Shown here: in pieces, positions 1-64,000 of the stretch
Position numbering within the stretch: position 1 is the first letter of the stretch
Layout: each line of letters begins with the position of its first letter
Notes under the pieces: model-generated
What the model was told of the DNA's origin: nothing
The model's database searches: none
What the model saw: only the letters and a program-made list of their open reading frames with translations
Made by a program: the position numbers and the translations under genes
DNA from: Bryobacterales bacterium F-183
GTDB taxonomy: Bacteria; Acidobacteriota; Terriglobia; Bryobacterales; Bryobacteraceae
Length of the DNA stretch: 64,000 nt
NCBI GenBank assembly: GCA_016865505.2
Contig: AP025252.1
Coordinates: forward strand, 1,736,001 to 1,800,000
Direction of reading: 5' to 3'

Positions 1-456
1 GGTACGATCCTTTACGACGCCGTCTACCTCGCCGCTGCCGACCAATTGAAATCTCAGGTAGGACGCAAAGTGTTGATTCTGCTCACCGACGGCATGGACC
101 AGGGCAGCCGTTACACCCGCGACAAGGCCATCGAAGGCGCCCAGAAAGCCGACGCCATCATCTACAGCATCTTCCACGCGGACTTCCGCCGGAACGGATA
201 CTTCTACCGTCCCTCTTCCGGCGACCTCAAGCGCATGTCCGAGGAGACCGGCGGCCGCATGTTCGAGGCCGGACGTGGGAACCTCAACGAAATCTTCAAA
301 GAGATTGAAGAGGACGTCCGCAGCCAGTACTCCATTGGCTTCACGCCCACGAACGGCACCAAGGATGGTACGTTCCGCAAGCTCGAAATCCGCCCCAAGA
401 ACAAGGAATACAAGATCTTTGCTCGCAAAGGGTACTACGCGGTCCGCCCCGACTAG
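1..456 (+). CDS. VWFA-related acidobacterial protein, C-terminal part (5' end outside window)
   Basis: The frame is open from base 1, so the gene begins before the window and only its last 151 residues are seen. The segment VLILLTDGMDQGSR is the typical second strand and loop of a von Willebrand A domain as found in the acidobacterial VWFA-related family. It is followed by the family's usual tail: an AIIYSIFHADF strand, an EETGGRMFEAG segment and a YSIGFTPTNGTKDGTFRKLEIR beta region ending near KGYYA. Members are usually secreted and of unknown function. A second, broken member lies at 61270-62926. The next gene follows after about 165 bases in which I see no other gene. Confidence 0.85.
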   Translation, partial: GTILYDAVYLAAADQLKSQVGRKVLILLTDGMDQGSRYTRDKAIEGAQKADAIIYSIFHADFRRNGYFYRPSSGDLKRMSEETGGRMFEAGRGNLNEIFKEIEEDVRSQYSIGFTPTNGTKDGTFRKLEIRPKNKEYKIFARKGYYAVRPD

Positions 457-620
457 GGGTATTCTCTAGCGGCTAGCCATCTTTCCTAGAGGGCGTCATA
501 GGTTAGTACCCCTTACAAGTGTTGGCAAAGGCTTAGTACAGGAGATAGCCCCGACAGTACCTTGGTTCGATGGGATCGAGCGTGATTTTTTCTCAGAATG
601 ATCTCACCCTGAGGAATTTC

Positions 621-1301
621 ATGCTCATTCGCACGATTGCTTACTGTGGCCTCGCCACTTCGGCCTGCTGGGCCGGAATCGCCAACCCCGGTGTTTCCAG
701 CCAGTTGACCTCCACCGAGCGTTCGGTCCCGACCCTGGATCAGGTGTCGCGCCTCCAAACGCCCTCTTATATGACAGGCGGCCGCATCTACGACAGTTAC
801 GTGCTGTATCTCAACGTAGCGTCCTCCTCGGGGCCTGCTGCGGATTCGTTCTCTGCGCCACAGATTCAGGCGGCCAACGCGACTTTCGGATCCGGTCCGG
901 TGGACACCACCAGCTTCTTTACCTACGATGGCGGCGAGAGCCCCACGCAGTTCGTGAACCTACTCGCCAACTCCACAACCGTCGGTAGCGAATCGACCAC
1001 CAGTGGCAGCGATGCGTTCGGCTTCTCGTCTTACTCGGTGACGCCCACCATCAGCAGCACGGAAATCCTGAGCGATGGACCCGTCCCCGGTGCGACCCTC
1101 GGCGACGGCAGCAGCACCACGAACGACACGACGGCCCCCACCACGTACAATACAGCCTCCCTTGGCGGACGCTTTGCTTCTCCCCAGGTGATCACCCTCG
1201 CCGCAGAACCGGTGCCGGAACCTTCCACGGGCATCGCCGCCGGACTCGCATCGAGCGTTCTCTTGTGGTTGCGCCACCGTTCGCGCAGCGCAAAGAAGTA
1301 G
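621..1301 (+). CDS. PEP-CTERM sorting domain protein
   Basis: This is a predicted 226-residue secreted protein. The N-terminus LIRTIAYCGLATSACWAG is a signal peptide. The C-terminus has the exosortase sorting signal in order: the motif VPEPS, a hydrophobic segment (GIAAGLASSVLLWL) and a basic tail RHRSRSAKK. In this class exosortase is expected to process the protein at the envelope. The middle is Ser/Thr-rich, low-complexity and unrecognised. I chose the ATG at 621 because GAGGA lies five bases upstream and the signal peptide then starts at once; an in-frame start at 570 would put 17 unrelated residues before it. No exosortase gene is in the window. Confidence 0.75.
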   Translation: MLIRTIAYCGLATSACWAGIANPGVSSQLTSTERSVPTLDQVSRLQTPSYMTGGRIYDSYVLYLNVASSSGPAADSFSAPQIQAANATFGSGPVDTTSFFTYDGGESPTQFVNLLANSTTVGSESTTSGSDAFGFSSYSVTPTISSTEILSDGPVPGATLGDGSSTTNDTTAPTTYNTASLGGRFASPQVITLAAEPVPEPSTGIAAGLASSVLLWLRHRSRSAKK

Positions 1302-1435
1302 AAAAAGCCGTTCTCTAGCCATCCGGGATAGAACGTACTACTACTCTGCTAAGTAGAGACCTTAGAGGAAATCCCCCCCAGGTCAGGCATTCACTCGGTA
1401 GTAAACCTATCAGACGCCGCCCATGATGATTATGG

Positions 1436-3385
1436 ATGGTAGTCTCAACAGCAGAATGCTTGCGGTGCGGCAAGCAGTTCTACCCTCGGATGGGTGAAGA
1501 ATTTTGCTCCCAGGCGCACGCCCGCGAATACTTCGGTGTTGGCGCGGCACGCGCCCTGGAACAGCAATCCCTTCCGGAAGCATCGCCTGCTGCCCGGGAA
1601 AAACACGCTATCGCTGCGGAAGTCCAGCTGGACCCTGGTCTCTCCAGAACCGGTCGCCATCGTGTGATGCGGCTGTTGAATCTGGCTCCCGTCGAAACAC
1701 CGGCCGCTCCGCCGGAAGTCTCCGCTCCGGCAGCAATTGCCGCTGCACCACCCGAAGCTCCGGTCGTCGAACCACTACCACCGCCGCCGCCTCCAGCGCC
1801 TGTTGAGCCGCCGTTTTTCAGCAAGATCTGCCGTGTGCGCTTCCCGCGCCGTGGCTGCGCTCCCACTGCCGCCCCCATTCTGCACGAACACTTCGCGGCG
1901 ATGTCGCCCGTCGCCTCGACGGAGGAAGAGAACACCGCCACCGCGCAGTTGTTCGCCCTCGATCAGGCACTATCTCCGGATACGCCACTCGAACTCGCGC
2001 CGCCCCCCGTTCATCCTCCGCAGTGTTTGCCGTTGACGATGCCTGCCATCGCAGCCGTCCAAGGCGCGCGCAATGCACTCTGGGAGGACACGTCCTGGTT
2101 CTGGTTTGCGGGTGAAGCCTTGGAACTCCCGGTGTCTGGCCCCGAGATCGCGACGCCTGAGCCTTCGCGCAATCGGACGCGCCGCCTGTTCCGTACTCCC
2201 GGCAAGGAAAAGCTCCGGTCGTTCAACCTCAGTACGTACCGGCACGTGTACAAGGAATCGCTCGAACCCTGGATCATTCCGCCGCGCCCCGCCCTGCCTC
2301 GTTGGATCGGCGAGCCCGTCAAGTTTGATTGGGCACGGCTCGTTGCCCGGCTTGCGGATTTCGAACCGAAGTTGCCGGCCGTTCCGCCGCTCGGTTCCGC
2401 GAAAGATCCGGAACTGCCGACCAACCCGTCCATGATGGTGGGTTCTACGACGGCCGGCCACACCGGCATGCGCCGCGCCCAAAGCGCGTTGCCGTATCTT
2501 GGCCGGGTGGTACAGTTCTGGCAGGCGCAATCCTGGTTTACCCGGTCACTCGCACTTGCGATTCCCGTACTGGCCTTTGTTGCACTAAAGCCGTCGTTTG
2601 ACGGCAGCTTGGCCGAGCCAGTGGTCCTGGCCAAAGAGATGCCGGCCGCGCAGTCTACCGTGATTCGTCGCAATCCGACGCGCGAACGGAAGATCGTGGA
2701 GTCGAAGCTACCGGCCGCTACCGCGGTGCCTGCCGTCGCCCCTGCCGGCGCCGCCGGACTCCCGGAAGCCAAGGTGGAGCCCAAGCTCAACCAGGTGGAC
2801 CGCATGCTGCTGGCGCGTGCCGCCGTCGAACTCGCCGACGACTTCTCCTTCGGCCTCGACAGTTGGGACTCCCGCAACGGTACCGCCTGGACATACGACC
2901 AGACCGGATTTATCCGGCCCCGTAGCCTCGCCCTGTACCGTCCGTCCATGAATCTTACGGATTATTCCGTGCAGTTTTTGGGCAAGATCGACTATGCGGC
3001 CATCGGCTGGGTAGTCCGCGCTGTAGATTTCAATAACTACCATGCTGTCAAGCTGGTACAGCGCGGCGGCGGACCCCTGCCTCGGTACACAATCGTGCGT
3101 TATTCGGTGGTTGACGGCAAAGAAGGTCCGCGAATTGAGCATCCTTTACCGCTCAACCTCTATAAAGACACGCTCTTCCGCATCCGAATGGATATTAGGG
3201 GGTCGGATTACGCGATCCTTGTGCAGGACTCCGTCGTCGACTCTTGGTCGGATGACCGGTTCCCGTTCGGCGGCGTAGGGTTTTTCTCCGGCCGCGGTGA
3301 GGAATCCCGGGTTCGCTGGGTGCAGGTGACCTATCAGAACGATCTGATCGGTAAGATTTGCGCCTGGTTTGCGCCGCGGGTGTAG
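1436..3385 (+). CDS. Modular zinc-finger, proline-rich, single-TM protein with C-terminal beta-sandwich domain
   Basis: The 649-residue product has an N-terminal Cys motif (CLRCGKQFYP then FCS), which resembles a small treble-clef zinc finger. Residues about 80-130 are Pro/Ala-rich linker with PPPPPPAP. A single hydrophobic stretch near residues 368-386 (SLALAIPVLAFVAL) is a predicted membrane segment. The last 180 residues (DDFSFGLDSW to VRWVQVTYQ) look like a LamG or DUF1080-type beta-sandwich as found in sugar-binding or glycan-associated proteins. The topology suggests a cytoplasmic zinc finger joined to an external beta domain. I do not know a named family with this full architecture. 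It precedes a TPR gene by about 95 bases and may be cotranscribed with it. Confidence 0.7.
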   Translation: MVVSTAECLRCGKQFYPRMGEEFCSQAHAREYFGVGAARALEQQSLPEASPAAREKHAIAAEVQLDPGLSRTGRHRVMRLLNLAPVETPAAPPEVSAPAAIAAAPPEAPVVEPLPPPPPPAPVEPPFFSKICRVRFPRRGCAPTAAPILHEHFAAMSPVASTEEENTATAQLFALDQALSPDTPLELAPPPVHPPQCLPLTMPAIAAVQGARNALWEDTSWFWFAGEALELPVSGPEIATPEPSRNRTRRLFRTPGKEKLRSFNLSTYRHVYKESLEPWIIPPRPALPRWIGEPVKFDWARLVARLADFEPKLPAVPPLGSAKDPELPTNPSMMVGSTTAGHTGMRRAQSALPYLGRVVQFWQAQSWFTRSLALAIPVLAFVALKPSFDGSLAEPVVLAKEMPAAQSTVIRRNPTRERKIVESKLPAATAVPAVAPAGAAGLPEAKVEPKLNQVDRMLLARAAVELADDFSFGLDSWDSRNGTAWTYDQTGFIRPRSLALYRPSMNLTDYSVQFLGKIDYAAIGWVVRAVDFNNYHAVKLVQRGGGPLPRYTIVRYSVVDGKEGPRIEHPLPLNLYKDTLFRIRMDIRGSDYAILVQDSVVDSWSDDRFPFGGVGFFSGRGEESRVRWVQVTYQNDLIGKICAWFAPRV

Positions 3386-3481
3386 ACGAGGGAACAAGCG
3401 AAGTCCGGCCGAGCGGGGCAGAACGCCGCCACCCCACAACGAGTTTTTCGAAGTGATCTGAAGAGAGGTTCTACAGGGAAG

Positions 3482-5077
3482 ATGAGCAAAGGACCGGCAG
3501 AGAAAAAAGACAGCGCGGTTTCCGCATTTTTGGCCCGTGCGGTGGCGCTGCATCTGGAAGGCAAGCGCCAGGAAGCGCTCGAAGAGTTGCAGGGAGCCGT
3601 GAACGCGGGCGAGGATTCTCCGGAAGTCCACTCGGCCAAGGGCCACCTGCTCTATGAACTGAACCAGTTTGAAGAGGCGGCCAATTCGTACCAGCGGCTG
3701 CTCGAACTGGTGCCTAACCATCCGACGGCCAATTTCAACCTGGCCATCTGCCAGGAAAAGCTGACCAAGTGGGCCGAGGCCGCGGCGTCGTTCCAGCGCG
3801 CCTTGGTGTACGACGCAGAACGCGTCGACACTCGCCTGGGCTTGGGGATCTGCCTACTGCACAGCGACAAGGCCGAGCAGGCCTTGGAACAGTTTGACCG
3901 TGTCCTGGCTCGCGACGAAAAGAATGAGACGGCGCAGTTCGGCCGCGCCGTAGCGCTGCAGATTTTGTGGAAGTTCGACGAAGCCGCCGCGGGCTACCGC
4001 AAGCTGCTGTCGCGTAACCCCAAGTTTGAAGAGTGCCTGGTCAATCTCGTCACCATCGGCATGGCCCGCAAGGACGAAGCGATGACCCGCGAATTCGCGG
4101 AAAAGCTGCTCACCCTGCGTCCCAACTCTCTCACCGCTCTCGAAGGTCTGGCCAGCTGCGCGTTCTCCTCGAACGACCATGAAGCCGCCGCCACCTTTTG
4201 CGCCAAGCTCGTCGAAGCCTCGCCGGACCACTTTGAACGCTGGTTCAACCTGGGCGTCGCGCAGCAGAAGTGCAACCGCTACACCGACGCGATCGCCGCG
4301 TACGGCAAGGCGTTGCAGATCCGTCCGGACGCCAAGCAGGCTTGGGTAAACCTCGGTATTTCCCAGCAGGAATCGGGCGACCTCGAAGGCGCCAAGTCCT
4401 CGTACGAAAAGGCCCTGCAGTTGGCGCCGGAACTCAACGACGTACAGTACAACCTCGCGTCGGTCTACGAGCAGTTGAACGCCACCGAAGAAGCCGAGCA
4501 GTTGTACGCCAAGCTCCTATCGCGCAACCCTGACTGGGAAGACGCCTGGTTCCGCCTCGGCCACATCCGCCTGCAGCGTAACGACTACCGTACGGCTGGC
4601 GAAGCGTTCGAGCAGTGTGTCCGCCGCCGCCCTGAGTGGGTGGAAGCGCATATGAACCTCGCGCTTTGCTGCTGGAACACCGGGTTGCAGGATCACGCGG
4701 CCAAGTCCTTCGAAGTGGTGCTCTCGCAGAACCCCACCTCGCTAGACGCACTCCGTGGCCTCGCCGCCATGGCCATCGAGAAGGAAGACTTCGAACAGGC
4801 GCTCGACATGCAGGCTCGCATGATCGAAGCCGGCGAGCGCTCGCCCGAACTCTTCTACAACACGGGTCTGCTCTTGCAGAAGTCCGGCCAACTCGACGAT
4901 GCCATTCGCCTATACCGCGAAGCGCTCAACGAAAAGCCGCAGTTCGCCGAAGCGATGCTGAACCTCGGCCACGCCCTCAAGGCGCAAGGTCTGCAGGACG
5001 AAGCTCGCAAGCTCTGGAAGCAGGCTCTGGACATCAAGCCGGAACTCGCCGCCGGATACTTCGACCGCGCGTCGTAG
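3482..5077 (+). CDS. Tetratricopeptide repeat protein
   Basis: The 531-residue product is built almost entirely of 34-residue TPR units, with recurring patterns such as AEAAASFQRAL, AIAAYGKALQIRPDAKQAWVNLG and AIRLYREALNEKPQFAEAMLNLGHAL. I count about a dozen units. There is no clear signal peptide or catalytic domain, so it is likely a soluble scaffold that binds other proteins. AGGGAAG just before the ATG supports the start. A hairpin terminator follows at 5098-5137. The upstream membrane protein is a plausible partner, but this is only inference from adjacency. Confidence 0.85.
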   Translation: MSKGPAEKKDSAVSAFLARAVALHLEGKRQEALEELQGAVNAGEDSPEVHSAKGHLLYELNQFEEAANSYQRLLELVPNHPTANFNLAICQEKLTKWAEAAASFQRALVYDAERVDTRLGLGICLLHSDKAEQALEQFDRVLARDEKNETAQFGRAVALQILWKFDEAAAGYRKLLSRNPKFEECLVNLVTIGMARKDEAMTREFAEKLLTLRPNSLTALEGLASCAFSSNDHEAAATFCAKLVEASPDHFERWFNLGVAQQKCNRYTDAIAAYGKALQIRPDAKQAWVNLGISQQESGDLEGAKSSYEKALQLAPELNDVQYNLASVYEQLNATEEAEQLYAKLLSRNPDWEDAWFRLGHIRLQRNDYRTAGEAFEQCVRRRPEWVEAHMNLALCCWNTGLQDHAAKSFEVVLSQNPTSLDALRGLAAMAIEKEDFEQALDMQARMIEAGERSPELFYNTGLLLQKSGQLDDAIRLYREALNEKPQFAEAMLNLGHALKAQGLQDEARKLWKQALDIKPELAAGYFDRAS

Positions 5078-5097
5078 TCTCCGACAATCTGAGAAAA

Positions 5098-5137
5098 AAG
5101 GCCGCGAGGCGCTGGGAAACGGCGCTTCGCGGCCTTT
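5098..5137 (+). terminator. Rho-independent terminator, probably bidirectional
   Basis: An inverted repeat AAAGGCCGCGA...TCGCGGCCTTT encloses a short loop and lies between two convergent genes, 20 bases after the TPR gene stop. A-rich sequence on the left and T-rich on the right let it serve both strands. Confidence 0.75.
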
Positions 5138-5168
5138 GCTATTTCAGCAACAACAACCAGCGGAACTA

Positions 5169-5924
5169 CTACCGGATCTGAGCCGACGAGTTCTCCATCT
5201 CACGGCTCGGCGAGTCGTTCAGTTCGGTCGCGAACGAGTAATAGAAAATCGTGTTGCCACGAATCATGTTCACTCCCGACGTCGCCGCCATCTGGATCCC
5301 ACCATTGAATCCGTAGATCGTATTTCCGGAAATCAGGTCGCCAGACGGTGATCTGGTATCCGTCGGCGTGGGGTTGTAGCAGATGGCCAACGGACCGCGA
5401 TTCAAAGACACCAGGTTGTTGTCGACAATCCGGTTTCCATGGCTCATGCCGCCGCGTACAAAAATCCCAAGCCCAACGTTGGCGAAGTTATTGCGCTCCA
5501 CCACCACGCCCGACGACTGCATGATCATCACGCCCACTTCCGGCGGCAGCAGACCCGCGCCGCGAATGTCCAGATCACGAAGCGTAACGCTGGCGCTGTT
5601 CATGACCGTAACGCCAAAGCCCAGCCGCGACAGGCGCCCATTGTGTACCCGCACGCCGGTGGCGTTCATAATCTGTATGCCGGTACCAGTGTTGCGCCCG
5701 ATGCCTCCGATCTCAAAGCCATTCAGATCCAGTGTGACGCCACTGGCGGTAATCATCACCCCCGTTTGCCCGTCGCTCACATTCAGGTTGCGGCTCAAAG
5801 CGTAACTGCCGGGCTGATCGATGACGCTGCCGGCGGCGATAAACTGCACAGGGTTCTGCTGCGCGAACAGAGCTTGTGCCAACAGCGCACCAACAGCCAG
5901 GGACCCCAAACGAATCATACTCAT
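5169..5924 (-). CDS. Secreted right-handed beta-helix (NosD/PbH1-like) protein
   Basis: The 251-residue product starts with a signal peptide (MSMIRLGSLAVGALLAQALFA). The rest repeats short strands with Asn ladders, for example GVTLDLNGFEIGG, GVRVHNGRLSRLG, SVTLRDLDIRG, GVVVERNNFANVG and NRIVDNNLVSLN. This is the pattern of parallel beta-helix (PbH1) repeats seen in pectate-lyase-like and NosD proteins. No catalytic residues can be assigned, so a polysaccharide-related role is only a guess. AAGGAG five bases before the ATG at 5924 fixes the start. It is divergent from the barrel protein at 6030. Confidence 0.75.
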   Translation of the reverse strand: MSMIRLGSLAVGALLAQALFAQQNPVQFIAAGSVIDQPGSYALSRNLNVSDGQTGVMITASGVTLDLNGFEIGGIGRNTGTGIQIMNATGVRVHNGRLSRLGFGVTVMNSASVTLRDLDIRGAGLLPPEVGVMIMQSSGVVVERNNFANVGLGIFVRGGMSHGNRIVDNNLVSLNRGPLAICYNPTPTDTRSPSGDLISGNTIYGFNGGIQMAATSGVNMIRGNTIFYYSFATELNDSPSREMENSSAQIR

Positions 5925-6029
5925 TTCGTCTCCTTACGGTTTTTGCGCGGACTTCGTGCCCGCGGCTTCGGACTTGTATGTCGCGACGGGTAGCGAAATC
6001 CCCCCTCCTGGCGCTACTCTCAAAACAGT

Positions 6030-6614
6030 TTGCGCTTCTGTTGGGTTTTTCTTCTATCGTTGAACTTCGCGTTGCCCGCCGCCGCACAGGTTTTTGTATC
6101 GGCGCAGGGCGGCGCTGCGGCTATCTCGAATGGCGCTGCCGTTTCGGCCTCTCCGGTCGCGGCCGCCAGTTACGACTCAAAGCCCGGAGCAGCCTTTGCG
6201 GCGTCCGCCGGGTATCTGTTCAATGACTGGATCGGCGCGGAATCCGTCTACTCGTTCAACCGCAATCGCATCCTGACATCCGAGGTTGCGGGCTCTTCGC
6301 TCAACCAGCGCGAGTTTACGGCGAAGCAGCATTCCTGGACCTTCGAAGCCATGCTCTACTTCCGCCCGCGTACCTCGCGCATTCGTCCCTACCTATCCGC
6401 AGGACCATCGCTGGTGCAGGCGCGGGAACGCACCTTGGGAGGCCTCCGCGTGGCAGTCGGCACGGACCTCATGCTGTCCAATGGCTGGGGCTTCCGCTAT
6501 TCGTTTAGTGAAGTGATGAGCCGCAATCCGCTGGCGACAGACCTGCGTCCGTCAATTGGCGGCAAGCTCCTGAACTTTCAAAACCAGTTCGGGATCGTCA
6601 AAGTCTTCCGCTAG
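6030..6614 (+). CDS. Outer-membrane beta-barrel protein (OmpA/OprF-like barrel)
   Basis: The 194-residue product has a signal peptide ending in LPAAAQ, then alternating strands typical of small eight-stranded porin-like barrels: AAFAASAGYLFNDWIGAESVYSF, WTFEAMLYFRP, RIRPYLSAGPSLV, LRVAVGTDLMLSNGWGFRYSFSE. It ends in a short aromatic/hydrophobic tail (FGIVKVFR). Outer membrane location is inferred. The predicted start is a TTG at 6030 without a strong ribosome binding site; no better in-frame start is visible. Its stop overlaps by four bases the end of the convergent gene at 6611-6931. Confidence 0.65.
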   Translation: MRFCWVFLLSLNFALPAAAQVFVSAQGGAAAISNGAAVSASPVAAASYDSKPGAAFAASAGYLFNDWIGAESVYSFNRNRILTSEVAGSSLNQREFTAKQHSWTFEAMLYFRPRTSRIRPYLSAGPSLVQARERTLGGLRVAVGTDLMLSNGWGFRYSFSEVMSRNPLATDLRPSIGGKLLNFQNQFGIVKVFR

Positions 6615-6931
6615 TGTCCGCAGTAGCGCGAGTACGGGCAGCCAGGCCAGTAAATCGGCGCATTCTCGACATGTTCACCCAGCAGTCTCGCGTGGCAGAC
6701 CTCGCAGGGATTGGCCGCCTGCGCCTTTTCCGACGGCACTGCCGCGACAAGATGCTCAAACACGCAAAGCTGCTCGCCCGCATCGCGGCTTTCCGACAGA
6801 ATTCGTAAGGGTCCGTCTTCCTGCTCCAGCCGTACCAGAGCAGAAAAGATCCTGGACTTGAGCGTCGACGGTGCCCCCGGCGCGGTATCGGTATCAGAGG
6901 ACAACGAGGCTCGCAGTAAATCTTCCATCAT
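6611..6931 (-). CDS. Small Cys-rich protein coupled to ECF sigma factor (putative regulator)
   Basis: The 106-residue product is not recognised. Its C-terminal third contains C-x2-C-H and two more Cys plus His residues (CEVCHARLLGEH, PGCPYSRYCGH), suggesting metal binding. A further Cys-Val-Phe-Glu-His occurs in the middle. The ATG at 6931 overlaps the sigma factor stop in an ATGA, and AAGGAGG lies just upstream inside the sigma gene, so translation is coupled. In this position one expects a zinc-containing anti-sigma factor, but it has no membrane segment and the Cys/His pattern is not the usual ZAS motif. An alternative is a haem- or redox-binding partner. Confidence 0.6.
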   Translation of the reverse strand: MMEDLLRASLSSDTDTAPGAPSTLKSRIFSALVRLEQEDGPLRILSESRDAGEQLCVFEHLVAAVPSEKAQAANPCEVCHARLLGEHVENAPIYWPGCPYSRYCGH

Positions 6932-7527
6932 TCTTCCTCCTTCCCTTTCCCGTCATTTAACCACTGTTTGCCGAACTGCGCCCTGGCGCGCGCCAGTAAG
7001 CGTTCAACCGCCTTTACTGTCTTCCCCAACCCCTCAGCCATTTCCAGCGACGATCGCCCGTCCCAGTATTTCCATCGCAGCACGATCGCGTATTCATACG
7101 GCAGGTCATCCAGAATTCGCGAGGCCCGTGCCGAGTCGCGCTCCGCATCGATCATCCCCTCCGCCGAAAGGCCCACTGCCGCAGGTGCCGTTTCCGCCTC
7201 CTCCGTGTCGATGCCCTCCGTGAGCCACTGCGCGTCCCGCAGCGTCCGGCGATAGTAGTCCTCGACCTTGTTCCGCGCAATCCCCAGCACCCAGTTTTGC
7301 AATGCCGCGTCACCCTGATAGCCCGGGAGAGCGCGCCAAGCAGCGACAAACACGTCCTGCACGAGGTCCGGTACGGCCTCCGTCCGAGGAAACAACCGGC
7401 GCCAGACATAGCGATAGACCGCATCGCTATACAGTTCGACGAAGCGTGCGGTTGCCTTCCGGTCGCGCTGACGGATCGCGGCGGCGAGTTCCAGGTCCGA
7501 CTTTGCGACGTCGAGGGGATTGCTCAC
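6928..7527 (-). CDS. ECF-type RNA polymerase sigma factor
   Basis: The 199-residue product has region 2 (FVELYSDAVYRYVWRRL, then PDLVQDVFVAAWRALPGYQGDAALQNWVLGIARNKVEDYYRR) and region 4 (ILDDLPYEYAIVLRWKYWDGRSSLEMAEGLGKTVKAVERLLARARAQF). These give core binding, -10 recognition and -35 helix-turn-helix binding. Length is normal for the family. The start is a GTG at 7527 with only a weak purine stretch upstream. It is cotranscribed with the overlapping Cys-rich gene downstream. Confidence 0.9.
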   Translation of the reverse strand: MSNPLDVAKSDLELAAAIRQRDRKATARFVELYSDAVYRYVWRRLFPRTEAVPDLVQDVFVAAWRALPGYQGDAALQNWVLGIARNKVEDYYRRTLRDAQWLTEGIDTEEAETAPAAVGLSAEGMIDAERDSARASRILDDLPYEYAIVLRWKYWDGRSSLEMAEGLGKTVKAVERLLARARAQFGKQWLNDGKGKEEE

Positions 7528-7830
7528 AGGGCTTCATGCAAATGGTCGCAAAAATGGAGCGTTTCCCCCTCGCCCATGGAAATGGTGCATGTTACTTCGT
7601 CCGCCTACGCCGTTCCCTAGCACTCTGGACCGGTCGGAACTCGTCTATCAAGTCCTCGCCGGCGACTACTCCAGAACTTTCCTGATCTTCTCGCCACTTC
7701 CGTCGCTTGCCGCGCTCGACGAAGGAGTCAGCCGCTCCGCCGCAGCCTATCTACGCTCCACGGGCAGTCCGTCCCTTTCTGGCTGGTCCGCAACAACTAG
7801 CAGCCCCTGAGCTCAAAGTCCCAATAAATA
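7528..7830. other. Intergenic region without a supportable gene
   Basis: Between the sigma factor start and the hairpin at 7832 I see only short ORFs with no recognisable protein. The region should contain the sigma factor promoter, but I could not assign convincing elements. Confidence 0.5.
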
Positions 7831-7831
7831 G

Positions 7832-7876
7832 AAAAGTGCCGGGTGATCCTCTCCACGAAAGAGGAACCCGGCACTT
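7832..7876 (-). terminator. Strong hairpin terminator of the coiled-coil gene
   Basis: Arms AAGTGCCGGGT (7834-7844) and ACCCGGCACTT (7866-7876) pair perfectly, and an inner stem TCCTCT/AGAGGA extends the helix. On the minus strand the stem is followed by TTTTCTATTT. It lies 86 bases after the stop at 7962. Confidence 0.8.
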
Positions 7877-7961
7877 AGTTGAGAGAGGAACTTTCAAGAG
7901 CAAGTGAGCCCGCTGCCGTGAATTGCAGACCGCTGGCCCACTGCCCTCTCCAGGAGTCGTG

Positions 7962-8867
7962 TTAGCTGCGGCGGGCTGACTCCTTAACCTTCGGCACCGC
8001 GAGGTAGCCGGACACCTTGTCCTTCGAAATCTGGTTGATCACCAGTTCCAGCGGCATGCGAGCCTGCGAGGTGTAGAACTGCACAGGTTCGTTCACGTTC
8101 TTATCTTTCTTCTCCACCGTACGGTCGTCAGCGATGACGTTTACCGTAAAGCGGCTCTTCTTCACGTCAGCCTTCTTCAGCGCCAGCTGAATGTTGCCGA
8201 CCTTCTGCGGACCCTTCGTGTTCTTGTCCAGCGTGAACTCGTAGTAGTCGCGCTCACCCAGCTTCTTCAGCGCATCCAGTTCACTGGCGTTCGTCGCGAT
8301 CAAGCCGCTCATCACGCCCATATCGCCGGTCATACGCTTCAAGTCGGTGATCGTACGATCCAACTCGTCCTTGGTGCTTGCCACCTGCGTCTGTACCGAG
8401 CCGACATCGGTCTTGATCGTGTTCAGCGATTCGTCAACCTGGGTGGCCTTCTCTTCATTCGACTTGCGCCAGTCCTCCAGGCGCGACGTCATCTCTTCGT
8501 TGCGCGTGGTCAGTTCCTTCAGCTGCTTGGCCGTCAATGCGCGAGCATTGGCCTGGATCTGCAGTTGGCGTTGCGCTGCCTTCTGGGCAGCGGCTGTTTC
8601 CGCGTTCAGCTTGGCAATGGTTTCGTTCATTGTCGCCGTATTCTCTTGCTTCACGGCAGTAACGGACGTTTCCATTTCCGTACGCATCTTGTCCATTTGT
8701 TGATGCGTCTTTGCCAGTTCGTCGCGAACGGCATTGGATTGGTGAGTCTGAAAAGCGAGTCCGCCAAGAGCGGCTACTAACGCAACTCCCAACACAACCT
8801 TGCCGGCAACCCCTTCGTTGCGCGGGTGGTTTTCGACGACGACGGGCTTGGTTTCAAAGTTCGACAT
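7962..8867 (-). CDS. Membrane-anchored coiled-coil protein of unknown function
   Basis: The 301-residue product has one membrane segment near residues 22-40 (VAGKVVLGVALVAALGGLAF). A long coiled coil follows from about 50 to 195, rich in Lys, Glu, Gln and Thr (for example AKTHQQMDKMRTEMETSVTAVKQ). The globular C-terminal domain is a lysine-rich beta region containing DYYEFTLDKNTKGPQKVGNIQLALKKAD and YLAVPKVKE. A short cytoplasmic N-terminus and periplasmic coiled coil are likely. I recognise no enzyme family. GAGAG upstream supports the ATG. It is 149 bases downstream of a histidine kinase gene and has its own terminator, so it may be monocistronic. Confidence 0.75.
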   Translation of the reverse strand: MSNFETKPVVVENHPRNEGVAGKVVLGVALVAALGGLAFQTHQSNAVRDELAKTHQQMDKMRTEMETSVTAVKQENTATMNETIAKLNAETAAAQKAAQRQLQIQANARALTAKQLKELTTRNEEMTSRLEDWRKSNEEKATQVDESLNTIKTDVGSVQTQVASTKDELDRTITDLKRMTGDMGVMSGLIATNASELDALKKLGERDYYEFTLDKNTKGPQKVGNIQLALKKADVKKSRFTVNVIADDRTVEKKDKNVNEPVQFYTSQARMPLELVINQISKDKVSGYLAVPKVKESARRS

Positions 8868-9016
8868 GTTGTTCTCTCGGCTCCTTTTGTTTTCGCAAAC
8901 CGCTTCTTTGCGGCGACGCGTAGTTAGAATGCAATCGCCGCGCCAAAGTGTAAGTGATTTAGAATCAATCGGAAGGAGAGGTGCTGCAAATCTGCCCGGA
9001 AATTCTGACCAGCAAA

Positions 9017-10087
9017 TCAGTGAGAATCCGCAGATTTTGCCGGGTCGTCACCACAAGGCATGCGAATTTCCGCACGAAACAAAGGGGAATCGGGGTTAGA
9101 CGTATCTCGCGACACTTCCAGTTTCCCCTGTTCTCCGTACCTTGCCTCGAGCCGCTGCCGTACGTTCACGAGCCCGATGCCGCTACCCTTGCGAGGCTGA
9201 TACTCGGGGTCGTACGGGTTCGACACACGGATGAGCAGTGTGCCCTTGCCGCAACGTACTTCCATGCGCACCGTGCCATTCTCGCTAATGCCCGAAATGC
9301 CATGTTTCATAGCATTCTCGACAAGCGGCTGCACAATCAGCGACGGTACGTGGCAATGTCCGCAAGCCTCATCGATGGACTGCTCAATGTTGAGCCGCGA
9401 ACCAAAGCGGACGCGCTCCACTTCCAGGTAATTGAGGCAAAGTGCGATTTCTTCGCTCAACGGAATCGATTCGCGATCGCCAAGCTGCAGCGTGGTGCGC
9501 AAAAAGTCAGATAGCTTGATGCACATCTCGCGGGCGCGCTTTCCATCCGCGACGGACAACGCAGAGATCGAGTTGAGGCTATTGAACAGGAAGTGAGGAT
9601 TCACTTGCATCTTCAAGGCCTTCAACTGGGACTCACGGGCCAATGTCTGCGCCTGCTGTGAGGACTCAACAGACGACAGCAGATAATGCAGCGCGACGGT
9701 CAAGAGATAAAGCAGAACGCCAGCCACATAGAACAGCGCATAGAAGGGCTCGATACGCGTGTCGAACTGTGGGAAGAACCGAGTCAGCGTCCAGGCCCAG
9801 GCCACTGCCAGCAACACCCAGAAGGCACCCATTGCCGATGCCGCAGCAAAGTGGTTCAACACCAGCTTCATTGGCGCCGTACGCGACAGCGGCATGATGT
9901 TGCACAAATACCAGGACGACAAACAGAACAGAGAGTAAATCGCCAGCAGAGGCAGTACGAACGTTGCCGTCTCCGGCAGGGTCATTACCCCAGACGCGTA
10001 AGATCCCCACGTGAGCAATAGCTCCATGGGGACCCAGGAGATCAAGTAGAGCCGTAACCGCGCCGGGTTGGCAAGAATCGGATGCAC
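9017..10087 (-). CDS. LytS/YehU-type membrane sensor histidine kinase
   Basis: The 356-residue product has about four to six membrane helices in the first 135 residues. The His_kinase domain has an H-box at about residue 163 (NPHFLFNSLNSISAL) and an HATPase_c domain with N-box (LVENAMKHGI) and G-box (GSGIGLVNVRQRL). Members phosphorylate LytTR-type response regulators that control envelope or autolysis genes. No response regulator lies in the window, so the partner is elsewhere. The predicted start is a GTG at 10087 with little Shine-Dalgarno support. It is 28 bases downstream of the LiaF-like gene and is very likely cotranscribed. Confidence 0.88.
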   Translation of the reverse strand: MHPILANPARLRLYLISWVPMELLLTWGSYASGVMTLPETATFVLPLLAIYSLFCLSSWYLCNIMPLSRTAPMKLVLNHFAAASAMGAFWVLLAVAWAWTLTRFFPQFDTRIEPFYALFYVAGVLLYLLTVALHYLLSSVESSQQAQTLARESQLKALKMQVNPHFLFNSLNSISALSVADGKRAREMCIKLSDFLRTTLQLGDRESIPLSEEIALCLNYLEVERVRFGSRLNIEQSIDEACGHCHVPSLIVQPLVENAMKHGISGISENGTVRMEVRCGKGTLLIRVSNPYDPEYQPRKGSGIGLVNVRQRLEARYGEQGKLEVSRDTSNPDSPLFRAEIRMPCGDDPAKSADSH

Positions 10088-10115
10088 GTTGGTGTTTCGC
10101 TAGCCGGACCGGCGC

Positions 10116-10880
10116 TTAGTTTTCGACTTCGACGCCGCCAAAGATTGCGTTCCCGGTCAGAATCAGCTTCGGTGCGGGTTGCCCGTCCACCGACGCAGGC
10201 GCCGGAATCGTCTTATCTTCGAACCCGCCGAACACAGCCGAGCCGCGGACTTCCAAATTCCAGGTTTCCGGGATGCGCATCTTGATTCCACCGAAGATAG
10301 CATTCACTTCCACCGTCGCTGTGTTGCCCTTCATACGCGTCGGCCGAAAATCCAGTTCTACACCGCCGAACATGGCCATCACTTCGCCGCTTTCCAACTG
10401 CTGGCTGACCACCCGGCGCTTGACACCGCCGAATACAGCCGCGGGGTTGATGTGCGGTTGGTCCACTTGTGAATCGTCGCCGATCGCGCCGCCGTCGCCC
10501 ACTCGTCCGCCCCCCAGGTTGCGGGCCAGGAACACGACACCCAGTCCAATCAGGATGAGGGGACCGTAGAACTTCGATCCGACATTGATGATGTCCAGAT
10601 TGTCCAGCAGCTTGATTGCGCTCATGCTGACAATCAGTCCGCCTACCAGGTAGGAGAACAGAGACCGGCTGCGGAACAGAATGTGGACACCCCAAGCCAG
10701 TGGAGCCAGTGGCCAGTAGAACAGGATGTCGCGGAACCGCAGGATGCCGAAATTCTGGAGAAGCAGCGCGACCCCGATTGCGACCAGGATCAGGCCAGCG
10801 AATGTACTGCTCTTGGTGTTCCCGCCGAAGGTCTCGAACTTCACTCCCTTCCGGCCCTTAAAGTTGCCTCGCGTCTCCAT
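10116..10880 (-). CDS. LiaF-like membrane protein with C-terminal FGG repeats
   Basis: The 254-residue product has four membrane helices in residues about 27-125, typical of the LiaF transmembrane/DUF5668 region. The C-terminal half is a beta domain with five copies of an xxFGGxxxx strand-turn (AVFGGVKRR, AMFGGVELDF, AIFGGIKMRI, AVFGGFEDK, AIFGGVEVE), as in the LiaF/YvqF C-terminal family. LiaF proteins restrain a cognate sensor kinase that responds to envelope stress; the histidine kinase gene follows within 28 bases, so a similar role is inferred here. The kinase is LytS-type rather than LiaS-type, which is different from the Bacillus arrangement. The gene is divergent from 10983. Confidence 0.8.
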   Translation of the reverse strand: METRGNFKGRKGVKFETFGGNTKSSTFAGLILVAIGVALLLQNFGILRFRDILFYWPLAPLAWGVHILFRSRSLFSYLVGGLIVSMSAIKLLDNLDIINVGSKFYGPLILIGLGVVFLARNLGGGRVGDGGAIGDDSQVDQPHINPAAVFGGVKRRVVSQQLESGEVMAMFGGVELDFRPTRMKGNTATVEVNAIFGGIKMRIPETWNLEVRGSAVFGGFEDKTIPAPASVDGQPAPKLILTGNAIFGGVEVEN

Positions 10881-10982
10881 GGTTCAACAGTACAAGGCGA
10901 GGGGCCTGTCACGCGACTCTGGATCGGCGAATGGCGCGGAACTGTCGGTGAAACCCGCTGGAATGTCGGATACAGTGATGAA

Positions 10983-12596
10983 ATGCCGGAACTTGTACCT
11001 CCCCCTGCCATCACCTCGGTCACCGTATTTTCCAACCGTGCTCGCGTCACACGTTCCGGAAAGGCTACCCTACCCCAGGGTGCCAGTGTTGTCGAGATCC
11101 CCGATATCCCGTTGACTTTGCAGCAGGATTCCGTCCGCGTGCGCGGCTGGGGCGAGGCGGTCAAGATCCTCGGGATCGACGTCGCGACGGCATACCTGCC
11201 CGTCAGCCCGGACACCGAAGTACAAGCCGTCCAGGCGCAGGTCGAGGCGCTGGAAGCCGAAATCGCCAAGGTCAACGACGCCGTTGCCATCCTACAGGAC
11301 CGTCTCAAAACTCTCGCCTCGGTGCGCGCCAACAGCGCAGATGCCGTCGTCAAAGGGATCGCCAAAGGCAGGACGTCCGTCGAGGCGCTAGACGGTATTC
11401 TGGCGTACGCAGACCGTGAGGAGGCGGCCTCCCGCATCGCCCTACAGTCCCACAGCGAAACGTCTCGCGACCTCAACCGGCAACTCGCCGCGGTCAAGGC
11501 AAAACTACAACAGATGCGCCAGGCGGGCGCCACAGAACGCCGTTCGATCCGATTATCCGTCGACACAGCAAATCCCGGCGAGACTCCATTCGACTTCGCG
11601 GTGACCTACGTCTGCGATGGGGCCACTTGGGAGCCTCTCTACGACATGCGGCTTGACGACCAGGGCAAGGTACATGCCACATACCTGGCGATGGTCACCC
11701 AAAACACCGGGGAAGACTGGAGCGACGTCGACCTGTCGCTATCCACCGCCCGAGCGGCTGCCATCCAATCGATTCCCAAACTCGACCCCTGGTACCTGCG
11801 CATGTACACCGAAATGGTCCGCCCGGGTGCAATGCCGTACGCCGCCATGGCCCGAGTTCGTGCGTTCGGAGGCGGTGGGGGTGACGCAGAAGCGATGGAT
11901 GAGATGGTCGCCTCCGCCGCGCCGCCGCAAGCCGCCGCGCCAATCGCCCCAGCCGAAGTCCAGCAAGCTGAGGTATCGGAGCAAGGCGCATCCGCCACCT
12001 TCCATGTCCCGCGCCGCATGTCGATTCCATCTGGCGGTATGCCCCACCGTACGCAGATCGCCGAGTTCGGCCTCCCAGCCAAGGTGGATTACGTCGCCGC
12101 ACCAAAGCTCGCGCTCGAAGCGTACATCCGAGCCACTGTCACCAATGACTCACCGCTGGTACTTCTGCCGGGCAAAGCGAACCTCTTCCATGGTGACGAC
12201 TTTGTCGGTACATCCTTCATCGACGCCGCCGCCGGACGCGAGTTCGAACTGCAAATGGGCGTCGACGAACGCATCGGAATCGAGCGGCAGTTGGTAACTC
12301 GGGATGTCTCCAAGACATTTTTAGGAGGCTCACGCAAGATCACGTACATCTATAGGATCAAGTTGGTGAACCGCCTCACCTCGCCGGCGGAGCTTACCCT
12401 TCTCGATCAGATCCCACATTCGAGTCACGAAGATATCAAGGTTAAGTTACTGGACACCACTCCGAAACCTTTCGAGGTGACAGAGCTTGGAGAGCTGAGG
12501 TGGAAGATAACGCTCGAATCCGGTGCCCCGCAACAGGTCCAATTTGAGTTCACCATCGAGCATCCAAAGACCCAGTCCGTGGTAGGGATTGCATAA
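10983..12596 (+). CDS. MuiA-like (DUF4139/DUF4140) protein
   Basis: The 537-residue product matches the mucoidy-inhibitor A family. It has an N-terminal DUF4140 part (ITSVTVFSNRARVTRSGKATLPQGASVVEIPDIP), a coiled coil near residues 75-185, then a DUF4139 beta region (VTYVCDGATWEPLYDMRLDD, NTGEDWSDVDLSLSTA, ITYIYRIKLVNRLTSPAELTLLDQIP). A Pro/Ala/Glu-rich insert lies near residues 285-330. The function of the family is unknown, with a loose link to envelope or exopolysaccharide. I chose the ATG at 10983; the frame is open back to 10683, but that part overlaps the divergent LiaF-like gene and has no family similarity. There is no obvious signal peptide. Confidence 0.8.
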   Translation: MPELVPPPAITSVTVFSNRARVTRSGKATLPQGASVVEIPDIPLTLQQDSVRVRGWGEAVKILGIDVATAYLPVSPDTEVQAVQAQVEALEAEIAKVNDAVAILQDRLKTLASVRANSADAVVKGIAKGRTSVEALDGILAYADREEAASRIALQSHSETSRDLNRQLAAVKAKLQQMRQAGATERRSIRLSVDTANPGETPFDFAVTYVCDGATWEPLYDMRLDDQGKVHATYLAMVTQNTGEDWSDVDLSLSTARAAAIQSIPKLDPWYLRMYTEMVRPGAMPYAAMARVRAFGGGGGDAEAMDEMVASAAPPQAAAPIAPAEVQQAEVSEQGASATFHVPRRMSIPSGGMPHRTQIAEFGLPAKVDYVAAPKLALEAYIRATVTNDSPLVLLPGKANLFHGDDFVGTSFIDAAAGREFELQMGVDERIGIERQLVTRDVSKTFLGGSRKITYIYRIKLVNRLTSPAELTLLDQIPHSSHEDIKVKLLDTTPKPFEVTELGELRWKITLESGAPQQVQFEFTIEHPKTQSVVGIA

Positions 12597-12789
12597 AGCA
12601 AACAAGTTTTCGAGAGCTCCTGTAACCTTTTTGGAACGGAATGGCGCATGCGTTAGCACCTTCCGTAGGTGGATAGCGTCAAACGCAAACCTGAACTCCT
12701 CACCTTTCAGTAACGCTAAAAAGTCAGTAAGTGAACTATTTGGGCCTCAGAAAACCCTGTAAATACGCACTTTACTGTAGATTCGAGTA

Positions 12790-12818
12790 TTGACACTTTT
12801 GTTAACGGGGCGTAAGCT
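12790..12818 (+). promoter_or_regulatory. Sigma-70-type promoter of carD
   Basis: TTGACA at 12790-12795 and TAAGCT at 12813-12818 are separated by 17 bases. The carD start codon is 60 bases downstream. Confidence 0.55.
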
Positions 12819-12877
12819 GACATTTCAGCAGTACACGCCCATGGCGTAAACTTAATGAAGGTGTACGAGGTCCGCGC

Positions 12878-13387
12878 ATGACCTTCCAAATTGGGGAAAA
12901 GGTGGTTTATCCGAACTATGGAGTTGGAACCATCGAAAATATCAGCACTCGGGTATCGGGAACCCGTCCAGAGCGCTTTTACCTGCTGAGACTGACCGTG
13001 AATAACATGACCGTGATGGTGCCCTGCAGCCATGCCGGGGATGTCGGTCTCCGCAAAGTCACCAAAACCAGTGAACTCGCCAAGATGTTCTGCTTCCTAG
13101 CCGGTGGGGCGTGCCGCTCCAATCGCGACTGGAAAGACCGGTTCAAAGAGAACTCGGAAAAGATGCAGCATGGCAGCATCCTGGAAATCGCAGAAGTGCT
13201 GAAAGGACTCTTAATTCAGCAGCAGCTGAAGCCCCTCTCGTTCCGCGAAAAGAAGATGCTGGACCGGGCTCGTCAGATGCTGATCACCGAAGTCTGCACC
13301 GTCAAGTCGCTACGGGAGTCGGATTCCATCCAGTTGCTCGATCAGGCGCTGGCCAAGTCGAATCTGCGGTTCCCGCTGCCCATGTAG
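12878..13387 (+). CDS. CarD/CdnL family transcription regulator
   Basis: The 169-residue product begins with the RNA polymerase-interacting domain (MTFQIGEKVVYPNYGVGTIENI to VMVPCSHAGDVGLRKV) and continues with a helical C-terminal domain (GSILEIAEVLKGLLIQQQLKPLSFREKKMLDRARQML) of the kind that contacts promoter DNA at the upstream edge of the bubble. CarD stabilises open complexes, often at rRNA promoters. Length and order fit the family. A sigma-70-like promoter lies upstream and a terminator downstream, so it is a single-gene unit. Confidence 0.93.
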   Translation: MTFQIGEKVVYPNYGVGTIENISTRVSGTRPERFYLLRLTVNNMTVMVPCSHAGDVGLRKVTKTSELAKMFCFLAGGACRSNRDWKDRFKENSEKMQHGSILEIAEVLKGLLIQQQLKPLSFREKKMLDRARQMLITEVCTVKSLRESDSIQLLDQALAKSNLRFPLPM

Positions 13388-13431
13388 TTTCTTACCTATC
13401 CCAAGCTTTTCTCGTACGTACTGAAGCAAAG

Positions 13432-13461
13432 AGGGTCCTGCCAAAAGCGGGACCCTTTTTC
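13432..13461 (+). terminator. Rho-independent terminator of carD
   Basis: AGGGTCCTG and CGGGACCCT pair around the loop CCAAAAG and are followed by TTTTT. Confidence 0.85.
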
Positions 13462-13491
13462 TGTGCGCGCCAGCCGGAGTAGAATTGCGGG

Positions 13492-14643
13492 ATGCTCGCC
13501 GCCGTCGCCCTTCTTGCCGCCCTGTTACCTGCCCAGCAGACACCCGCTACAGCCACGCGTGGCGTCCAGAAGATCGTCGGCAACGGCCACTTTCTCGTAC
13601 TGTTCTCCGATGGCACCGTAGGTGGCTGGGGCGACATGCGCGACGGCCAACTCGGGCCCATTGCAGCGATCCCCAACTCGAGCGGTCACTCCCGAACCTT
13701 CGTGTCCCTCCCGCTGCCGGCCAAAGCTATCGACATCGCTACGGGAGGCCGTACGTCGTACATTCTGCTCGAAAGCGGATCCGTCCTCGCCCTAGGCTAC
13801 GGCAGAAACGGCGAACTCGGCTGCGGTGAACCCTGCCTCAAAGGCTCCGAAACACCAGTACCCGTTGTGGGACTCTCTGATGTCATCGCCATCTCGGCCG
13901 GTGAACAAACCGCCTTCGCCGTGCATCGTGACGGCACCGTTAGCGGCTGGGGTACCCGTGGCGTCCTGCTCGGCCCGCAAGACCCCGACAAGCGCAATCA
14001 GCTCACCCCTGAGCGCATCCCTGGCCCCCGGGACATCATCACCATCAGCGCCACCGGAGGCACCCACGTACTCGCTCTCACCCGAGCCGGTACGGTCTGG
14101 CATTGGGGTAAGTTGCCTTTGGGCATCATCTTTTCGGATGACCCGGTCATCGCCCCGCACGAGGTCCCAGGGCTCACCGGCGTGCAGGCCGTCGTCACCA
14201 CAGGCGTCGCGGCAGTACTCAAAAAAGACGGTACGGTGTGGGTTTGGGGCAAGAACGAGCAGGCGCAATTCGGCAACGGCAGGCGCGACAGCAGTGAGAA
14301 ATCAGCCGCCCCGATTCGAGTGCCTGGTGTCGCCGGCGTCACCCAGCTCGCCGGTGCCTGGATCGGACGCCATTTCCTGGCCCTCCTCCGCGACGGGACG
14401 ATCAAGACCTGGGGCAACACCGACTGGGGACAGGCTGGCACCGGCGTGACCGGTATGGAGCAAGCCACACCCGTCACGTCCAAGATCAGCGGCGTCAAGG
14501 CGGTGTTCGCGGCAGGCAACAACTCCTTCGCCATCCGTAGCGACGGTTCGGTCTGGATCTGGGGCAATGGCGGAGGCTACTCTGGCGTTTGGCCGCTGGG
14601 CCGCAAGCCCGCACCGCTGCCCGTTCCGTTACCGCTCCCCTGA
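13492..14643 (+). CDS. Secreted RCC1-repeat (beta-propeller) protein
   Basis: The 383-residue product has a short signal peptide (MLAAVALLAALLPAQQ) and about six RCC1-type repeats, marked by G-x-x-x-x-W-G motifs: DGTVGGWGDMRDGQLG, SGSVLALGYGRNGELG, DGTVSGWG, AGTVWHWG, DGTVWVWGKNEQAQFG, DGTIKTWGNTDWGQAG and DGSVWIWGNGG. This predicts a seven-bladed propeller, probably used for protein binding outside the cytoplasm. No enzyme motif is visible. Its last 67 bases overlap the 3' end of the convergent MFS gene. Confidence 0.85.
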   Translation: MLAAVALLAALLPAQQTPATATRGVQKIVGNGHFLVLFSDGTVGGWGDMRDGQLGPIAAIPNSSGHSRTFVSLPLPAKAIDIATGGRTSYILLESGSVLALGYGRNGELGCGEPCLKGSETPVPVVGLSDVIAISAGEQTAFAVHRDGTVSGWGTRGVLLGPQDPDKRNQLTPERIPGPRDIITISATGGTHVLALTRAGTVWHWGKLPLGIIFSDDPVIAPHEVPGLTGVQAVVTTGVAAVLKKDGTVWVWGKNEQAQFGNGRRDSSEKSAAPIRVPGVAGVTQLAGAWIGRHFLALLRDGTIKTWGNTDWGQAGTGVTGMEQATPVTSKISGVKAVFAAGNNSFAIRSDGSVWIWGNGGGYSGVWPLGRKPAPLPVPLPLP

Positions 14644-15824
14644 CCGGTGGTTCTCGCGGGCCACAACCGCAGCGCCAGCACGATGCTCAGCAGTTGTACG
14701 CACACAATCAGCGTTACGCACCCCGTCCACCCATAGTGCGGCCACACCAAGCCCGGCACTGCCGCGCCCGCCGAGCCTCCCGCATAGTAAGCCGCCCCGT
14801 ACAAACCCACGGCAAGCGCGCGATTGTGACTCGTCGCTACCCCCAGGTATGAGTTCGTAGACGCCTGTGCTGTAAACACGCCGGAACAGCACAGCGCCAG
14901 TCCGATCAACACCAGAATCAGGTTAGGCGCGAGCGTCAGCAGTACCCCCGCCACACCGCCCGCTACCCCGATCGTCAACGTCCGTCGCGGACCCCGCCGG
15001 TCCAGTCCCCGCCCGGCGATTCGTGTCGCCAGCGCACCAAACAGGTACACAAAGAACAGCCAACCCAACTGCGCAGAGGTCAGATGAAACGGCTCCTGCG
15101 CCAAGTGGAAGTTGATGTACGTGAACGTGCTCGTCAAGGTGAACAGCACGCAGAATCCCACCGCCAACGTGGCCATCAACTGCGGATTCCGAAGGTGCGC
15201 TGCGACGGCCTCGCGCACCGGCAACTCATCTTCCGACGCCTTGGCTTTCGCGACACGGTCCGCATGCGTCTCCGGCGGCAGCCAGATCCACAACCCGATC
15301 GCACAGCCCAGATTCAGCAGTCCCACAGCAAAGAACACCCAGTGCGTATCCACCACGCCAGCCAGCAGACCCGCGACGAAACGCCCGGAAAAGCCGCCAA
15401 AAATCGTCCCGATGATGTAGAAGGAAGTCGCGCGACCTGTCTGGTTCGCCGCACCCCACTGCTCGTGGATGTATGCCACCGTCGCCGCGACAATCCCCGG
15501 AGTCGCCACCCCGATCAGGAACCGCGTCACCAAGAACAGTCCAAGGGTGGATGTCGCCGCGGACAGCAAAGAAAACACAGCCAAGGCAAATGCCGCGATC
15601 AGGATCAAGCGTTGCCGCCCGATCCGGTCCGCAAGTGCCCCCGCAAACGGCGACGCGATCGCCATTCCGAAGGTCGCAAACGTGATGGACAAGCTGATCT
15701 CGCCCGCCGAAGTTCGGAACACGCGAGCCAGCATCGGCAACAGCGGCTGCGGCGCATAGATCGACAGAAATGCCGTGAACCCCGCCAGCATCACCGCGAG
15801 GATGCGCGTATCCACGATGCTCAC
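14577..15824 (-). CDS. MFS transporter (YnfM-like)
   Basis: The product is about 415 residues with twelve predicted membrane helices. It has the MFS motif after helix 2 (GALADRIGRQR) and an equivalent in the second half (AGRGLDRRGPRR). The YnfM-like sub-group of drug/metabolite exporters fits best (FLSIYAPQPLLPMLARVFRTSAGEISLSIT). The GTG at 15824 forms a GTGA overlap with the stop of the glycosyltransferase gene, so I prefer it to the more upstream in-frame ATG at 15863. The substrate is unknown. It is the third gene of a coupled operon. Confidence 0.88.
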   Translation of the reverse strand: MSIVDTRILAVMLAGFTAFLSIYAPQPLLPMLARVFRTSAGEISLSITFATFGMAIASPFAGALADRIGRQRLILIAAFALAVFSLLSAATSTLGLFLVTRFLIGVATPGIVAATVAYIHEQWGAANQTGRATSFYIIGTIFGGFSGRFVAGLLAGVVDTHWVFFAVGLLNLGCAIGLWIWLPPETHADRVAKAKASEDELPVREAVAAHLRNPQLMATLAVGFCVLFTLTSTFTYINFHLAQEPFHLTSAQLGWLFFVYLFGALATRIAGRGLDRRGPRRTLTIGVAGGVAGVLLTLAPNLILVLIGLALCCSGVFTAQASTNSYLGVATSHNRALAVGLYGAAYYAGGSAGAAVPGLVWPHYGWTGCVTLIVCVQLLSIVLALRLWPARTTGQGSGNGTGSGAGLRPSGQTPE

Positions 15825-17314
15825 TGCTGGAACGCCCGAGGCGACGTGTAAATCGCCAGCCACTGTCCGCGCTGTTCCAACCGCAGCGCCTGGACATACC
15901 CCAAGGACCGCATCTCTGCCGCCGTGATCTGCGGCGAATACCCGTAGTACTTCACCAGGAACTCACGCACCCAGGGGATCGCCGACAGCGTCCACGCCGG
16001 TTCGTGCAGGCGGTCGTAAAGCACCACCACCTCAACCCCAGGAGCCTTCCGTAGCGCCTCCTCCACATTGCGAGGGGAAAAGTCCGTCGTCTCGACGATC
16101 TGCTCAAACGTCATGTCCGAGTACCCGAACTCCGCCCGCCGCAAGGCATCGGTCAAAGGCCACGCCGTCGCGACACTCCTCGGGCGCCTCGGCTGCATAC
16201 GATTCAACGCGATTGCCGCTTCCTCATGCAGTTGGACAAAGTCGGTGAAGGCAATGTTGTTCTCAAACGGAGCCAGATACGGCGGACCCGTAAAGATCGA
16301 CACAATCAGCCCCACCGTCAAAGCCGCCGGAGCCACCAAGCGCAGCCGCGCACTCTGCAGGTTGGCAAATGCGCACCCCATCGCCGCGTACACCAGCGGC
16401 AACACCGGCAACAGGTACCGTTCGAGCACCGCGCCACCAAAGACGCTCACCGTCAGAATATGCGCGAACCCGAAAGCCGCCACCCATCGCCAGGCGACGC
16501 TACCGGCAAACGTACCCCGAGGCGCAGCCAGGATCGCCAACGTCCCGATCCACCGGAACTCCGACACAAACAGGTAGAAGAATCGCCGCGGCACCGCCGC
16601 CAGCAGCCGTACCGGATGCAGCGAGTACACCGCGTTGTACTGCGCAAACTGGCTATCGCCCAGCGGACTCCCCGTTTCCTGCCACAGCGCGCCTACCCAG
16701 ATAAACAGAGGAACGAGCGACGCCACATAGTACGCCGCAAACTTCCACTGCCGCTCCCGTACCACAAGCCACGCTGCAATCATCCCCGGCAAGATCGCGC
16801 CAGTCTCTTTGGACATGCACAACGCCGTACAAGCCACTGCCGCCATCGCATGGCGCTCTTCCAGAAACAGGTATAGCGCCCAAACGGTAAACACCATCGC
16901 GGGCATATCCAACTGCGCGAGCATCGACTGCGCGTAAAACAGCGGCGACGCGAGCAGCAACAGGATCGCAGGCAGGGCAGGGTACCCCGGGCACCCGCGT
17001 CCCAACCGTATCGCCAGCAGGAACGACCCCAAAGCGCCAAACGCAGCCAGCGCCAACATCGCCAGGCGAGTGGCCAGGATGGAATGCGCGCCGCTATTAC
17101 CAATCTTCCACACCAGCGCGAGGTACGCCATCACGCCCGGCGGATGGATGTTCGGTGTTGTGGTGATCGGAATCCAGCTTTGCGCGTACAACAGGTCGAG
17201 CGAAGCAGGGATGAACTGTCCAAGCTCATCCCAGAAATAAGGCAGGCGAAGGTAAGGGTAGTGAACCGCGGCCAATAGCAGAAACAATGCCGCCGCGATG
17301 GCCGCGCGGATCAC
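15821..17314 (-). CDS. GT39/ArnT-like membrane glycosyltransferase
   Basis: The 497-residue product has about eleven membrane helices and the acidic motif in the first external loop (PYFWDELGQFIP) that is catalytic in the PMT/ArnT GT-C fold. A conserved NIHPPGVMAYL segment follows. Such enzymes move a sugar from a polyprenyl-phosphate donor to a lipid or protein on the outer face of the inner membrane; donor and acceptor cannot be named here. Its ATG overlaps the stop of the DUF3467 gene (ATGA), and its own stop overlaps the MFS start. Confidence 0.85.
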   Translation of the reverse strand: MIRAAIAAALFLLLAAVHYPYLRLPYFWDELGQFIPASLDLLYAQSWIPITTTPNIHPPGVMAYLALVWKIGNSGAHSILATRLAMLALAAFGALGSFLLAIRLGRGCPGYPALPAILLLLASPLFYAQSMLAQLDMPAMVFTVWALYLFLEERHAMAAVACTALCMSKETGAILPGMIAAWLVVRERQWKFAAYYVASLVPLFIWVGALWQETGSPLGDSQFAQYNAVYSLHPVRLLAAVPRRFFYLFVSEFRWIGTLAILAAPRGTFAGSVAWRWVAAFGFAHILTVSVFGGAVLERYLLPVLPLVYAAMGCAFANLQSARLRLVAPAALTVGLIVSIFTGPPYLAPFENNIAFTDFVQLHEEAAIALNRMQPRRPRSVATAWPLTDALRRAEFGYSDMTFEQIVETTDFSPRNVEEALRKAPGVEVVVLYDRLHEPAWTLSAIPWVREFLVKYYGYSPQITAAEMRSLGYVQALRLEQRGQWLAIYTSPRAFQQ

Positions 17315-17634
17315 TGAATACTGGGTCCCTGAGGTCCGCCGGCGCCGGCCTTGGGCTCGAGAGGGATTTCGCCAAACATACTCTCGTACTGGGCAACGTT
17401 CTGCTGCAGGATGTTCATCAGCGCCTTGGCCTGCTGCGGGCTGACAAAGATGCCCTGTACGTTCTGGATCTCCACCTCATCGGCCTGCGTCTGGTTGACG
17501 GTGCCAAAGGTCAGGAAGAAGTCCCACAAGCTGACGCGAATCTGCACGCTATTGGCGTAGTGTTCGCGATAATCAGCCCGGTTGACGATCGTAACCTTGG
17601 TCTGCGGGGGCAAGGGAGAGTTGGCAGGAAACAT
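17311..17634 (-). CDS. DUF3467 family protein
   Basis: The 107-residue product matches DUF3467: VTIVNRADYREHYANSVQIRVSLWDFFLTFG, then VEIQNVQGIFVSPQQAKALMNILQQNVAQYE. The family is small, soluble and of unknown function. I chose the ATG at 17634, preceded by AGGAT, rather than an in-frame start at 17682 that adds unrelated residues. It is the first gene of the operon with the GT39 and MFS genes, overlapping the next by four bases. Confidence 0.8.
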   Translation of the reverse strand: MFPANSPLPPQTKVTIVNRADYREHYANSVQIRVSLWDFFLTFGTVNQTQADEVEIQNVQGIFVSPQQAKALMNILQQNVAQYESMFGEIPLEPKAGAGGPQGPSIQ

Positions 17635-17667
17635 CGAGATCCTAGGATAACAGCGGGGTAAAACAGA

Positions 17668-17701
17668 AACCGCCTGCCACACAGAATCGTGCAGCAGGCG
17701 G
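17668..17701 (-). terminator. Terminator of the M16 protease gene
   Basis: CCGCCTGC (17670-17677) and GCAGGCGG (17694-17701) form the stem. On the minus strand it is followed by TTTCTGTTTT, 25 bases after the protease stop. Confidence 0.75.
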
Positions 17702-17725
17702 CCTCGTTCACAACAGTATGGGCTG

Positions 17726-20461
17726 TTACGGTGTAACGCCAGCCTTCTTGAAGTCTCCCGCCTTGTAAATCGTCAGATTCTCCGGCGACAGGACCTTCCG
17801 CAACACCGTATTCACATCGTGCAGCGTCAAGGCTTCGATCTTCTTTTCCATGTTTTGCTGGAACGCCATCGTACGCCCGTGGAACTCATTGGCCCCGAGA
17901 ATCGAAACCAACGCGCCATCCTGCGAACGCATGATCACGCGCTCCTGCAAATACGACTTCTTGGCCGACTCCACTTCCGCCGGAGTAAAGCCGTCCTTCA
18001 ACGCCTTTACGAGTTCTTCTTTGAAAGCCGCTTCCAGCTTGACCATGTTCTGCGGCGCAAGGATGGCAAAGGCCATGAACATACCATCGTCTTCGCGCGA
18101 ACCGGCCGACATCTGGGACTGGGCACCGTAGGAATAGCCTTCCTTCTGCCGCAAACGATCGAGCAACCGGCTCGACGCCGAGCCTCCCAGGATGTAGTTC
18201 GCGATCACCAGCGCCGGGTAATCCGGATCTTCGTCCGACATCCGGAACCGCAGGCCCGCCGCGAACATCGCATTGGCCTTATCGGGAGTCTCAAACGCCT
18301 TGTTATCCGGCGTAATCTTCTCAAAGGTACGGGTCATGCGGACATACGGTTGCGGGCTCTTCCAATCGCCAAACAGCTGCTTGGCAAGCGCTTCCATCTC
18401 TTTGGGATCGAAGTCGCCCACCAGCACCAGGTCCGCATTCGAAGCGCCGTAGAAGTCCTTGTAGAACGCCTTCAGCTCATCCAGCTTTACGGCCTTCATA
18501 TCCTCGGACATCTGTTCCGGAGTCTTCACCTCACGCGGGTGTCCAGCAGGCATCGGGTACAGATGCCGCTGCAGATTTGTGATCGCGATCTGGTTCGGCT
18601 CACGGCGAGCCGCATCGTACTGCGCGATCGCGCGGGAGCGAATCTGTTCCAGTTCGCTATCCGGGAACGCCGGCTCACGCAGTACTTCCGCCATCAGCTT
18701 CAACGCTTCCGGCAGGTTCTTGCGCGTGGTCTCCACCGATGCACTCACGCCAGGACCCGCGCCGCCCACATTCATGCGGGCCTGCAAACGGCTCAGTTCA
18801 TCGTCGATCTGCTGGCGCGTACGCTTCGTCGTACCGCGCATCAGCATCGACGCCGTGGTGCTGGAAATCGCGCCCTTACCGGTCAGCGTCTTCTCCGTAC
18901 CCATGCGCAAGGTCAGCGCCGCGCGAACCGTCTCGCCGCGATTCTGCTTGGACAGCATCACCAACTTCATGCCGTTCGGCAGCGTGACGCGCTTGGTGCG
19001 GCTCTCGATGTTCGTCGGGGAAGGATCGAACACTTCACCCTTCGCCATCTCGGCGGCGCCCTTGTAGTCTTTCAAAATCGCCGTGACATCGGGCGTCTTC
19101 GGGATCTCTGCGCGATCCGGATTCTCGGTGGGAATAAACTGCCCGACGGTGCGGTTGCTTTCCTTGAAGTACAGCTTGGCCACGCGCTGGACATCTTCCA
19201 CCTTCGCGTTCTTGATGCGATCGCGATCGATGAACAGCATGCGCCAGTCACCCATCGCGGCGTAATCGCTGAGCGCGACGCCGATCTGGTCGCTCTTGCT
19301 CATCACCAAGTCCACATCCTTGAGCATCTTCGCGCGGGCGCGTTCCACTTCTTCCTTCGACGGCGGTTCCTTGCTGATGCCTTCGATCACCTTCAGCATC
19401 TCTTTGCGAGCTTCGTCCAGGCTCTGGTCCTTGGTGAGCTGTGCCGTAAACATCGACACGCCGGGCTCCGCATTCTGGAACTCCATGTTGCCGACGCTCG
19501 CCGCTTTCTTGTTGTCTACCAGCGCCTTGTACAGGCGGCCGCCCGGAGAATCGCCCAGGATCTGGGCCAGAATCTGCACCGGAGCAAAATCCTCATGCGT
19601 ACCCGCAGGCACGTGGTAAATCATCGTGATCAACTGGACATCGCCCACGCGGCGTACATTCACCTGGCGGTCGCCATCCTGTGTCGGCTCCTGTGTGTAC
19701 AGCTTTTCGAGCTTCCGTTCGGGACGCGGGATCTTTCCAAAGTTGTCGGCGATCAGCTTCAGCGCCTTCGCCTCGTCGAACTTACCGGCGACCACCAGCA
19801 ACGCATTGTCCGGCTGATAGTACTTGCGGTAAAACGCCTGCAGCCGCTCAATCGGTACATTCTCGATGTCGCTACGCGCGCCGATGGTGGTCTTGCCGTA
19901 GTTGTGCCATTCGAACGCCACAGACATCGAGCGCTGCATCAGCACACGGAACGGGCTGTTCTCGCCCATCTCAAACTCATTGCGGACCACGGTCATTTCA
20001 CTGTCCAGGTCCTTCTTGGCGATGAACGAGTTCACCATGCGGTCCGCTTCCAGCTTGATCGCGAACTCCAGGTTCTCGTCCGTGGCGGCCATCGTCTCGA
20101 AGTAGTTCGTACGGTCTAGCCACGTCGTGCCGTTGAACTGCGCGCCGTGATCTTGCAGCGCCTTCCAGACATCCTTGGTTGTCGGCGTACCTTTGAACAC
20201 CATGTGTTCCAGCAGGTGGGCCATGCCCGTTTCCCCGTAGTTTTCGTGTTTGGAACCAACAAAGTAGGTGATGTTCACCGTCACTTTGGGGTTCGAAGGA
20301 TCGGGGATCAGCAGGACCTTCAGCCCGTTATCGAGCTGGTATTCCGTGATGCCTTCAACGGAGGTAATCTTTTTCAGCGGCGACGCGGCGGACTGGGCAG
20401 TCGCAAGACCGGCAGACAACGCAAACGCCAGCGCTACGGCGGGGAACAGCTTTTGAGACAT
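17726..20461 (-). CDS. Periplasmic M16 zinc protease with two tandem M16 units
   Basis: The 911-residue product has a signal peptide (KLFPAVALAFALSAGLATAQ). The first M16 unit carries the inverted zinc motif HLLEH at residues 82-86, with the downstream Glu expected near ENLEFAIKLEADR. The second unit (from about 480) lacks HxxEH but keeps the R/Y substrate-binding segment (LLDRLRQKEGYSYGA). One active plus one inactive half is the usual layout of pitrilysin-like proteases such as PqqL. The substrate is probably small peptides or unfolded protein in the periplasm. It is monocistronic, with a terminator downstream. Confidence 0.93.
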   Translation of the reverse strand: MSQKLFPAVALAFALSAGLATAQSAASPLKKITSVEGITEYQLDNGLKVLLIPDPSNPKVTVNITYFVGSKHENYGETGMAHLLEHMVFKGTPTTKDVWKALQDHGAQFNGTTWLDRTNYFETMAATDENLEFAIKLEADRMVNSFIAKKDLDSEMTVVRNEFEMGENSPFRVLMQRSMSVAFEWHNYGKTTIGARSDIENVPIERLQAFYRKYYQPDNALLVVAGKFDEAKALKLIADNFGKIPRPERKLEKLYTQEPTQDGDRQVNVRRVGDVQLITMIYHVPAGTHEDFAPVQILAQILGDSPGGRLYKALVDNKKAASVGNMEFQNAEPGVSMFTAQLTKDQSLDEARKEMLKVIEGISKEPPSKEEVERARAKMLKDVDLVMSKSDQIGVALSDYAAMGDWRMLFIDRDRIKNAKVEDVQRVAKLYFKESNRTVGQFIPTENPDRAEIPKTPDVTAILKDYKGAAEMAKGEVFDPSPTNIESRTKRVTLPNGMKLVMLSKQNRGETVRAALTLRMGTEKTLTGKGAISSTTASMLMRGTTKRTRQQIDDELSRLQARMNVGGAGPGVSASVETTRKNLPEALKLMAEVLREPAFPDSELEQIRSRAIAQYDAARREPNQIAITNLQRHLYPMPAGHPREVKTPEQMSEDMKAVKLDELKAFYKDFYGASNADLVLVGDFDPKEMEALAKQLFGDWKSPQPYVRMTRTFEKITPDNKAFETPDKANAMFAAGLRFRMSDEDPDYPALVIANYILGGSASSRLLDRLRQKEGYSYGAQSQMSAGSREDDGMFMAFAILAPQNMVKLEAAFKEELVKALKDGFTPAEVESAKKSYLQERVIMRSQDGALVSILGANEFHGRTMAFQQNMEKKIEALTLHDVNTVLRKVLSPENLTIYKAGDFKKAGVTP

Positions 20462-20570
20462 GTTTATCCTAGGTTAATACTTCCGGTTAGATGCCGATTG
20501 TTCGACGTACGGCGGCAGAAATCGGTTGTGTTCTTTGTAATGTGCGCAGTTTGCAGCCGTCCGGTACAGT

Positions 20571-22976
20571 ATGCGGCTCGATTCCTGGTGGCTCGATCTC
20601 AAGCTAGGCGCGCGTATGCTCCGCAAGTTTCCTGGCTTGGCGGTGGCGGGAGGAAGCGGAATCGCCGCGGCGGTCGCCATCGCCACCGGCACCTTCAGCC
20701 TCATTTACGACAACTTTCTCACCGCGTCCGTTCCATTGCCGGAGGGTAGCCGGATCGTCTCCGTCGAGTTTTGGGATAGCGCCGCCCGCAAGCCCGAGTC
20801 GCGTTTGCTGTACGACCTCTCCACCTGGAACGCCACCGGCCTGCGCTCGCTTGCGGAGATTGGCGCATTCCGCATCCAGTCCTTGCATCTGACCAACCCG
20901 CAAAGCTCTGCGACGGCACCCGAAGGCACCCGAGTCGCCGCCGTCACGCCATCGGCATTTCGCATTGCACGCATCCCGCCGCTCATGGGCCGCTACCTTG
21001 AGGATCGCGATGCCGTCCCGGGTGCGCCACCGGCGCTCGTGATGAGCGAACAGGTCTGGCGAAACCGCTACAGTAGCGACCCGTCGATCCTCGGCAAGAC
21101 AGTGACACTTGGCGGTGTCCCGTATGCAATCGCCGGCGTGATGCCCCGCGGCTTTGCCTTCCCAATCCATGACCATTGGTGGATTCCGCTGGTCGCACCG
21201 CACGTCACACGACCTCTAACCGGACCCGCGATACAGGTTTTTGGACGTCTTGCCCCCGACGCGACTCTGGAAACGGCGCAGGCCGAACTCGCCGCCTTCG
21301 GCCAACGCCGGATGCAGGAACATCCCAAGCTCTACGAACATCTGCAGCCGCACACGTTGCCGTACGCCTTCCCATTCACCGGCGTTCACAGCACCGCCGA
21401 GGTTGGCGGACTCGTCGCGATTCAAGGCGCTTTGCTCTCGCTGCTCGTTCTCGTATGTCTGAACGTCATGATCCTGGTCTACACGCGGACTGCGTTGCGG
21501 CAGGCGGAAATCGGCGTACGTACAGCGCTCGGTGCGAGCCGCCGTCGCATCGTGTCGCAACTGTTCTTGGAAGCTTTGCTGTTGTCGGTCGCGGCCTCCG
21601 CTATGGGACTCGCGATCGCGCACTTCGCCCTACGCGCGATCGGCATCGCGACCCTGCCGCTTTCCGCTTCCCTGCCGTTCTGGCTTTCCTTCCGCCTCTC
21701 GGGCACAGCCATTGTGTACGCCGTCCTGCTCGCGATCGTCGCCGCCGCCATCATCGGCATCATCCCTGCACTGCAAGCCACGCGCAAAGGACTACACACG
21801 GGCTTTCGTGTCGCGGGACTCGACGGCATGCGTTTGGGACGCGTCTGGACCGTCCTCATCGTCGCCCAAGTCTGTTTTGCCGTTGCCCTACTGCCGCCTT
21901 CGATATCGGCCGCCTGGCGCGACAGCAGCAACAGCCTTGCCGGACTCAGCTTCCCGGCAGCAGAGTACCTCACCTTCGCGGTCGCCAGCGACGCCGACGA
22001 TGCCTCCTTCGCGCGCCTGCAAACCGAACTCCAGCGCCGCATCGCTGCGGAATCAGGAGTACGGCAGGTAACCTTTTCCGCCGCATACCCGGGGAACGAG
22101 CCAGGTACGCGCATAGAAGATGAACAGGCCGTACAGCATGAGGTCCGCATCAACCGCATCGACCCCGGCTTCTTCACCGCTTTCGACGTACCGATACTCG
22201 CCGGACGAGCCTTCGCACAACCCGACACTTCCCTTGGCAGCGATACGATCCTCGTGAATGCCAGCTTCGTCCGCGACATCCTGCATGGCGCGAACGCCCT
22301 CGGACGCCAGATCCGTCTCGAACCAGGAGTCGGCCGCCGGTACCAGATCGTCGGTGTCGTGCCGGACTTCCCCACCGGCGTCAGTCAGGGCATGAAGGAC
22401 ACACAAGCGCGCGTTTATCGGGCTGCGGCACCGGGCTCGATCCGTCCCGCATTGCTGGCAGTCGGCCTGAGGACGTCCGCCGCCGCATTCGCTCCGCGCC
22501 TGCGCGAGATCGCCGTCTCAGTGGACCCCGGCTTGGAACTGCAGCAGATCCGTACCCTCGATGAGGTGCTGCAAAGCGAACAGTGGATTAACCGGGTAAC
22601 AGCTGCTGTATTTCTCGCCGTCACCTTGAGCGTGCTGGTGCTATCGTCGGCAGGCATCTACGCGTTGATGTCGTTCACCGTCTCCCAACGGCGCAGAGAA
22701 GTCGGCATTCGTATGGCGCTAGGCGCCAATGCCAGCCAGATTGTGCGCAGTATCTTCTCGCGAGCGCTCCTGCAACTATCCTCTGGTGCAGGCCTGGGAG
22801 CCTTGTTGGCCATCTGGCTCGACCGTGCGTCCCAAGGCGAAGCGATGTCCGGCTACGGAACCATCGCCATACCCGGCGTCGCTGTCGCGATCCTCGTTGT
22901 TGGCTTCCTTGCCGCTCTCGGACCCACCCGCCGCAGTCTGCAGATCCAGCCGACGGAAGCGCTTCGCGAACAGTAG
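20571..22976 (+). CDS. MacB-like orphan permease (ADOP family)
   Basis: The 801-residue product has the ADOP architecture: N-terminal MRLDSWWLDLKLGARMLRK, one membrane helix, a MacB_PCD periplasmic domain, an FtsX bundle (residues about 285-405), a second periplasmic domain and a final FtsX bundle (from about 675, SAGIYALMSFTVSQRRREVGIRMALGANASQIVR). The family is strongly expanded in Acidobacteria and usually lacks an adjacent ATPase, as here. MacB-type permeases act as mechanotransmitters for export; the substrate is unknown. It is divergent from the protease gene and convergent with the zinc-ribbon gene after only four bases. Confidence 0.9.
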   Translation: MRLDSWWLDLKLGARMLRKFPGLAVAGGSGIAAAVAIATGTFSLIYDNFLTASVPLPEGSRIVSVEFWDSAARKPESRLLYDLSTWNATGLRSLAEIGAFRIQSLHLTNPQSSATAPEGTRVAAVTPSAFRIARIPPLMGRYLEDRDAVPGAPPALVMSEQVWRNRYSSDPSILGKTVTLGGVPYAIAGVMPRGFAFPIHDHWWIPLVAPHVTRPLTGPAIQVFGRLAPDATLETAQAELAAFGQRRMQEHPKLYEHLQPHTLPYAFPFTGVHSTAEVGGLVAIQGALLSLLVLVCLNVMILVYTRTALRQAEIGVRTALGASRRRIVSQLFLEALLLSVAASAMGLAIAHFALRAIGIATLPLSASLPFWLSFRLSGTAIVYAVLLAIVAAAIIGIIPALQATRKGLHTGFRVAGLDGMRLGRVWTVLIVAQVCFAVALLPPSISAAWRDSSNSLAGLSFPAAEYLTFAVASDADDASFARLQTELQRRIAAESGVRQVTFSAAYPGNEPGTRIEDEQAVQHEVRINRIDPGFFTAFDVPILAGRAFAQPDTSLGSDTILVNASFVRDILHGANALGRQIRLEPGVGRRYQIVGVVPDFPTGVSQGMKDTQARVYRAAAPGSIRPALLAVGLRTSAAAFAPRLREIAVSVDPGLELQQIRTLDEVLQSEQWINRVTAAVFLAVTLSVLVLSSAGIYALMSFTVSQRRREVGIRMALGANASQIVRSIFSRALLQLSSGAGLGALLAIWLDRASQGEAMSGYGTIAIPGVAVAILVVGFLAALGPTRRSLQIQPTEALREQ

Positions 22977-22980
22977 GTCG

Positions 22981-23703
22981 CTACGCCGGAGGCGCAACCG
23001 GCGGATTCCAATAGATAATCCGCTTGCAGTTCTCGCAGTACCGGACGTCCTGCGCCGTCTTCAACTCCTGAAAGTACTGCGGACGCAGCGCCAGCCGGCA
23101 CCCCGTACACGTACCATCCACTACTTCACAAACAGCGTTCGCCCCAACCTTCTTGCGCACATACTCGTACGCCTTCAGCACCGCCGGAGAAATCTCTTTC
23201 TCAATCCCCGCGCGGCGCGCCTTGCCTTCCGCGATCGCCTTCTGATCCGCTACCGCCCGCTCCTGCGCCCGTACCTTCTGGCCCTCGACATGCTTTTTCT
23301 CGACCGCCAGTTCCGCCTCAGCCTTCTTGACCTCGGCCTCCAAGGTCTCGGCCGCTTCCATCAACTCCAGAATGCGATCCTCGCTCGTCGAAATCACAGA
23401 CTCAAAATGCGCGATCTCATGCTGAAACGCCTTGTACTGCTCATTGGTCTTGGCCTGCAGCATTTGATCCTTCAACCGCGTGATCTTCTGCTGCGAATCG
23501 ATGATCGTACCTTCCAGAGTCTTGCGCTCTTTCTGGTTCGCCACGAGCGACCCACGGCCTTCTTCGAACTTCTTCTGATGTTCACCAAACTGCCGTTCGA
23601 GTTCCGCAATATACCGCGGCAATGCGGCGATTTCTTTTTCGAGCGCGGCGGTCCTCTGGTCGATTTCCTGCAGGCGCGAAGCCAGTCCGATGTCAGCGTT
23701 CAT
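22981..23703 (-). CDS. Coiled-coil protein with C4-type zinc ribbon (zf-RING_7)
   Basis: The 240-residue product has a helical hairpin coiled coil at residues about 5-175 and a C-terminal zinc ribbon with two Cys pairs (CTGC and CENC). This is the zf-RING_7/CT398-like family, suggested to work as a nucleic-acid chaperone or in envelope-linked regulation; function is not settled. The ATG at 23703 overlaps the upstream stop in TAATG, so it is translated by coupling with the hydrolase gene. Confidence 0.85.
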   Translation of the reverse strand: MNADIGLASRLQEIDQRTAALEKEIAALPRYIAELERQFGEHQKKFEEGRGSLVANQKERKTLEGTIIDSQQKITRLKDQMLQAKTNEQYKAFQHEIAHFESVISTSEDRILELMEAAETLEAEVKKAEAELAVEKKHVEGQKVRAQERAVADQKAIAEGKARRAGIEKEISPAVLKAYEYVRKKVGANAVCEVVDGTCTGCRLALRPQYFQELKTAQDVRYCENCKRIIYWNPPVAPPA

Positions 23704-25655
23704 TATTGATTCATGACCCAATCCCAGCGCTCGGAAGCCTGTTGCTTGACAGCGTCAATGTCGCGCTCCAAAAGGAGTCGCGCAGCAACCAATTGGCGGG
23801 CAGCGGCTTCCACGCGGGAAAGATAATCCGCCTTTGCAGGATATCGCTCCTCGATCGACAATCGCGGATCGCCCGATTTTTCGCGTTCCGCCTTCGTCTT
23901 CGCGAATGGAATGAACGACCCCACCATGTTGAACAACAACGCCGGCGCACCAATCTTGGCATCGCGCAAATTCCACCCGGTGTAGCTGCCAAGCGGCACC
24001 ATCTGCTCGGCCGACCGCAAACCGGACGTCTCATTCCCGTCGCGATCCACTTGCGGAATCAACACCGGGAACTCCTTGCCCACCTTCGGCGGCTCGTACG
24101 CGACAATCCCTTTGGATTCGAACTCCGGTCCATAATCCACCCGGTACGCCTTATGCGGTACCTTCGGCGTCGCAACCCCAGGAACCTTCGGGAACTGCAT
24201 CGCAGACACCGCCACCAACTGATCTTTATCGATGCGCGGATAGAGGGACGGTGGCGGTTCCGTACCCTTGGTGATCCACTCATTCATGCTCGCCAGCAAA
24301 CCCCGCATCGGCCACCGGTAATCCATCGGATTCGCGATATTTGTCGTATTATTCCGCGCCGGCTTGGCATTCGGCCCATGCTGCGTACCCGCCAAAAAAT
24401 ACACCCTGGAATCCGGAGCCAGCGGAGCATCCTTCTTGGCGTCCGGCGTCGTATGGATCAGCGACGCCGCGCGACCCCAATATTCATACGACCCGTTCGT
24501 CGTAAACATCTTCGGCGCCACCTTTGCCGCAATCGCCCGATCCAGCAGCCCCGTGTTATGCCCATCGCCATCCGGCTCCGGCAGGTCCGTGTACGGATAC
24601 AAATCCGTGGGATAGAAGAAGTTCAACAGCGGATGCCCGTCGCGCGACGGCTGCCCGAACCGGTTGTTGAAGCTCCCGCGGCCGCCACCCGCCACATGCG
24701 GCCACACGCCATCAAACACGATCTTCCCCTTCTCATCCGCGTTAAAGCCCCAGTACAGGAACGCCCGCAAAAAACGGCCGCTCTGCGAGGTCCCGAACCC
24801 GATCGCCCGCTTCATATACCGGTGCTCATCGTTGAACAACATCGACGGGCCGCCGTACTTGAAGAACGAGATCAGATCGCGAATCGCCGTAGGACCCAAC
24901 CCGATAATCCAAGGGTCTTTGGACGAATACACCAACTCGTACACGCGCCCGGGCTCAAAGCCCGTGTCCAAGATCACATCATCGCCCGCGATCCGCCAAC
25001 TCTTGCGCGGGACAACTGTCTTCTTACCCAGCGCCCCATCGCGCACCGTCAGCTCCAACTTCGGATCCTCCGGATTCAGCACCGGGTACGGCACATGGTT
25101 GCGATCCCCCAGCGGTGCTTTGTTCACGCGAGCATCCACCACGATCTCGCTCCGCACCAACCCGGTGACGCCCTTCGCCAGTGGCGCGTACAACCGCAGG
25201 CCCTGCGTATTGGCGCGCGGAATGTCCGGTTGCCAGCCGCACCAGATGATCGTGTATCCCTGCTCCATCAGGTACCCATCGCCAGCCCCGGTCGACCCTG
25301 CACCGCGATTGAACATCGACAGAGCGCCCTGCCCGCCCCGATTCGGGACCTCGAACAGAATCGTCCCATTCGCCAACTTCGAATCGCGTGGCTTCAGTAC
25401 GATGATGTCCGCAGAGAACTCCACCAGCCCCTGCGCATTCACAGGCGCTAGCGAAAGATCGGTAATCATCCGGTTCGCAGGATCTTTCGGATCGATTGCA
25501 AAGTTCGCCTTCGCCGTGATCCGCTCATACGCGCCCGCCGGACCCCAAACCTTGCCGTCCGCAAAGTCCGTACGCTCGCCGACATGAATCTGCGTAAGTG
25601 CCGCAAAACCGCAAATCGATACGGCAAGAAACAACAACCAGCGGACATTTCGCAT
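23703..25655 (-). CDS. Exported alpha/beta hydrolase domain protein
   Basis: The product is about 650 residues with a signal peptide (MRNVRWLLFLAVSICGFAALTQ). It matches the large alpha/beta-hydrolase family known mainly as a conserved hypothetical in soil bacteria. The nucleophile elbow is GTSQSGRF near residue 290, and a late His (GTQHGPNAKP) is a candidate for the triad. Substrate is unknown; an esterase or lactonase on plant-derived compounds is possible but not shown. I chose the ATG at 25655 because it starts the signal peptide. It forms a TAATG overlap with the zinc-ribbon gene. Confidence 0.8.
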   Translation of the reverse strand: MRNVRWLLFLAVSICGFAALTQIHVGERTDFADGKVWGPAGAYERITAKANFAIDPKDPANRMITDLSLAPVNAQGLVEFSADIIVLKPRDSKLANGTILFEVPNRGGQGALSMFNRGAGSTGAGDGYLMEQGYTIIWCGWQPDIPRANTQGLRLYAPLAKGVTGLVRSEIVVDARVNKAPLGDRNHVPYPVLNPEDPKLELTVRDGALGKKTVVPRKSWRIAGDDVILDTGFEPGRVYELVYSSKDPWIIGLGPTAIRDLISFFKYGGPSMLFNDEHRYMKRAIGFGTSQSGRFLRAFLYWGFNADEKGKIVFDGVWPHVAGGGRGSFNNRFGQPSRDGHPLLNFFYPTDLYPYTDLPEPDGDGHNTGLLDRAIAAKVAPKMFTTNGSYEYWGRAASLIHTTPDAKKDAPLAPDSRVYFLAGTQHGPNAKPARNNTTNIANPMDYRWPMRGLLASMNEWITKGTEPPPSLYPRIDKDQLVAVSAMQFPKVPGVATPKVPHKAYRVDYGPEFESKGIVAYEPPKVGKEFPVLIPQVDRDGNETSGLRSAEQMVPLGSYTGWNLRDAKIGAPALLFNMVGSFIPFAKTKAEREKSGDPRLSIEERYPAKADYLSRVEAAARQLVAARLLLERDIDAVKQQASERWDWVMNQ

Positions 25656-25719
25656 AGTAGGTAGAATTTTACCCCGGGAAACACTCGAGCCCTGCTGCGG
25701 CTCTCCTCCACAGCACCGT

Positions 25720-26556
25720 ATGCCGAGCACCGTTTGGAAGGGTTACATCAGTTTTGGTCTGGTTTCGTTTCCGGTCCGCCTGCACACCGCCGCGCGACCC
25801 CAAACCGTCCACTTTCACATGCTGCACAAAAAGGACCTCAGCCGTATCCGCGAGGTCCGCTACTGTGCCGCGGAAGACAAGCCGCTCGACAAGGACGAAA
25901 TCGTGCGTGGCTTTGAGGTGAGCAAAGGCAAGTATGTCGTTGTAGAAGACGATGAACTCAAGAACATCGCTCCACCAACGGCCACCACCATGGAAGTCCT
26001 GCAGTTCGTCGAAGCCGGTGCTGTCGACCCGCTGTACTTTGAAAAATCCTACTACGTTGCGTCGGAATCGAGCACTGCCAAGCCGTACACGCTCTTCACT
26101 GCAGTACTCGAAGAAGCCAACTGCCATGCCATCGCCAAGCTCGCGATGCACAACCGCGAGCACGTGGTCTTGCTGCGCCCCATGGAAGGCCGCCTGCTGC
26201 TCCACACGCTCTACTACGAAAGCGAACTGAACGCCCGCAATAAGGACACCTCAAAGCGCGCCAGCTACACCGCCAAGGAACTGGAACTCGCCCGCAGCCT
26301 CGCCGGACACCTCACCGCGAAGTTCGACCCCGGTGAGTACCGCGACGACTATGCTGCCAACGTCAAAAAGCTGATCGCCAGCAAGAAAGCCGGCAAAGAG
26401 GCGTTCGCCGTCGAACAGCCGTCCAAGCCGGATAAGGTCATCGATCTGATGGAAGCGTTACGGCAGAGCCTCGCGCAAGGCAAGAAGAAGACGCCCACCG
26501 CCGCCGCGCCTAGGAAGAAGCGAACCGCGCGCAAGACAGCCGCCGCTGCCGCTTGA
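25720..26556 (+). CDS. ku: Bacterial Ku protein (non-homologous end joining)
   Basis: The 278-residue product starts MPSTVWKGYISFGLVSFPVRL, the family hallmark, and carries the Ku core (YVVVEDDELKNIAPPTATTMEVLQFVE, KSYYVASE, REHVVLLRPMEGRLLLHTLYY). It forms a homodimeric ring on DNA ends and recruits LigD. The C-terminus is a Lys/Arg/Ala-rich tail (KKKTPTAAAPRKKRTARK), a known DNA-binding extension in some bacterial Ku. No ligD is nearby. The start has no clear Shine-Dalgarno sequence. It is convergent with the anti-sigma gene with a seven-base gap. Confidence 0.95.
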   Translation: MPSTVWKGYISFGLVSFPVRLHTAARPQTVHFHMLHKKDLSRIREVRYCAAEDKPLDKDEIVRGFEVSKGKYVVVEDDELKNIAPPTATTMEVLQFVEAGAVDPLYFEKSYYVASESSTAKPYTLFTAVLEEANCHAIAKLAMHNREHVVLLRPMEGRLLLHTLYYESELNARNKDTSKRASYTAKELELARSLAGHLTAKFDPGEYRDDYAANVKKLIASKKAGKEAFAVEQPSKPDKVIDLMEALRQSLAQGKKKTPTAAAPRKKRTARKTAAAAA

Positions 26557-26563
26557 ACTCCGC

Positions 26564-27211
26564 TTACCGGGCGACGATGCCGTACTCTTTCACCTGCTCG
26601 CCCTTGGACGTGTACAGCCGCACCCAGTAAGGCCCGGCTTGCAACGCCGGTGTCCGTACCTGCTGCTGGACCACCGCGCCGGACCACACCTCAGCACCCT
26701 CAACCGTCACCACCGACGCGCGCGACCCGTTCAAGTCTTCGCCCTCGTCGAAGGTGAGCTGCGAAGGTACGCCCGCCTCTACCTCGACGCGCAGATCGTT
26801 GCCGCGCATGGCGGAAAGCGAAACGCTTTGGGACGTCGCAGTTTTGGTCTGAGGAGGCGCCGCCAGGTACACCATGGCGATCGCCGCGAACGCACCGGCA
26901 TACGCGGGCGCTGGTATTCGTGTCCAAAGCTGGAAAAAGTCCCGCAAGGAAAAACCTTTGCGTACTGAGTAAGGCGCTGGCGCAGATGGCGATGCCGCCG
27001 CAACGGTCATCGGTGGACCGGCGGCGGCCTTCATTAAATCCACCCATTGGGCGGAATGATCCAGTGCCTGTTGGCAACTTCGGCAGAAGATGACGTGGTC
27101 CTCCACCCGTTCGGACTCCTCATCGGATGTCCGTCCCATTGCATACCGCTCGAGGATTTCCTCCGGCGGATGAGTGTGCTCTTGATCCCACAAGAAATCA
27201 CTCGTCTCCAT
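26564..27211 (-). CDS. Membrane anti-sigma factor with zinc-finger N-terminus
   Basis: The 215-residue product has the ZAS-like motif H39-x3-C43-x2-C46 (HVIFCRSC) in a helical cytoplasmic domain, preceded by EEILERYAMGR, typical of zf-HC2 anti-sigma factors. A membrane helix lies near residues 101-120 (PAYAGAFAAIAMVYLAA), and about 95 residues of beta-rich external domain follow (LRVEVEAGVPSQLTF to YWVRLYTSKGEQVKEYGIV). The ATG at 27211 follows GGGAAAGAG. It is the third gene after the TPR-CHAT protease and sigma factor. The external domain is the likely sensor or proteolysis site; this is inference. Confidence 0.75.
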   Translation of the reverse strand: METSDFLWDQEHTHPPEEILERYAMGRTSDEESERVEDHVIFCRSCQQALDHSAQWVDLMKAAAGPPMTVAAASPSAPAPYSVRKGFSLRDFFQLWTRIPAPAYAGAFAAIAMVYLAAPPQTKTATSQSVSLSAMRGNDLRVEVEAGVPSQLTFDEGEDLNGSRASVVTVEGAEVWSGAVVQQQVRTPALQAGPYWVRLYTSKGEQVKEYGIVAR

Positions 27212-27338
27212 GTATACTCTTTCCCGGTGGAAAGACGTGCTCCGGCGTCTCTCTTGGCACAACATTTTGCGCCGGAAATTTCGTTCCTACCGTCCCCAAC
27301 TCACTCTGCAAACTCAGCTTGCCGACTATATAGTGGCC

Positions 27339-28085
27339 TTACCCCTGTGAAAATCTCAGCAAGATTTGAGAAAGTCCAGTTCGCTGCACTTTCTTTCTGC
27401 CCAGTTCCCCAAACCGGTTCTTTGCCCGGCTCTTCAGCAGCCGGAATTGTGTCATCGTGAGGCTCATTTCCTCACAAATTTGTTGTGCACTCTGCTCTTC
27501 GACATAGAACCGGGTAAGGATTTCCCGGTCCCGATCCGTCAACTCCGCCAGCACCTCGCGGACAATCGCCGTCTGCTGTTGAAACAGCATCGCGCCTTCC
27601 GGAGTCTCGCCCTGATCGGTCACCTGCGCCGTACGCTCATCGTCTACACGGCCCCGGCGTTCCTGCACCTGGCGGTCGATCGAACTCGCCACCATGCGCT
27701 TCACCACCGTACGGATAAAGCCCATCAGGCGGCGAGGATCGCGAAGGTCGCCCGCACGAATGGCGTCGACGACCACCAGAAAGGCGTCATGCAACCGGTC
27801 GTCGATGTCGTCGCGCCCCAACTGCCGCGCCAGGTAAAAGCGCACGCCGTTCGAAAACATCGCGTACAGCTCTTCCATCGCCGCCGGCTCGCCCGCTTGT
27901 ACGCGGCCAACCAGTTGCGTCCACAAATAGCAGCGCAGGTCGCCGTACTCGGCGGCCAGATCCTGCCCACTCAAATCCGTTCCGGAAGACAGACTCGCAG
28001 AGGATTCACGAGCTACCGCCGTTGCCGTAGCCGAACCGCCGCTGCTTCCGCTTGCGGCGCCTGCGGCCATCGCCATTGCTTTCAT
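27339..28085 (-). CDS. ECF-type sigma factor of the CHAT operon
   Basis: The 248-residue product has sigma region 2 (AMEELYAMFSNGVRFYLARQLGRDDIDDRLHDAFLVVVDAI to FIRTVVKRMVASSIDRQ) and region 4 (LAELTDRDREILTRFYVEEQSAQQICEEMSLTMTQFRLLKSRAKNRF). It is longer than most ECF factors because of a Ser/Ala/Gly-rich leader of about 45 residues. An ATG at 28157 is also in frame but would overlap the CHAT coding end with residues of no sigma similarity, so I prefer the ATG at 28085, 15 bases after the protease stop. It sits between the protease and anti-sigma genes. Confidence 0.88.
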   Translation of the reverse strand: MKAMAMAAGAASGSSGGSATATAVARESSASLSSGTDLSGQDLAAEYGDLRCYLWTQLVGRVQAGEPAAMEELYAMFSNGVRFYLARQLGRDDIDDRLHDAFLVVVDAIRAGDLRDPRRLMGFIRTVVKRMVASSIDRQVQERRGRVDDERTAQVTDQGETPEGAMLFQQQTAIVREVLAELTDRDREILTRFYVEEQSAQQICEEMSLTMTQFRLLKSRAKNRFGELGRKKVQRTGLSQILLRFSQG

Positions 28086-28099
28086 TCCGGCCGGTATTC

Positions 28100-30655
28100 C
28101 TAAATCGCCCGCGCTGTCAATTGATACGTTCCCCAGTACTTCGGCAAAGCTCGCCATGATCGGGTCCTCAGCATTTCCAACTGCGCATTCCGCAACGCCT
28201 CAGCCGCTTTGCGAAGGAATTGTCCGCGATGTTGCCCCGCGGCTTCCTTAGCGGCTCCTCTGTCCAGCAGGGAGCCTTTCTGCAGTTCACTATAAAAAGA
28301 TTTGAAGATTGCTCCGGAATCGTCCGGAGTCGGCCAGAGACTGGCGACGACGCCCTGCGCGCCGGCCATCAACCAAGCTCTGGTCATACCAACCAATCCT
28401 GCGCCGGGATACACTGCTCCCGCCGAGGAATGACACCCGCTCAATACCACCAGCGAGTTCTGCACCTTGATGTGGACCGCATCCGAGGTAGAAAGAAGTT
28501 CGGCCTGGCCCTGCGCGTCCAGACCCAACATCAGTAATGCTTCGTCGGGGGCGCCTTCTTTTTCCAAAAAGTGGGTGGAAAAGTGAAGGACACGGGCCCC
28601 GTTCTCAATCGTCCGTATCGCGGTCTGACGGTTCGCCTCGCTTCCCGTCAGGAGCAGGGAAGGTCCATTCCACGCCCGTGCACAGGATTCAAGTTCAATG
28701 CGGCTGCTCGCCAACCGGGGGAGCTGTCCGGCGCCACTTTTGCTGGCTGCCGATGCGCGCGTCAGAAACGACCAGCCCTGGTCCGCAACCGCTGCTGCTG
28801 TTGCTTGGACAGGCCGCTTCACCGTCTTGCCGTCTTTGCTGGCCGATACGGCTTGCCAGCGGGAGTCGGCGGTGTTGTAGATCGCATCACCGATTCCCAA
28901 AAACATGGCGTTCTCCTCGGCCGCGTTGTTCCGTGCGGCACCCCTGTTGTCCAGCAGTGCGCTCGCCCCGGTCACAACCGCCAGCGAATGCTCCTCGATC
29001 AGAAACCGGCTCGGATCCCCAGGCGCCGGCAGGGCTGCTACCGGAGACTCGAGCAACGCTCCATCGAGTACCAATAACCAATGCCGGGCACTGCGAGCCT
29101 CCAGCGGGAGACCCCGGAACAGCTCCTGCGACAACTCCATACCCGCCCATGGTTGCGAATCCCGGCGCTGGCGCAGCAGCCGCCGGAACTCCCCAAGGAG
29201 CCGGTTGAGTTTCGTTTGTGGCAAGATCTCTGTCCATTCAAGCCCGTTCCGGGTAAACGTCCAACGGAGCGTGATTCGCTTCCCCGTATGAAATCCGATT
29301 AGGGCACTATCGTTCCCTAAACCGGCCCGGAAGAGAGTAAGTGGTTTGGAGGTATTGAAGTTCTCAGGAAAAGCTGAGGAAAATGGCCTGATCCCCGCAT
29401 AAGATTCCATTTCCGCGAGCTTTACCCGCAAGGAACGCAGGCGCGCCGTACCCGTGTTTGTGGGGGATTTTGATTCGCCATTGCGCGAATCCGGATCGAG
29501 CAGTACTTTGCGTGAGACTTCCCGAAACTCGGCCAGCGTCGACCAATAGTCCGCTCCCAGACGCTCATAAACAAGCTTCCGTGCCGGCGCCGCCACAATG
29601 TACTTCCACTCCTCGGCAGCCAGCCACATCTCGGTCGCGAGGTTCGCCGGTGCCCCGGGCGTACGGCTCCAGTCCATGGCATTGCGCAGCGCCGTATCGT
29701 ACAGATCTTCCAAATTGGCCTCGGCCTGAATACGGAAAAAGTCCGCTGGCAGCAGGTGGGCGCGCGTCTCCCGGATGCTCGCAAAGGCTTTCTGGAACTC
29801 CCGATGTGCTTCCGCGCGCTTATTCTGCTCAGTAAAGATACGGGCTTTGAGTTCGTAGATCACGTGCCGCGGGATGGGGCTCGTCGCCGACATCGCCTCG
29901 GCGCGCTCCGCCAGCAGAAGGGCTGTGGTCAGGTCGCCTTTTCGCCGCCGAAGCTCACCCAGGCCCACCAGGGAGTAAATGAGGTCCGGATCCTTTTGCA
30001 GCATTCGCAGGCGAAACGCACTTAAGAAGTAGTCTTCTGCGCGATCCAGTTCGCCAGTGGCGAGGCTCGCGTATCCCGCGTGGTTGTACGCGAGGTTCAC
30101 CGCCGCATCGTCGCCGGAAGCGTCTGCCGCGTCGATCGCCTTACGGAAGTACGGCATGGCGGTTTTGGCATCGCCGGCACGTGAGTACACGACGGCGAGG
30201 ATGAGGTTCAAACGAGGAAGGTAATACGGGCGGCTCTTGCGTCCTTCAAGGACGGCGACCCCTTGTCGCGCGGCTTCTACCGCTGCGTCCGTGTTGCGCG
30301 AACCAATATAGAGGGAGGCAAGATTGAGCAGGATCGCGCCGTGTTCTTCGGCCTGATCCGGATGGCGTTCTGCCAGACGCTTCCCTTCCAACCAGAATTG
30401 GAGGGCTTTTTGAAATTGAAATTGTACGAGTTGGCAGCCGCCAAGACTATTTAAAAACCGAATTTGTCCGGCAATATTTCCTGTTTCAACGGCTTGCTGA
30501 TAGCCTTGTTGGTAGACTGCGAACGCGGCGGGATAGTTCCCTTGCAACCGGAGCTTGGTTGCCTTATCGGCGAAGTCTTTGGATTCCAAAGATCCCCATG
30601 GGGTGGCTACGGCGAGCGAAAACCCCAAGGCCGTGATCACTGCTATTCCGGCCAT
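28100..30655 (-). CDS. Exported TPR-CHAT caspase-like protease
   Basis: The 851-residue product starts with a hydrophobic signal or anchor (AGIAVITALGFSLAVATPW). TPR-type helical repeats fill residues about 25-330, a linker follows, and a CHAT peptidase domain covers about 560-845. Both catalytic residues of the caspase-like dyad are present: H695 in LHFSTHF and C741 in VVLSGCHSSAG, followed by the conserved GAGLVGMTRAWLMAGAQGVVASLWPTPDD and FYSELQKG. CHAT proteases cleave partner proteins when the TPR part is triggered. It is the first gene of the operon with sigma and anti-sigma factors. A TATAAT lies about 57 bases before the ATG. Confidence 0.9.
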   Translation of the reverse strand: MAGIAVITALGFSLAVATPWGSLESKDFADKATKLRLQGNYPAAFAVYQQGYQQAVETGNIAGQIRFLNSLGGCQLVQFQFQKALQFWLEGKRLAERHPDQAEEHGAILLNLASLYIGSRNTDAAVEAARQGVAVLEGRKSRPYYLPRLNLILAVVYSRAGDAKTAMPYFRKAIDAADASGDDAAVNLAYNHAGYASLATGELDRAEDYFLSAFRLRMLQKDPDLIYSLVGLGELRRRKGDLTTALLLAERAEAMSATSPIPRHVIYELKARIFTEQNKRAEAHREFQKAFASIRETRAHLLPADFFRIQAEANLEDLYDTALRNAMDWSRTPGAPANLATEMWLAAEEWKYIVAAPARKLVYERLGADYWSTLAEFREVSRKVLLDPDSRNGESKSPTNTGTARLRSLRVKLAEMESYAGIRPFSSAFPENFNTSKPLTLFRAGLGNDSALIGFHTGKRITLRWTFTRNGLEWTEILPQTKLNRLLGEFRRLLRQRRDSQPWAGMELSQELFRGLPLEARSARHWLLVLDGALLESPVAALPAPGDPSRFLIEEHSLAVVTGASALLDNRGAARNNAAEENAMFLGIGDAIYNTADSRWQAVSASKDGKTVKRPVQATAAAVADQGWSFLTRASAASKSGAGQLPRLASSRIELESCARAWNGPSLLLTGSEANRQTAIRTIENGARVLHFSTHFLEKEGAPDEALLMLGLDAQGQAELLSTSDAVHIKVQNSLVVLSGCHSSAGAVYPGAGLVGMTRAWLMAGAQGVVASLWPTPDDSGAIFKSFYSELQKGSLLDRGAAKEAAGQHRGQFLRKAAEALRNAQLEMLRTRSWRALPKYWGTYQLTARAI

Positions 30656-30711
30656 TCGGGCGGGTCCTTAACCTTAGGTTAGGTGCTAGAATACTCCCTA
30701 ACTCTTGACCG

Positions 30712-30717
30712 ATTATA
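30712..30717 (-). promoter_or_regulatory. Possible -10 element of the CHAT operon
   Basis: A perfect TATAAT on the minus strand lies 57 bases before the CHAT start codon. I cannot find a matching -35 at 16-18 bases, so this is tentative. Confidence 0.35.
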
Positions 30718-30762
30718 CACTTATTCTCACAATTTTTCCTCAATCAATTGTGGATTAATGTA

Positions 30763-30800
30763 AAGGCCCGCGACCCCCATAATATGGCGAATCGCGGGCA
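30763..30800 (-). terminator. Hairpin after the micro-ORF, possible terminator
   Basis: GCCCGCGA and TCGCGGGC pair around a loop that itself contains CCAT/ATGG. On the minus strand it is followed by CTTTACATT, a weak T tract. It separates the 13-codon ORF from the CHAT promoter region. Confidence 0.45.
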
Positions 30801-30856
30801 GATTTCGATCAATTGAAGAACCTGGCCGGAGTCCTATGCTCCACGCCAAAAACCAT

Positions 30857-30898
30857 TTAGAACCAGAAGGGCGGCGGGAAAATCACGATGGGATCCAT
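30857..30898 (-). CDS. Candidate 13-residue hydrophobic peptide ORF
   Basis: The ORF MDPIVIFPPPFWF is preceded by a doubled purine-rich site, AGGAGAAAGGAGAG, ending about eight bases before the ATG. This is the strongest ribosome binding site in the area. A longer in-frame reading to 31066 uses a TTG without any such site and looks spurious. The peptide contains the ribosome-stalling triplet PPP and is very hydrophobic. It could be a secreted or membrane peptide, a leader, or chance. The hairpin at 30763-30800 would end its transcript before the CHAT gene. Confidence 0.3.
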   Translation of the reverse strand: MDPIVIFPPPFWF

Positions 30899-30899
30899 G

Positions 30900-31131
30900 G
30901 TGTTGCGCTCTCCTTTCTCCTGTATTCGCTTATCGGTGCCTGTGGAAAATCTTTTCGCCTTTTTTTCTCGGCGAAAGACCTCGTTGACAAGGCTTCCTTG
31001 CTTGCCCGACATATGCGCACACCAACCCCTCGCTCCGGAGTGACCCAAAGCGCTGAAAGTATTCAATGGAAAGGAGAAAAGATTTTTGGGGGCTCTGGTA
31101 CCGCCGGTTTTGGGTATGATGAAAGTTCGCT
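30900..31131. other. Rest of the CHAT-cupin intergenic gap
   Basis: The gap between the divergent CHAT and cupin genes is 476 bases in all. Apart from the micro-ORF, hairpin and -10 element listed, I see only short unsupported ORFs here. Upstream signals of the cupin gene and of the micro-ORF must lie in this part. Confidence 0.4.
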
Positions 31132-31569
31132 ATGACAATCGCGGACCTCTCCCAAATCGCCGGGCGCGTCTACCCGGCCCGCCGCCGTACGCAAAACCTT
31201 GTGGGAGGCGCCAGTCCCATTCAAGCCACTGCATTTTCCGTCGGTAACGTCACCCTGGAGCCCAATGGCGGCCAGGTACCCTGGCACAATCAAGAGCAGG
31301 AAGAGGTCTATTTCGTCGTCGAAGGCACTGGCGAAATGTGCCTCGGCGAAGAACGCAGGACCCTCACCACCGGTCAGGCCGTCTACATTCCCTCCGGCGT
31401 CTTCCACCAACTCACCAACGTTGGCGACACCCCGCTCCGTATGATCTACATTTACGGCCCGGCCGGCGATGTCGCCCACTGGCGCCAGGAACTCGACGGT
31501 ACGCTGCCCCGCGCAGGAGTCGGCGACACACCGCCGCTACCCGAAGGCGCGCGCCCCCAAACCGTCTAG
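31132..31569 (+). CDS. Cupin domain protein
   Basis: The 145-residue product is a single cupin barrel. Motif 1 is degenerate (PWHNQEQEEVYFVVEGTGEMCLGEE, with the His and Glu metal ligands visible), and motif 2 is VYIPSGVFHQLTNVGDTPLRMIYIYGP with the late His. Cupins of this size are often isomerases, dioxygenases or sugar-acid binding proteins; the substrate is unknown. It is 29 bases upstream of a Gfo/Idh-type dehydrogenase, so a shared role in carbohydrate or polyol metabolism is likely. Confidence 0.85.
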   Translation: MTIADLSQIAGRVYPARRRTQNLVGGASPIQATAFSVGNVTLEPNGGQVPWHNQEQEEVYFVVEGTGEMCLGEERRTLTTGQAVYIPSGVFHQLTNVGDTPLRMIYIYGPAGDVAHWRQELDGTLPRAGVGDTPPLPEGARPQTV

Positions 31570-31598
31570 CAGCAAATTCTCAAGAAAGACATACACAA

Positions 31599-32747
31599 GT
31601 GACAGTTCATTCGGTTGGCATCATCATGAACGGCGTCACCGGACGCATGGGCTTAAACCAGCACCTGCGGCGGTCGATCGGCGCCATCATCAAGCAGGGA
31701 GGCCTCAAACTCAACGACAACGAGGTCATCCTGCCTCACGTCCTCTTGATTGGGCGCAACGCTTCGAAGCTCGAACAGATCTCCAAGGAATTCGGCGGCC
31801 TGCCGTACTCCACCGATCTCGACGCCGCCCTCGCCGACCCCAAGTACTCCATCTACTTCGACGCCCAGACCACAGACCGTCGCGTCGCCTCCGTCGACAA
31901 AGCCATCGCCGCCGGTAAGCACATCTATTGTGAAAAGCCCACCGCCGAGACCTTCGACGCCGCCATCGGCCTCTACCATCGCGCCAAAGCCGCAGGCGTC
32001 AAGAACGGCGTCGTACAGGACAAACTCTGGCTCCCTGGATTATTGAAGCTCCAAACCCTGCGCGACCTCGGCTTCTTTGGCCGCATCCTGTCCGTCCGCG
32101 GCGAGTTCGGTTACTGGGTATTTGAAGGCGACACCGTACCCGCGCAGCGTCCCTCCTGGAACTACCGTAAGGAAGACGGCGGCGGCATCATCATCGACAT
32201 GCTCTGCCACTGGCGCTATGTCCTGGACAACCTCTTCGGAGAGGTCAAGGCCGTATCCTGCCTCGGCGCCATCCACGTACCCGAGCGCATCGATGAAAAG
32301 GGTCAGAAGTACGCCTGCACCGCTGACGACTCCGCCTACGCGACCTTCGAACTCGAAGGCGGCGTCATCGCGCACTTCAACTCCTCCTGGGCGGTCCGAG
32401 TCCGTCGCGACGACTTGCTCACCCTCCAGGTGGACGGTACCAAAGGATCGGCGGTCGCAGGTCTCCGTCACTGCTGGACCCAGCACTACGGCAACACCCC
32501 TCGCCCGGTCTGGAACCCGGACATCGAGAGCCCATTGAACTACTTCGACGGCTGGCAGAAGGTCCCCGAGCAGGACACCTTCGACAACGCCTTCAAGCGC
32601 CAGTGGGAAATGTTCCTCCGCCACATCGTAAAGGACGAACCCTTCCGCTGGGATCTCCGCGAAGCCGCCAAGGGCGTCCAACTGGCCGAAAAAGGCCTCG
32701 AGTCCTGGCAGAAGCGAGCCTGGGTACAGATCCCGCCGATCGAGTAG
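31599..32747 (+). CDS. Gfo/Idh/MocA family oxidoreductase
   Basis: The 382-residue product begins with a Rossmann nucleotide-binding fold (VGIIMNGVTGRMG) and has the family motif EKP in KHIYCEKPTAETF, where the Lys is catalytic. A C-terminal alpha/beta domain contains GGGIIIDMLCHWRYVLDNLFGEV, with the His expected near the active site. Such enzymes oxidise or reduce sugars, inositols or related compounds with NAD(P). The start is a GTG at 31599, close after the cupin stop; an ATG ten codons later would cut into the first beta strand. A terminator follows. Confidence 0.88.
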   Translation: MTVHSVGIIMNGVTGRMGLNQHLRRSIGAIIKQGGLKLNDNEVILPHVLLIGRNASKLEQISKEFGGLPYSTDLDAALADPKYSIYFDAQTTDRRVASVDKAIAAGKHIYCEKPTAETFDAAIGLYHRAKAAGVKNGVVQDKLWLPGLLKLQTLRDLGFFGRILSVRGEFGYWVFEGDTVPAQRPSWNYRKEDGGGIIIDMLCHWRYVLDNLFGEVKAVSCLGAIHVPERIDEKGQKYACTADDSAYATFELEGGVIAHFNSSWAVRVRRDDLLTLQVDGTKGSAVAGLRHCWTQHYGNTPRPVWNPDIESPLNYFDGWQKVPEQDTFDNAFKRQWEMFLRHIVKDEPFRWDLREAAKGVQLAEKGLESWQKRAWVQIPPIE

Positions 32748-32765
32748 GCGATAAAAGAATCCCGC

Positions 32766-32801
32766 AAAGGCCCCATACGCAAACCAGCGTGTGGGGCCTT
32801 T
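32766..32801 (+). terminator. Terminator of the cupin-oxidoreductase operon
   Basis: AAAGGCCCCATACGC and GCGTGTGGGGCCTTT form a long stem, with one internal G-T pair and a short loop. Confidence 0.85.
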
Positions 32802-32846
32802 CCTCTTACCCCATCCCAGCAAATCCCCGTCCCAGATTCTCCTGAT

Positions 32847-32871
32847 GGTGCCTGGCACCGTGACAGGCACC
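32847..32871. repeat. Dispersed GGTGCC palindrome, copy 1
   Basis: A perfect inverted repeat, GGTGCCTG at the left and CAGGCACC at the right, separated by nine bases. It is preceded by CAGATTCTCCTG, which also precedes the copy near 42155. Confidence 0.6.
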
Positions 32872-32892
32872 CAAAGAAAACTCTTGCAAGGT

Positions 32893-32925
32893 TTATCGAT
32901 AAACGATAATATCGATTATCGATAA
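32893..32925 (+). promoter_or_regulatory. Double palindromic operator TTATCGATAA
   Basis: Two perfect copies of TTATCGATAA (32893-32902 and 32916-32925) flank a core with a further ATCGAT-like half site. It lies 20 bases before the DUF2975 gene and immediately before its AAGGAGG. The HTH protein encoded next to DUF2975 is the likely binder, giving autoregulation. Confidence 0.65.
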
Positions 32926-32945
32926 GGAGGCTGGCGACAATCACC

Positions 32946-33575
32946 ATGCAATCGCCCCGCAGCAACTACACCCTGGCGTCGATCATTGCAGCTCTACTCA
33001 CCTTCAGCCGCGTCATGCTAGGCCTCTGCCTAATCCTCTTGACTCTGGTCTTCCTCGCAACCGCTACCGGACTCGTCAACGGTGAATCCAAGGGAATCAT
33101 GGTCAAGATGCCCGTCACCGTTCAACTCACCGGACCCGTCGCGCAGACCGCATCCTCGAACCCTGCGCGGCTCGTCGACCTCCACGGCAGCGTGCTATTC
33201 CCCGCCAGGACCGGGACCTTCCTCTCCGTACACCTGCTCACCGGGATCCTCGCCATTTGCTTTCTACTCTGGGGTGTCACCCAACTCCGCGCCCTCTTCC
33301 ACTCGATACGCCAGGGCAACGTCTTCATACCCGACAACGTTACCCGCATCCGCCGCATCGGTTGGATGGTCATCGTAGGCGAGTTCATCCGCGCCGCCCT
33401 TGGAATCTGGTGGAGCTACTACAGCAGTACAAACTTTAAGGCGGACGGCGTTCAGTTCATTACCGAGATCGACGTCAATGGAACGCCGATCCTCTGTGGC
33501 CTCGTGATTCTGGTCGTAGCGCAAGTCTTCCGGGAAGGAGTCCGGCTCATCGACGAGCAGTCACTCACGATCTGA
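32946..33575 (+). CDS. DUF2975 membrane protein
   Basis: The 209-residue product has four membrane helices (residues about 20-45, 98-118, 137-157 and 177-195) and the DUF2975 pattern with the cytoplasmic loop FHSIRQGNVFIPDNVTRIRRIGWMVI. Function is unknown; the family is almost always found with a small YozG-like HTH regulator, as here. AAGGAGG lies 15 bases before the ATG, which is longer than optimal. The operator overlaps the 5' leader. Confidence 0.85.
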   Translation: MQSPRSNYTLASIIAALLTFSRVMLGLCLILLTLVFLATATGLVNGESKGIMVKMPVTVQLTGPVAQTASSNPARLVDLHGSVLFPARTGTFLSVHLLTGILAICFLLWGVTQLRALFHSIRQGNVFIPDNVTRIRRIGWMVIVGEFIRAALGIWWSYYSSTNFKADGVQFITEIDVNGTPILCGLVILVVAQVFREGVRLIDEQSLTI

Positions 33576-33587
33576 CCCCGGCAGCAC

Positions 33588-33827
33588 ATGGCAATTCGAA
33601 TCAATCTGGATCGCGTGATGAGCAGCCGCGGCATGACGCTCACGGAACTGGCGGACCGCGTCGGCATCACCCTCGCCAACCTGTCGGTACTCAAGACCAA
33701 CAAAGCCAAAGCGATCCGGTTCTCGACGCTCGACGCGCTCTGCCGCGCCCTCGGCTGCCAGCCCGGCGAAATTCTGGAATGGACGCCAGAAGAGCCCCTG
33801 CAGGACGACGATTCGCTTACCGACTAA
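33588..33827 (+). CDS. YozG-like XRE family regulator
   Basis: The 79-residue product is a compact Cro/C1-type helix-turn-helix (INLDRVMSSRGMTLTELADRVGITLANLSVLKTNKAKAIRFSTLDALCRALGCQPGEILEW). It follows the DUF2975 gene by 12 bases and almost surely represses their shared promoter through the TTATCGATAA sites. Length is normal for this sub-family. Its 3' end overlaps the end of the convergent gene at 33817-34167 by 11 bases. Confidence 0.9.
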   Translation: MAIRINLDRVMSSRGMTLTELADRVGITLANLSVLKTNKAKAIRFSTLDALCRALGCQPGEILEWTPEEPLQDDDSLTD

Positions 33828-34167
33828 CCTCACCGAGCCGCCGCAGCACCTCACCAATGTGAGCCGCACAAGCGTCGTCGCTGGACATCTTCGCCTGCCC
33901 GAACAACTTCTCCCGTGCAGACCGGATCTTCTCTACCTGCACCGTCCACTCGCCGTCGTCGAAGCTCGCCCCCACCATGTACCTCCGGCCGGCCGTCCAC
34001 TCCAAGGTGCTGTACCATCCCCAGTCCTCAGGCTCCGGACGCGACAGTGCAACCCCTGCCTCTGCCAGCCAGAGCAGTATCGATTCACCAGCAATCGGAT
34101 TGTGGGGATTCGTCCGTTCCTTGCCGGCATCCAGCAACGATGTACGCAAGCGGAACGTGACGCTCAT
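33817..34167 (-). CDS. Conserved small hypothetical protein
   Basis: The 116-residue product is soluble with a mixed alpha/beta pattern: MSVTFRLRTSLLD, EDWGWYSTLEWTAGRRYMVGASFDDGEWTVQVEKIRSAREKLFGQAKMSSDD, then a C-terminal helix. The W-rich strand GWYSTLEW and the GEWTVQVEK segment resemble conserved hypotheticals I cannot name. It lies nine bases after the DinB gene in the same direction and may be the last gene of that operon. Confidence 0.65.
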   Translation of the reverse strand: MSVTFRLRTSLLDAGKERTNPHNPIAGESILLWLAEAGVALSRPEPEDWGWYSTLEWTAGRRYMVGASFDDGEWTVQVEKIRSAREKLFGQAKMSSDDACAAHIGEVLRRLGEVSR

Positions 34168-34176
34168 CGGACAAAC

Positions 34177-34821
34177 TTAAGCCGCCGGATAACCCGCAGC
34201 CTGCTTCACTTCCAGGATCTGCAGCGTATGCCGTTCGGTATGCGCCGACAGCAGCAACATCCATTGATACGCATCCAAAGGACCCAACGCCGGATGCGGA
34301 CCCACCTTCTCCCGCAACGGGTCCTGCGTCTTCTCGACGTACGCGATATTCGCGAACCGCGCCGTCTTAAACTTCGCCACGTAGTCCAGCGGGTCGGACG
34401 CCATCTTTTTGGGCTTAATCGGCTCCGGCGCCTGGAACTTCTGCGTACGATCCGGCACACCCTTGATCACCACTTCGTCCTTACCCTTGGTCTTCGCCAG
34501 ATCCTCAGCCGACGCAGCATTAGGCGACTTCACCATCTGCTGGATCACCCCAAAGATAAACGTCTCGGACGCCGCAATATGCTCCGCGCACTCGGCAATG
34601 GACCACCGGTCTGGACCCGCCTTGAAGTTCCACTGCGCAGCGCTCAGCCCCGCGACAGAATCCAGGAACAGCTTGCTCGTGCCATGCATATGGCTCATGG
34701 CGCGATCCCGCTCGCCCTGCGTCAGGACCTGGCCCGCTGCAAAAGCAGACCTTGCACCGGCCATCGAGGCAGCGGCAGCGGTAGATAGCGACAGGAAAGC
34801 GCGACGGCGCGAGAGGGACAT
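34177..34821 (-). CDS. Exported DinB-like (DinB_2) protein with Tat signal
   Basis: The 214-residue product has a twin-arginine signal (SRRRAFLSLSTAAAASMAGARSAFA). The rest is a four-helix DinB bundle with three His in the usual metal positions: AEHIAAS in helix 2, and SAHTERH near the end. DinB_2 proteins bind a divalent metal; some are thiol-dependent transferases. A periplasmic copy with a Tat signal is not rare in Acidobacteria. The order with sigma, anti-sigma and DUF3106 genes upstream (27-base gap) suggests a shared transcript. Confidence 0.8.
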   Translation of the reverse strand: MSLSRRRAFLSLSTAAAASMAGARSAFAAGQVLTQGERDRAMSHMHGTSKLFLDSVAGLSAAQWNFKAGPDRWSIAECAEHIAASETFIFGVIQQMVKSPNAASAEDLAKTKGKDEVVIKGVPDRTQKFQAPEPIKPKKMASDPLDYVAKFKTARFANIAYVEKTQDPLREKVGPHPALGPLDAYQWMLLLSAHTERHTLQILEVKQAAGYPAA

Positions 34822-34848
34822 GAGCCTAGTCTACCCGAGACGCGGCTC

Positions 34849-35427
34849 TTAAGCAGGGGGGAGATTGGCAACCGTCTCGCGAATGAGGCTCTGCTCATTC
34901 TCATCGAACCGGCGGCGGAACGCGTCCGACTGCATCGCACCTTCGCGAGCACCCGGATCCATCCCGCGCAGACGCTGCAATTCGCGACGCACCATCATCC
35001 GGCGATTCGGAGGCAACTCCTGCATACGGCGAAAGTTTTGGCGGATGGAATCCTTCTGCTCCGGCGCCATCCCTTCAAACCGGCGAAGGCGTTCCCGGCT
35101 AACCGGATCCATCGCACGATACCGCGCCAGACCTTCTTCGATTCGTTGACGCCGGGCCGGCGGCAGATTCTCCAGCGCGCGCTGACGGTCGTCTTCCGGC
35201 ATCCGGTCCAGCCGCTCAAACTCAGCCATCCGGCGTAGCAAGCTGTCCCCGGCCTTCGACCCCGGCTCAGGACCCTTCTTCTTGCCGCCTTTTCTCGGCG
35301 GCGGAGGACGATGACCATGCTCTTCCTGTCCATACGCCACAGAAGCCGGAGCGATCACCAACAATCCTGTCAGCGACAGGACCGAGGTGACGGCGGCAAA
35401 CGCGGCATTGGTCAAAAAGCGCTTCAT
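34849..35427 (-). CDS. Periplasmic DUF3106 protein
   Basis: The 192-residue product has a signal peptide (NAAFAAVTSVLSLTGLLVIAPASVAYG), a His/Pro/Lys-rich linker, then repeated helical segments LxxMxPxxRxRxLExLPPARRQR, RYRAMDPVSRERLRRFEGMAPEQKDSI and ELPPNRRMMVRRELQRLRGMDPGAR. This is the DUF3106 pattern, similar to Spy/CpxP-like periplasmic helical proteins. It lies 11 bases after the anti-sigma gene, so it probably takes part in that sensing circuit or is its output. Confidence 0.8.
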   Translation of the reverse strand: MKRFLTNAAFAAVTSVLSLTGLLVIAPASVAYGQEEHGHRPPPPRKGGKKKGPEPGSKAGDSLLRRMAEFERLDRMPEDDRQRALENLPPARRQRIEEGLARYRAMDPVSRERLRRFEGMAPEQKDSIRQNFRRMQELPPNRRMMVRRELQRLRGMDPGAREGAMQSDAFRRRFDENEQSLIRETVANLPPA

Positions 35428-35438
35428 CGCAATTCCTA

Positions 35439-35987
35439 CTAGGCAGGATCCTTCGTATCCACTACACCCATCTGATTCAACATCTCGATATCTTCCAGAG
35501 CTTTTTCCACCTGGTCGAAATCTACAGTAGCCGCAGCGGCTGAGGACGACGTCGCTGCTGCCTTAGTAACCGGCTGATCAGAAGAAGTCGACCCCGAATC
35601 CCCGGGCCGTACCGCCAACATCACCAGAAACACCGCCGCACAGGCCGACGCAGTCACAAACGCAGGCTTCCAGGAAATCGCGCCAGCCCAACCCGTTGCC
35701 GGACCATCGAACAATCGCCGCCACCACGGCCGCGCTTCGGACTCTTCAATCCGCTTCCACAACTTGGCGTCAAAGTCAGACGATACCGCCGGTGCTTCAA
35801 AGCCGTCGAGTGCACTCCAAACCGAACGCTGCGCCTCCACCACACGGGCGCAATCCTGGCAGCCGTCTACTGTGAGATGCCGCTCGAACTCCAGAGCCAA
35901 CTCCGGCTGTTCGCGATGCAAACGGTCCGAACAATAGTCGAGGATCAGCTCCGCGCCGCCGTCCTTCGTTTGTATTGGGCACTTCAT
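35439..35987 (-). CDS. Membrane anti-sigma factor (zinc-binding)
   Basis: The 182-residue product has a putative zinc site, H37-x5-C43-x2-C46 (ERHLTVDGCQDC) plus C3 and C19. A membrane helix lies near residues 107-126 (FVTASACAAVFLVMLAV), and a Ser/Ala-rich external tail ends in an acidic helix (FDQVEKALEDIEMLNQMGVV). AGGGAAG before the ATG at 35987 decides the start. It follows the ECF sigma gene by 29 bases and is most likely its inhibitor. Confidence 0.8.
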   Translation of the reverse strand: MKCPIQTKDGGAELILDYCSDRLHREQPELALEFERHLTVDGCQDCARVVEAQRSVWSALDGFEAPAVSSDFDAKLWKRIEESEARPWWRRLFDGPATGWAGAISWKPAFVTASACAAVFLVMLAVRPGDSGSTSSDQPVTKAAATSSSAAAATVDFDQVEKALEDIEMLNQMGVVDTKDPA

Positions 35988-36016
35988 GACTGCTTCCCTC
36001 AAATCTCTCTGCCCAC

Positions 36017-36754
36017 CTATTGGGCCAAATGCGACAAACGCGCCCGCAAAGTCTCGTAGGCGCGAAATAACAAGCTTTTTAAGGCGGACTCAGAACATCC
36101 TAACGCACCCGCAATCTGGGCGTACCCGAGATTGTCATACTTGTGCATCATCACCGCCGCGCGCTGCTTTTCCGGCAGCGCCGAAATCGCCTCGCGAACT
36201 TCCCCGAACCGCGCATCGCGTACCATCGCTTCTTCCGCCGATGGACCACCATCTGCTACCTGCCGTGCCGGTCCGGCATCCCCCGCTTCATCCTGCTGGC
36301 TCCCCGCGCGAACCGCGCCTGAAGAATCCAGACGATCCTGTCCGCGCTCATGTTTCCCGTCGCGGATCACATTCAAGGCAAGGTGCGTCGCAATCCGGTA
36401 CAGCCAGGTCGTAAACTTCGCCGTCGGCTGGTAGGTCTCCCGGGATTTGTACACCCGCAGGAACACCTCTTGCGCCAACTCCTCCGCCACCGCTTGGTTC
36501 TGCACCATGCGGTACAGAAAATGGATCACCGGACCACGATGCCGTTCCAGCAGCAGGGCAAAACTTTGCGTGTCACCTTCCCGGACACGCAGCATAAGCT
36601 GCCCGTCGCGATCCATGGTGTAGACAGCCGCTGCCTCCATATCCTTGGAAACACCGCTCCCCGCAAAAGGTTTCGCGCTACTGTCGGGTTTGGAATCGCT
36701 GTCCGGCTGCATTACGTCAGGAACCGCCGATTGTTCTACCATACCAGCGTACAT
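36017..36754 (-). CDS. ECF sigma factor (RpoE-like)
   Basis: The product has region 2 (FALLLERHRGPVIHFLYRMVQNQAVAEELAQEVFLRVYKSRETYQPTAKFTTWLYRIATHLALNVIRD) and region 4 (ISALPEKQRAAVMMHKYDNLGYAQIAGALGCSESALKSLLFRAYETLRARL), both standard. A Gly/Ser/Gln-rich linker of about 50 residues joins them. The start is uncertain: ATG at 36754 has AGGTGG six bases upstream, while ATGs at 36742 and 36712 have none. If 36754 is used, its start codon overlaps that of the divergent exonuclease in CATG. Confidence 0.85.
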   Translation of the reverse strand: MYAGMVEQSAVPDVMQPDSDSKPDSSAKPFAGSGVSKDMEAAAVYTMDRDGQLMLRVREGDTQSFALLLERHRGPVIHFLYRMVQNQAVAEELAQEVFLRVYKSRETYQPTAKFTTWLYRIATHLALNVIRDGKHERGQDRLDSSGAVRAGSQQDEAGDAGPARQVADGGPSAEEAMVRDARFGEVREAISALPEKQRAAVMMHKYDNLGYAQIAGALGCSESALKSLLFRAYETLRARLSHLAQ

Positions 36755-37628
36755 GCAAGTCCACCTGATTGACGGCACCTACGAACTCTTCCGTCACTTT
36801 TTCGCCGTCCCGTCCTCCAAGGACGCCGCCGGAAACGAGATCGCTGCCGCCCGGGCCGTCGCGCTATCCGTCCTTATGATGCTCGAAGATGGAGCCACGC
36901 ATGTAGGCCTGGCCACAGACCGAGTCATCGAATCCTTCCGCAACAACCTCTACCCCGGCTACAAAACCGGCGACGGTATCGACCCCCTACTTTGGTCGCA
37001 ATTCCCTTTATTAGAGGAACTTACAGAAACCATGGGCGTACGCCTCTGGCCCATGGTGGAATTCGAAGCCGACGACGCTCTCGCCTCCGCCGCCGTACAA
37101 GCCGCCGCCGATCCCGCCGTCACCCAGGTCCTGGTCTGTACCCCCGACAAGGACCTCGCCCAAGTCGTCTCCGGATCCCGCATCGTCCAGTTTGACCGCC
37201 GCCGCTCCATCGTCCGCGACGAAGCCGGAGTCATCGAAAAATTCGGTGTGGCACCCGAATCGATCCCCGAATATCTCGCCGTCGTAGGCGACAGCGCCGA
37301 CGGCTACCCCGGCCTCCCCGGTTGGGGACCCAAAGCCGCTGCCCTCACCTTCTCGCGGTACCCGCACTTCGAGGACGTCCCCAAGGACTACCGCCAGTGG
37401 AACCCCGCCATCCGCGGAGCCCAACGTCTCGCCACCGTTTTATTCGAACAATGGGACAACGCCATCCTCTTCCGCGAACTCGCCCGCCTCCGCCTCGACG
37501 TCCCCGTCTTCGACACCGTCGACGATCTCCGCTGGAAGGGCCCGACTCCCGGCTTTGAAGCCCTCTGCACCCGCCTCGACGCCAACGGCCTCTACACCCG
37601 CGTCATGGAACTCACTTCGAAACGCTAG
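36753..37628 (+). CDS. 5'-3' exonuclease (flap endonuclease-like)
   Basis: The 291-residue product has PIN-like active-site motifs: VHLIDGTYELFR at the start, EADDALASAAV, TPDKDLAQVV, and the helix-hairpin-helix GDSADGYPGLPGWGPKAA. It matches stand-alone 5'-3' exonucleases related to the Pol I N-terminal domain, which remove flaps or RNA primers. No polymerase domain is attached. The chosen ATG at 36753 begins the first strand; there is no clear Shine-Dalgarno sequence. Its last 17 bases overlap the convergent hydrolase gene. Confidence 0.88.
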   Translation: MQVHLIDGTYELFRHFFAVPSSKDAAGNEIAAARAVALSVLMMLEDGATHVGLATDRVIESFRNNLYPGYKTGDGIDPLLWSQFPLLEELTETMGVRLWPMVEFEADDALASAAVQAAADPAVTQVLVCTPDKDLAQVVSGSRIVQFDRRRSIVRDEAGVIEKFGVAPESIPEYLAVVGDSADGYPGLPGWGPKAAALTFSRYPHFEDVPKDYRQWNPAIRGAQRLATVLFEQWDNAILFRELARLRLDVPVFDTVDDLRWKGPTPGFEALCTRLDANGLYTRVMELTSKR

Positions 37629-38727
37629 CCGCCTGGAATGCCAACCGCACCGGCGAGTCATCAGAATTCTTGAAGTTAGTCCGCTGCACCATCAGGATCC
37701 AGGCCTTCCCGGACTTCGGATCGATCCACGCCTGCGTCCCATAGGCTCCACCGTGTCCGAATGTCCCGGCCTGTACCATAGCGGTCTGTCCCTGCGGTTC
37801 CGTCACCACGCCGACCCCCAAACCCCACACATGACCCGGAATAAACCCGGCCTTGATCGACCCTGTCTGATTCGCCGTCAACTGCTCAAACGCAGCCTTC
37901 GATAGGTACGTCTTGCCCTTGTACGTCCCGCCATGCAGCAGCATCTGCGCGAACTTCGCATAGTCCGGACCAGTGCTGTACAGTCCACCATTCGCCGCCG
38001 GATACCGGTCCGTCGCCGTAGCCGGCTTGCCGTACAGCAACGACACGGTCCCATCGGTCAGCTTGCCGTCCTCGCCGCGCTTGGCCGGCGTCACGATACG
38101 AGGCATCTGCGCCTCTGTCGGATAGAACGTCGTATCCTTCATCCCCAGCGGCTGGAACAACCGGGCCGCAAAGAATTCCTGCAAAGGCTGCCCCGACACG
38201 ATCTCCACCACGCGACCCAACATATTGATGCCGCTCTGGCAGTACTTCCACTGCGTCCCCGGCTCAAACGCCACCGGCTTCGACGTATAGATCGGCACCA
38301 GATCCGCCAAAGTCTTCGCCGCCTTCAACTCATCCGGCGTACCCTCGCCCATCCCCGACGTATGCGTCAGCATATGCTTCAAAGTGATCCGCGGATCAAA
38401 CCCCGGAATGTACTTCACCAGCGGATCGTTGATGGACAACTTCCCCTCGTCCTGCATCATCAACACCGCCACCGCCGTCACCGGCTTAGTCATGGACGCG
38501 ATCCAGAAAATCGAATCCTTCTGTAGCTTCCGCGTATTTGCGGCGTCGGCATACCCGGCCACTCCCAGATGCTCAACGCGGTCGCGATTCACCACCACCG
38601 TCACCGCGCCAGGAATCTCGTTCTTGGCGATCATCTCCTCCATTGCCATGCGGACCTTCTGTCCGGGATCGTTACCAGCAAGGGCGACGCATGCAAGAGC
38701 GGCAAACGCGGCGGGGAAAATTTTCAT
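37612..38727 (-). CDS. Class C beta-lactamase-like serine hydrolase
   Basis: The 371-residue product has a short signal peptide (KIFPAAFAALACVALA). The SxxK motif is S78-M-T-K81 (IASMTKPVTA), and the Tyr motif is Y162-C-Q, where YxN is usual, followed by SGINMLG. A late GHGGAYG is the likely KTG-equivalent region. The family includes esterases, D-aminopeptidases and beta-lactamases, so antibiotic resistance should not be assumed. It is periplasmic by prediction and stands alone. Confidence 0.88.
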   Translation of the reverse strand: MKIFPAAFAALACVALAGNDPGQKVRMAMEEMIAKNEIPGAVTVVVNRDRVEHLGVAGYADAANTRKLQKDSIFWIASMTKPVTAVAVLMMQDEGKLSINDPLVKYIPGFDPRITLKHMLTHTSGMGEGTPDELKAAKTLADLVPIYTSKPVAFEPGTQWKYCQSGINMLGRVVEIVSGQPLQEFFAARLFQPLGMKDTTFYPTEAQMPRIVTPAKRGEDGKLTDGTVSLLYGKPATATDRYPAANGGLYSTGPDYAKFAQMLLHGGTYKGKTYLSKAAFEQLTANQTGSIKAGFIPGHVWGLGVGVVTEPQGQTAMVQAGTFGHGGAYGTQAWIDPKSGKAWILMVQRTNFKNSDDSPVRLAFQAASVSK

Positions 38728-38803
38728 GTCGCTATTCTATCCGCGATCAGCAACGCTCGTGATCCTGTTTGCAACTCCAGCGCGCATGTTAGTGTGAGGC
38801 ACC

Positions 38804-39340
38804 ATGCGCCACAGGACCAGGGTCGCTACATCCCTCAAAAGTGCATTGCTGTGCGGAGCCTTGCTGTCATTCGCCTGCGCACCACCACCGCCGCAAACGG
38901 CATCCATCCCGGACCTTGCATCCCCGCAGGATGCGCCGATCTTCGACGCCGCCTCTGCAGCTTCGGTCGTCTTTCCCGATGCCGCCGAACGCAGCATGTA
39001 CCGCGCACATTCGCCGGAAACCGCTGTCGGCAAGCGAGGCTATACCTACGAGTTCGTTCCCGCACAAGGCAAATTAAGCGAAAAACAGTTCCAGTTGGTC
39101 TCGATCACTTGGTCCCGCCGGAACCCAGCGACATCTGCAAACTCTGCGCCCGGTACCCAAGGCATCGGCGGACCCGGCGGCAGTTTCACAGATGGAACCG
39201 TTCAAACCGCCGACGGAAGCTTCGACATCCGCGTGACCCTGGGAACGCTCCTCCCCGCCGAGATACAGCCCCCAGCATTTGATCCAAGTGCGGCCGCCGA
39301 GCGCATAGCCGCCGCCTACAACGCCCGAAAGATCCGCTAA
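38804..39340 (+). CDS. Putative lipoprotein of unknown function
   Basis: The 178-residue product has a basic N-terminus, a hydrophobic stretch and a lipobox ending at LSFAC, followed by a Pro-rich segment (APPPPPQTASIP). The mature part has an EFVPAQGKLSEKQFQLVSITWSRR segment, a Gly-rich turn and AFDPSAAAERIAAAYNARKIR at the end. I recognise no family. It is 22 bases upstream of the next gene, so the two probably form one operon. Confidence 0.65.
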   Translation: MRHRTRVATSLKSALLCGALLSFACAPPPPQTASIPDLASPQDAPIFDAASAASVVFPDAAERSMYRAHSPETAVGKRGYTYEFVPAQGKLSEKQFQLVSITWSRRNPATSANSAPGTQGIGGPGGSFTDGTVQTADGSFDIRVTLGTLLPAEIQPPAFDPSAAAERIAAAYNARKIR

Positions 39341-39362
39341 ACGCAGTTCAAGGAGAAAACAC

Positions 39363-40136
39363 ATGGCAAACGACGACTACTTGAAAGACCGTCCGGTAAA
39401 GGAGGTCGCCGCCTGGTACCTTCGCCTTGCCGACTTTTGGGACAAAAACGCTGGCGTAACGCCGTCCCTTGCCGCCATGTTTCTTCGAAAGTGGGTGCAG
39501 AATCGCAAAGACGGTCCGATTGAGTTCGACGCGCCGGACCATCTGAAGGACAATTACTCGGTCACGGACGTCCTGCTCGTCCACCGCGAAATCTTCCTCA
39601 CCAACCAGAAAACCAAGGCCGGTTCCTGGGGTGGCATTCTGCCACGGATTCAGGGAGCCAAAGGCTTCACCAAGTGGGACATGAAGTCCAACCTCTCGCT
39701 CACGTACGAAAGCCTCTCGGACATCGCGCCCGACATCGTTGCCATTGCCAAAGTCCAGAAATTCGGCTCCAATGCGGACCGCGACATCTTTGGATCGCTG
39801 CGCGGCTATCAATTGAAGAGCACCGTAGAGGTCGCAATCGTACCGCCGGTCGCGCCCAAGCAAGGTGTGACCTTCGTCAGTTGGTACGCCTCAGGCAAAG
39901 ACCGTTACGACTGGAACTATAGCGAGTACCTCACCGTGCCCAATCCAGACTTCCGCAGCAAGGACCCCAAAGCGATCCGCCCGCAGGACGAGAAGATCAG
40001 GGTCTATCACTCGAACGCTCAGCGTCTCGAATTGGCCGGCGAAGCTTGCCCTTACGACGTCGTGCTCAAGCCTTGGAAGGTGACAAACGTCAAGGTTTCC
40101 GGCCCCGCCACCATCGATACCACGCGGTCTCTCTAA
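39363..40136 (+). CDS. Unknown protein, possibly DUF6402-like
   Basis: The 257-residue product has no signal peptide or membrane segment. Its end carries a distinctive block, KDRYDWNYSEYLTVPNPDF, then AIRPQDEKIRVYHSNAQRLELAGEACPYDVVLKPW. This reminds me of DUF6402-type proteins seen near secretion or effector genes, but I am not sure of the match. The middle contains VSDVLLVHREIF-like strands (ending in REIFLTNQK). AAGGAGAAAACAC before the ATG is a strong start. It follows the lipoprotein by 22 bases and precedes the cytochrome gene by 62 bases. Confidence 0.6.
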   Translation: MANDDYLKDRPVKEVAAWYLRLADFWDKNAGVTPSLAAMFLRKWVQNRKDGPIEFDAPDHLKDNYSVTDVLLVHREIFLTNQKTKAGSWGGILPRIQGAKGFTKWDMKSNLSLTYESLSDIAPDIVAIAKVQKFGSNADRDIFGSLRGYQLKSTVEVAIVPPVAPKQGVTFVSWYASGKDRYDWNYSEYLTVPNPDFRSKDPKAIRPQDEKIRVYHSNAQRLELAGEACPYDVVLKPWKVTNVKVSGPATIDTTRSL

Positions 40137-40198
40137 GTCGACGGCAGGAAAATCGAATACCAGCGCAACCAATTCGCCGTTGCTGTGTTTCCACACAC

Positions 40199-42043
40199 AT
40201 GCGCTCCGTAGGTTCGCTCCTCGCACTCCTCCTCGCCCTCCCAACGGGAGCGGCATTCGCGCAGCGAGGCGGAGGCGGCCTAGGACCTAACGGAAATCAG
40301 GGCAATACCCTCGCACCGCTCAAGTCGGTAGCCGTACCTCGCCCGGCGAATCTCGAGCAGTACGTCCGTGATGAGACAGCCCTCATCGCCCTCGGCAAAG
40401 CACTCTTTTGGGACATGCAGGCTGGCAGCGACGGCACCACCGCCTGCGCCACCTGCCACTTCCACGCGGGCGCCGATCACCGCCTGCAGAATCAACTCGC
40501 AAGCCCGCACAACGGCAGCTACGCCCTATCGCCCAACACTACCTTGAAGGCCGACGATTTCCCCTTCCGCCTTCTCGCCAACCCCGGCAACAACAACTCC
40601 GCCGTACTCCGCGACAGCCGCCTTGTCGCCGGATCCGCCGGCGTCTTCCGCATCGACTTCCGCCAAGTCTGGGAAGGCAGCCCGAACGAAGACGGCGAAA
40701 CCGCCCCTTCCAATCCCTTCGAGGTGAATGGCGTCCGCGTCCGGCAAGTCACCGGCCGCAACACTCCATCGGTGATCGACGCCGTGTTCAACGTACGCAA
40801 CTTCTGGGACGGCCGCGCACGCGACATCTTCACTGGCGCCACCCCGTTCGGCGACTCCGACCTCAACTGGAACGCCGCCATCGACGGCAACAGCGGACTC
40901 ACCTCCGAACCCATCCGCCTCGACAACGCGAGCCTCGCCTCCCAAGCCGTCGGACCACCCCTCAATGGCGTCGAGATGTCCTACGAAGGGCGCTCCTGGG
41001 CCCAAATGGCCCGCAAACTTCTCTCGCTCCAACCCCTCGCCCGTCAAAAAGTCGCCGCCGACGACAGCGTACTCGGCCCCTACGCGATGCCCGACGGACT
41101 TGGACTCACCATTAGCTATCCGGCCCTCATCCGCGCCGCCTTCCAGCCGCGCTACTGGGAATCGGAAGCCTTCGACGCCCAGGGCTTCACCCAGATGCAG
41201 TTGAACTTTTCGCTGTACTGGGGCCTCGCCATCCAGGCCTACGAATCGACCCTCGTCTCCGGCGAAACCCGTTACGACCGCTTCCTCGCCGGCGACACCG
41301 GCGCCCTCACCGTTCTGGAACAACAAGGCCTCGCCGAATTCCGCGGTGGCGGCTCCCAATGCACCAACTGCCACAACGGACCCGAACTCACCGCGGCCTC
41401 CATCACCAACTTCCGCCGCCGTTCCCAAGCCCTGAACCCGGCCCTGCCCGACACTCTCGGCTTCTTCCGCCTCGGTGTCAGCCCGATTGCCGACGACATC
41501 GGAGGCGCAGACGTAGACGGCTTCGGCAATCCGCTATTCCCCGGAGCGCCCGCAAATCTCGCCCAAGGCGTCTTCAAAACCCCTGGCCTCCGCAACGTCG
41601 AACTCACCGGACCGTACTTTCACAACGGCGGCCAAGCGACTCTCGAACAGGTCCTGCTGTTTTACGCCCGCCGAGGCGACTTCCCCGGCGACGGAAACCT
41701 CGGCACCGGCGTACCCGCCATCAACCTCGGCGCCGCCGACAGAACGCAAGTCGCCGCCTTCCTCCGGGCCCTAACCGACGACCGTGTGAAGTTCGAGCGA
41801 GCCCCATTTGACCACCCGTCTCTCTGCATTCCGGTAGGTCACGAAGAGGAATCCCCAGGCATCCTCAGAAGCCTCGGAGACACCCCGGGAACCCCATCGT
41901 TAGGAGCCGACAAATGGGCGTTGATCCCCGAATCGGGAAGAGAAGGGAACCCGGTCCCCCTCCAAACATTTGAGGAACTGCTGGCAGGAATAGGCGCCGA
42001 CGGAAGCCGAGCCCACAACCTGATGCAAGGCTGCCGCCCGTAG
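40199..42043 (+). CDS. Di-haem cytochrome c peroxidase/MauG-like protein
   Basis: The 614-residue product has a signal peptide (SLLALLLALPTGAAFAQ) and two c-type haem motifs: C83-ATCH and C388-TNCH. The surrounding pattern (LIALGKALFWDMQAGSDGTTACATCHFHAGADHR; NTPSVIDAVFNVRNFWDGRARDIFTG; FKTPGLRNVELTGPYFHNGG) is that of the CCP/MauG family in long form. It is periplasmic. It may reduce peroxide or oxidise an unknown substrate; partner genes are not evident. The ATG at 40199 starts the signal peptide; the frame is open further upstream, but that part overlaps the previous gene. Confidence 0.88.
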   Translation: MRSVGSLLALLLALPTGAAFAQRGGGGLGPNGNQGNTLAPLKSVAVPRPANLEQYVRDETALIALGKALFWDMQAGSDGTTACATCHFHAGADHRLQNQLASPHNGSYALSPNTTLKADDFPFRLLANPGNNNSAVLRDSRLVAGSAGVFRIDFRQVWEGSPNEDGETAPSNPFEVNGVRVRQVTGRNTPSVIDAVFNVRNFWDGRARDIFTGATPFGDSDLNWNAAIDGNSGLTSEPIRLDNASLASQAVGPPLNGVEMSYEGRSWAQMARKLLSLQPLARQKVAADDSVLGPYAMPDGLGLTISYPALIRAAFQPRYWESEAFDAQGFTQMQLNFSLYWGLAIQAYESTLVSGETRYDRFLAGDTGALTVLEQQGLAEFRGGGSQCTNCHNGPELTAASITNFRRRSQALNPALPDTLGFFRLGVSPIADDIGGADVDGFGNPLFPGAPANLAQGVFKTPGLRNVELTGPYFHNGGQATLEQVLLFYARRGDFPGDGNLGTGVPAINLGAADRTQVAAFLRALTDDRVKFERAPFDHPSLCIPVGHEEESPGILRSLGDTPGTPSLGADKWALIPESGREGNPVPLQTFEELLAGIGADGSRAHNLMQGCRP

Positions 42044-42322
42044 CAACCTCGTTCGTGCCACCATTTCTTGGGGGGTAAGGCCAGCCCGCCGCGCTACCTA
42101 CTCCCCTCTCCAAGCCGCGACTAAGCAGCCTATCGCTCCCCCGGCAAACTCTCTCAGATTCTCCTGGGCGTGCCGCTTCCGAAGCGGTACGGTGCCGCTC
42201 ACCGTGCCTGTCACAGATCGCCAGTTGGACCTTAACTCGCAGCTACTTGCAGACTTCAAGAATTCGGAGCCACCCCCGAAGAAAGAGATAGGCGAATCCT
42301 GTAGGAACTCCCGCCCAAAAAA
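42044..42322. repeat. Intergenic region with dispersed GGTGCC repeat, copy 2
   Basis: I see no gene. At 42155-42220 CAGATTCTCCTG is followed by a chain of GTGCC/GGCAC palindromes (CCGCTTCCGAAGCGG, CGGTGCCGCTCACCGTGCC). These recur at 32847, 52030 and 61180. Confidence 0.55.
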
Positions 42323-42365
42323 GCAAATAGCCGGGAGCCGCACCCATCCGCGACCCCCGGCTATT
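42323..42365 (-). terminator. Terminator of the large oxidoreductase gene
   Basis: AATAGCCGGG (42326-42335) and CCCGGCTATT (42356-42365) form the stem. On the minus strand TTTGCTTTTTT follows. Confidence 0.8.
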
Positions 42366-42387
42366 CTCAACTTCCCGAAAAGACTAC

Positions 42388-45300
42388 CTAAACCTCAATC
42401 ACACTCTCGCGCGACCCCAACTGCCGCAAACACCGGTCGATCCAAAGCTTCGTCAGCTTCTCCTGCGTACCGTTCTGCGACAACCGGCTCCGCAAATTCG
42501 TGAAGTCCACATGATCCAGAGACTGATCCTGATTCGCGCACGAGAACACAATCGTCTCCTTGCCCGTCACCGGATCCTTGTGCACCTGCAAGCACTGCGC
42601 ACAAATCTCCTTCATCATGCACTGCATCGGCGAGTTGATCGACCCGATTGCGTGATGCTCCTTCTTCAGGTACGGCGCCAGCTGATTATGCCGCGCGCGA
42701 CCCACAGCCGCCATCATGCCGTCCGACCCGATCGCGATAATACGGTCCACCTGATTCAGCGGGATCTCCGGATCGCCCAAATCCCCGCGACCATACGCCG
42801 CAATCGCTTCCACAATATTCATCACCACCGAACGATCCATCGACCGCGTCGGCGTAAATCCAGGACTCTCATCGCAGCACCACACCACGATGTCCGCCGC
42901 CCGCTCGATCTCCTCGATCTTGTAGCGGTCGATCATCTTCTTGTAGCCCGCGAAGTAGATCACGCGTGACCCGTTCTCCCGCAGCTTCTGCCCGATCGAG
43001 AACAACACCGCGTTACCCAAACCGCCGCCTACCAGCAGCACCGTTTCGCGATGCGGCGTCTCCGTAGGCTCACCCGTCGGACCCATCAGGATCACCGGTT
43101 CGCCCGGCTTCAGCAGCGCGCATAGGTCCGACGATCCGCCCATCTCGAGCACGATCGTGGATAGCAGACCCGCATCGTGTTCCACCGAAGCGCCCGTCAA
43201 CGCCAGACCTTCCATGCCCAGTGTCGTACCATCGACCCGCTTGGCAAGGGCTTCGTAATTCTGCAGGCGATAGAACTGTCCCGGCTGGAAGCTGCGTGCC
43301 GCCAGCGGCGCCCGAACCACCACCTCGACAATGTTTGGCGTCAACCGGATCACATCATGCACGCGCGCCCGCAGATTGTCGTTCAGGTACGCCTGCAACT
43401 CCGCTGGCGTACGCCCGCTCGGCGCATTTTTCTGCAGGATCCGCGACACCACCGGGTACCCCTGCTTGGCCGAACCCATCGCCTTCACCACATTGCCCGC
43501 ATACGACGGATGCAGATCGCCAAAGAAGCTCAATGCCTTGCCATCGCTCGGGCGAATCGACATCAACACGCGCGATTCCGACGGCTTCGAAATCCGCTCC
43601 GGCGTCACCGGATTGCCTTCTTCGTCCACCGCCCGGAAGTACTTGCCGTCCAGCTCAATCGCGCCGTCTTCACGAGCCAGAACCGTATTCGGTTGCGTAC
43701 CCGCCGCCACCAGAATCGCCCGCGCCGGCAACGTCACAACCTCATCGCCGCGCTTCAGCCGCAACGCCTTGGCGTGGCCGTACTGGTCGACCTCCACCTC
43801 ATCCGGCGTCAGACCCTCGGCGAACCGGATGCCTTCCTCCAGTGCCTTCGCCACTTCTTCGTGATTCAGCGTGTAGCTCGGTGCATCCACCAGCCGGCGG
43901 CGATATGCCACCGTCACGCCGCCCCACGAATTCATCAGATCCACCAGCCGCGGTTCACGACCTTGCTGCTTGGCGCGATCCCGCTCGGCGCGAATCGCCC
44001 GCGCATGCGCGACAAATTCATCGGCGGTCTCGTTCTCCTCCGCCGTCCAGACCTTCCGTACGGCTTCCTCGCCACGCTCGGCGACCAGCGCATCGTACCG
44101 GTCCAGGAACTTCTCCACCTGCACCACGTAGTACGCCAGGGACTCCGTCGCCGTATCGATCGCCGTCAAACCACCGCCGATCACCACCACCGGCAACCGC
44201 AACTGCAGATTTGCGATCGAGTCATGCTTAGCGGCACCGGTCAGCTGAAGCGCCATCAAAAAGTCGGACGCCTGCCGTACCCCGCGCACCAGCCCATTCT
44301 TCATCGGCACCACAGTCGGACGGCCCGCGCCCATGCAAAGCGCGATGTGGTCAAAGCCCAACTCCATGGCCGAATCCACCGTCAACGTACCGCCAAACCG
44401 CACGCCGCCGAACATCGAAAACTCGCGACGCCGCTCCAGCAGCAGCCGGATCAGCTTCAAAAAGTTCTTGTCCCAGCGAACCGTAATGCCGTACTCGGCC
44501 ACCCCGCCGAACCCCGCCAGTACACGATCGTTCAGGTTCTCAAACAGCTCCTGGACATCGTGAATCGGACGAAACGGAACGCGCTCGCCATGCGCCGTAA
44601 CGCCGGAAATCTCTTCCGGCAGCGGCTCGATCTTCAACCCATCGACACCCGCCACCATGTGGCCGTCGTTCATCAGGTGGTGCGACAGCGTGAACCCCGC
44701 CGGACCCATGCCCACCGCCAGCACCTTGTACCCCGACTGCGGCTTCGGCACCGGACGATGCAGGTTCAGCGGATTCCACCGCGTCAACAGCGAATAGATC
44801 TCAAAGCCCCACGGCAGGCTCAGCACGTCCTTCAACGTCCGAGTCTCGACCTGCGGGATATCCACAGGCTCCTGCTTCTGGAACACGCAGGCCTTCATAC
44901 AGTCGTTGCAGATGCGATGTCCCGTCGCCGCAGCCATAGGATTGTCGATCGCGACAATGCCAAGCGCGCCAATGGTGTACCCATCCTGCTTCACCGTATT
45001 GAGCTCGGAAATCTTCTCTTCGAGCGGACACCCGGCCAGCGGGACATTGAAGACGCTGCTCTTGAACTCGCCCGTCTTCTCTTTCAGACCCGTCGAGCAC
45101 GAATCCTTGCCCTGGTTGTGGCACTTGATGCAGTAATTCGCGTGATCGAGCGCCTGTTCCAGGTTCATGCCATGGTCGGTGAGCGCGAACCCTTCGCGAT
45201 GCCGCCAATGATCCGGCGACATCCGCATCGCCGGGACATTGTTCACCAGAATGGACTCCACCGGCACCAGGTGCATAAAGTCCAGCTTGTGCGGAGCTTT

Positions 45301-45867
45301 AAACAGGATGCCCGCCTTGTGATGCTTCTGCCCGGCCGGGGTCAACATCGCCCACTGCGTGTACTTCGCCGCGATCGCCAGTTCAGCCGCAAACTCGGCC
45401 TCCGCAGCCATCCAATGCGTGACCTTATCGGCAAACAGCTCTTCGGTCAGCGGACCACCCAGCTTGGCCTCGAGTTCCATCCGCGCCGCGCCTTCGTCAA
45501 TCAGCGCAGCCTGTTCCGGTTTGACGCCCGTCAGCGCCTTGCGTTGGACAAACTTCCGTTTCACCGAATACAGCGGCGCCAGCGCATTATGCTGCGCCTG
45601 CATCGCACGAACCTCCGCCGAAATGCCGAAGAGGTCGCCGACAAAATCTTCCACGTGCGGCGCCAGCGCGATCAGCAGCTCCGATTGCTGTTTTTTGTCC
45701 AGCGATTCGGGGTTCTCGCGGCCTTTTTGCAGGCGTTCAGCGAGCAGACCGTCGGTCTGGCGAAGTTCGTCTAGGAAATGCTGGTCGAGTTGCACCAGGC
45801 CTGCGCGGTCGTACAAGTCTTCGAACTTAAGACCGAAGCGCAGGGACAGAGTTGGACTTCCATTCAT
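42388..45867 (-). CDS. Large GltD-like/PyrK-like fusion oxidoreductase
   Basis: The 1159-residue product has an unrecognised N-terminal domain (1-235), Cys clusters at about 246-249 (YCIKCHNQGKDSC) and 320-327 (CNDCMKAC) that suggest Fe-S clusters, and a GltD-like FAD/NAD(P) part with two dinucleotide folds (VLAVGMGPAGFTLS near 384; VVVIGGGLTAIDTATE near 559). From about residue 850 it is a ferredoxin-reductase/PyrK-like module (SFQPGQFYRLQNYE; VLLVGGGLGNAVLFSIG). A final Cys cluster (QCMMKEICAQC, then SCANQDQ) is similar to the PyrK [2Fe-2S] site. It probably passes electrons between NAD(P)H, flavins and Fe-S clusters. The electron acceptor is unknown. Confidence 0.85.
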   Translation of the reverse strand: MNGSPTLSLRFGLKFEDLYDRAGLVQLDQHFLDELRQTDGLLAERLQKGRENPESLDKKQQSELLIALAPHVEDFVGDLFGISAEVRAMQAQHNALAPLYSVKRKFVQRKALTGVKPEQAALIDEGAARMELEAKLGGPLTEELFADKVTHWMAAEAEFAAELAIAAKYTQWAMLTPAGQKHHKAGILFKAPHKLDFMHLVPVESILVNNVPAMRMSPDHWRHREGFALTDHGMNLEQALDHANYCIKCHNQGKDSCSTGLKEKTGEFKSSVFNVPLAGCPLEEKISELNTVKQDGYTIGALGIVAIDNPMAAATGHRICNDCMKACVFQKQEPVDIPQVETRTLKDVLSLPWGFEIYSLLTRWNPLNLHRPVPKPQSGYKVLAVGMGPAGFTLSHHLMNDGHMVAGVDGLKIEPLPEEISGVTAHGERVPFRPIHDVQELFENLNDRVLAGFGGVAEYGITVRWDKNFLKLIRLLLERRREFSMFGGVRFGGTLTVDSAMELGFDHIALCMGAGRPTVVPMKNGLVRGVRQASDFLMALQLTGAAKHDSIANLQLRLPVVVIGGGLTAIDTATESLAYYVVQVEKFLDRYDALVAERGEEAVRKVWTAEENETADEFVAHARAIRAERDRAKQQGREPRLVDLMNSWGGVTVAYRRRLVDAPSYTLNHEEVAKALEEGIRFAEGLTPDEVEVDQYGHAKALRLKRGDEVVTLPARAILVAAGTQPNTVLAREDGAIELDGKYFRAVDEEGNPVTPERISKPSESRVLMSIRPSDGKALSFFGDLHPSYAGNVVKAMGSAKQGYPVVSRILQKNAPSGRTPAELQAYLNDNLRARVHDVIRLTPNIVEVVVRAPLAARSFQPGQFYRLQNYEALAKRVDGTTLGMEGLALTGASVEHDAGLLSTIVLEMGGSSDLCALLKPGEPVILMGPTGEPTETPHRETVLLVGGGLGNAVLFSIGQKLRENGSRVIYFAGYKKMIDRYKIEEIERAADIVVWCCDESPGFTPTRSMDRSVVMNIVEAIAAYGRGDLGDPEIPLNQVDRIIAIGSDGMMAAVGRARHNQLAPYLKKEHHAIGSINSPMQCMMKEICAQCLQVHKDPVTGKETIVFSCANQDQSLDHVDFTNLRSRLSQNGTQEKLTKLWIDRCLRQLGSRESVIEV

Positions 45868-45935
45868 GTCAGGTAGGGGCTTCCGTTTGAGGGGGAACCT
45901 TTATTTTAGCGCGTGCGGCTACCATTGGGATCACG

Positions 45936-46568
45936 ATGGCCTACAACTTCGGATCGCTCGTCTTCACGCCCGTAGTCAAGGCGCTACAGGAAAAATACGG
46001 CAGCCGCCGCCAGTACGCCCGCATGGAAAACAGCGGCGCACAGCGAGGCGACCGACTCGGCCCTCAGGAAACCGACTACATCGCCGAACAGGACAGTTTT
46101 TACATCTCCACCATCGGCAGCACGGGCTGGCCGTACGTCCAGCACCGCGGTGGACCCAAAGGCTTCCTAAAGGTGATCGACGACCACACCGTAGCCTTCG
46201 CCGACTTCAGCGGCAACCGCCAGTACGTTTCCACCGGCAACCTGATGACGGACAATCGTGCGGCCCTCATCCTGGTGGACTACCCCCGCCAAGCCCGCCT
46301 CAAGATCCTAGGCCGTGTGGAAGTATTCGAAGGCGACAAAGCGAAGGATTGGCTACCCAAGCTCACCGATCCCACCTATAAAGCCCATGTGGAGCGAGCC
46401 TACGTCATCACGGTAGAGGCGCTGGACTGGAACTGCCCTCAACACATCGTCCGCCGCTACACAGAAGAGCAAATCCGCCATGTTCTGGAGCCTATCGAGC
46501 GCCGCCTGCAGGACCTCGAAGCGGAGAACGCAGAACTCCGCCGGAAACTGGCAGACCACCAGAAATAG
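45936..46568 (+). CDS. Pyridoxamine 5'-phosphate oxidase-family protein
   Basis: The 210-residue product has the split-barrel flavin fold: DSFYISTIGSTGWPYVQHRGGPKGFLKVID, AFADFSGNRQYVSTGNLMTDNRAALILVDYPRQARLKILGRVEVF. A C-terminal coiled coil (EQIRHVLEPIERRLQDLEAENAELRRKLAD) may serve dimerisation. The family includes flavin- or F420-dependent reductases, so true PNP oxidase activity is unlikely. It is divergent from the large oxidoreductase gene and convergent with rpoA. Confidence 0.88.
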   Translation: MAYNFGSLVFTPVVKALQEKYGSRRQYARMENSGAQRGDRLGPQETDYIAEQDSFYISTIGSTGWPYVQHRGGPKGFLKVIDDHTVAFADFSGNRQYVSTGNLMTDNRAALILVDYPRQARLKILGRVEVFEGDKAKDWLPKLTDPTYKAHVERAYVITVEALDWNCPQHIVRRYTEEQIRHVLEPIERRLQDLEAENAELRRKLADHQK

Positions 46569-46569
46569 A

Positions 46570-46600
46570 AAAGGCCGCGAGCTTCACGCCCGCGGCCTCT
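46570..46600 (-). terminator. Bidirectional terminator between PPOX gene and rpoA
   Basis: AGGCCGCG (46572-46579) and CGCGGCCT (46591-46598) form the stem; the minus strand continues TTTTCTATTT. Confidence 0.75.
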
Positions 46601-46621
46601 CCTACAAAAACAGATCGAAGC

Positions 46622-47629
46622 TTACTCAGCCGGCAACACAACCGGCTGACCGCTCGGCGACAACAACCGCCCCTGCGAGTCGAACTTCATGCCAAAACCC
46701 AGACCCATGCTCGCCAGGATCTCCTTGATCTCGTTCAGCGACTTCCGGCCAAAGTTCTTCGTACGCAGCATCTCGCCTTCGGACTTCTGCACCAGATCGC
46801 GAATCGACTGAATATTCGCGTTCTTCAAGCAGTTGTACGAACGCACCGACAGTTCCATCTCTTCCACCGAACGGTCCAACATCGTCTTGATGCGGTCGCC
46901 CGGCTCCGGAGCCACCGGCTCGATCACTTCCGGCTCCTCTTCAAAGTTGATGAACACGCTCATGTGTTCCTTGAAGAGCTTCGCCGCCTGGCCCACGGCG
47001 TCCTGCGGAGAGATCGCGCCATTGGTCCACACTTCGAGGGTCAGTTTGTCGTAGTCGGTGTTCTGTCCAAGGCGCGCGGCCTCCACCGAATAATTCACTT
47101 TGCGAACCGGCGAGTGTACCGAGTCAATCGGCAGATAGCCCGACGGCAGATCTTCGTCGCGATTGCGGTCGGCAGCGACATAGCCGCGGCCTACCTTGAT
47201 GCGCATTTCAATGTTGAGCTTTGCGCCAGGCTTCAAGGTCGCAATGTGAACATGCCGATCCAGAACCTCAAGGTCGGACGAGGTCTCGATTTGGCCGCTC
47301 AACACGGCGCCCGCCTGGTCCGCATGAATCCGGACCGTATGGATTTCGTCAGCTTGGGTGCGGAACGGCACCTGCTTCAGGTTGAGGATGATATCGGTGG
47401 CGTCTTCCGTGACACCCTCGATGGAAGAGTTTTCGTTGGGCGCGCCTTCGATGCGCACAGCGGTGATTGCGGCGCCGTCAATAGCGCTCAACAGAATCCT
47501 GCGGAGACCAACGCCAATCGTCGATCCAAACCCGCGTTCGAATGGCTGGGCGACAAACGCACCATAGCGATCCGTCAGCGTCTCGGTATTCGCAACGAGT
47601 CGCTTGGGTTTCTGAAAACCTTTGAACAT
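46622..47629 (-). CDS. rpoA: DNA-directed RNA polymerase alpha subunit
   Basis: The 335-residue product starts [11 protein letters not shown] and has both alpha-NTD regions ([55 protein letters not shown]) and the CTD with two helix-hairpin-helix motifs ([60 protein letters not shown]). Everything needed for dimerisation and UP-element binding appears present. I chose the ATG at 47629; the frame is open to 47956, but the added part has no family similarity. It is alone: no rpsK, rpsD or rplQ lies next to it, unlike the usual alpha operon. It has its own terminator. Confidence 0.97.
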
Positions 47630-47807
47630 AGACAAATGAAACTGATTCCTCTTGTGTCCAGGCGTGGGGTACCCGGGCGGGGTGTGGACAGAGATTCCCT
47701 GAGTAAAGTGTAACTTAAATGGAACCCGGCGTGGGAAAGGGGTGGAAATCCACCCGGTTTCCACCTCCCATTTCCTTCTTTTTCCCTCTGCGTTAGAATC
47801 CCCCGCA

Positions 47808-48284
47808 ATGCCCGAAGCGAACCCCAACGAAACAGCCAAAGCCCAACTCGACGCCTTCATCGCCAAGTTCAGCGAGGACGACCAAAAGCAGATCCGCCAA
47901 ATCCGCGCCGCTATGCGCAAACGCCTGCCCACCGCCAACGAACTCGTGTGGGACAACTACCAGTACTTCGTCATCGCCTACGCCGGAACCGAACGCCCCT
48001 CCGACGTAATCCTGTCCATCGCAGCCCGTCCGGCATCCGTCACTCTCTTCTTTTCACAAGGCGCCAAACTCGCCGACCCCAACGGCCTGTTGGAGGGCTC
48101 CGGCAAACAATTCCGCTCCATACGCCTCACCTCCGCGGCCCACCTGCAGGACCCCCGTGTCGAGGAACTCATCGCCGCCGCCCTCGCTGCAGCCGATGTC
48201 CCGCTCCCGCCCACCGGACGAGGCAAACTCATCATTCGCTCCGTCTCCGCCAAACAACAACCTCGAAAAAAGCCTGCAAAGTAG
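47808..48284 (+). CDS. DUF1801 family protein
   Basis: The 158-residue product matches the DUF1801/YdhG-like fold: [45 protein letters not shown], then [30 protein letters not shown] and a C-terminal helix with basic tail. Members are small soluble proteins, some proposed to bind metal or organic ligands. The ATG at 47808 is chosen as the family start. It is divergent from rpoA and lies 90 bases before the TonB receptor. Confidence 0.8.
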
Positions 48285-48310
48285 CAACGCGTCCAGCTCC
48301 CGCCTCGAAA

Positions 48311-48339
48311 TTGCCATCGGAGAAATCAATGTATATACT
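48311..48339 (+). promoter_or_regulatory. Sigma-70-type promoter of the TonB receptor gene
   Basis: TTGCCA (48311-48316) and TATACT (48334-48339) are separated by 17 bases. The start codon is 36 bases downstream. Confidence 0.6.
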
Positions 48340-48374
48340 AGGCCCACTCTAACTTCGGGAGCTTGCACTCTGCG

Positions 48375-51300
48375 ATGCAAATTCTAAATTTCCGCTATCC
48401 GCGCACGATAGCCGCCCTGAGTCTGATGGCCTTTTCGGCCCTTGCACTACTCGGCCAGTCGGAGCGTGGCACCATCCTCGGTACGGTCAAGGACTCGACC
48501 GGCGCCGTGATTCCACAAGCCAAAGTGACCGTCACCAACACGGCCACCAACGTTTCTCAAACACTCACCACAGGCGACACAGGCGATTATGCAGTACCTA
48601 GCTTGCAGGTGGGCACCTACAACGTGCGCGTCGAAAAAGAAGGCTTCAAAGTCGCCCAGATCTCGGGCGTCGTACTCAACGCAGCCTCCAGCATCCGTGC
48701 CGACGCGAACCTCGAAATCGGCTCCACCGGCACCCAGATTGAAGTGCAGGCAGCGGCCATCCAACTCTCTACCGAAAGTGCCAAGTCGAGCACTGCGGTC
48801 ACCAACAAGATGGTCGACGAACTCCCACTCGTCGTCGGCGGTACTCTCCGCAGTCCCTTCGATCTCGCCACCACCACGCCGGAAGCCAAGCCCCTCGGCG
48901 GCGACAACGGCTTTATCCTCGGCGGCGGCCAGGCGGCATCCTACGGCACCAATCTCGACGGCGTCTCCGCCAACACCACTCGCGCACTCAGTATGAGTTG
49001 GGTCGCCGTGAACGCCCCGTCACTCGAAGCCATCACCGAATTCACCGTGGACACCAACGGCTTCAAAGCCGAGTACGGCCACTCGAGCGGCGGCGTCATG
49101 AACTTCGTATCCAAGTCCGGCACCAATCAGTACCACGGCTCGGCCTACGAGTTCCTCCGCAACAACGCCCTCGACGCCAACAACTGGTTCAACAATCGCC
49201 AGGGCATCCAGCGTCCGGTCTACAAGCAGCACGACTTCGGTGCCAGCTTCGGCGGCCCCGTGTGGATTCCCAAGATCTACAAAGGCAAAGACAAGACGTT
49301 CTTCTTCGCCAACTACGAAGCCTTCCGCAACCGCGTAGGTGCCACCGGCTTCAACGCCACCGTACCCACGTCTGAAATGTACGACGGCAACTTCCAGAAC
49401 TGGGTCACCCGCAACGCTGCCGGCCAAACCGTACAGGTCCCGATCTACGACCCCACGTCGCAGACCACCGTCAACGGCGTCACCACCCGTCAGCCCTTCG
49501 CCGGCAATCGCATCCCGGTCAGCATGTTCGACCCCGTGTCCGTCCGCGCTCTGCAGACCTATACAGCCGCAGGCAAGCTGACCCCCAACAACAACGCCAC
49601 CCCGGGCAGCATCGATTACGCCCGTAACAACTACTTCGTGTCCAACGGCTCCAACGTCCGTCCCAACACCAAGTTCAGCATCAAGGGCGATCACAACTTC
49701 AACGAGAGCCACCGCATCTCCGGCTACTACGGCTACAACCGCTCGTTTGAAAACCCTGGTGCCAACGGCCCCGCCACGCTGCCCGGCCTCTACACTAACT
49801 TCAACGACACCCAACGCCACAGCGACGTCTTCCGCTTCTCCTGGGACTGGACCTTCAGCCCCACCAAGCTGAACCACTTCTATGCCGGCGGCAACAACTG
49901 GCGCGAAAATCACGACCCGCCCCAAGCCACCATCAAAAGCGGCGTCGACTGGAAAGACAAGGTCTGCCTCGGCAACGTACCCGATTGCGGACAGAACCTC
50001 CTCAATCTCGACTTTGGCGACATCACCTCCTGGGGTGGCCGCGCCAACAACGGCAGCGAAAACACGATCTTCTCCTACAACGACGACTTCACCTGGATCA
50101 GCGGCCGCCACACCATCAAGTTCGGCGGCATGTACCAGCGCAGCCACTACAACGGCTTCGGCCGCCAGTGCGTCTCCGGCTGCGCCAGCTTCAGCTACCT
50201 CAACACCGGCGTACCCAACGTGAACGACCCCAACCAGGGCGGCTCCTCTTTCGCCTCCTTCCTGCTGGGTTACGCCAACGGCGGATCGATCGACACTGTC
50301 CGCTTCATCGGACAGCAGTGGCCGTACTTCGCGGGCTACATCCAGGACGACTTCCGCGTCAACTCCAAGCTCACCGTCAACTACGGCCTCCGCTGGGACC
50401 TGCAGCTTCCCCCCGTCGAACAGGAAGACCGCTGGAGCGACTTTGACCCCACCCGTCCCAATCCGCGCGCCGGTGGCATCCCCGGTGCTCTGATCTACGC
50501 GGGCAGTGGCCCAGGTCGTGAAGGCAGCCGTTCCCTCGCCGACACCTGGTGGGGTGGCTACGGCCCCCGCATCGGCTTCGCGTACCAGTGGAATGAAAAA
50601 ACGGTGGTCCGCTCGTCGTATGGACGCTCTTTCGGCGCCATCCAGACCGTCACCGGTTCCACCCACCAACGCGGCTTCACCCAAACCTACGGCGTACCCG
50701 GCAACGGCACCAACGGCGTGATCCCCAACATGATCCTGCGCGAAGGCTTCCCGTCCTATCCGGTGCCTCCGTTCATCGATCCTTCCTTCGCCAACAAGGA
50801 CAACATCCCGTGGTGGCAAGGCAAGGAAGCCACCCGTGCGCCGGAAACCAACTTCTGGAACCTCTCCATCCAGCGCCAACTGGGCCAGGCCTCGGTACTC
50901 GAAGTCGGCTACAACGCCAACGTCGGCTCGCACCTCCAGACTCAGTTGCTGAACTACAACCAGGTCAACCCGGCGATGCTCAATCGTTACGGTTTCGCCA
51001 CGTTGAACAGCCTCGTCGGTTCGCCTCTTGCCACAGCAGCCGGCATCGGCAGCCCCTATCCGAGCTTCACCGTCGGGACCTGCCCCGCCCAGGACGCCTG
51101 CTGGGGCACCGGTGCCATCGCTGGTCGTGCTCTCCGGCCCTTCCCGCAGTACAACGGCATCGACACCTTTGGCGGCGGCGGCGACCACAGCGGCCACTCC
51201 AGCTACCATGCGATGATCCTCAGCTTCAACCGCCGTTCCAACCGCGGTTTGACGATGATGACGTCGTACGTGTTCTCAAAAATCCTCACGGACTCTGATA

Positions 51301-51968
51301 GCTATTGGGGCAGCGGTACGGCCATGGATCACTTCAATCGCGGTCTCGAAAAATCCATCGGTCAGTTCGACGTGACCCACAACTTCAAGTTCACGACGAT
51401 CTACGAACTACCCTTCGGACCCGGCAAGAAGTGGTTGAGCAAAGGTCTCGCCGGCAACCTGCTCGGCAACTGGCGCATCAGCGGCATCGCTCTGTACTCA
51501 AGTGGGCAGCCCCTGGGTCTCTCGACCTCGGTCGGTACTCCCAGCGTCCTCTTCGCCGGTGGCAACCGCCCCATCATCAACACCTACGACGGCTGGCGCC
51601 GCCAGACCGTGGGTACAGGAGGCTTCGACCCGTCCGTGGACTTCTTCACGCAGCCGGCATCCTTCTTCCCCGCCCAGGTCGGCAGCTACGCCGGAACCAC
51701 GCAGTACTTCGGCAACCAGACCCGCTTCAACCCCAACTTCCGCCAGTTCGCCAACCTGAACGAAAACATCTCGCTCGCCAAAACGTTTTCGATCACCGAA
51801 GGCATCCGGGTGGACTTCCGCGCGGAAGCGTTCAACGTCTTCAACCGCCAGCGCTTCGGCACAGGCTCGTTGCAGATCCAGAACGCCAACTTCGGCCGCC
51901 TGACCTCCTCAGGCGACTTGTTGAACAACCCCCGCCAAATGCAGTTGGGCCTCAAGCTGTATTTCTAA
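48375..51968 (+). CDS. Oar-like TonB-dependent receptor with carboxypeptidase-regulatory domain
   Basis: The product is about 1197 residues with a signal peptide (TIAALSLMAFSALALLGQ). An N-terminal CarboxypepD_reg beta domain spans about 25-110 (GTILGTVKDSTGAVIPQAKVTVTN to YNVRVEKEGFKV). A plug domain follows, then a long 22-strand type barrel rich in Asn, Gly and aromatic residues, ending in LQLGLKLYF-like terminal aromatics (MQLGLKLYF). This class is greatly expanded in Acidobacteria and probably imports plant or microbial glycans or large organics; the ligand is unknown. The ATG at 48375 is preferred over a TTG at 48363. A promoter lies upstream and a terminator downstream. Confidence 0.93.
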   Translation: MQILNFRYPRTIAALSLMAFSALALLGQSERGTILGTVKDSTGAVIPQAKVTVTNTATNVSQTLTTGDTGDYAVPSLQVGTYNVRVEKEGFKVAQISGVVLNAASSIRADANLEIGSTGTQIEVQAAAIQLSTESAKSSTAVTNKMVDELPLVVGGTLRSPFDLATTTPEAKPLGGDNGFILGGGQAASYGTNLDGVSANTTRALSMSWVAVNAPSLEAITEFTVDTNGFKAEYGHSSGGVMNFVSKSGTNQYHGSAYEFLRNNALDANNWFNNRQGIQRPVYKQHDFGASFGGPVWIPKIYKGKDKTFFFANYEAFRNRVGATGFNATVPTSEMYDGNFQNWVTRNAAGQTVQVPIYDPTSQTTVNGVTTRQPFAGNRIPVSMFDPVSVRALQTYTAAGKLTPNNNATPGSIDYARNNYFVSNGSNVRPNTKFSIKGDHNFNESHRISGYYGYNRSFENPGANGPATLPGLYTNFNDTQRHSDVFRFSWDWTFSPTKLNHFYAGGNNWRENHDPPQATIKSGVDWKDKVCLGNVPDCGQNLLNLDFGDITSWGGRANNGSENTIFSYNDDFTWISGRHTIKFGGMYQRSHYNGFGRQCVSGCASFSYLNTGVPNVNDPNQGGSSFASFLLGYANGGSIDTVRFIGQQWPYFAGYIQDDFRVNSKLTVNYGLRWDLQLPPVEQEDRWSDFDPTRPNPRAGGIPGALIYAGSGPGREGSRSLADTWWGGYGPRIGFAYQWNEKTVVRSSYGRSFGAIQTVTGSTHQRGFTQTYGVPGNGTNGVIPNMILREGFPSYPVPPFIDPSFANKDNIPWWQGKEATRAPETNFWNLSIQRQLGQASVLEVGYNANVGSHLQTQLLNYNQVNPAMLNRYGFATLNSLVGSPLATAAGIGSPYPSFTVGTCPAQDACWGTGAIAGRALRPFPQYNGIDTFGGGGDHSGHSSYHAMILSFNRRSNRGLTMMTSYVFSKILTDSDSYWGSGTAMDHFNRGLEKSIGQFDVTHNFKFTTIYELPFGPGKKWLSKGLAGNLLGNWRISGIALYSSGQPLGLSTSVGTPSVLFAGGNRPIINTYDGWRRQTVGTGGFDPSVDFFTQPASFFPAQVGSYAGTTQYFGNQTRFNPNFRQFANLNENISLAKTFSITEGIRVDFRAEAFNVFNRQRFGTGSLQIQNANFGRLTSSGDLLNNPRQMQLGLKLYF

Positions 51969-51990
51969 CTCTCAACTCTCACTCAAAGCA

Positions 51991-52022
51991 GAAAGGACGG
52001 CGCCCAAAAGGCCCGTCCTTTC
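51991..52022 (+). terminator. Terminator of the TonB receptor gene
   Basis: GAAAGGACGG and CCGTCCTTTC form a ten-base stem with a short loop, 22 bases after the stop. Confidence 0.8.
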
Positions 52023-52273
52023 CCTTTCCGCGCCACTCACCGTCCCTGTCACCGCACCGCTCACGGTGCCTGTCACCGTGCCGCTCACCGTGCCACTCCA
52101 GAAGCGGCACCACCAGACAAATCCGACACCTAGGAAGCCCTATCGCGACCCCCCGTCCGCAGGCATCACGACCTCAAAATCCCACCGCATGCATAGGTAT
52201 GCGAACGCTACCCATATCCCGCCAAGCCCGCTTCAATATCCTGAATCTCCCTACGCCGCGACCACCCCTCGGC
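52023..52273. repeat. Intergenic region with dispersed GGTGCC repeat cluster, copy 3
   Basis: No gene is seen. At 52030-52112 there are five to six tandem-like variants of CTCACCGTGCC and CTGTCACCG, with the closing GAAGCGGCAC that also appears near 42182. Confidence 0.55.
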
Positions 52274-52954
52274 CTACCCCCGCAACAACCCCCGAGCCGT
52301 CGCAAAAACTTCATGCAACATCGCCGCCGTCAGCCGACCCGTAGACGTATTCTGCTGGCTCGGATGATACGACCCAATCAGCGCAGGACTCCGGTCCATC
52401 GCATACACAGCCCCATGCCCGAAGACATAGTCGGCCATTCGGATCGGCTTCCCGCTGTCCCGCAAATACCCAAGGTATGTATCCCAAGCCAACTTCCCCA
52501 AACACACCACCACCGCCAGATTCCGCAGCGCCGCCAACTCACGATCCAGAAACGGACGGCACCGCCGGAACTCCTCCGGCAGCGGCTTGTTATCCGGAGG
52601 TGCACACCGCACACTCGCGCTCACCCACGCATCGTGCAACTGCAATCCATCCTCACGCGCGACACTCGTAGGCTGATTCGCGAACCCAGTCTCATACATT
52701 GCGCGATACAAAAAGTCGCCCGACCGGTCCCCCGTAAACACACGACCCGTCCGATTCGCCCCATGCGCCCCAGGCGCGAGCCCCAGCACCAGCAACCGCG
52801 CCTTAGGATCTCCAAATCCCGGCACCGGCTTGCCCCAGTATGTTTGTTCGCGATACGCCCGCCGCTTGACCTCGGCAATATGCAGGCAATGCTCCCGCAA
52901 CCGCGGACACAGCGTGCAACTCTCAATGTCCTTCCGGATCTTGACCAGCGACAT
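52274..52954 (-). CDS. Family 5 uracil-DNA glycosylase (UdgB)
   Basis: The 226-residue product has motif A GLAPGAHGANRTGRVFTGD and motif B GSYHPSQQNTSTGRLT, both diagnostic of type 5 UDGs. The family lacks the usual Asp/Asn catalytic residue and acts on uracil, hypoxanthine and other deaminated bases. The Fe-S ligands are visible: CTLC near the start, then VRCAPPDN and RRCRPFL. It overlaps the preceding gene by TAATG and so is coupled to the T2SF protein, with no clear functional link. Confidence 0.92.
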   Translation of the reverse strand: MSLVKIRKDIESCTLCPRLREHCLHIAEVKRRAYREQTYWGKPVPGFGDPKARLLVLGLAPGAHGANRTGRVFTGDRSGDFLYRAMYETGFANQPTSVAREDGLQLHDAWVSASVRCAPPDNKPLPEEFRRCRPFLDRELAALRNLAVVVCLGKLAWDTYLGYLRDSGKPIRMADYVFGHGAVYAMDRSPALIGSYHPSQQNTSTGRLTAAMLHEVFATARGLLRG

Positions 52955-54180
52955 TAGCCCTTCATCGAATCGGCCAGGGAGAAGATGGGCAGGTACAGTG
53001 CAATCAGCACAAATGCCACAAAAATGCCCATAAAGATCATGATGGCGGGCTCAATCAGCGCCAGCACCGCCGTCATATTGGTCTGGACGTCGTCTTCATA
53101 GAACTCCGCAACCGAGTTCAACATCGCCGGCAACGCACCCGTAGACTCGCCGACCTCGATCATATCGATCGCCAGCCCCGGAAACACCCCCGTCGACTTC
53201 AGCGACCCCGACAGCGGCTGCCCTTCGCGTACACTCTGCCGGACCTTGTTCAGCATGCCCTTCAGCAGCCTCGACCCCAGCGATTCCCCCGCCGTCTCCA
53301 ACGCCTGCACCAGCGGAATACCGCCCACCAACAGCGTACTCAGCACCCGCGAAAACTGCGCCACCTGGTACTTCGTCCAGATCTGCCCAAAGACAGGAAT
53401 CTGCATCTTGATGCGATCCCCAGTCTCCTCGCCCTTCTCCGTACGAAGCCACATCCGGATCCCAAAGATCGCACCAATGAGCGCCACAAACCCGAAAATG
53501 ACGTAGTCCCGCGACGTCGTACCAATCGCGATCAGCACCTCAGTCATCGCCGGAAGCTTCGCCTGCATACCGGAGTACAACTCAGCAAAACTGGGAACCA
53601 CGTAGGTCACCAGAAAGACCACCAGCGCGATCACCAGCACAATCAGCAGCGCCGGATACAGCAGCGAAACCAGGACCTTCTTCCGTACTGCCAGAGCCAA
53701 CTTCGTATAGGTGATGTACCGCTCGAGCGTCTCCGCCAGTGACCCCGACTTCTCACCAGCCAGCACCGAGCTGACATAAATCGGAGGAAACACACCCTGC
53801 CGTCCAAACGCTTCCGAAAGCAGCGTCCCGTTCTTGACCTCATCCCGGACGGCCTTGATATGCCCGCCCAGCTTCGGATCAGTCAATCGATCGGCCAGCA
53901 AATCGAGCCCTTTGAGGATGGGCAAACCAGCCTTGATGAGAGTCACAAACTGCTGGTTGAAGATCAGGAACTTCTCGAGGTTGAGCTTCTTCTTACGGCC
54001 ACCGCCAACACCCGCCCCCGCTAACCGGAAACCCTGCACCGCCCCGGCCGGTTTAATCGAGTACACCAGCAGACCCTGTTGCGTAAACCGCTCCCGAAGC
54101 TCACGCTCCGAAGCAGCCTCCACAATCTGCTGTTTGATCTCGCCCCGCGAGTCCGCGACCTTAAGTACCCATTCCGGCAT
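52954..54180 (-). CDS. Type II secretion/type IV pilus inner-membrane protein (GspF/PilC)
   Basis: The 408-residue product has two T2SF domains (FNQQFVTLIKAGLPILKGLDLLADRL; FSRVLSTLLVGGIPLVQALETAGESL) and three membrane helices (near 170-195, 220-240 and 375-400). It forms the platform of T2S or type IV pilus machines with the PilB/GspE and PilT ATPases. None of those is in the window, so it is a detached member of its system. The start at 54180 precedes MPEWVLKVADSRGEIKQ, typical of the N-domain. It is the first gene after the repeat scar. Confidence 0.93.
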   Translation of the reverse strand: MPEWVLKVADSRGEIKQQIVEAASERELRERFTQQGLLVYSIKPAGAVQGFRLAGAGVGGGRKKKLNLEKFLIFNQQFVTLIKAGLPILKGLDLLADRLTDPKLGGHIKAVRDEVKNGTLLSEAFGRQGVFPPIYVSSVLAGEKSGSLAETLERYITYTKLALAVRKKVLVSLLYPALLIVLVIALVVFLVTYVVPSFAELYSGMQAKLPAMTEVLIAIGTTSRDYVIFGFVALIGAIFGIRMWLRTEKGEETGDRIKMQIPVFGQIWTKYQVAQFSRVLSTLLVGGIPLVQALETAGESLGSRLLKGMLNKVRQSVREGQPLSGSLKSTGVFPGLAIDMIEVGESTGALPAMLNSVAEFYEDDVQTNMTAVLALIEPAIMIFMGIFVAFVLIALYLPIFSLADSMKG

Positions 54181-54326
54181 GCCTGTCTACAGTTTGACGC
54201 GTCCGCCCCCGCAAACGTGCAATAGGCGAATACTTTACGAAAGTTTACGTCCAAAACTCTTCAGCGCCGCCAAACAGCGCCCGATATCAGCATTAGAGGC
54301 CATCAAAGACAAATGCTCACGCTAGC

Positions 54327-56335
54327 TTTCTGGTACATGACGGTACAGCCCGCCACCTTCCGCCCGGAAGACCTTCTAAAGGTGGCAGAAGCCGATGCCC
54401 GCCAACACGCACGCTACCGTATGGAAGTGGCTCTCACCTGCACCGGCTCCGGCTGCCCAGCCCGCCCGGAACTCTCGGCCAACGTCAGCACGCGCGTTGA
54501 GGAAGCAAAGTCCGCCAGCAGCAACTAACAGCGTCTTTCGGATGCGAAGCGTCCCACGACGCCGGTGGAGTTCGGCAGCTGTTCAGCAGCCGCGATCCAG
54601 TGGATAAGCCGAAAGCTCGCAACGAAACCGAAAAGACCATCTAAAAGGTGGCAGAACCGACGCCGGCCAACACGCACGTTACCCCGGTGGAAGTGGCTTT
54701 CACCTGCACCGGCTCCGGCTGCCCAGCCCGCCCGGAACTCTTCGCCAGCACGCGCGTTGAGGACTCTAAGTCCGCCAGCGGCAACGAGCAGCGTCTTTCG
54801 GATGTGAAGCCTCGCCACGACGCCGGTGGAGTTCGGCAGCTGTTCAGCAACCGGATCCAATCGATAAAGCCGAAAGCTTGCGACGAAACCGGAGCGAATG
54901 ACAGTTGATTTCTGGTACACGACAGTACAACCCGCCGCCTTCCCCCGGAAGACCTTTTGCGGGTGGCAGAGGTCGACGTCCTCCAACACGCTCGTTTCCG
55001 CCACCACCAGCATCCACGCGAGGAAGCAAAGTCAGCCTGCGGCAACTAACGGCGTCGTTTCGCTCGGCGCTACGGCAGCGCTGCGTCGAGTGTGTAGCCG
55101 AAACTCTGTTTCATGATGCGGGGAATAGCTTGGATGCAAGATGCGAAGCGCCCCCACGACGCCCGTGGGGTTCGGCAGCTGTCAACAACCTCGATCCAAT
55201 GGATAAGCCGAAAGCTGGTACATGACGGTACAGCCCGCCACCTTCCGCCTGGAAGACCTATTAAAGGTGGGAGACGCTGACGCCGGCCAACACGGACGTT
55301 ACCGCGTGGAAGTGCGGCTCACCGGTACTGGCTCCGGCAGCCCAGCCCGCCCGGAACTGTCCGTTTTGCGGGACTAGCTTGGATGCGAGATGCGAAGCGT
55401 CCCACGACGCTGGTGGACTTCGGCAGCTCTCCAACGCTGGATCAAGTGGATAAGGCGAAAGCTTGCAACGAAACCGAAGCAAAAGACAGTTGATTTCTGG
55501 TGTATGACGGTAAAGCCCGGGCGCCTTCCCCCGGAAGAGCCTTTAAAGGTGGTGAGGTCGATGCTCGCCAACACGCACGTTACCGCCACCACCAGAATCC
55601 GCGTTGAGGAAGCAAAGTCAGTTGCGGCAACTAACGGCGTCGTTTCGCTTGGCGCTGCGGAAGCGCTGCGTCGAGTGTGTAGCCGAAACTCTGTTTCACG
55701 ATGTGGGGAATAGCTCAGATGCAAGAAGCGAAGCGTCTCCACGACGCCGGTGGAGTTCAGCGGTTGTTCAGCAGCCTCGATCCAGTGGAATAAGCCAAAA
55801 GCTCGCAACCAAACCCAGAAGACCTTTTAAAGGTGGCAGAGGTCGACGCCATGCACCACGCTCGTTTCCGCCACCACCAGCATCCACGCTGAGGAAACGA
55901 AGTCCGCTAGCGGCAACGAGCAGCGTCTTCCGGATGCGAAGCCTCGCCACGACGCCGGTGGAGTTCGGCAGCCGTTCAGCAACCTGGATCCAGCGGACAA
56001 GCCGGAAGCTTTCAACAGGACCGAAGCTAAAGGCCGTTGATTTCTGGTACATGACGGTACAGCCCGCCGCCTTCCGCCCAGCCCGTCCGGAACTCTCCGC
56101 CACCGCCAGCACGAGTGTTGAGGAAGCAAAGTCCGCCCGCGCCAACCAACGGCGTCTTTTCGCTCGGCGCCACGGCAGCGCTGTGTCGAAGGTGCAGCCC
56201 AAACTACCAGTTCATGATGAGGCGGGGATTAGCCCGAATGCCGGACGCGAAGTGTCTCAAGACCCGGGTCGAGTTCGGCAGATGTCCGACAACCTGGATC
56301 CAGTTGATAAGCCGAAAGCTTGCAACAAAACCGAA
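54327..56335 (+). repeat. Degenerate tandem repeat array, about seven copies of a 210-340 bp unit
   Basis: The anchor GGTGGAGTTCGGCAG or close variants occurs at about 54564, 54824, 55164, 55411, 55749, 55958 and 56267. The anchor TTTCTGGTACATGACGGTAC occurs at 54327, 54909, 55215 (partial), 55494 and 56041. Units differ by deletions and point changes. A consensus reads in one plus-strand frame as FWYMTVQPAAFRPEDLLKVA, VDARQHARYRVEVALTCTGS, GCPARPELSATASTRVEEAK, SASGNEQRLSDAKPRHDAGG and VRQLFSNLDPVDKPKACNET, then EAKAVD and back to FWYM. Single copies have stops and frame changes, so none is a functional gene now. Confidence 0.8.
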
Positions 56336-56356
56336 GCGAAGGCAGTTGACGAAGCC

Positions 56357-56616
56357 CGGCGCAGCTCGCGAGGTGATCGCGCCAGTACTCTGCTCCCAAC
56401 CGAGGCCGGCGACCGCGTGAAGACAGAAAGCAGGGATGCACCAAAGCTCGCCCGTTGTATCGAGCCGGCGATCCCGCGACGGTCTGGGCACGAGGCATTG
56501 CGCGATCTGATCCGGCAACGCGAAGCCGCGCGCAAGGTCCACCGCCATGCCCGTCAGAGGTTGGGCAAGCTCCTTCAGCATCATGTCCATCCGGACGGAC
56601 GCAGAAGCATCTGGCG
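56357..56616 (+). pseudogene. IS110-family transposase relic
   Basis: The readings REVIAPVLC (one frame) and AGDRVKTESRDAPKLAR, then HEALRDLIRQREAARKVHRH and ARQRLGKLL (next frame) match the middle of IS110-family transposases, where VIAPSL, GDRVKTDRRDA, and HEALRDLVRAREAA are typical. A frameshift lies near 56390. Beyond 56616 the sequence is degraded and I cannot follow it. No intact ends are visible. Confidence 0.65.
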
Positions 56617-56944
56617 TGAAATCAGAAGCCTCGCAGGGCGATCGCCAAGATACCGGAAGCCCTGCGGCAAACTACCAGTGCCCTCTCCAAGGCGTGCTCG
56701 GAGTGGGCAAGGTTGTGGTCGCGACGGGGTCACCGAGATCGGACGGCAGAGCCCGTTTGAATCGCCACGGCGTGGCTCCGGACGGGTCCACCGAGTACCC
56801 GAGCGTACTCGCTTTTCGCTCTTTCAGCTGCCGGGGCGACTCATAATCAGCAACAACTCATCGATGACGCCAATCCCGCAATGGGCGCGCTCAAGCCCAT
56901 GCCTCCACGGGTCCAGATATCGTACGAGCCAGTCTGCAGGCGTC
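56617..56944. other. Degraded non-coding DNA between IS110 relic and ABC operon
   Basis: I see short ORFs without family similarity. Some may be the continuation of the IS110 relic. Confidence 0.4.
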
Positions 56945-57811
56945 CTACCGGACAGGAGCGATGCTCACCTGCTCTGACTGTGCCGTACTCTCCGCCAGCG
57001 CAACCAGCGACGACGGCAAGTCCACCATCGGAAACTGCGGCCGAACCGGCAGCGCACCAATCAGTTTCTGACTGTAGGGATGCTTCGGATTCGCAAAGAT
57101 ATCGGCAGTGGCCGCACACTCTACAATCGCCCCATGATGCAGGATCGCGACCCGATCACACAGCGCTGCAACCGACAGTAAATCGTGCGAGATAAACAAT
57201 GTCGCCATACGGCGGCTCGCGGTCATCCGGCGAATCAGATCGAGCACTTCTTTCTGCACAATCACGTCCAATGCCGAGGTCGGCTCGTCCGCCAACAGCA
57301 ACTTCGGATCATGCAACAGCGACATAGCGATCAGTACGCGCTGTGCCTGCCCCAGCGAGACCTCCCGAGGGTACTTGCGCAGGATCTCTTCCGGATTTAG
57401 ATCCACTTCGCGCAGCAGTTGCGACGCCTTCTGTACCCCTGCCGTCTTCCAAGGCTCCCGCGAATGCGCCTTCCAGGCTTCCTCAAACTGCGTCCCTAGT
57501 CGTAGCATCGGGTTCAAGGCCGACGCGGCACTCTGCAGAATCAGCGCGATCTCCTTCCCGCGGATCGATCGCATCTCGCGCTCGCTCGCCGCCGTTAGAT
57601 CCCGACCATCGAACTGGATCCTGCCACGAACCTTCCCGCCCTTCCAGTCCAGCAGTCGCAGAATTGCCATCGCGAACGTACTCTTGCCAGACCCGGACTG
57701 CCCGATCAGCGCCAGAGTCTCACCCGCAGCGATCTCCAGGCGAACACCGTTCAGTACGGCCTTGCCGCCCCGGTAATCTGCCCAGATCTCAGTCTCGAGT
57801 AAGGCTGCCAT
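56945..57811 (-). CDS. Peptide/nickel-type ABC transporter ATPase (DppD-like)
   Basis: The 288-residue product has Walker A G37-QSGSGKST, a Q-loop (LILQSAASALNPM), a signature segment in which the usual LSGGQ reads SLGQ (EVSLGQAQRVLIAMSLL), Walker B LLLADEPTSALD and the H-loop SHDL. The end YSQKLIGALPV is followed by a short tail without the Cys-rich segment usual in DppD/OppD. It lies eight bases after the substrate-binding protein gene and is the last gene of the operon. The second ATPase normally found is missing. Confidence 0.88.
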   Translation of the reverse strand: MAALLETEIWADYRGGKAVLNGVRLEIAAGETLALIGQSGSGKSTFAMAILRLLDWKGGKVRGRIQFDGRDLTAASEREMRSIRGKEIALILQSAASALNPMLRLGTQFEEAWKAHSREPWKTAGVQKASQLLREVDLNPEEILRKYPREVSLGQAQRVLIAMSLLHDPKLLLADEPTSALDVIVQKEVLDLIRRMTASRRMATLFISHDLLSVAALCDRVAILHHGAIVECAATADIFANPKHPYSQKLIGALPVRPQFPMVDLPSSLVALAESTAQSEQVSIAPVR

Positions 57812-57819
57812 GCGAACTT

Positions 57820-59415
57820 CTACCGGTCACTCCAGGAAAGGTGCTCCGCGTTCCACAAAAGCCGCGGATAGTCGTTCGTCGCCAGCACGTGATGCAGCTT
57901 CGGCGAAGCCGCATACAACGTGTTTCGATGTGCCAGAAACAGCACCGGCGCTTCCTCCGACAGGATCTGTTGCACTCTGTCGTACGCCGCCTTGCGCTTC
58001 TTGGCATCGGTCGTCGAGGCCTGCTCCCGCATGGCTTTGTCGATCTCCTGCTCCCAAGCGGTGGCCGGTGTCTTCTGATTCGGATTCCACATATGCTGCG
58101 GCCCCGAACTCAGCAGCATATTCATCCCCGACATCGGATCCTGTGCGAGATTCACAAATCCCAACAAACAAGCCTCGTAATTCAGCGTCCGCCCAATCCG
58201 CTCTACCAGCGAAGGAAAGTCAAAGGTCGTGATATTCACGCGGATCCCAAGCTTTCCCAAATCCTGCTGGATCAGACTCGCAATCCGCGCCCGGGCCTTA
58301 TTGTTTGCGTTCGTAATCAGCGAGAACTCCACCGGCTTCCCCTGCCGGTCGTACAGCAGATTGTCACCTCGCAGGACAAACCCGTCCTGCTGCAGTAACT
58401 TCTTCGCCGCCTCGAAATCGAATGGGTGGGGCTTGAGCCCATGCTTGTACCAAAGCTTGTTGCCCGGCGGCGTCAACCCCGCAGCCACCGTCGCGCGACC
58501 TTGATACACAAGGCGCACGATATCGTCCCGCCGAATCGCCAGCGACATCGCCCGCCGGAAGCTCCGGGATTGGAACCACGTCAGCTTATGCGGCGCGACC
58601 GGCGCCTGTGGTGCCTGATTGAACCACAAAAACTCAATGTCATTCGAAGGACCCGCGTCATGCGCCTGCCCCGGCAGATCCCGTTCCAACCGTTCATACA
58701 AAGTCGGATCCACGCTCTCGAGCAGATGATACTCACCCCGCCGGAATCGTTCGGCCTCTGTATCTGCGTTCTGCTGGATCGCGATCCGAACCGTGTCGAT
58801 TTTTGGCAACCGCCGCCCGCCCTCGGTCCGCCAATAATACGGATTCCGCGACAGTACAATCAGCGACCCAGCCTGATACTGCGCCACCACATACGGCCCC
58901 AAGCCTGCCTTTTCCCGATTCCTCTCAGACTGGATCGGAATCCCCGCCAACTCATTCTCGATCCCCGGTACGATAGCCGGAAACGTGATGGCCACCCGAT
59001 GCGGTGTCAGGACCTCGACCTTCGCAACAGCCTCCCCGGATCGAAATGCGCTGCTCTTCGGCGAGTTCAACTTAGGATCCACCAGGCGGCGTACCGTGAA
59101 CGCGACATCAGACGCTGTGAATGGTGACCCATCGGAAAACTGCACGCCCTTGCGCAACTCCAGCACCACCCGGCGACCCTGCTCCTGCAGCTTCCAGCTT
59201 TCCGCCAGCCCCGGCTCGATCTTCTGCGTCTTGCGATTCTTGAACAGCAGTCGCTCGGTGGTGAGAAACGTCACCATCTCGCTGGCTTGATCGGCCGCCA
59301 CCAAAGCATCGAATGTCTTCGGATCCGAACGCATCGCGAACCGAAGCTCCGGACTGTCTCCAGCCCACAGAACACCAAGCAAAGCGGTGACGAAAACCGC
59401 AGCCCACAGTCTCAT
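57820..59415 (-). CDS. Family 5 extracellular solute-binding protein
   Basis: The product is about 531 residues with a signal peptide (MRLWAAVFVTALLGVLWAG). It has the SBP_bac_5 pattern: LRFAMRSDPKTFDALVAADQASEMVTFLTTERLLF, LAESWKLQEQGRRVVLELRKGVQFSDGSPFTASDVAFTVRRLVDP and a late VLFLAHRNTLYAAS. It binds peptides, opines or similar ligands and hands them to the DppB/C permease. The ATG at 59415 overlaps the DppC-like stop (ATGA). Confidence 0.9.
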   Translation of the reverse strand: MRLWAAVFVTALLGVLWAGDSPELRFAMRSDPKTFDALVAADQASEMVTFLTTERLLFKNRKTQKIEPGLAESWKLQEQGRRVVLELRKGVQFSDGSPFTASDVAFTVRRLVDPKLNSPKSSAFRSGEAVAKVEVLTPHRVAITFPAIVPGIENELAGIPIQSERNREKAGLGPYVVAQYQAGSLIVLSRNPYYWRTEGGRRLPKIDTVRIAIQQNADTEAERFRRGEYHLLESVDPTLYERLERDLPGQAHDAGPSNDIEFLWFNQAPQAPVAPHKLTWFQSRSFRRAMSLAIRRDDIVRLVYQGRATVAAGLTPPGNKLWYKHGLKPHPFDFEAAKKLLQQDGFVLRGDNLLYDRQGKPVEFSLITNANNKARARIASLIQQDLGKLGIRVNITTFDFPSLVERIGRTLNYEACLLGFVNLAQDPMSGMNMLLSSGPQHMWNPNQKTPATAWEQEIDKAMREQASTTDAKKRKAAYDRVQQILSEEAPVLFLAHRNTLYAASPKLHHVLATNDYPRLLWNAEHLSWSDR

Positions 59416-60221
59416 CGGGCGACACCTTCCTGCCAATCACGACGGCTCAACCGCTGCATGGCCAGCAGCGTGACCACAAGCGCAACCGCCGGAGCCAGCA
59501 CCCAAGGTGCCTCCGCGACCTCGCGATGGCTGGTCAACTCAAACAGCAGATTGCCCCACGACGGGAGCGGCTCCGCCACACCAAGCCCCAGCAGGCCGAG
59601 GTTCGCCTCACTCAGCACAAACAGGGGCATCGAAATCCAGAACTGCGCCAGCAGTACCGGCCGCAGATTTGGCAGAAAATGCCGGACCCAGATCTGCGTA
59701 AAGCCGGAACCCATGGCCCGCGCCTGCAGTAGGAACCCGTCATTCCGCGCGGTATGCACCGCCGTACGAACCACGCGAGCCGCAGCCGTCCAACCAACCA
59801 GCCCAAGCATCGCAAACGTAATCCCCACCGATGTCCACGCCGGGACATTCAGTGGCAGCGCCGCACGTATGATCAGCAACAGGAACAACCAGGGCATCGA
59901 CGCAAACAGATCCGTCGCCGCCAGCAACGTCTGCTCGACCCACCCTCCAGCGACCCCCGCCAGCACACCCACCAGCACCGCGACCGTTAACGTCAACAAT
60001 GCCGCCGCCGGTGCCAGCGTCAAGGAAATCCGCGTGCCGTACAGAAAGCGCGACCACCGGTCACGACCCAAATCGTCCGTACCCAACCAGTGCTTCGCCG
60101 ATGGACCCAGCGACGGGGACTCCCGATCCTGTAACTCGTACGGATAAGGCGCCAGCCAAGGCGCAAAGACTCCGGCCACGGCCAGCAGCAGAAGTACCGT
60201 AATCGCCAGCGCCTGCAGCAT
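59412..60221 (-). CDS. ABC permease (DppC-like)
   Basis: The 269-residue product begins with a membrane helix (ALAITVLLLLAVAGVFAPWLAPYPYELQD) and has GPSAKHWLGTDDLGRDRWSRFLYGTRISL, the hallmark of DppC/OppC. It has about six helices. The ATPase-contact EAA-like loop is ARAMGSGFTQIWVRHFLPNLRP. The ATG at 60221 overlaps the DppB stop in TGATG; the longer open frame to 60503 lies inside that gene. Confidence 0.9.
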   Translation of the reverse strand: MLQALAITVLLLLAVAGVFAPWLAPYPYELQDRESPSLGPSAKHWLGTDDLGRDRWSRFLYGTRISLTLAPAAALLTLTVAVLVGVLAGVAGGWVEQTLLAATDLFASMPWLFLLLIIRAALPLNVPAWTSVGITFAMLGLVGWTAAARVVRTAVHTARNDGFLLQARAMGSGFTQIWVRHFLPNLRPVLLAQFWISMPLFVLSEANLGLLGLGVAEPLPSWGNLLFELTSHREVAEAPWVLAPAVALVVTLLAMQRLSRRDWQEGVAR

Positions 60222-61045
60222 CACGCGCGAGCCTCCGCAGCGATATTCGCTACCTGGATCACTGTTGCGATCAGCAGGATCAGCGGCATCAACGTCGGCA
60301 GATCTCGCGCCAAAGCAGCTTTCCAGGCCAATTGACCAAGCCCCGGCGAATCGCAGATCGCCTCCATCGGAATGGCAGCGCCAACCGCCATTGCCGCCGA
60401 AGCGCCAATCAAAGAGATAAGTTGCGGACCCGCTAACGCGCGCGCATGCCGTACCAGCACCGATATCCGCGACACCCCTCGCGCCGCCGCAGCAAAAATG
60501 CACGGTTGCGACATCGCATCAAATACCAACTGCCTCGTGTACCGGAACGCCACAGGAAACACAGCCGCCGCGATCCCCAGCGCGACCGGAGCCCCGATCA
60601 GGAACACCCCCACCGCCACTAGGCCGCTCGGCAGCGCCAGCAAACTAAAGGAAACCACCGACCCAGACCAGTCCAACGGCCGCCATAAAGCCCCAAGCCC
60701 GGCCCACACAATCGACAGGACCCACGCAGCCATCAACGCCACGACCACCGAAGTTGTCGTCAAAGCCCAGCGTTCCTGAATCAACTGCGCGATAGGGATG
60801 TTGCCAAAGGTCTGCGACGTCCCAAAGTCCCCTTGCAGGAAGCGGCGCGCGTAACTCAAAGGCGTCTCCGCTGTTGCACCTTGTTCCGCCTGCAGCGCCG
60901 CGATCGATTCCGCACTGAACCGGCTGTCGATCTCCCGCTCGTCGACCCCGAATCCGGGCGCCAAACGCACCAGCAGCCAGCCAAACAGCCCCACGAACAG
61001 GAGGGTGACCGGAAGTCGGACAAGCAGGCGGGCGGCGACACGCAC
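60221..61045 (-). CDS. ABC permease (DppB-like)
   Basis: The 274-residue product has about six membrane helices, a periplasmic segment (FLQGDFGTSQTFGNIPIAQLIQERW) that is typical of DppB/OppB, and an EAA-like loop (AAARGVSRISVLVRHA). It forms the translocation pore with the DppC-like gene product. It is slightly shorter than usual. The start is a GTG at 61045 with AGAAG just before it. It is the first gene of the operon. Confidence 0.88.
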   Translation of the reverse strand: MRVAARLLVRLPVTLLFVGLFGWLLVRLAPGFGVDEREIDSRFSAESIAALQAEQGATAETPLSYARRFLQGDFGTSQTFGNIPIAQLIQERWALTTTSVVVALMAAWVLSIVWAGLGALWRPLDWSGSVVSFSLLALPSGLVAVGVFLIGAPVALGIAAAVFPVAFRYTRQLVFDAMSQPCIFAAAARGVSRISVLVRHARALAGPQLISLIGASAAMAVGAAIPMEAICDSPGLGQLAWKAALARDLPTLMPLILLIATVIQVANIAAEARA

Positions 61046-61164
61046 CTTCTAGAAATCGGCAGCCTGAGGAAAAAGTTGATGGCGAAATCGCTCGTATCTT
61101 AGTCAAAATGCGAAGCCAGCAACCAATCTGCTCCGTTTCGACGTATTTCGACTAACACGTCATT

Positions 61165-61195
61165 CCCCCGTTTGCGGGGGGCACGGTGCCGCTTT
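61165..61195. repeat. Hairpin plus GGTGCC repeat, copy 4
   Basis: CCCCCG and CGGGGG pair over a TTTG loop (61165-61180), followed by GCACGGTGCCGC, which is the same core as the other dispersed copies. It lies between the divergent ABC operon and the VWFA pseudogene. Confidence 0.45.
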
Positions 61196-61269
61196 CCCCA
61201 ATCTGCCAAGGTGATCACCGGAAGAAAATCCGCTAGCCTGGTCCAGGCGCCGCCAGGAGGTACCCCTCG

Positions 61270-62926
61270 CTGAGAACCTACCCTCGTTCCATCCAACGAG
61301 CCGCAAAAGCCGCCGCGATCCTCTTCGCGGGAATGGCGACCCTCCCGGCACAAACCGCCGCCCCCAGCGACCCGGCAATCATGGCCCGATTCCTCCGCCG
61401 ACCCCGCCAGCGTTGACACAACCACCAGTGCCGCAACCGCAAGCCGTATGCGCCTGCCGTACCCTCTGCCGCCGGGCATCCATTCGAATCTTCAAGCAGC
61501 GCCGCCACCCCCAACGGCCACCGTCATCCTCTTCGATGCCCTCAATACCTCGGTGGAAGACCAGCTTTTCGCCAAGACCCAGATCACCAAATTCCTCCAG
61601 ACCGTACCCGCAGGCGAACCCGTTGCCTTGTAAGTCTTGACCCAGCGCCTCCACGTCGTACATCCGCTCAGTCACGACGTCGCCAGCCTCACCAAAGCCC
61701 TCGACCGAAAAGCAGTATCAGCGACCGCGTCGAGCATCGAAACGGAAAGCTCCCTGGCGCAAACGCTCGACGGCAATAAGCTCGATCAAATCCTCTCCGA
61801 TCCCCGCGTGCGCGACATCGCAGAAACCCAGATCGCTTCCGACCAAAGCATCGCCATCACCCGTCTCACCGACCGCATCACCCGTACCTTCGGTGCTCTT
61901 GAGAACATCGCCCACCACCTCGCCACCGTCCCTGGACGCAAAAGCCTCCTCTGGGTCTCCGCCGCCTTTCCAATGGTCGTTTCTTCAGACATCCGCACCG
62001 GGACCGGATCTCCCCACTCCTTCGACTCGCTGGCCCAACGCGTTTTCCGATCTATGACCACAGCCGGCGTCTCCGTCTACCCGATCGATGCCCGAGGCCT
62101 CCTCGTCGACCGCCTCTACCGCGCCAAGGACCCCTTCGCGCGCTACGCCATGAGCCAGGTTCTTGGTGCTTCCCAAAGCCGTGGCCGCCAGCGCGGTGGC
62201 CGTGGGACCTTTGTCAGTTCGGATCCTCTCGTACACGGCGAACGCGACGAAAACACCGCGCATCACGACATCATGCAGGACATCGCCAAGCGTACCGGTG
62301 GCCGCGCGTTCTTTGACTCCAATGCAGTAGCCAAAGCCGCCCTCGACGCCATCTCGGACAACGCCGGAGCCTACACCCTGGGCTTCTATCCGGCGGGTGG
62401 CAGCGACGAGGCCGATGGCAAGTTCCACCGCCTGCAAGTGAAGTTGAAGGGCCGTGACGGAACACAGATCCGCCATCGGGAAGGCTACTTCGCCGCTGCA
62501 GTCAAGCCGCCCAAAGACGAACTCCGCCGCGACTCGATGCTCGTCCTCATGAACGGACCTCTGCGCCTCGACGCGATCCCGCTCGCCGTCCAATGCGTAC
62601 CTCTGGATCCAGGCAAAGCGCGCGTGGTCATCCGCGTGGACCCTACGGCCATCACCTTCCGCGAGTCCTCTTCACAATGGAGCGGAGAGTTGGAAATCGC
62701 CCTGCTGTACCTCGATGGTGCCGACCAGCGCCGCGGCGTCACGGCGGAAACCCTCCGCCTGAACCTTTCCGCCGTGGAATACGCGCAAGCGATGGAGCAG
62801 GGCATCAACTACAGGTTGGAAGCGCTGCTACCGAAAGACGCCAAGGTATTGATAGTGGGCGTACGTGACAACGCGGACGGCCGCCTGGGCACCGTCCGCG
62901 TCAATTTGGAAACCGTACTGCCGTAA
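61270..62926 (+). pseudogene. Broken VWFA-related acidobacterial protein gene
   Basis: A perfect AGGAGG (61255-61260) is followed after nine bases by CTG where a start codon is expected; the reading continues as a signal peptide (RSIQRAAKAAAILFAGMATLPAQT). That frame ends at a TGA near 61425, and the family sequence continues in another frame (TATVILFDALNTSVEDQLFAKTQ), so there is a frameshift near 61380-61425. An in-frame TAA at 61631-61633 breaks VPAGEPVAL and VLTQRLHVVHPL. From 61637 the frame is open for 429 residues (HLATVPGRKSLLWVSAAFP; GVSVYPIDARGLL; AYTLGFYPAGG). A truncated protein from this part is possible but has no ribosome binding site. Confidence 0.8.
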
Positions 62927-62929
62927 CGT

Positions 62930-63928
62930 CTAGAAATCTTCCGCGAACGCGACCTCGCCCGTCACACCCACCTGGTATGCCGACACGCGACGTTCAAAGA
63001 AGTTCGTTAGCTCTTGCACATCCTGCAGTTCCATGAACGCGAACGGATTGCGCGACCCGAACACCGGCGCACATCCCACCGCTTCCAACCGCCGGTCCGC
63101 GATGTACTGCAAGTACTCGCGCATGTGCGTTACCGACAGCCCGCTCACACCCTGACCCAGCGTATCTTCGGCGAACGTCAACTCGCAGTCCACCGCCTCG
63201 CGAATCATCAACGTCACATCGTCGTTGAACTTCGCGTCAAATAGTTCCGGGCGCTCGCGACGCACGGTCTCCACAACTTCCAGCGCGAACTCAATGTGCG
63301 CGCTCTCATCGCGGAACACCCAGTTGGTACCCGTCGCCAGACCCTGCAGCAACCCGCGGGACCGCAAGTAGTACACATACGCAAACGCCGCAAAAAAGAA
63401 CAGCCCCTCGATGCAGCACGCAAAACACACCAGATTCAGCAGAAACTGCCGCATGTCTGCATCCGTACGCAGCTCTTCCAGCTGTTGAATCGAATCGATC
63501 CACTTAAAGCAGAAATCCGCCTTCTTCTGAATCGACGGGATGTTCTCCACCGCCGAAAACGCCGCCGCCCGCTCATCCGGATCCGTGATGTACGTATCAA
63601 GCAGCGTCAGGTAAAACTGCACGTGCAGCGCTTCTTCGTACAACTGCCGCGACAAGTACATCCGCGCTTCCGGCGAATTGATGTGCTTGTACAGGTTCAG
63701 CACCAGGTTGTTGCCAACGATGCTGTCGCCGGTAGCGAAAAACGCCACCAGACGTTTGATCAGGTGTTGCTCAGCCGGCGTCATCCGGCTCCGCAAATCG
63801 GTCACATCGGTCGAAAAATCGACCTCCTCGACGGTCCAGGTGTTCTTGATGGCAGTCTTGAACATCTCGAAGTACACCGGGTACTTCATCGGCCGGAGTG
63901 TCAGGTTAAAGCCTGGATTGAGAATCAT
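62930..63928 (-). CDS. nrdB: Ribonucleoside-diphosphate reductase small subunit
   Basis: The 332-residue product is a class I RNR beta subunit. The di-metal ligands are visible: Glu/His in EEALHVQFY, Glu in CIEGLFFFAAF, and Glu/His in DESAHIEF; the first acidic ligand lies near residue 35-45 (EEVDFSTD). The radical Tyr is present four residues after the first His (HVQFY). The C-terminal tail VAFAEDF is acidic-aromatic as needed for docking on the large subunit. I chose the ATG at 63928 (MILNPGFNLTLRPMKYP); a GTG at 63979 is also in frame. The large subunit gene is probably just outside the window. It is convergent with the VWFA pseudogene after three bases. Confidence 0.93.
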   Translation of the reverse strand: MILNPGFNLTLRPMKYPVYFEMFKTAIKNTWTVEEVDFSTDVTDLRSRMTPAEQHLIKRLVAFFATGDSIVGNNLVLNLYKHINSPEARMYLSRQLYEEALHVQFYLTLLDTYITDPDERAAAFSAVENIPSIQKKADFCFKWIDSIQQLEELRTDADMRQFLLNLVCFACCIEGLFFFAAFAYVYYLRSRGLLQGLATGTNWVFRDESAHIEFALEVVETVRRERPELFDAKFNDDVTLMIREAVDCELTFAEDTLGQGVSGLSVTHMREYLQYIADRRLEAVGCAPVFGSRNPFAFMELQDVQELTNFFERRVSAYQVGVTGEVAFAEDF

Positions 63929-64000
63929 GATCTTGGTTACTGGCAGGCTTCGCAGGACTCTGGATTCTCCAGCGAACACGCCACTGCTTTACTCGCGTTC

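What the first reader, a model, noticed from the sequence alone, without database searches (positions are those of the whole stretch)
26564..30655. TPR-CHAT protease, ECF sigma factor and membrane anti-sigma factor in one operon
Seen: three minus-strand genes in tight order. The CHAT His and Cys (H695, C741) are intact, the protease has a predicted signal or anchor, and the anti-sigma factor has a zinc motif, one membrane helix and a 95-residue external domain. Known: CHAT proteases cleave dedicated partners; in type III-E CRISPR systems a TPR-CHAT protein cleaves a partner that holds back an ECF-like sigma factor. Inference: here a CHAT protease without CRISPR parts may cut the external domain of the anti-sigma factor and so free the sigma factor. 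This would be a protease-gated transcription switch, perhaps for stress or phage defence.
Basis: partly seen in the sequence, partly recalled or inferred. Interest (0 to 1): 0.75.

Follow-up and report, generated by a model that had tools for sequence, protein, structure and literature searches.

The report
Exported caspase-like protease and sigma-factor switch
Soil bacteria of the Acidobacteriota carry a conserved three-gene unit in which an apparently exported caspase-like protease is tied to the outside half of a membrane protein that probably holds a gene-control (sigma) factor in check, suggesting a cut-to-activate signal switch without CRISPR parts.

Summary
The trio is real, at the stated place, and conserved: in 38 of 38 fetched loci that show all three genes the order is CHAT, sigma, anti-sigma. 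CHAT His695 and Cys741 do not vary (46 of 46); 33 of 36 and 43 of 55 CHATs pass a hydropathy test for export.

The new evidence is a natural experiment. Of 80 named sigma-orthologue loci, nine lack an intact CHAT beside sigma. Seven of these have an anti-sigma cut down to its zinc domain, without membrane helix or external domain; on the tree this state needs four changes, at least three forced. One (L182) keeps the full anti-sigma and has an orthologous CHAT elsewhere in its genome; one (L180) has neither. External-domain divergence tracks CHAT more than its own zinc domain. An Arg about 17 residues outside the membrane, followed by Gly/Ser/Ala in 56 of 57, is invariant.

Best reading: an exported TPR-CHAT protease acts on the external domain, probably as site-1 protease. 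Coupling is well supported; cleavage, site and signal are inferred. No evidence for phage defence. New variant of a known kind.

The parts
28100..30655 (-). TPR-CHAT protease gene, 851 aa
30590..30655 (-). hydrophobic N-terminus (aa 1-22), export signal or anchor by hydropathy
   Evidence: helix 2-16 in the model, low confidence at 14-20; orthologues: 33 of 36 and 43 of 55 pass the test; some have a lipobox-like Cys (by eye)
29666..30589 (-). TPR helices, about aa 23-330
28118..29134 (-). CHAT domain, aa 508-846
28571..28573 (-). catalytic His695 codon
   Evidence: invariant
28433..28435 (-). catalytic Cys741 codon
   Evidence: invariant
27339..28085 (-). ECF-type sigma factor (likely start M25 of the listed ORF)
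26564..27211 (-). membrane anti-sigma factor, 215 aa (likely start METSDF)
27074..27172 (-). cytosolic zinc (ZAS-type) domain, H14 to C46
26861..26911 (-). transmembrane helix, aa 101-117
26801..26806 (-). Arg136-Gly137, proposed cleavage site in the loop between strands 1 and 2 of the external domain
   Evidence: Arg 57 of 57; next residue G46 S7 A3 Q1; coil 133-140 in the model
26570..26830 (-). external beta-sandwich domain, aa 128-214

Best explanation
A three-gene signalling unit. The ECF-type sigma factor is held at the inner face of the membrane by the zinc domain of the anti-sigma factor, whose single helix ends in a small external beta-sandwich. The TPR-CHAT protease is exported and sits in the same outer compartment. 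When its TPR part meets a signal (unknown), the CHAT protease acts on the external domain, most likely by cutting its membrane-near loop after the invariant Arg136, as a site-1 protease. A site-2 (M50) protease and cytosolic proteases would then finish the anti-sigma factor and free sigma. Shown here: conserved gene order, intact dyad, matching predicted compartments, and joint loss of CHAT and the anti-sigma membrane and external parts. Inferred: sigma binding, proteolysis, cut site, signal, later steps.
For: Gene order kept in 38 of 38 loci that show all three genes (one CHAT cut by the contig, one split in two ORFs), and CHAT with full anti-sigma in 55 of 62 named loci with full flanks, 69 of all 80. 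Seven loci without intact CHAT (L167 keeps a remnant) have an anti-sigma cut down to the zinc domain; four changes on the tree, at least three forced; no trace of the lost part found. The genomes of these seven have no orthologue-type CHAT among the matches found (best 347 bits; full-length orthologues 697-979, L119 671), and their best anti-sigma matches are zinc-domain only or distant (E 3.5e-16 or weaker over full length, against 3.9e-49 in L182's genome). L182 has an unlinked orthologous CHAT (748 bits). External-domain distances track TPR (partial r 0.52) and CHAT (0.43) more than the zinc domain of the same protein (0.22). Arg136 is one of three residues invariant over 57 anti-sigma rows. 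Export-like N-termini in 48 of 64 CHATs against 1 of 56 sigma ORFs. Full-length fold match to Csx29. M50 proteases are present.
Against: No cleavage is shown. Arg136 may be structural: E209 is invariant and G172, G193, R198 nearly so. The Asp that separase uses for a P1 Arg (D2151; passage of PMC9729208) falls, by a count that uses a recalled Cys number, on residue 782: A in the window, E or D in 22 of 46 rows. Only 4 independent pairs (3 by adjacency) on supported branches, too few for the sign test to reach 0.05 (p 0.125 and 0.25). With TPR cut to 55 columns its correlation with the external domain falls to 0.35, still above 0.22 for the zinc domain. Most genomes are draft MAGs, so absence elsewhere is not certain. 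12 of 55 named and 3 of 36 other orthologous CHATs miss the hydropathy threshold. Trios in other classes do not clearly show the Arg-small motif (by eye).
Confidence: 0.6

Rival explanations
1. CHAT binds the external domain and gates the anti-sigma without cutting it (RseB-like); another protease makes the first cut, and the CHAT dyad serves a different substrate.
For: The TPR part co-varies with the external domain at least as much as the catalytic part does (0.52 against 0.43); co-loss needs only binding.
Against: His695 and Cys741 invariant in 46 of 46; invariant Arg-small loop near the membrane.
Confidence: 0.2
2. CHAT is the output of the switch: sigma drives its own operon, and the external domain senses a product or state made by CHAT.
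For: Same operon; exported enzyme; CHAT abuts or overlaps sigma in many loci.
Against: In the seven loci without intact CHAT, sigma and the zinc domain persist and exactly the helix and external part are gone; the upstream motif looks like an extended -10 rather than a clear ECF site (by eye).
Confidence: 0.1
3. The external domain is an inhibitor of CHAT (securin-like), so the membrane protein controls the protease rather than the reverse.
For: Co-loss and co-variation are symmetric.
Against: Does not explain why the partner is an anti-sigma factor encoded beside sigma, whose zinc domain outlives CHAT.
Confidence: 0.07

Closest known systems
Type III-E CRISPR Craspase/CASP: Csx29 - Csx30 - CASP-sigma (PMC10028731, PMC9729208; passages seen)
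   Same: TPR-CHAT protease, a sigma-factor inhibitor as partner and an ECF-like sigma; full-length fold match (8eey_B, Z 20.4, 602 aligned, rmsd 10.0).
   Different: No RAMP match in this genome; protease predicted exported; inhibitor is a zinc-type membrane anti-sigma with an external beta-sandwich.
RseA/DegS/RseP and RsiW regulated proteolysis (passages of PMC8103513 and PMC10028731)
   Same: Single-pass anti-sigma with an external part and, by inference here, site-1 then site-2 cutting.
   Different: Candidate site-1 protease is a cysteine CHAT/separase-like enzyme encoded in the operon, not a DegS-type serine protease.
CalpL/CalpT/CalpS (passages of PMC11417357)
   Same: Protease, anti-sigma and ECF sigma as one set.
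   Different: Lon-SAVED protease fired by cA4.
SAVED-CHAT (only named in the passages of PMC11417357)
   Same: CHAT protease in a signalling chain (recalled).
   Different: CRISPR protein with a nucleotide-sensing SAVED domain; no membrane partner known to me (recalled).

Membership tests
CHAT proteases (PF12770) | match over the curated cut-off | tested here: met
   129 bits against 24
CHAT proteases (PF12770) | His-Cys dyad | tested here: met
   H695, C741 invariant, 37 of 37 and 46 of 46 rows
Type III-E CRISPR (Craspase) | Cas7-11/gRAMP (RAMP domains) in the genome | tested here: not met
   PF03787: 0 matches at E<=0.001 in own genome; 4 of 14 control genomes ring
Type III-E CRISPR (Craspase) | Csx29-like TPR plus CHAT build | tested here: met
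   8eey_B Z 20.4, 602 aligned over 11-851, rmsd 10.0
Type III-E CRISPR (Craspase) | Csx30 partner | not tested
   no Csx30 model was searched
class I (ZAS) membrane anti-sigma factor | H-x3-C-x2-C zinc motif | tested here: met
   H39, C43, C46 41 of 41; in 57 rows C46 invariant, H39 and C43 at 90% or more; zf-HC2 in 47 of 57 at E<=0.1, window below cut-off
class I (ZAS) membrane anti-sigma factor | single membrane helix with external domain | tested here: met
   model helix 101-117, sandwich 128-214
class I (ZAS) membrane anti-sigma factor | binds and inhibits the neighbouring sigma | not testable with these tools
   needs a binding assay or complex model
regulated intramembrane proteolysis | site-1 cut by a dedicated protease | not testable with these tools
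   inferred only
regulated intramembrane proteolysis | site-2 (M50) protease in the genome | tested here: met
   5 of 6 matches over cut-off, best 4.6e-65; all 14 control genomes ring too, so weak evidence
separase-type Arg specificity | Asp at the D2151 position | tested here: inconclusive
   position 782 by count: A in window; E14, D8, Q7, A4, S4 are the commonest of 46; separase Cys number recalled
ECF sigma factor | match over a curated sigma model | tested here: met
   TIGR02937 54.9 bits, cut-off 42.9

The most novel reading that the evidence does not exclude
An exported, CRISPR-free separase-like CHAT enzyme is the dedicated site-1 protease of a whole family of membrane anti-sigma factors, cutting an Arg-small bond beside the membrane in answer to ligands read by its TPR coil. 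Acidobacteriota would run several such parallel switches per genome, and type III-E CRISPR would be a related cytosolic, RNA-triggered design.
Probability: 0.4. Interest if true: 0.85.

Novelty: new variant of a known kind. Interest (0 to 1): 0.72.

Why it matters
It would give a role to the many exported TPR-CHAT proteins of Acidobacteriota, show that caspase-like control of a sigma factor is not confined to CRISPR, and supply a testable substrate and cut site for a protease family whose targets are mostly unknown (the last point is general knowledge, not from a call).

Tried and rejected
Separase-type P1-Arg pocket: not conserved by my count, inconclusive. Mere presence of R-[GSA] after the helix as a test: rejected, because 3 of 6 single-helix proteins beside non-CHAT sigma genes of this genome have one within 40 residues (6 picked by eye from 20 loci); only aligned invariance is used. 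Fold match of the anti-sigma gave common Ig-like sandwiches at Z up to 8.4, not informative. PDB search with the whole CHAT alignment: the 60 rows shown of 263 are TPR-type proteins. Upstream word TCTGGTA in 24 of 53 and an inverted repeat in 12: not tied to this sigma. The divergent sigma-like family of L007/L008 matched A1 only weakly (5% probability; best PDB hits are ECF sigmas, E 0.013 and weaker), so two of the five own-genome trios have only a probable sigma; my iterated sigma HMM was seeded with these, hence the Pfam recount. No paper on CHAT with ECF sigma outside CRISPR was found in this library by searches; the main ECF reclassification paper is not held, and two ECF papers show no CHAT domain passage.

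Rows dropped or moved: L170 and L235 left out of the co-loss count because the contig ends in or before the anti-sigma; L167 was called CHAT by the HMM and moved to 'no intact CHAT' after inspection showed a 113-aa ORF without the catalytic domain; L190 and L230 have short upstream contigs but show the place where CHAT would abut sigma. A4 holds 56 of 69 available anti-sigma rows plus the window, A5 45 of 55 CHAT rows plus the window. Of 45 sigma candidates 41 went to Pfam; L086, L107, L119 and L303 were left out.

Full report
What is there. On the minus strand, 30655-26564, lie a TPR-CHAT protease (851 aa), an ECF-type sigma factor and a zinc-type membrane anti-sigma factor. Likely starts of the second and third genes are 28085 and 27211, a little later than the listed ORFs. 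Downstream a Ku gene (25720-26556, +) converges on the unit; upstream a cupin gene (31132-31569, +) points away.

Conservation. The order search found CHAT in 47 of 61 genomes and the anti-sigma in 121 of 150. I fetched 40 anti-sigma loci. Two (L043, L055) show the anti-sigma only, on short contig ends. In the other 38 the order is CHAT, sigma, anti-sigma on one strand, 38 of 38; CHAT is cut by the contig in L056 and split in L062. His695 and Cys741 are invariant. All five CHATs of the own genome have a sigma-like gene and a single-helix protein close by, but only the window, L006 and L009 types are backed by independent models; L007 and L008 are probable.

Compartment. By a hydropathy test, 33 of 36 and 43 of 55 orthologous CHATs, and the window's, begin with an export-like stretch; some have a lipobox-like Cys (by eye). 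In a wider set 48 of 64 CHATs pass, against 1 of 56 sigma ORFs. Four CHATs that sit directly behind a sigma gene fail it (L086, L100, L103, L112); in three of them the next gene is a soluble protein with a zinc-type motif and no membrane helix (motif by eye). So the place of the protease and the build of the partner seem to go together; numbers are small.

Co-loss. A scan of GTDB genomes with the sigma alignment gave 80 loci, nearly all titled Acidobacteriota or its subgroups. Of 62 with full flanks, 55 have CHAT and a full anti-sigma, four have no CHAT and a short anti-sigma (L221, L222, L224, L239), one has a CHAT remnant and a short anti-sigma (L167), one has no CHAT and a full anti-sigma (L182), one has neither (L180). 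Of the 18 with shorter flanks, 14 have both, L190 and L230 add two of the short kind, and L170 and L235 are cut at the anti-sigma. The short proteins keep the zinc motif and stop before the membrane helix; no remnant was found. CHAT lies before sigma and the external domain after it, with sigma kept between, so one deletion cannot explain both. On the sigma tree the short state needs four changes, at least three forced by supported branches. As independent pairs, all 4 at genome level go the same way (2-3 of 3 by adjacency), too few for significance by sign test.

The exception fits. L182's genome holds an orthologue-type CHAT elsewhere (L252, 748 bits). Full-length orthologues score 697-979 (L119 671); the other CHATs found in these genomes score at most 347. 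All 37 matches and both were fetched, many with only 1.5 kb around the domain, so some N-termini are missing. L182's genome has the only close full-length anti-sigma (3.9e-49); the others reach 3.5e-16 at best over a long stretch. In three genomes of genus g11 the anti-sigma is unlinked while CHAT and sigma stay together (L142-L147). These are drafts, so absence elsewhere is less sure than absence at the locus.

Co-variation. Over 42 loci, with sigma distance regressed out, external-domain distances correlate with TPR (0.52) and CHAT (0.43) more than with the zinc domain of the same protein (0.22); 0 of 1000 permutations reach the first value. With the external domain cut to 55 columns the values are 0.44, 0.36 and 0.18; with TPR cut to 55 columns, 0.35.

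A candidate cut site. Arg136 is invariant (41 of 41; 57 of 57; sets overlap) and followed by G, S or A in 56 of 57, about 17 residues beyond the helix. In the model it lies in a coil between strands 1 and 2. Eight of nine unlinked anti-sigmas could be read there and keep R-A or R-S (L144 not printed). Many non-orthologous trios of the order show an R-small pair in the same region by eye. It may be structural instead. The separase Arg residue is not conserved.

Breadth. In 40 further CHAT loci of the order (one of them, L119, an orthologue) 29 have a sigma candidate within 5 kb; in 20 phylum loci outside the order 12 do, 10 of these with a single-helix next gene. Thirty of 41 candidates given to Pfam match sigma region 4 at E<=0.01; against 15% expected, the chance of 30 or more of 64 is about 2e-9, ignoring relatedness.

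Mechanism and place among known systems. The fold over the whole length matches Csx29, which with Csx30 and a sigma factor forms the CRISPR CASP system (passages). Here there is no RAMP match, the enzyme looks exported, and the partner is a membrane anti-sigma. I therefore read it as a site-1 protease switch, working like RseA/DegS with a caspase-like enzyme. The functional tie between CHAT and the external domain I hold at about 0.9; proteolysis of it at 0.6.

Noticed in passing
L086, L100, L103, L112: CHATs without an export-like start sit directly behind a sigma gene, with a zinc-motif soluble protein after three of them and genes that look like peptide transport parts before (by eye).
   Followed up: partly
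upstream of CHAT in orthologues, e.g. L163 -93, L186 -91: Word TCTGGTA in 24 of 53 upstream regions (maximum 7 in five shuffles) and an inverted repeat GGAGTA/TACTCC in 12.
   Followed up: partly
G204 and G215: Two Acidobacteriota genomes with 66 CHAT candidates each in the first look (25 scored, 25 matches).
   Followed up: no
L115, L116, L117: A gene of about 250-280 aa with a similar C-terminus lies just before CHAT, also where no sigma was found (L116) (by eye).
   Followed up: no
L140, L141, L142, L144, L146, L148, L149, L154, L155: Anti-sigma genes of the same type with no sigma or CHAT found beside them.
   Followed up: partly
L082, L084, L313: A gene of about 410-440 aa that looks like an S41-type peptidase (by eye) follows CHAT.
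   Followed up: no
L194, L211, L163: Records titled Bordetella, Nevskia and Acidimicrobiia fall among Acidobacteriota rows in the sigma tree; probably mislabelled MAGs.
   Followed up: no
window 25720-26556: Ku-type gene converges on the end of the trio.
   Followed up: no
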